A stretch of DNA of 12,002 nucleotides from a bacterium. GTDB taxonomy: Bacteria > Zixibacteria > MSB-5A5 > GN15 > FEB-12. Each line of letters starts with the position of its first letter. Position 1 is the first letter of the stretch. The position numbers were made by a program, and so were the translations under genes. The stretch is from the NCBI GenBank assembly GCA_030619425.1, contig JAUXBJ010000018.1:1-12002 (forward strand). Reading direction: 5' to 3'. The notes beneath the pieces were generated by a model, which saw only the letters and a list, made by a program, of their open reading frames with translations, did no database searches and had not been told where the DNA came from. This document shows, in pieces, positions 1-12,002 of the stretch.

Positions 1-1
1 C

Positions 2-3000
2 ACCAAATACAAACAGCGCAAGAAGGCGGCGCTGCGCAAGCTTGAGGCTACTGAGGGCGATATGCTGCGCCTGAATGATATTTACTCCGAGGTGCAAACG
101 CAGGTTCGGTCGTTGAACCGACAGCAGAAGAAGGCACAGCGATATCAGAATCTGCTCAATGAAATCAAGGACTGGGAACTGTATTTGAGCAGCGCTCGTC
201 TGGCCAATGCTCAAACTGAAAAGCAGCAGTTGCGGGATGAATTAGGCACGCTGACCGACCGCCGCATGGAGCGAGAGGCGCTGGTCAATCGCGTCTCGTC
301 TCAATTGGAGAACGACCGCAAGGAACAAATCGACCTCGAACAGGACCTCAGTTCCATCAGCAACGAAGTGTTCGACGTTTCCGAGAAAGCTCATGGTCTC
401 GAACGCGAGATATCCATTCTGGTGGAGAAGCGGGCCAACGCCCGCTCACTAATCGAACGCAACCAGAACGATATCCAGGCTCTCAAGGCGCGCACTGAGA
501 TCCTTACCGAGCAGACTCAACAGAGTCATCAGGACTTGATCGGCCAGAAAACGGAGCATGAGAACCTTGCCGAGCGATTGACCGAGGCCGAGAGTGCGCA
601 AGCTGTCTCCGATCGGGAACTGCTTCAGGCGCGCGCGGTCAAGGAGGATGACAACAAAAAGCTGATTGACCTGGAAGGTAAGCTCTCCTCCGGGAAGACT
701 GCAGACGACAACCTGCGTCGACAGGAACAGGAGATCGGCGAGGTGGTGGCCGACCTGCAGCAACAAGTCTCACAGCAGCAGACCCATCGTTCCCAGTTGC
801 AGGCCCGTCTGGTCGAGGAGCAACAAGTTCTGGCCGACCTCAAGGCCGACAAGGATGCCACTGAGGAGTCTGAAGCGGCGGTGTCGGAACGTATCGAACG
901 TTTGATCGAGAAGGGGGAGGAGCTTTCGCTTGAGTTGTCCGATTTGGGCGCATCGTTGGAGGCCTGCCAGGCACGACGCAATCTGCTCGAGGACATGATT
1001 CTCCACTATGAAGGTTACGCTACCGGCGTGGTGGAGGTCATGGAGATCAAAGACCGTTTTTCAGGTATTCACGGTACGGTCGCCGAGAAGTTTGTGCCGG
1101 CGGAAGGGCTGGAGGCGGCTATGGAGGCCGCCCTGGGTGAGATGGCCGGGTTCATCGTCTGCGATAATCGTCCGCACGCCGAACAGATCATCGAGTATCT
1201 CAAGACCGAGGGCAAGGGCAAGGTCGGCATCCTGGTGCCCGACACCGGTACTATCAACCCGCTGGTGAAGCGGCCGGAAATCGAGGCGGAGAGTTTCCTC
1301 GGCTGGCTGGACCGCTCCGTTACGACGGATGACGAACTCAGACCGCTGATGCAAGCTGTGCTCTCACGCACCGCCGTATTCGAGGCCGGCGCCGACCCGA
1401 AAGAGATACTTGAACGATTGCCGTACGGGTTCAGCGCCGTCTCCACCGACGGTGTGCGTTACAGCCGAAACATCATCGCCGGCGGGGCCGAGGAAAAGTT
1501 TCCGTTGTTCCGCCGCGAGGAGAAGCTGGCTGAGCAGGACCGAATGATTGCCGCGATTACTGAAAAGCAGGAGCTTGCACAGAAAAACAAAGATCGCAAC
1601 AATGCCGAGATAGCTGCCGCTCGCGCCGAGTCGACCCAATTGGCCGACAAGTTGGACAGCCTTACCGAAGAGCTTAACAAGGCCGGGCAAAAGACCAGCG
1701 AGACCGAGTACCGGTTGGGCACGATTGAGGACGAACTCGCTCGGCTGGAAAAAGAACGCCGCAACCAGTCGGATAAACTCGAGAAGATCCGTAGTCAGCA
1801 GTACACGCTGGGCATCGACTTCAATCAACTGGCCGACCAAAAGCAGACGCTGGTCGGGAACATGTCCAAAGCCGGCAACGATCTTGAATCTCTGGAAGCG
1901 AAGGTGGCGGTTCTTCTCGATCAGGTGTCGAAGCTGCAAGTGGAGATGGTTGAATCGCGCAGCCGCACCGAACAGGTCGAAAGCAAGATATCACACCTGG
2001 CTGAGCTAAAGCTCGAGATCGAGAACACGACCGGCGCTAAGCAGAACGAGATCGAGCGCGCCGGGTTGGACATCTCGAATGCTGATGAAAGAGTATCCGA
2101 ACTGGAGCAGACTCTCAAAACAGTGTTCCACAGTCGCACCGAAGCTACCGAACGTCAGAACCGGCTGCGAGGTATTCAGGCCGATATCATGGCCCGCGTC
2201 TCGCAGCGCGAAGAACAACTGAAGGAAGTCCGCACCGATAAGGATTCGTTGAGCGAACAGATTCACCAGATCGAAATGCGAATCAACACCTTTGACTCCG
2301 AGATCGGTGCTATCGGGCAGCGCATTCGCGACGAGTACGAGCTTGACATCGACACTGTCGAAATAGTGCGACCCGATGACAAGCGCACCGATGAGGAAGC
2401 GCGCGCCTACCTCGCCGACCGGAAAGAACGGTTCAAGAACTTCGGCGCCGTCAATTTGCTGGCGCTGGAAGAGTACCGCAAGGCGTGTGAAAGAGAGTCG
2501 TTCCTCTCCGAGCAGCTTAATGATCTGACCACAGCCAAGGATGACCTCAAGACCACTATCTCCAGGATCAACCAGACCGCCAAGCAGCTCTTTCTGGAGA
2601 CGTTTGAGAAAGCGCGCGGCAACTTCAAGAGACTGTTTGTCGATCTCTTCACCGGGGGCGAGGCTGACATTTACCTTGAGGATCCATCCGAACCGCTGGA
2701 GTCGGATATCATGATTATTGCCAGGCCGCGCGGTAAGAAACTGCTGTCGATCACCATGATGTCCGGCGGGGAGCGCGCCCTGACTGCGATCGCGCTGCTG
2801 TTCAGCCTCTACCAGGTCAAACCCTCGCCGTTCTGCATTCTCGATGAGATCGACGCACCCCTTGATGATGCCAACTGTCGGCGTTTTCTGAATATCATTC
2901 ACAAGTTCTCTCTGCAAACCCAGTTCGTCATCATTACGCACAACAAAATCACCATGGAGACGGCCGAAAATCTCTACGGCGTGACCATGGAGCAGCCGGG

Positions 3001-3217
3001 TATCTCGCAACTTGTGGCTGTCAAGTTCAACGATGTTGCCGAGGATGCGCAAACCGGTCGTCTGGTTATCAATGTTGCTGAATCTTCAGGTGAGCCGGGG
3101 ACACACCTGCCTGAAGCGTCGCCGACACACGAAGTCGATACCGTATTGCCGGACAACGTCACGGAACGGATGAACCCTGACCTCAGCATGGCCGACGACA
3201 AAAAGACCGACGACTGA
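2..3217 (+). CDS. smc: Chromosome segregation ATPase SMC, 5'-partial
   Basis: SMC is the ATPase core of the bacterial condensin complex (with ScpA/ScpB) that compacts and separates chromosomes. The frame is open to the left edge. Codons before the ATG at 62 still encode SMC sequence (TKYKQRKKAALRKLEATEGD), so that ATG is internal and the start plus Walker A lie upstream. Counting from the codon at 2-4: coiled coil to about 345; hinge about 350-495, starting near FSGIHGTV and ending near the glycine-rich DGVRYSRNIIAGG; return coiled coil to about 830; then the C-terminal ATPase head with SGGE signature 921-924, Walker B FCILDEID 944-951 and the ITHNK histidine at 980. The last 60 or so residues are an acidic, low-complexity tail beyond the usual end of the head. 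The gene ends 12 bases before ftsY. Nothing suggests damage. Identification is secure. Confidence 0.97.
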   Translation, partial: TKYKQRKKAALRKLEATEGDMLRLNDIYSEVQTQVRSLNRQQKKAQRYQNLLNEIKDWELYLSSARLANAQTEKQQLRDELGTLTDRRMEREALVNRVSSQLENDRKEQIDLEQDLSSISNEVFDVSEKAHGLEREISILVEKRANARSLIERNQNDIQALKARTEILTEQTQQSHQDLIGQKTEHENLAERLTEAESAQAVSDRELLQARAVKEDDNKKLIDLEGKLSSGKTADDNLRRQEQEIGEVVADLQQQVSQQQTHRSQLQARLVEEQQVLADLKADKDATEESEAAVSERIERLIEKGEELSLELSDLGASLEACQARRNLLEDMILHYEGYATGVVEVMEIKDRFSGIHGTVAEKFVPAEGLEAAMEAALGEMAGFIVCDNRPHAEQIIEYLKTEGKGKVGILVPDTGTINPLVKRPEIEAESFLGWLDRSVTTDDELRPLMQAVLSRTAVFEAGADPKEILERLPYGFSAVSTDGVRYSRNIIAGGAEEKFPLFRREEKLAEQDRMIAAITEKQELAQKNKDRNNAEIAAARAESTQLADKLDSLTEELNKAGQKTSETEYRLGTIEDELARLEKERRNQSDKLEKIRSQQYTLGIDFNQLADQKQTLVGNMSKAGNDLESLEAKVAVLLDQVSKLQVEMVESRSRTEQVESKISHLAELKLEIENTTGAKQNEIERAGLDISNADERVSELEQTLKTVFHSRTEATERQNRLRGIQADIMARVSQREEQLKEVRTDKDSLSEQIHQIEMRINTFDSEIGAIGQRIRDEYELDIDTVEIVRPDDKRTDEEARAYLADRKERFKNFGAVNLLALEEYRKACERESFLSEQLNDLTTAKDDLKTTISRINQTAKQLFLETFEKARGNFKRLFVDLFTGGEADIYLEDPSEPLESDIMIIARPRGKKLLSITMMSGGERALTAIALLFSLYQVKPSPFCILDEIDAPLDDANCRRFLNIIHKFSLQTQFVIITHNKITMETAENLYGVTMEQPGISQLVAVKFNDVAEDAQTGRLVINVAESSGEPGTHLPEASPTHEVDTVLPDNVTERMNPDLSMADDKKTDD

Positions 3218-3221
3218 TCAC

Positions 3222-3225
3222 GGGG
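3222..3225 (+). promoter_or_regulatory. Possible weak ribosome binding site for ftsY
   Basis: GGGG lies only four bases before the ftsY ATG at 3230. It is closer than ideal and is not a full GGAGG, so initiation may partly rely on ribosomes finishing smc, whose stop is at 3215-3217. Confidence 0.35.
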
Positions 3226-3229
3226 CAGT

Positions 3230-4141
3230 ATGTTCAATGCTTTTCAGAAGCTGAAGGATTCCCTCAGTCGCACCAAGGACAATATCCTCGGAAAGATTTC
3301 CCAGGTCGTTCTTCGGCGGCGCATTGATGACGATCTGCTCGAGGAGATCGAGGAGATCCTGATCGAGGCCGATGTGGGTGTGCCCGCGACTATGAGACTG
3401 ATCGAAAGCGTCAAAAAAAGAGCACGCGAGCGGAAACTGTCTGAGGGGAGCGAAGTCGTGGCGTTGTTGAAAGAAGAGATCGCCGCCATCCTTTCGCAGA
3501 GTCAGGCGAGCGGTTCTACCGACTCTTCCGGGCCGATCGTCTGGTTGATCGTCGGTGTCAACGGTGTCGGCAAGACCACCACGATCGGCAAACTGGCGAC
3601 CTTGTTTGCCGCTGAAGGCAAGAAGACGATGATTGCCGCCTGCGACACGTTTCGGGCGGCGGCGATTGAACAGATAGCTATCTGGGCCGAGCGGAGCAAC
3701 GTCGAAATGGTCCGCTCTCAGAGTGGCTCCGACCCTGCAGCGGTGGCTTTTGATGCCGCCAAAGCAGCTAAGGCCAGAGGCGTCGATATTCTTCTGGTTG
3801 ATACGGCCGGCCGTTTGCACACCAAGGCGAATCTGATGGAAGAGTTGAAAAAGATCCGTCGAGTCGTTAACAAGGCAGTGCCGGATGCACTGGTTTTCAG
3901 CAAGCTGATTATCGATGGTTCCACCGGTCAGAATGCCCTGTCACAGGTCAAGGTGTTCACCGAGGCGGTCGGGTGTGATGGGATCATCGTGACCAAGCTG
4001 GACGGCACGGCCAAGGGTGGCGTCATGATCGCCGTCTCCGAGGAACTGGGCGTCCCGGTGGAATTCATCGGACTGGGGGAGGGGATCGACGACCTGCAAC
4101 GGTTTGACCCTGACAAATTTGCTGAGGCGCTATTCGCATGA
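3230..4141 (+). CDS. ftsY: Signal recognition particle receptor FtsY
   Basis: FtsY is the SRP receptor GTPase. It docks SRP-bound ribosomes making membrane proteins at the inner membrane and pairs with Ffh. The 303 residues hold the helical N domain (1-90) and the G domain: P-loop GVNGVGKTT 109-117, DTFRAAA 139-145, DTAGR 191-195, TKLDG 255-259, and the family ending FIGLGEGIDDLQRFDPDKF. There is no long acidic A domain as in E. coli, which is normal for many phyla; the short amphipathic N terminus probably gives membrane contact. The segment before STGQNA (216-235) looks about three residues longer than the usual family form, and has DGSTGQ where DATTGQ is common. The ATG at 3230 has a GGGG stretch close upstream. 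The stop overlaps the next start as ATGA. A gene order of smc followed by ftsY is common in bacteria. Confidence 0.97.
   Translation: MFNAFQKLKDSLSRTKDNILGKISQVVLRRRIDDDLLEEIEEILIEADVGVPATMRLIESVKKRARERKLSEGSEVVALLKEEIAAILSQSQASGSTDSSGPIVWLIVGVNGVGKTTTIGKLATLFAAEGKKTMIAACDTFRAAAIEQIAIWAERSNVEMVRSQSGSDPAAVAFDAAKAAKARGVDILLVDTAGRLHTKANLMEELKKIRRVVNKAVPDALVFSKLIIDGSTGQNALSQVKVFTEAVGCDGIIVTKLDGTAKGGVMIAVSEELGVPVEFIGLGEGIDDLQRFDPDKFAEALFA
4124..4127 (+). promoter_or_regulatory. Ribosome binding site for yjbQ, inside ftsY
   Basis: GAGG sits ten bases before the yjbQ ATG at 4138, within the last codons of ftsY. Together with the ATGA overlap it supports the chosen start and coupled translation. Confidence 0.5.
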
Positions 4142-4536
4142 AGACACTAACGGTCGAGACGCAAGTGCGGCGACAGATGATCGACGTTACGGCGCGGGTG
4201 CAGGAGATTGTCACCGAGAGCAGTCGCCCCTCAGGTCTCGTTGTCTGTTTCGTCCCGCACACAACCGCTGCCATAACCATCAATGAGAACGCCGACCCGG
4301 ATGTCGCTCGCGACATTCTGTACAAGCTGGGCAAAGAGATTCCGCAGGACGACGGGTACCATCACCTCGAAGGTAACTCGGACGCCCATATCCAGGCGTC
4401 ACTTTTGGGCGCTTCGCAGCAGATACTGTTTGAAAATCGTCGCCTGGTGCTGGGGCGCTGGCAGGCTATTTACTTCTGCGAATTCGACGGGCCTCGACAG
4501 CGTCGCCTGATTGTCGAGGTTATGACACTTGCTTAA
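4138..4536 (+). CDS. yjbQ: YjbQ/UPF0047 family protein
   Basis: This is a 132-residue member of the YjbQ (UPF0047) family, small trimeric proteins with a conserved His/Glu/Asp site. Some database entries call them secondary thiamine-phosphate synthase, on the basis of weak activity in E. coli; the true cellular role is not settled. All family motifs are present: HTTAA 41-45, NENADPDV 49-56, HHLEGNSDAH 75-84 and GRWQAIYFCEFDGPR 106-120. The length is full for the family. The ATG at 4138 shares bases with the ftsY stop (ATGA), and GAGG at 4124-4127 lies ten bases upstream, so translational coupling to ftsY is likely. Its end overlaps rlmH by eight bases. No thiamine gene is nearby, so the context gives no support for the thiamine name; placement among RNA, targeting and chromosome genes hints at a housekeeping role. 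Family assignment is secure, function is not. Confidence 0.93.
   Translation: MKTLTVETQVRRQMIDVTARVQEIVTESSRPSGLVVCFVPHTTAAITINENADPDVARDILYKLGKEIPQDDGYHHLEGNSDAHIQASLLGASQQILFENRRLVLGRWQAIYFCEFDGPRQRRLIVEVMTLA
4516..4519 (+). promoter_or_regulatory. Ribosome binding site deciding the TTG start of rlmH
   Basis: GAGG lies nine bases before TTG 4529 and inside the end of yjbQ. The rlmH frame has a stop at 4523-4525, so only the CAC codon separates that stop from the TTG. The site therefore confirms a rare-type start codon. Confidence 0.6.
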
Positions 4537-4999
4537 GATTCACCTTATCTGCGTGGGGAAAGATAAGGATGCATGGATCACCGACGGGTGTGCTCATTTC
4601 AAAAAGCTGCTTTCGCGGTACGCTGAGGTTTCCTGGCGCGTCCTGTCCGCGGAAAAGTCCGGTTCCGGATTGTCGGCTTCCGAAGTGAAGAAACGGGAGG
4701 CGGCCCGCATTCTGAAGGTACTCGACAAGGGGTTTCATATCGCTTTGGCGGACAAGGGTACCGACCCGGATTCGCACGGACTGGCCCGGCAACTTGAAAA
4801 GTGGCAGATGCGCTGCGGCGGTTGTATTGAGTTTATCATTGGTGGGGCTTATGGTCTGGATGAATCCGTCCTGGATCGCGCGGATCTGGTTCTGTCATTG
4901 TCGTCCCTTACTTTTTCACACCAATTGGTGCGGTTGGTTCTACTGGAGCAACTCTACCGCGCTTTCTCTATTCTCCACAACACCGACTATCACAAATAG
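4529..4999 (+). CDS. rlmH: 23S rRNA (pseudouridine1915-N3)-methyltransferase RlmH
   Basis: RlmH is a small SPOUT methyltransferase that uses SAM to methylate N3 of pseudouridine 1915 in helix 69 of 23S rRNA, acting on assembled 70S ribosomes as a dimer. The 156 residues fit the family length. The knot motifs are clear: EFIIGGAYGL 101-110 (SAM-binding loop), LSLSSLTFSHQLVR 122-135, EQLYRAFSI 140-148 and the family-defining C-terminal YHK 154-156. The middle motif ADKGTDPDSHGLA departs from the commoner LDxxGxxxSSxxFA. The start is TTG at 4529: a TGA at 4523-4525 closes the frame just upstream, the next possible start (GTG) would remove conserved sequence, and GAGG at 4516-4519 is well placed. 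It overlaps yjbQ by eight bases and is the last gene of the cluster; a hairpin follows directly. Confidence 0.96.
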   Translation: MLKIHLICVGKDKDAWITDGCAHFKKLLSRYAEVSWRVLSAEKSGSGLSASEVKKREAARILKVLDKGFHIALADKGTDPDSHGLARQLEKWQMRCGGCIEFIIGGAYGLDESVLDRADLVLSLSSLTFSHQLVRLVLLEQLYRAFSILHNTDYHK

Positions 5000-5000
5000 A

Positions 5001-5028
5001 AACGTCCGGTCGTGTGCGACCGGACGTT
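5001..5028. terminator. Perfect hairpin between convergent genes, probable bidirectional terminator
   Basis: AACGTCCGGTCG (5001-5012), loop TGTG (5013-5016) and CGACCGGACGTT (5017-5028) form a perfect 12-bp GC-rich stem. It begins one base after the rlmH stop and lies 27 bases beyond the - strand stop. On the - strand the stem is followed by TCTATTT, a modest U-rich tail. On the + strand it is followed by ACAGGGAAAAAG with no U-tract, so + strand termination would be imperfect or rely on Rho. Confidence 0.75.
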
Positions 5029-5055
5029 ACAGGGAAAAAGATACGAGGTGGAGAT

Positions 5056-8000
5056 TTATTTCAGCAGAACCATCTTCTTGGTATCGGTGAAGCTGCCGGC
5101 ATCGAGGCGATAGAAGTAGACGCCTGACGCTGCCGTGCCGCCACGGGAATCAAGACCATTCCAGGTAATCGTCTGATGACCGGCCGGGGCGTGCCCGCTG
5201 AAGGAGCGTACCAGTTTACCGGTGACATTGTAGATGTGAAGCGTCCAGTCGGCCGCCTGCGGCGTGGAGAAGCTGATTGAGGTCGCCGGGTTGAACGGAT
5301 TAGGGTAGTTTTGCGACAGTGAGAACTCGGTCGGCAACTCGCCGCCCTTGTTGACACATCGGTAGGGCCTGCCCTGGTAGTCGACGATCTCTTTGCGTTT
5401 CAGAATCGGCGCCGCATCACCACTATAGGAGATATCAAATAAACGGTGCTCGCCGGCTTCGACCAGGTCCGTTCCGAGATTCCAGATGAGAATCCGCAGT
5501 TCGCCGTCAACAACAGCGTACATGAGATCCATATCTTCGGCGGCAGTTGCCAATTGAGGTATGTCGATTGTCGTCGCGTCGTTCACGTCGAAGACGAACA
5601 GGGCGGCACCGATTTCACCGACTGCATCAGTGGACACACTCAGGTGATCGTCGCTGTATTCGGTCGTGACAAGCAACTCCTCCGGGTATGGGCTCAACTT
5701 GGGAATCGGGTCGGCATCGCCAATGATGACCCGGATTAAGAGCACCAGGTCGGCCACGCTGAGGGTCACTCCGTCGGCGTTGACGTCGGTGGCGGCAATC
5801 TGACCGGCTATATTCACCACGAACACGCTCAGTCCTTTGATGAAGTAGTTGGAGAAGACTACCGCATCGGCAATCTCGTAAGGCACGCCGTTGAGGTTGA
5901 TGTCACCGCGGTCGTCAATTGAATCCGCGTGGATAACGCAGATGCCGCCGTTGATGAACTCGACACAGCGGATCGGGTCGATCTTGCCGCCGCCGAAACA
6001 GTCATCACGAGTACCCATGCCGAAGGGACGAGACGACTCCGGGTAGTTGACGTCATCGTTTTCATCCCAGATCATCGAATTCTCGAAGTTAAGAATACGT
6101 ACATCCACGAACAGATCGTAACCGGAGGTGTCGGAGAAAGCATTGTCGGCGCAGGAATACCAGACGAAATTGATCGGCAGGAACTGATCGCCAAGGTTTT
6201 GGTCATTGGCAACCTGGAATTGCATCTTGACCAGGACACCGTTCGGGAATAAAGTCTCGTGCGGAGGGTGATTAGGACCGTTGTTTATGTCGGCGATTCC
6301 GACCAGACGAACCAGACCGGAAGGGCAGGAAGCGCCGCAGTCAGCGGCGCCCATGCGGTACTCGAAGTACTCCCAGCCATCTACAGCAGTACCTTCGATG
6401 CTGGCATAAGTGAACGCCATTACCGAGGCGTCGTAAGCCAGCAGGATGTCGAAGCCGCCCAGCCACTCGCGTGTCTCGATGTTCAGTTCAGCTATCTGGA
6501 GAAGACCAACCGGGGTACAATCGCCGCCGTCGATCGACACCCGTATGCAGACGTCGCAGTCCTCAAGTTCCTGAATATCGACGAAGAAAGACCCGACAGT
6601 GATGCTGCAGCCGTCGTCCACTTCGAAGCAGAACTCGTACAGTCCGAAGGCGTCCGGCAGGAAGCAGACCCGACCGCTGTCATCGGTAATCAACTCAAAC
6701 TCACCCGGGCCGCAGGTTTGTGTCAGGGTCACGCCGTCTTCAAGGTCGGTGGCGTAGATGCCGTCGATGCAGACCAGGGTCGTGTCGTCGTAACAGCGTT
6801 CAAATACCGGCGTTTCTTGCGGCAGGAACAACTGAGGCGCCTGATCTCCCGTGACGTTGATGGTCGTCACACAGGTGTCGGCATCGCAGCGCCCGGTTGC
6901 AATCAGGGTGATGTCATAGGCGCCGGGCTGGTCGATTATCAAGCAAACTTTGCCATCGGCGTATGAACCTTCGGGTTCAACCGTGATTACCGGGTCAGTT
7001 CCGGTCACCGTCACCGGATAGCACAACTCAACCGGATCGGTCAGGCAGAGCAGGGTATCAATGACTCCGGGGCAGGTGATGACAGGGGGCTGGGGCACCT
7101 GAACATCGAGATCAAACTCGCAGGTGTCAACGCCGCACTGGGCTTCGGCTGTCACCATAATGTTATACAGTCCGGTCTCATCGATATAAACACACAGCTC
7201 GCCGGTGGCGGGGTCGTATGAACCGTTCGGCAAAACCGTCACGATCGCATCACCTGGACTGATCGGCATCGTGATGCAAATAGAATCCGCCGTACACAAA
7301 GTGTCGTATACTGTCGTGGGAGGACAGACAATCAAGGGCGACCCGCCTGGCAGAATAGTGACGATAGTCGTGTCGTAGGCTGTTTCACCGCAAGCATCAC
7401 GCACTGACACTACGACAGTGTGAATACCGAAATCGGCCGGAGTGAAGCAAACTTCATCTTCAACAATCTGGCCGTGCGACGATGACACCTCTATTATGTT
7501 GTCATCAACATCACTATAGGTGACGGGGATACACACCTCGTACGGCTCGCACACGGTCAAACTGGTGTCCGGACCGGTAACGATCTCCGGAGGGCTGTTG
7601 AAGTCCGCGATAACCGTAAAGCTGCAAGAGTCGGAGTTGCAGATCGACGTAGCGATCATCGTGATTTCAAGTGACCCGGCCTCGAGCACCGGAACACAAA
7701 CCTGATTCTCGCTCAGGTACGCCGGTTCCGTCACACTTATCATTTCTACGGATGCTGAGACTGTATAGTCGAGACAGATGGTATCGGGACCACAGGTCAG
7801 CAGAGCGGTGTCGGCGGGGCAGGTGATTACCGCCTCGTCCGGGATAGTAACCTCAACATACACCACGCAAGTATCGTCGTTGCACTCGGCAATGCCGATC
7901 ACTGTAATCACGTAGATGCCGGCAGTATCCGCCGGGAAGCAAAGTTCGCCCTCACCGTAGGCGCCGATTGACGAAGTGACGGTGAAGTTGTTGCCAATGA

Positions 8001-11000
8001 TTTCAAGCGGTACACAGACCTCGGTCGGACCGCAGATCGGTTCGGCCGGTAAGGTATCCTGCGGACAGTTGATCTGCACGAATTCACCGATGTCAACCGT
8101 GACACAGGCATCCAGCGTATCGGCCAGGCCGCATACATCGATAGCTATCACCTCGACGCAGTAAAGCCCGGAGCTCTCGGCGGTGAAACATATTTCACCG
8201 GTGGCATCGTCATAGTAGCCGACGTCGGTCAGTACCTCGACCAGGTTATCCTCCGCGTCACCGAATGCTATCGGTACGCAGATATCGGGCTGGCAAGTGG
8301 TGATAACGGAGTCGGCCCAATCATAGATTATAAACGGCGCAGTATTGAATTCAATCGTGACCGCCATAGTGTCGCTGTCCTCTTCGCCGCATTCATCGAC
8401 AGCCGTCACGATCAAACTGTAAACGCCGGCTGTGTCAGAGGTGAAGCAAACGCGGCTGTGCAGCGGATCGTACGAGCCGCCGGTGACTATGACATCAGCG
8501 ATATTACCGTCCGGATCATACACGCCCACCGGCACGCAGACCTCCGACGGATCGCAGGACATGATGCTGCTGTCGGGTGGCAAGAGAACGAGAGGAGCGT
8601 GGTTGCATTCAATCGTAACAGTGAAACTACAACTGAAGCTGCCGCACGGAGTGACAACCTCGAGAGTTACTTGGTTGGTATTACCGCATTCGGATATGAA
8701 ACAGACAGATTGCAGTTCATCATCGAACCAGGTGTTGATTCCGGTCACGTTGACCGTAGCGATTTCAGGGATGCCGCCGATCGGCAGGCAGAAGGTGTCA
8801 CCGACACAAGTGAAGATAGTCGTGTCGTTCGGACAGACAAGCTCGATCCCCTGGTCGGTCAGGATTGTCACATAAGCGGTGTCGGCATCGACCATGTCGC
8901 AACTGTCGGTAACCGTCACGATAATATCGAAGGTGCCACTGTCGTAAGGCGTGAAACAAACCTGCCCGTCGCTGTACGAGCCGCGGTTGACATGGATACT
9001 CTGGATATTGTCATCCGGATCGGAGATGTCTATCGGCAGGCATATCGTCTGCGGATAACACAAGTATACCGTTGTGTCAGGCATTCCTGTCGCGACCGGC
9101 GGACTGTTTATGTCCACGCTTATGTTGATGGTGTCGGCCGCCATCAGGTCGCACGTATCAACCACGGTCACGATCATGGTGTAATTGCCCGGTCCGTCAG
9201 GCGTGAAGCAGACCTGCGAGGTAGCCTCGTTATAGATACCCAGGCTGGTTGTTAGTGACTGGTAAACGCTAATCGTGTTGACATCGACGCAGATTTCGCC
9301 CAGTTCACACAAGTCGAGATCAAGATCGTCACCAAGATCGACAAATGGCGGGGCGCCGGAGGTCACGGTGATTGTCACCGTATCCGCCGCAGTTGCACCG
9401 CACTCGTCGGTGGCTTCGACGATCAATTCGTAGGCGCCGTCATAGTCAACCTCGAAACAGACCTTGCCGGTTTGCGGATCGTAACTGCCGAGATTCGGAG
9501 TTACGGTAAGCAGGTTGCCGTCCTCGTCACCAACGGTAACGTCGACACAAACTTCGGTGAGGCCGCACAAACCGACCTCGAAATCGGCGCCGAGATCAAC
9601 ATACGGCGGTTCGTTCAGGTCAACCGTGACCACCGTTGTGTCAGTTGCCGTGGCGCCGCACGAATCGGCCGCTGTGACGATTATCATATAGCTGCCGACA
9701 GTATCGGCGAAGAAACAGACTCGCTCATTGTCGGCATCGAACTGTCCGTAATTGACCGTGACAGTCAGAACATCCATGTCGGCGTCCGTGACGGCGACAT
9801 CAAAGCAGATTTCCGTCGGTTCGCAAAGGAACGTCGCGAAATCATCGGCGCTAATGACACTCGGCGCGTGGTTGCCCTCGATAGTCACCGGCACGATGCA
9901 TGTGTCGGAATGGTCACAAATGTCCACGACCTCAATGACGATGTCAAACTGGTCGGAGGTGGTCGCCTCGAAACAAACCAGGCCGGCATCGAACCAGGCG
10001 TTGCCGGACAGGATATTCACCGTTAACGGCTGTAACTCCGGATCGCTGGCGTTGAACTCAAAGCAAAGAGTGTCAGGTTCACATATCGAGAACGACTGAG
10101 GTTCCGGACAATCCACGACCGGCGGGCGGTCGAGCAGTACGGTAATCCTGATCGTATCCGGATCGCACGGCGGACACTCGGGGCAGGCATCGCTGTAAAT
10201 CTTGCTGCCGGTACAAGGATCGGTAACACAATATTCAAATATGTATGTGGCTGAGTCGACGTCGTTCGGCATGAAGCAGGTCTCTCCGGAACTGTCGGTC
10301 AACATCGTAAACCCGCCCGGACCGGACTCCTGGGTGATGTTAAGAATATCGCCGTCGGCATCGGTTGCGACAACGTCGAAGCAGACTTCCTGAATGTTGC
10401 ACAGATAAATGGTAGAATCATACGCGTGGAGTATGGGCGGGCTGTTAATAGTTATGGTGTCGTAGACGAAGCCGGTATCGCCGGCGCAAGTGTCGTAGGC
10501 CGCCACCTCAAAGGTGTAGACACCGGATGTATCCGGGAAGTAACTGATATATCCCGTCTGGGTATCAACAGTGCCCACGCCGGACAACATAACAAAGGTC
10601 ATCGGGTCGTCATCAGCGTCATAAGCAGTAACGCCAACCTCGCGGAGTTGGTCGGGCTCGCACAAGGTAGCTGAGGTAAACCGATCATAGACGATTGGCG
10701 GCGTATTGAGTTCGATGGTGACGGTGAATTCGGCGTCGCAATATGCGCCGCAACTATCGAAGCAGCGGACGGTGATGGTACCGCCGATGCTCTTGTCCGG
10801 AGTATAGCACCAATAACCGTCGACGATTTCACCTACACCGGAGAAGACCTCGCAACGGTCGAAGTTGTTGTTCGGATCGGTTGCCGACACCGGCAGACAG
10901 ATTTCTTCAGGTTCGCAAAGGACGATGATTGTATCATTCGGCGGATTGCAGATCGGTGCGTCGTTGAGATCAACGGTCACGATAGTTTCACAAGAACTCT

Positions 11001-12002
11001 CGGCGTCGCAAGCGTCGAAAGCGGTCAGGACGATGACGTTAGGTCCTTCAATCGGCGTGAAGCAGACAGTGCCGTTAGCCATAATGACCTGAACGCCGTT
11101 GACTGTTACAATGATCGACTCCAGAGCACCCTCCGGGTCGGACGCCGCAAAGCCACCGATGCAAACGTCACTCATATCGCAGGACCAGAGAGTGGTGTCA
11201 TTCGGGCAGGTCACCGTCGGTGGCTGATTGATCTCAAAGGTAACGGTGAATGTCTGGTCGCAATATGCGCCGCATGAATCCGTGGCGCGGGTTGTGACCG
11301 TGACTGTCTCGGCGCCTACTGGCGTGTAGCACCAGGTTCCCTCGACAACACTACCGGGGCCGGAGATCAGTTCCCATCCGTAGAGGTTGCCGTCCGGGTC
11401 ATCGGCGACGAGTAGCAGGCAGAGTTCCTGCGGGCCGCAGTTGAACAGGGTGGTGTCGGTCGGCATCAGGCAAACCGGCTCGCTGTTGAGAATAACCTCG
11501 ACGACGGCGTCGCACCAACTGGTATCATCGCAATCATCAACGGCATAGAGAATCATCGAGTTGGCGCCTTCGGTCGGCGCGAAGCAGATACGGCCTTCAA
11601 TGACCGGGTAGTCGGCGCCGTTAACAGTCACCCAGATAGAGTTGAGGTTCCCGTCTTCATCTATCGCGCCAAAACCCTCGACACAGATATCATCATCCAG
11701 GTTGCATACAAAGACCGGTTCGAGGAAGTCGACACAGGCCACCGCCGGCGGCGCGTTCAAGTCGAACGTTACGGTGAATCTGCTCTCGCACGTCGCACCG
11801 CAATCGTCGGTGCACTGAATGGTTACCGTTACTGTTTCATCACCTGCGGGAGTGTAAGTCCAGAGTCCATTGATGAGTTGTCCCGGACCGTTGGTAATCG
11901 AACAACCGGTCAGGTTGCCATCGATATCGCTACCGCTAACCGGCAAACTTACTTCGGCCAAATCACACTGGAAAATCGTAGTGTCGTTTGGCACGTTGCA
12001 GG
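5056..12002 (-). CDS. Giant secreted repeat protein with cohesin-like, dockerin-like and T9SS sorting regions, 5'-partial
   Basis: I recognise the architecture but not a named gene. The frame is open through the right edge: codons before the GTG at 11994 (Cys-Asn) continue the first module, so the true start and signal peptide are outside. At least 2314 residues are visible. Counting the codon at 11992-11994 as residue 1: 21 Ig/cadherin-like modules 1-1814; cohesin-like domain about 1815-1970; linker to 2028; dockerin-like EF-hand pair 2029-2093; a beta-rich region about 2101-2223; FlgD-like/type IX sorting tail 2224-2312 ending KKMVLLK. Composition is rich in Asp, Val, Thr and Cys with very few Lys, as expected for an exported, disulfide-bonded, calcium-binding surface protein. 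No catalytic domain is seen. It is probably an adhesin, surface-layer-like or scaffold protein of an FCB bacterium. It runs convergent to rlmH and ends 27 bases from the shared hairpin. Confidence 0.93.
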   Translation of the reverse strand, partial: CNVPNDTTIFQCDLAEVSLPVSGSDIDGNLTGCSITNGPGQLINGLWTYTPAGDETVTVTIQCTDDCGATCESRFTVTFDLNAPPAVACVDFLEPVFVCNLDDDICVEGFGAIDEDGNLNSIWVTVNGADYPVIEGRICFAPTEGANSMILYAVDDCDDTSWCDAVVEVILNSEPVCLMPTDTTLFNCGPQELCLLLVADDPDGNLYGWELISGPGSVVEGTWCYTPVGAETVTVTTRATDSCGAYCDQTFTVTFEINQPPTVTCPNDTTLWSCDMSDVCIGGFAASDPEGALESIIVTVNGVQVIMANGTVCFTPIEGPNVIVLTAFDACDAESSCETIVTVDLNDAPICNPPNDTIIVLCEPEEICLPVSATDPNNNFDRCEVFSGVGEIVDGYWCYTPDKSIGGTITVRCFDSCGAYCDAEFTVTIELNTPPIVYDRFTSATLCEPDQLREVGVTAYDADDDPMTFVMLSGVGTVDTQTGYISYFPDTSGVYTFEVAAYDTCAGDTGFVYDTITINSPPILHAYDSTIYLCNIQEVCFDVVATDADGDILNITQESGPGGFTMLTDSSGETCFMPNDVDSATYIFEYCVTDPCTGSKIYSDACPECPPCDPDTIRITVLLDRPPVVDCPEPQSFSICEPDTLCFEFNASDPELQPLTVNILSGNAWFDAGLVCFEATTSDQFDIVIEVVDICDHSDTCIVPVTIEGNHAPSVISADDFATFLCEPTEICFDVAVTDADMDVLTVTVNYGQFDADNERVCFFADTVGSYMIIVTAADSCGATATDTTVVTVDLNEPPYVDLGADFEVGLCGLTEVCVDVTVGDEDGNLLTVTPNLGSYDPQTGKVCFEVDYDGAYELIVEATDECGATAADTVTITVTSGAPPFVDLGDDLDLDLCELGEICVDVNTISVYQSLTTSLGIYNEATSQVCFTPDGPGNYTMIVTVVDTCDLMAADTINISVDINSPPVATGMPDTTVYLCYPQTICLPIDISDPDDNIQSIHVNRGSYSDGQVCFTPYDSGTFDIIVTVTDSCDMVDADTAYVTILTDQGIELVCPNDTTIFTCVGDTFCLPIGGIPEIATVNVTGINTWFDDELQSVCFISECGNTNQVTLEVVTPCGSFSCSFTVTIECNHAPLVLLPPDSSIMSCDPSEVCVPVGVYDPDGNIADVIVTGGSYDPLHSRVCFTSDTAGVYSLIVTAVDECGEEDSDTMAVTIEFNTAPFIIYDWADSVITTCQPDICVPIAFGDAEDNLVEVLTDVGYYDDATGEICFTAESSGLYCVEVIAIDVCGLADTLDACVTVDIGEFVQINCPQDTLPAEPICGPTEVCVPLEIIGNNFTVTSSIGAYGEGELCFPADTAGIYVITVIGIAECNDDTCVVYVEVTIPDEAVITCPADTALLTCGPDTICLDYTVSASVEMISVTEPAYLSENQVCVPVLEAGSLEITMIATSICNSDSCSFTVIADFNSPPEIVTGPDTSLTVCEPYEVCIPVTYSDVDDNIIEVSSSHGQIVEDEVCFTPADFGIHTVVVSVRDACGETAYDTTIVTILPGGSPLIVCPPTTVYDTLCTADSICITMPISPGDAIVTVLPNGSYDPATGELCVYIDETGLYNIMVTAEAQCGVDTCEFDLDVQVPQPPVITCPGVIDTLLCLTDPVELCYPVTVTGTDPVITVEPEGSYADGKVCLIIDQPGAYDITLIATGRCDADTCVTTINVTGDQAPQLFLPQETPVFERCYDDTTLVCIDGIYATDLEDGVTLTQTCGPGEFELITDDSGRVCFLPDAFGLYEFCFEVDDGCSITVGSFFVDIQELEDCDVCIRVSIDGGDCTPVGLLQIAELNIETREWLGGFDILLAYDASVMAFTYASIEGTAVDGWEYFEYRMGAADCGASCPSGLVRLVGIADINNGPNHPPHETLFPNGVLVKMQFQVANDQNLGDQFLPINFVWYSCADNAFSDTSGYDLFVDVRILNFENSMIWDENDDVNYPESSRPFGMGTRDDCFGGGKIDPIRCVEFINGGICVIHADSIDDRGDINLNGVPYEIADAVVFSNYFIKGLSVFVVNIAGQIAATDVNADGVTLSVADLVLLIRVIIGDADPIPKLSPYPEELLVTTEYSDDHLSVSTDAVGEIGAALFVFDVNDATTIDIPQLATAAEDMDLMYAVVDGELRILIWNLGTDLVEAGEHRLFDISYSGDAAPILKRKEIVDYQGRPYRCVNKGGELPTEFSLSQNYPNPFNPATSISFSTPQAADWTLHIYNVTGKLVRSFSGHAPAGHQTITWNGLDSRGGTAASGVYFYRLDAGSFTDTKKMVLLK
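5059..5325 (-). other. FlgD-like / type IX secretion C-terminal sorting domain
   Basis: Residues 2224-2312 read FSLSQNYPNPFNPATSISFS, then LHIYNVTGKLVRSF, HQTITWNGLDSRGGTAASGV and YFYRL...TKKMVLLK. These are the hallmarks of the C-terminal Ig-like tail found on exported proteins of the FCB group, which in Bacteroidetes directs passage through the type IX system and surface anchoring. It ends exactly at the stop codon, as expected. Confidence 0.92.
5326..5694 (-). other. Second beta-rich region, possibly a degenerate cohesin-like domain
   Basis: Residues about 2101-2223 (LLVTTEYSDDHLSVSTDAVGE, then FVFDVND, LRILIWNLG and HRLFDISYSG) show short alternating hydrophobic strands ending in LFDISY, like the last strands of a cohesin or similar sandwich. 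The assignment is weak. It is followed by a linker, DYQGRPYRCVNKGGELPTE, leading into the sorting tail. Confidence 0.4.
5716..5910 (-). other. Dockerin-like duplicated EF-hand segment
   Basis: Residues 2029-2093 carry two calcium-loop motifs each followed by a hydrophobic helix: GDINLNGVPYEIADAVVFSN and TDVNADGVTLSVADLVLLIR, with a 15-20 residue linker. This is the dockerin type I plan. In both loops the last aspartate sits at loop position 13 rather than the usual 12, so each is one residue longer than the classical form. Confidence 0.8.
6085..6552 (-). other. Cohesin-like beta-sandwich domain
   Basis: Residues about 1815-1970 begin VCIRVSIDGG and contain GGFDILLAYDASVMAFTYAS, then GLVRLVGIAD, GVLVKMQFQV and a closing LFVDVRIL. 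Alternating hydrophobic strands, the yDxxv(L/M)xF turn and the late kmxFxV strand are the cohesin-fold pattern. Cohesins bind dockerins in cellulosomes, but similar domains are widespread in non-cellulolytic bacteria. Binding partner unknown. Confidence 0.65.
10126..10440 (-). repeat. Module 7: long module with CPECPPC insertion
   Basis: At 105 residues this is the longest module. After the DPC motif it carries an insertion with DACPECPPCDPD (cysteines at residues 604, 607 and 610; bases about 10165-10185) before the last strand RITVLLD. With an additional cysteine in FEYC the module totals eight cysteines. The C-x2-C-x2-C cluster could form extra disulfides or bind a metal; the sequence cannot decide. 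Confidence 0.75.
10441..10701 (-). repeat. Module 6: reduced to one cysteine pair
   Basis: This module keeps only the cysteines at module positions 14 and 72. At the place of the usual second cysteine it reads LREVGV, and at the usual VCFTP it reads YISYFP. Both members of the 21/50 pair are therefore missing together, as they also are in module 1. It marks the boundary between the A/B block and the later modules. Confidence 0.8.
10735..10752. repeat. 18-base exact repeat, copy in module 5
   Basis: GTCGCAATATGCGCCGCA (+ strand reading) is identical to 11257-11274. It encodes, on the - strand, part of the CGAYCD segment. It supports a fairly recent common origin of modules 3 and 5. Confidence 0.85.
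11257..11274. repeat. 18-base exact repeat, copy in module 3
   Basis: Identical to 10735-10752, at the same place in its module. The equivalent site in module 1 (near 11790-11806) has diverged. Confidence 0.85.

Follow-up and report, generated by a model that had tools for sequence, protein, structure and literature searches.

A giant secreted protein of Zixibacteria with predicted disulfide staples between successive cadherin-like modules

Introduction

How are the many cysteines of a long bacterial repeat protein partnered: within each module, or from one module to the next? The question is raised by a 12,002-nucleotide stretch of DNA (the window; assembly GCA_030619425.1, positions 1 to 12,002 of contig JAUXBJ010000018.1), which is the entire contig of 12002 bases in a genome that is 69% complete. 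Its minus strand encodes a giant protein with an array of 21 modules, and the original prediction was that the cysteines, even in number in every module, pair inside the modules, a universal pair at module columns 15 and 70 included. Isopeptide bonds are one means by which long bacterial stalks are stiffened. Such stalks are also described as stiffened by Ca2+ bound in the linkers or by proline-rich linkers (PMC7493085). A regular disulfide between successive modules, if true, would be another solution, and one readable from sequence.

Results

Locus and protein layout

The plus strand of the window carries the end of smc, ftsY, a UPF0047 gene, which we take to be of the YjbQ type, and rlmH. 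Convergent to these genes, a minus-strand frame encodes the giant protein (Table 1), the array of which is interrupted by the contig end; homologue P0001, 88% identical, has 3607 residues and 33 module matches. Twenty regions from related genomes were compared: 16 contain the tail of the protein and in 11 it adjoins rlmH, so the position of the gene is conserved across genera. The ftsY-yjbQ-rlmH group (window 3230-4999) lies convergent to the giant gene in 11 of the 20 regions, with smc also present in 8 of those 11.

A scan of genome contigs gave three close loci, and modules were found in all 61 related genomes. Among the matches listed, named homologues belong mainly to candidate division Zixibacteria, some being labelled GN15 or 'bacterium'; homologue P0160, from a second set described below, carries the name Bacteroidetes. 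The C-terminal sorting domain matches TIGR04183 with 47.2 bits (cut-off 23), which marks the protein as predicted cargo of type IX secretion. In the open-licence literature, no paper was found on Zixibacteria together with type IX secretion. Cohesin-like and dockerin-like regions, judged by eye, share the one chain (window 5725-6558).

Table 1. Features of the giant protein and predicted intermodular staples (window positions; residues numbered from the start of the translated frame; m, module)
Feature	Position	Strand	Basis
Giant secreted protein, 2314 aa in window	5056..12000	-	N-terminus lost at contig end; 3607-aa homologue P0001
Array, 21 cadherin-like modules	6559..12000	-	module 1 = 11749-12000, module 21 = 6559-6837
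C67 (C70 of module 1), predicted partner in module beyond contig end	11800..11802	-	junction covariation, array ends
Predicted staple C12(m1)-C157(m2)	11530..11967	-	C15(i)/C70(i+1) covariation
Predicted staple C99(m2)-C243(m3)	11272..11706	-	C15(i)/C70(i+1) covariation
Predicted staple C188(m3)-C331(m4)	11008..11439	-	C15(i)/C70(i+1) covariation
Predicted staple C274(m4)-C417(m5)	10750..11181	-	C15(i)/C70(i+1) covariation
Predicted staple C362(m5)-C505(m6)	10486..10917	-	C15(i)/C70(i+1) covariation
Predicted staple C447(m6)-C596(m7)	10213..10662	-	C15(i)/C70(i+1) covariation
Predicted staple C534(m7)-C695(m8)	9916..10401	-	C15(i)/C70(i+1) covariation
Predicted staple C640(m8)-C781(m9)	9658..10083	-	C15(i)/C70(i+1) covariation
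Predicted staple C726(m9)-C867(m10)	9400..9825	-	C15(i)/C70(i+1) covariation
Predicted staple C812(m10)-C950(m11)	9151..9567	-	C15(i)/C70(i+1) covariation
Predicted staple C898(m11)-C1034(m12)	8899..9309	-	C15(i)/C70(i+1) covariation
Predicted staple C981(m12)-C1119(m13)	8644..9060	-	C15(i)/C70(i+1) covariation
Predicted staple C1065(m13)-C1204(m14)	8389..8808	-	C15(i)/C70(i+1) covariation
Predicted staple C1149(m14)-C1290(m15)	8131..8556	-	C15(i)/C70(i+1) covariation
Predicted staple C1236(m15)-C1373(m16)	7882..8295	-	C15(i)/C70(i+1) covariation
Predicted staple C1323(m16)-C1454(m17)	7639..8034	-	C15(i)/C70(i+1) covariation
Predicted staple C1403(m17)-C1537(m18)	7390..7794	-	C15(i)/C70(i+1) covariation
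Predicted staple C1484(m18)-C1622(m19)	7135..7551	-	C15(i)/C70(i+1) covariation
Predicted staple C1569(m19)-C1705(m20)	6886..7296	-	C15(i)/C70(i+1) covariation
Predicted staple C1652(m20)-C1798(m21)	6607..7047	-	C15(i)/C70(i+1) covariation
Last C15 (C1736, m21) and likely partner C1815 or C1828 in following domain	6517..6795	-	last-module Cys counts
Domain after array, cohesin-like by eye	6060..6558	-	approximate bounds; without Pfam match
Dockerin-like repeat pair by eye	5725..5913	-	approximate bounds; without Pfam match
Type IX secretion sorting domain (TIGR04183, PF18962)	5068..5307	-	profile match

Two AlphaFold models (mean pLDDT 91.4 and 90.2) contain cadherin-type β-sandwiches in tandem, and cadherin tandems rank first among similar structures; judged from the models, the fold is of the cadherin/Ig type. 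Searches of Pfam, NCBIfam and solved structures gave no module family above cut-off except Big_9 (PF17963), the only Pfam family to pass in the module region (85.6 bits for the whole protein, cut-off 23.6), with two stretches in the whole protein at E 0.1, and four and one in the halves scanned separately at E 1. The cadherin repeat (PF00028, 18.1 bits, cut-off 28.8) and the PKD domain (PF00801, 10.8 bits, cut-off 23.5) remained below threshold. The best solved-structure matches were collagenase-type domains and a protease (E 0.0008-0.001).

Parity and pairs inside modules

A recount on the translated minus strand (12000..5056, residues 1-1814) agrees with the 116 cysteines originally counted in 21 modules, all even in number (modules 1-21: 6, 6, 6, 6, 8, 2, 8, 6, 4, 4, 4, 4, 8, 4, 6, 6, 6, 4, 6, 6, 6). 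The earlier numbering starts at a GTG two codons in, the cysteine before it (C1) having still been counted. When the columns of the 21 modules were shuffled 1000 times, the even fraction reached 0.81 at most. Homologous modules were collected with a profile of the 21 modules from the window and the 120 of 308 homologues listed; removal of 368 partial matches from 3195 left 2827 modules, 1117 of them non-redundant at <55% identity. Even counts occur in 92.1% of the 1117, and in 50.5% (maximum 56.0%) after 1000 column shuffles. With C15 (or C13, see below) paired with C70 of the same module, the named pairs account for all but 212 of the 5282 cysteines in the 1117 modules.

The joint losses and gains on which the original prediction was built were seen again in the window: 21/50 (column 51 here) is absent from modules 1 and 6 together, an early/late pair (4-6/72-80) is present in modules 1-5, 8, 13, 16, 17, 19 and 20, and 36/66 occurs in modules 1 and 5. 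The proposed spacing rule, by which the late cysteine lies four residues after C70 where the early one is at column 4, and five or six after where it is at 5 or 6, holds except in module 16, in which the early cysteine is 11 residues before the anchor cysteine and the late one 5 after C70. Module 21 adds the pair 40/63, module 15 the pair 61/79 and module 13 the pair 56/84. Counted in the window alone, no intramodular pair has an exception; the pairs occur in 1 to 19 modules each.

The broader claim, that this covariation predicts intramodular disulfides, carries over to homologues for seven pair types (Table 2) and breaks down for 15/70, which behaves as intermodular. High values were also obtained for the cross-combinations 4/66, 66/74, 4/36 and 36/74 (phi 0.72-0.81), which we read as 4/74 and 36/66 sharing one module type. 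The pairs 4-74 and 6-76 shift in step, as would two parallel neighbouring strands.

Table 2. Intramodular cysteine pairs in 1117 non-redundant modules of the listed homologues and the window
Columns	Both present	Only one present	phi
61/79	64	1	0.992
21/51	897	7	0.980
6/76	379	16	0.968
40/63	21	3	0.932
4/74	61	13	0.898
36/66	45	13	0.868
56/84	14	12	0.730

Four cysteines of module 7 (window 10126-10443; C591, C606, C609 and C612) match no named pair, three of them lying in a late insertion, and other homologues have a similar cysteine-bearing insertion in their module 2. Adjacent cysteines C56-C57 occur in 82 of the 2827 modules, in some of the homologues listed (P0010, P0013, P0017 and P0019).

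Pairing across junctions

Both C15 and C70 are present in all 21 window modules. In an uninterrupted array, the count is even whether the 15/70 bonds are intra- or intermodular, and the two cannot be told apart from the window by itself. The original prediction named routine loss of just one member of a pair in homologous modules as grounds for refutation. Modules do lose single members: with column 15 alone, one cysteine stands without the other in 32 + 50 of 1117 modules and both are missing from 9 (phi 0.145). In modules with a two-residue insertion, such as window module 20, the same cysteine appears as C13; when this is counted as C15, single members occur in 99 + 49 of 2827 modules and no module lacks both (phi -0.025). 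The intramodular reading of 15/70 thus fails that test.

C15 (or C13) of module i and C70 of module i+1, by contrast, covary at phi 0.954 over 2437 adjacent pairs from the window and the 120 of 308 homologues listed. Both are present at 2403 junctions, C15 alone at none, C70 alone at 3 and neither at 31, C70 thus being kept at 3 of the 34 junctions without C15. At 1101 non-redundant junctions, 1087 have both, 14 neither and none is discordant. Offsets of -3, -2, -1, +2 and +3 modules give phi between -0.013 and -0.022. If column 13 is not counted with column 15, the raw cross-junction value drops to 0.48, and a high value can arise from the order of modules by itself, as for Y55-C84' (0.81; a prime denotes module i+1). 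The 31 joint losses sort by eye into five kinds (21, 5, 3, 1 and 1), and so represent few independent events; the largest kind is perhaps one orthologous junction. Among 2446 neighbouring pairs of modules, 33 have odd counts in both, double the expectation of 16.5; in 31 of the 33, the first module has a C70 without a partner and the second a C15 or C13 without one.

A second homologue set comprised 81 proteins and four contigs of this genome, any cysteine in columns 12-16 being taken as C15. Unfiltered, its 95 junctions divide into 86 with both, 4 with neither, 4 with C70 only and 1 with C15 only; removal of 7 junctions gapped at a site, which include all 5 discordant ones, leaves 86 with both and 2 with neither (88). 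Within the same module, 82 have both and 19 + 14 only one.

Array ends

If neighbours are stapled, C70 is dispensable in the first module of an array, and so is C15 in the last one if nothing beyond it can serve as partner. A full first module was available in 87 proteins (listed homologues and window). Where it starts at most 60 residues from the protein start, C70 is absent and C15 kept in 44 of 47; the three with C70 are the protein studied here, which is cut; P0084, with a record that opens two residues ahead of the module; and P0099, whose first residue is a methionine. Where the first module starts further in, it follows other domains, several of them cysteine-bearing, and C70 is present in 28 of 40. 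At the other end, 107 of 114 last modules carry C15, and in 100 of these proteins the next 15 residues contain two or three cysteines; in the 7 without C15 they contain one. Among 18 flanked arrays of the second set, 11 lack both the front C70 and the back C15, 4 lack only the front one, 1 only the back one and 2 neither. A four-module protein in this genome reads (15,-)(15,70)(15,70)(-,70). Eight arrays have exactly this form; these are orthologues of one protein, not eight events. In the window, the cysteine originally set aside as lone (residue 1813 in that numbering) is C1815, a candidate partner of the last C15. In all, the predicted assignment gives the window 20 staples and 35 bonds inside modules, besides a staple from C67 to a module upstream and a bond from C1736 to the next domain; the four cysteines of module 7 named above are left over.

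Residue couplings and a putative linker Ca2+ site

Mean-field DCA was run on 2437 two-module rows (effective number 1774; 14028 column pairs). The pair 15-70' ranks 7 of 14028, and, linker pairs set aside, no other pair across the junction ranks above 186; the same-module pairs 15-70 and 15'-70' rank 41 and 87, which goes against a perfectly clean picture. Linker column 85 is coupled to loops of the next module (85-28' and 85-68') and column 13' to 85'. The couplings 13'-85', 4-74, 6-76 and 6-78 place C15 near the linker, and 85-28', 85-68' and 13'-85' bring together C15 of module i, the linker and the loops by C70 of module i+1 without use of the cysteine columns.

Linker N85 covaries with D28 (phi 0.76) and D68 (phi 0.70) of the following module, same-module values being -0.015 and 0.061. 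The triad N85/D28'/D68' is complete at 588 of 1101 junctions, about half, and wholly absent at 315. It resembles the Ca2+ motifs of the linker and second repeat in cadherins, which are described as linker Asn/Asp and DXD and XDX of the next repeat, with XEX-BASE and DYE in the first (PMC5120219). The triad and the 6/76 pair of module i+1 tend to exclude each other (phi -0.55; 42 junctions with both, 546 with the triad only, 299 with 6/76 only, 214 with neither), and the triad is indifferent to 6/76 in module i, as if a disulfide at the module top replaced the ion. The evidence for a Ca2+ site is weaker than that for the staple, as module order alone can give high phi.

Candidate oxidants

Among the 61 related genomes, 37 of which reach 90% completeness with no more than 5% contamination, DsbA (PF01323) was found in 4 (3 over cut-off; controls 8/14), Thioredoxin_4 in 4 (3 over cut-off; controls 9/14), VKOR in 2 (controls 3/14) and DsbB in none (controls 6/14). 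The genome of the giant protein (69% complete) and six genomes of the same genus gave no match to PF01323, PF13462, PF02600 or PF07884, and so no DsbA accompanied by DsbB or VKOR. Erv1/Alr (PF04777) was found in none of the 61 and in none of the control genomes, which makes this search uninformative. DsbD_TM is present in 59 of 61, so a reducing relay exists. As judged by these profiles, most of the 61 genomes either use an oxidant other than the known pairs or have one that has diverged beyond the reach of the models.

Discussion

It is highly probable that the protein is a long secreted rod in which a C15(i)-C70(i+1) disulfide staples each junction, further bonds form within modules, and Ca2+ provides a second lock at about half of the junctions. 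The pairings are shown by covariation and by the array ends, the latter revealing which neighbour a cysteine binds. Each module would be a cadherin-like β-sandwich, internal ones with C15 at the end of an early strand, at the lower end, and C70 in the turn between the last two strands, at the upper end; a bond from C15 of module i to C70 of module i+1 would covalently lock the junction. Intramodular disulfides would clamp strands, 21/51 in most modules, 6/76 or 4/74 in about two fifths, and 36/66, 61/79, 40/63 and 56/84 in a few. Where the triad is present, the Asn of the linker together with D28' and D68' would form the cadherin-like Ca2+ site. We infer that the bonds do form and that Ca2+ is bound; from the fold and the export signal, the rod, exported by type IX secretion, may serve as a stiff surface stalk or fibre.

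Covariation by itself cannot distinguish bonds within a chain from bonds between chains, and C15-C70 bonds joining two side-by-side molecules, offset regularly by one module, would give the same junction table and a crosslinked bundle. This arrangement is very unlikely, given that the couplings of column 85 put both sites at one junction of the same chain and that arrays of only three and four modules follow the rule with capped ends. That all pairs, 15/70 included, are intramodular is less likely still: the constancy of both cysteines in the window, the even parity and the same-module DCA rank of 41 speak for it, and against it stand the same-module distribution in 2827 modules, the N-terminal modules that lack C70 only, and the short arrays of the second set. 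This starting reading of 15/70 was rejected on the odd-pair, junction, N-terminal and second-set data together. Least likely is that the cysteines are reduced or bind metal, the pairing then reflecting metal sites; the scarcity of DsbA, DsbB and VKOR would suit it, but cysteines are gained and lost two by two with fixed partners in a protein that bears an export signal.

A wider proposal may be ventured, more tentatively and with the odds somewhat against it: that Zixibacteria make giant cadherin-like cables, stapled by disulfides at nearly all junctions with Ca2+ as an optional second lock, and that the fifty or so or more disulfides of each molecule are oxidised by a thiol oxidase other than DsbA/DsbB or VKOR. 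The staple would also open to experiment the question of how proteins of this kind could be oxidised in a clade that has almost none of the known disulfide oxidases.

In the open-licence literature, as covered by titles and abstract openings, no bacterial protein was found to be described with disulfides that join one cadherin-like or Ig-like module to the next, which does not show that such a staple is unpublished. Even cysteine numbers are described as a sign of disulfides in exported bacterial proteins, counted on whole proteins (PMC7678975); in the giant protein, parity holds module by module and the partners are resolved. In the extender repeats of RTX adhesins, linker Ca2+ gives stiffness, and the word 'disulfide' is absent from the main text of that account (PMC7493085); the giant protein differs in its predicted covalent staple and its type IX export signal. 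The closest known systems also include the bacterial Ig domain Big_9 and the tandems of cadherin extracellular (EC) repeats.
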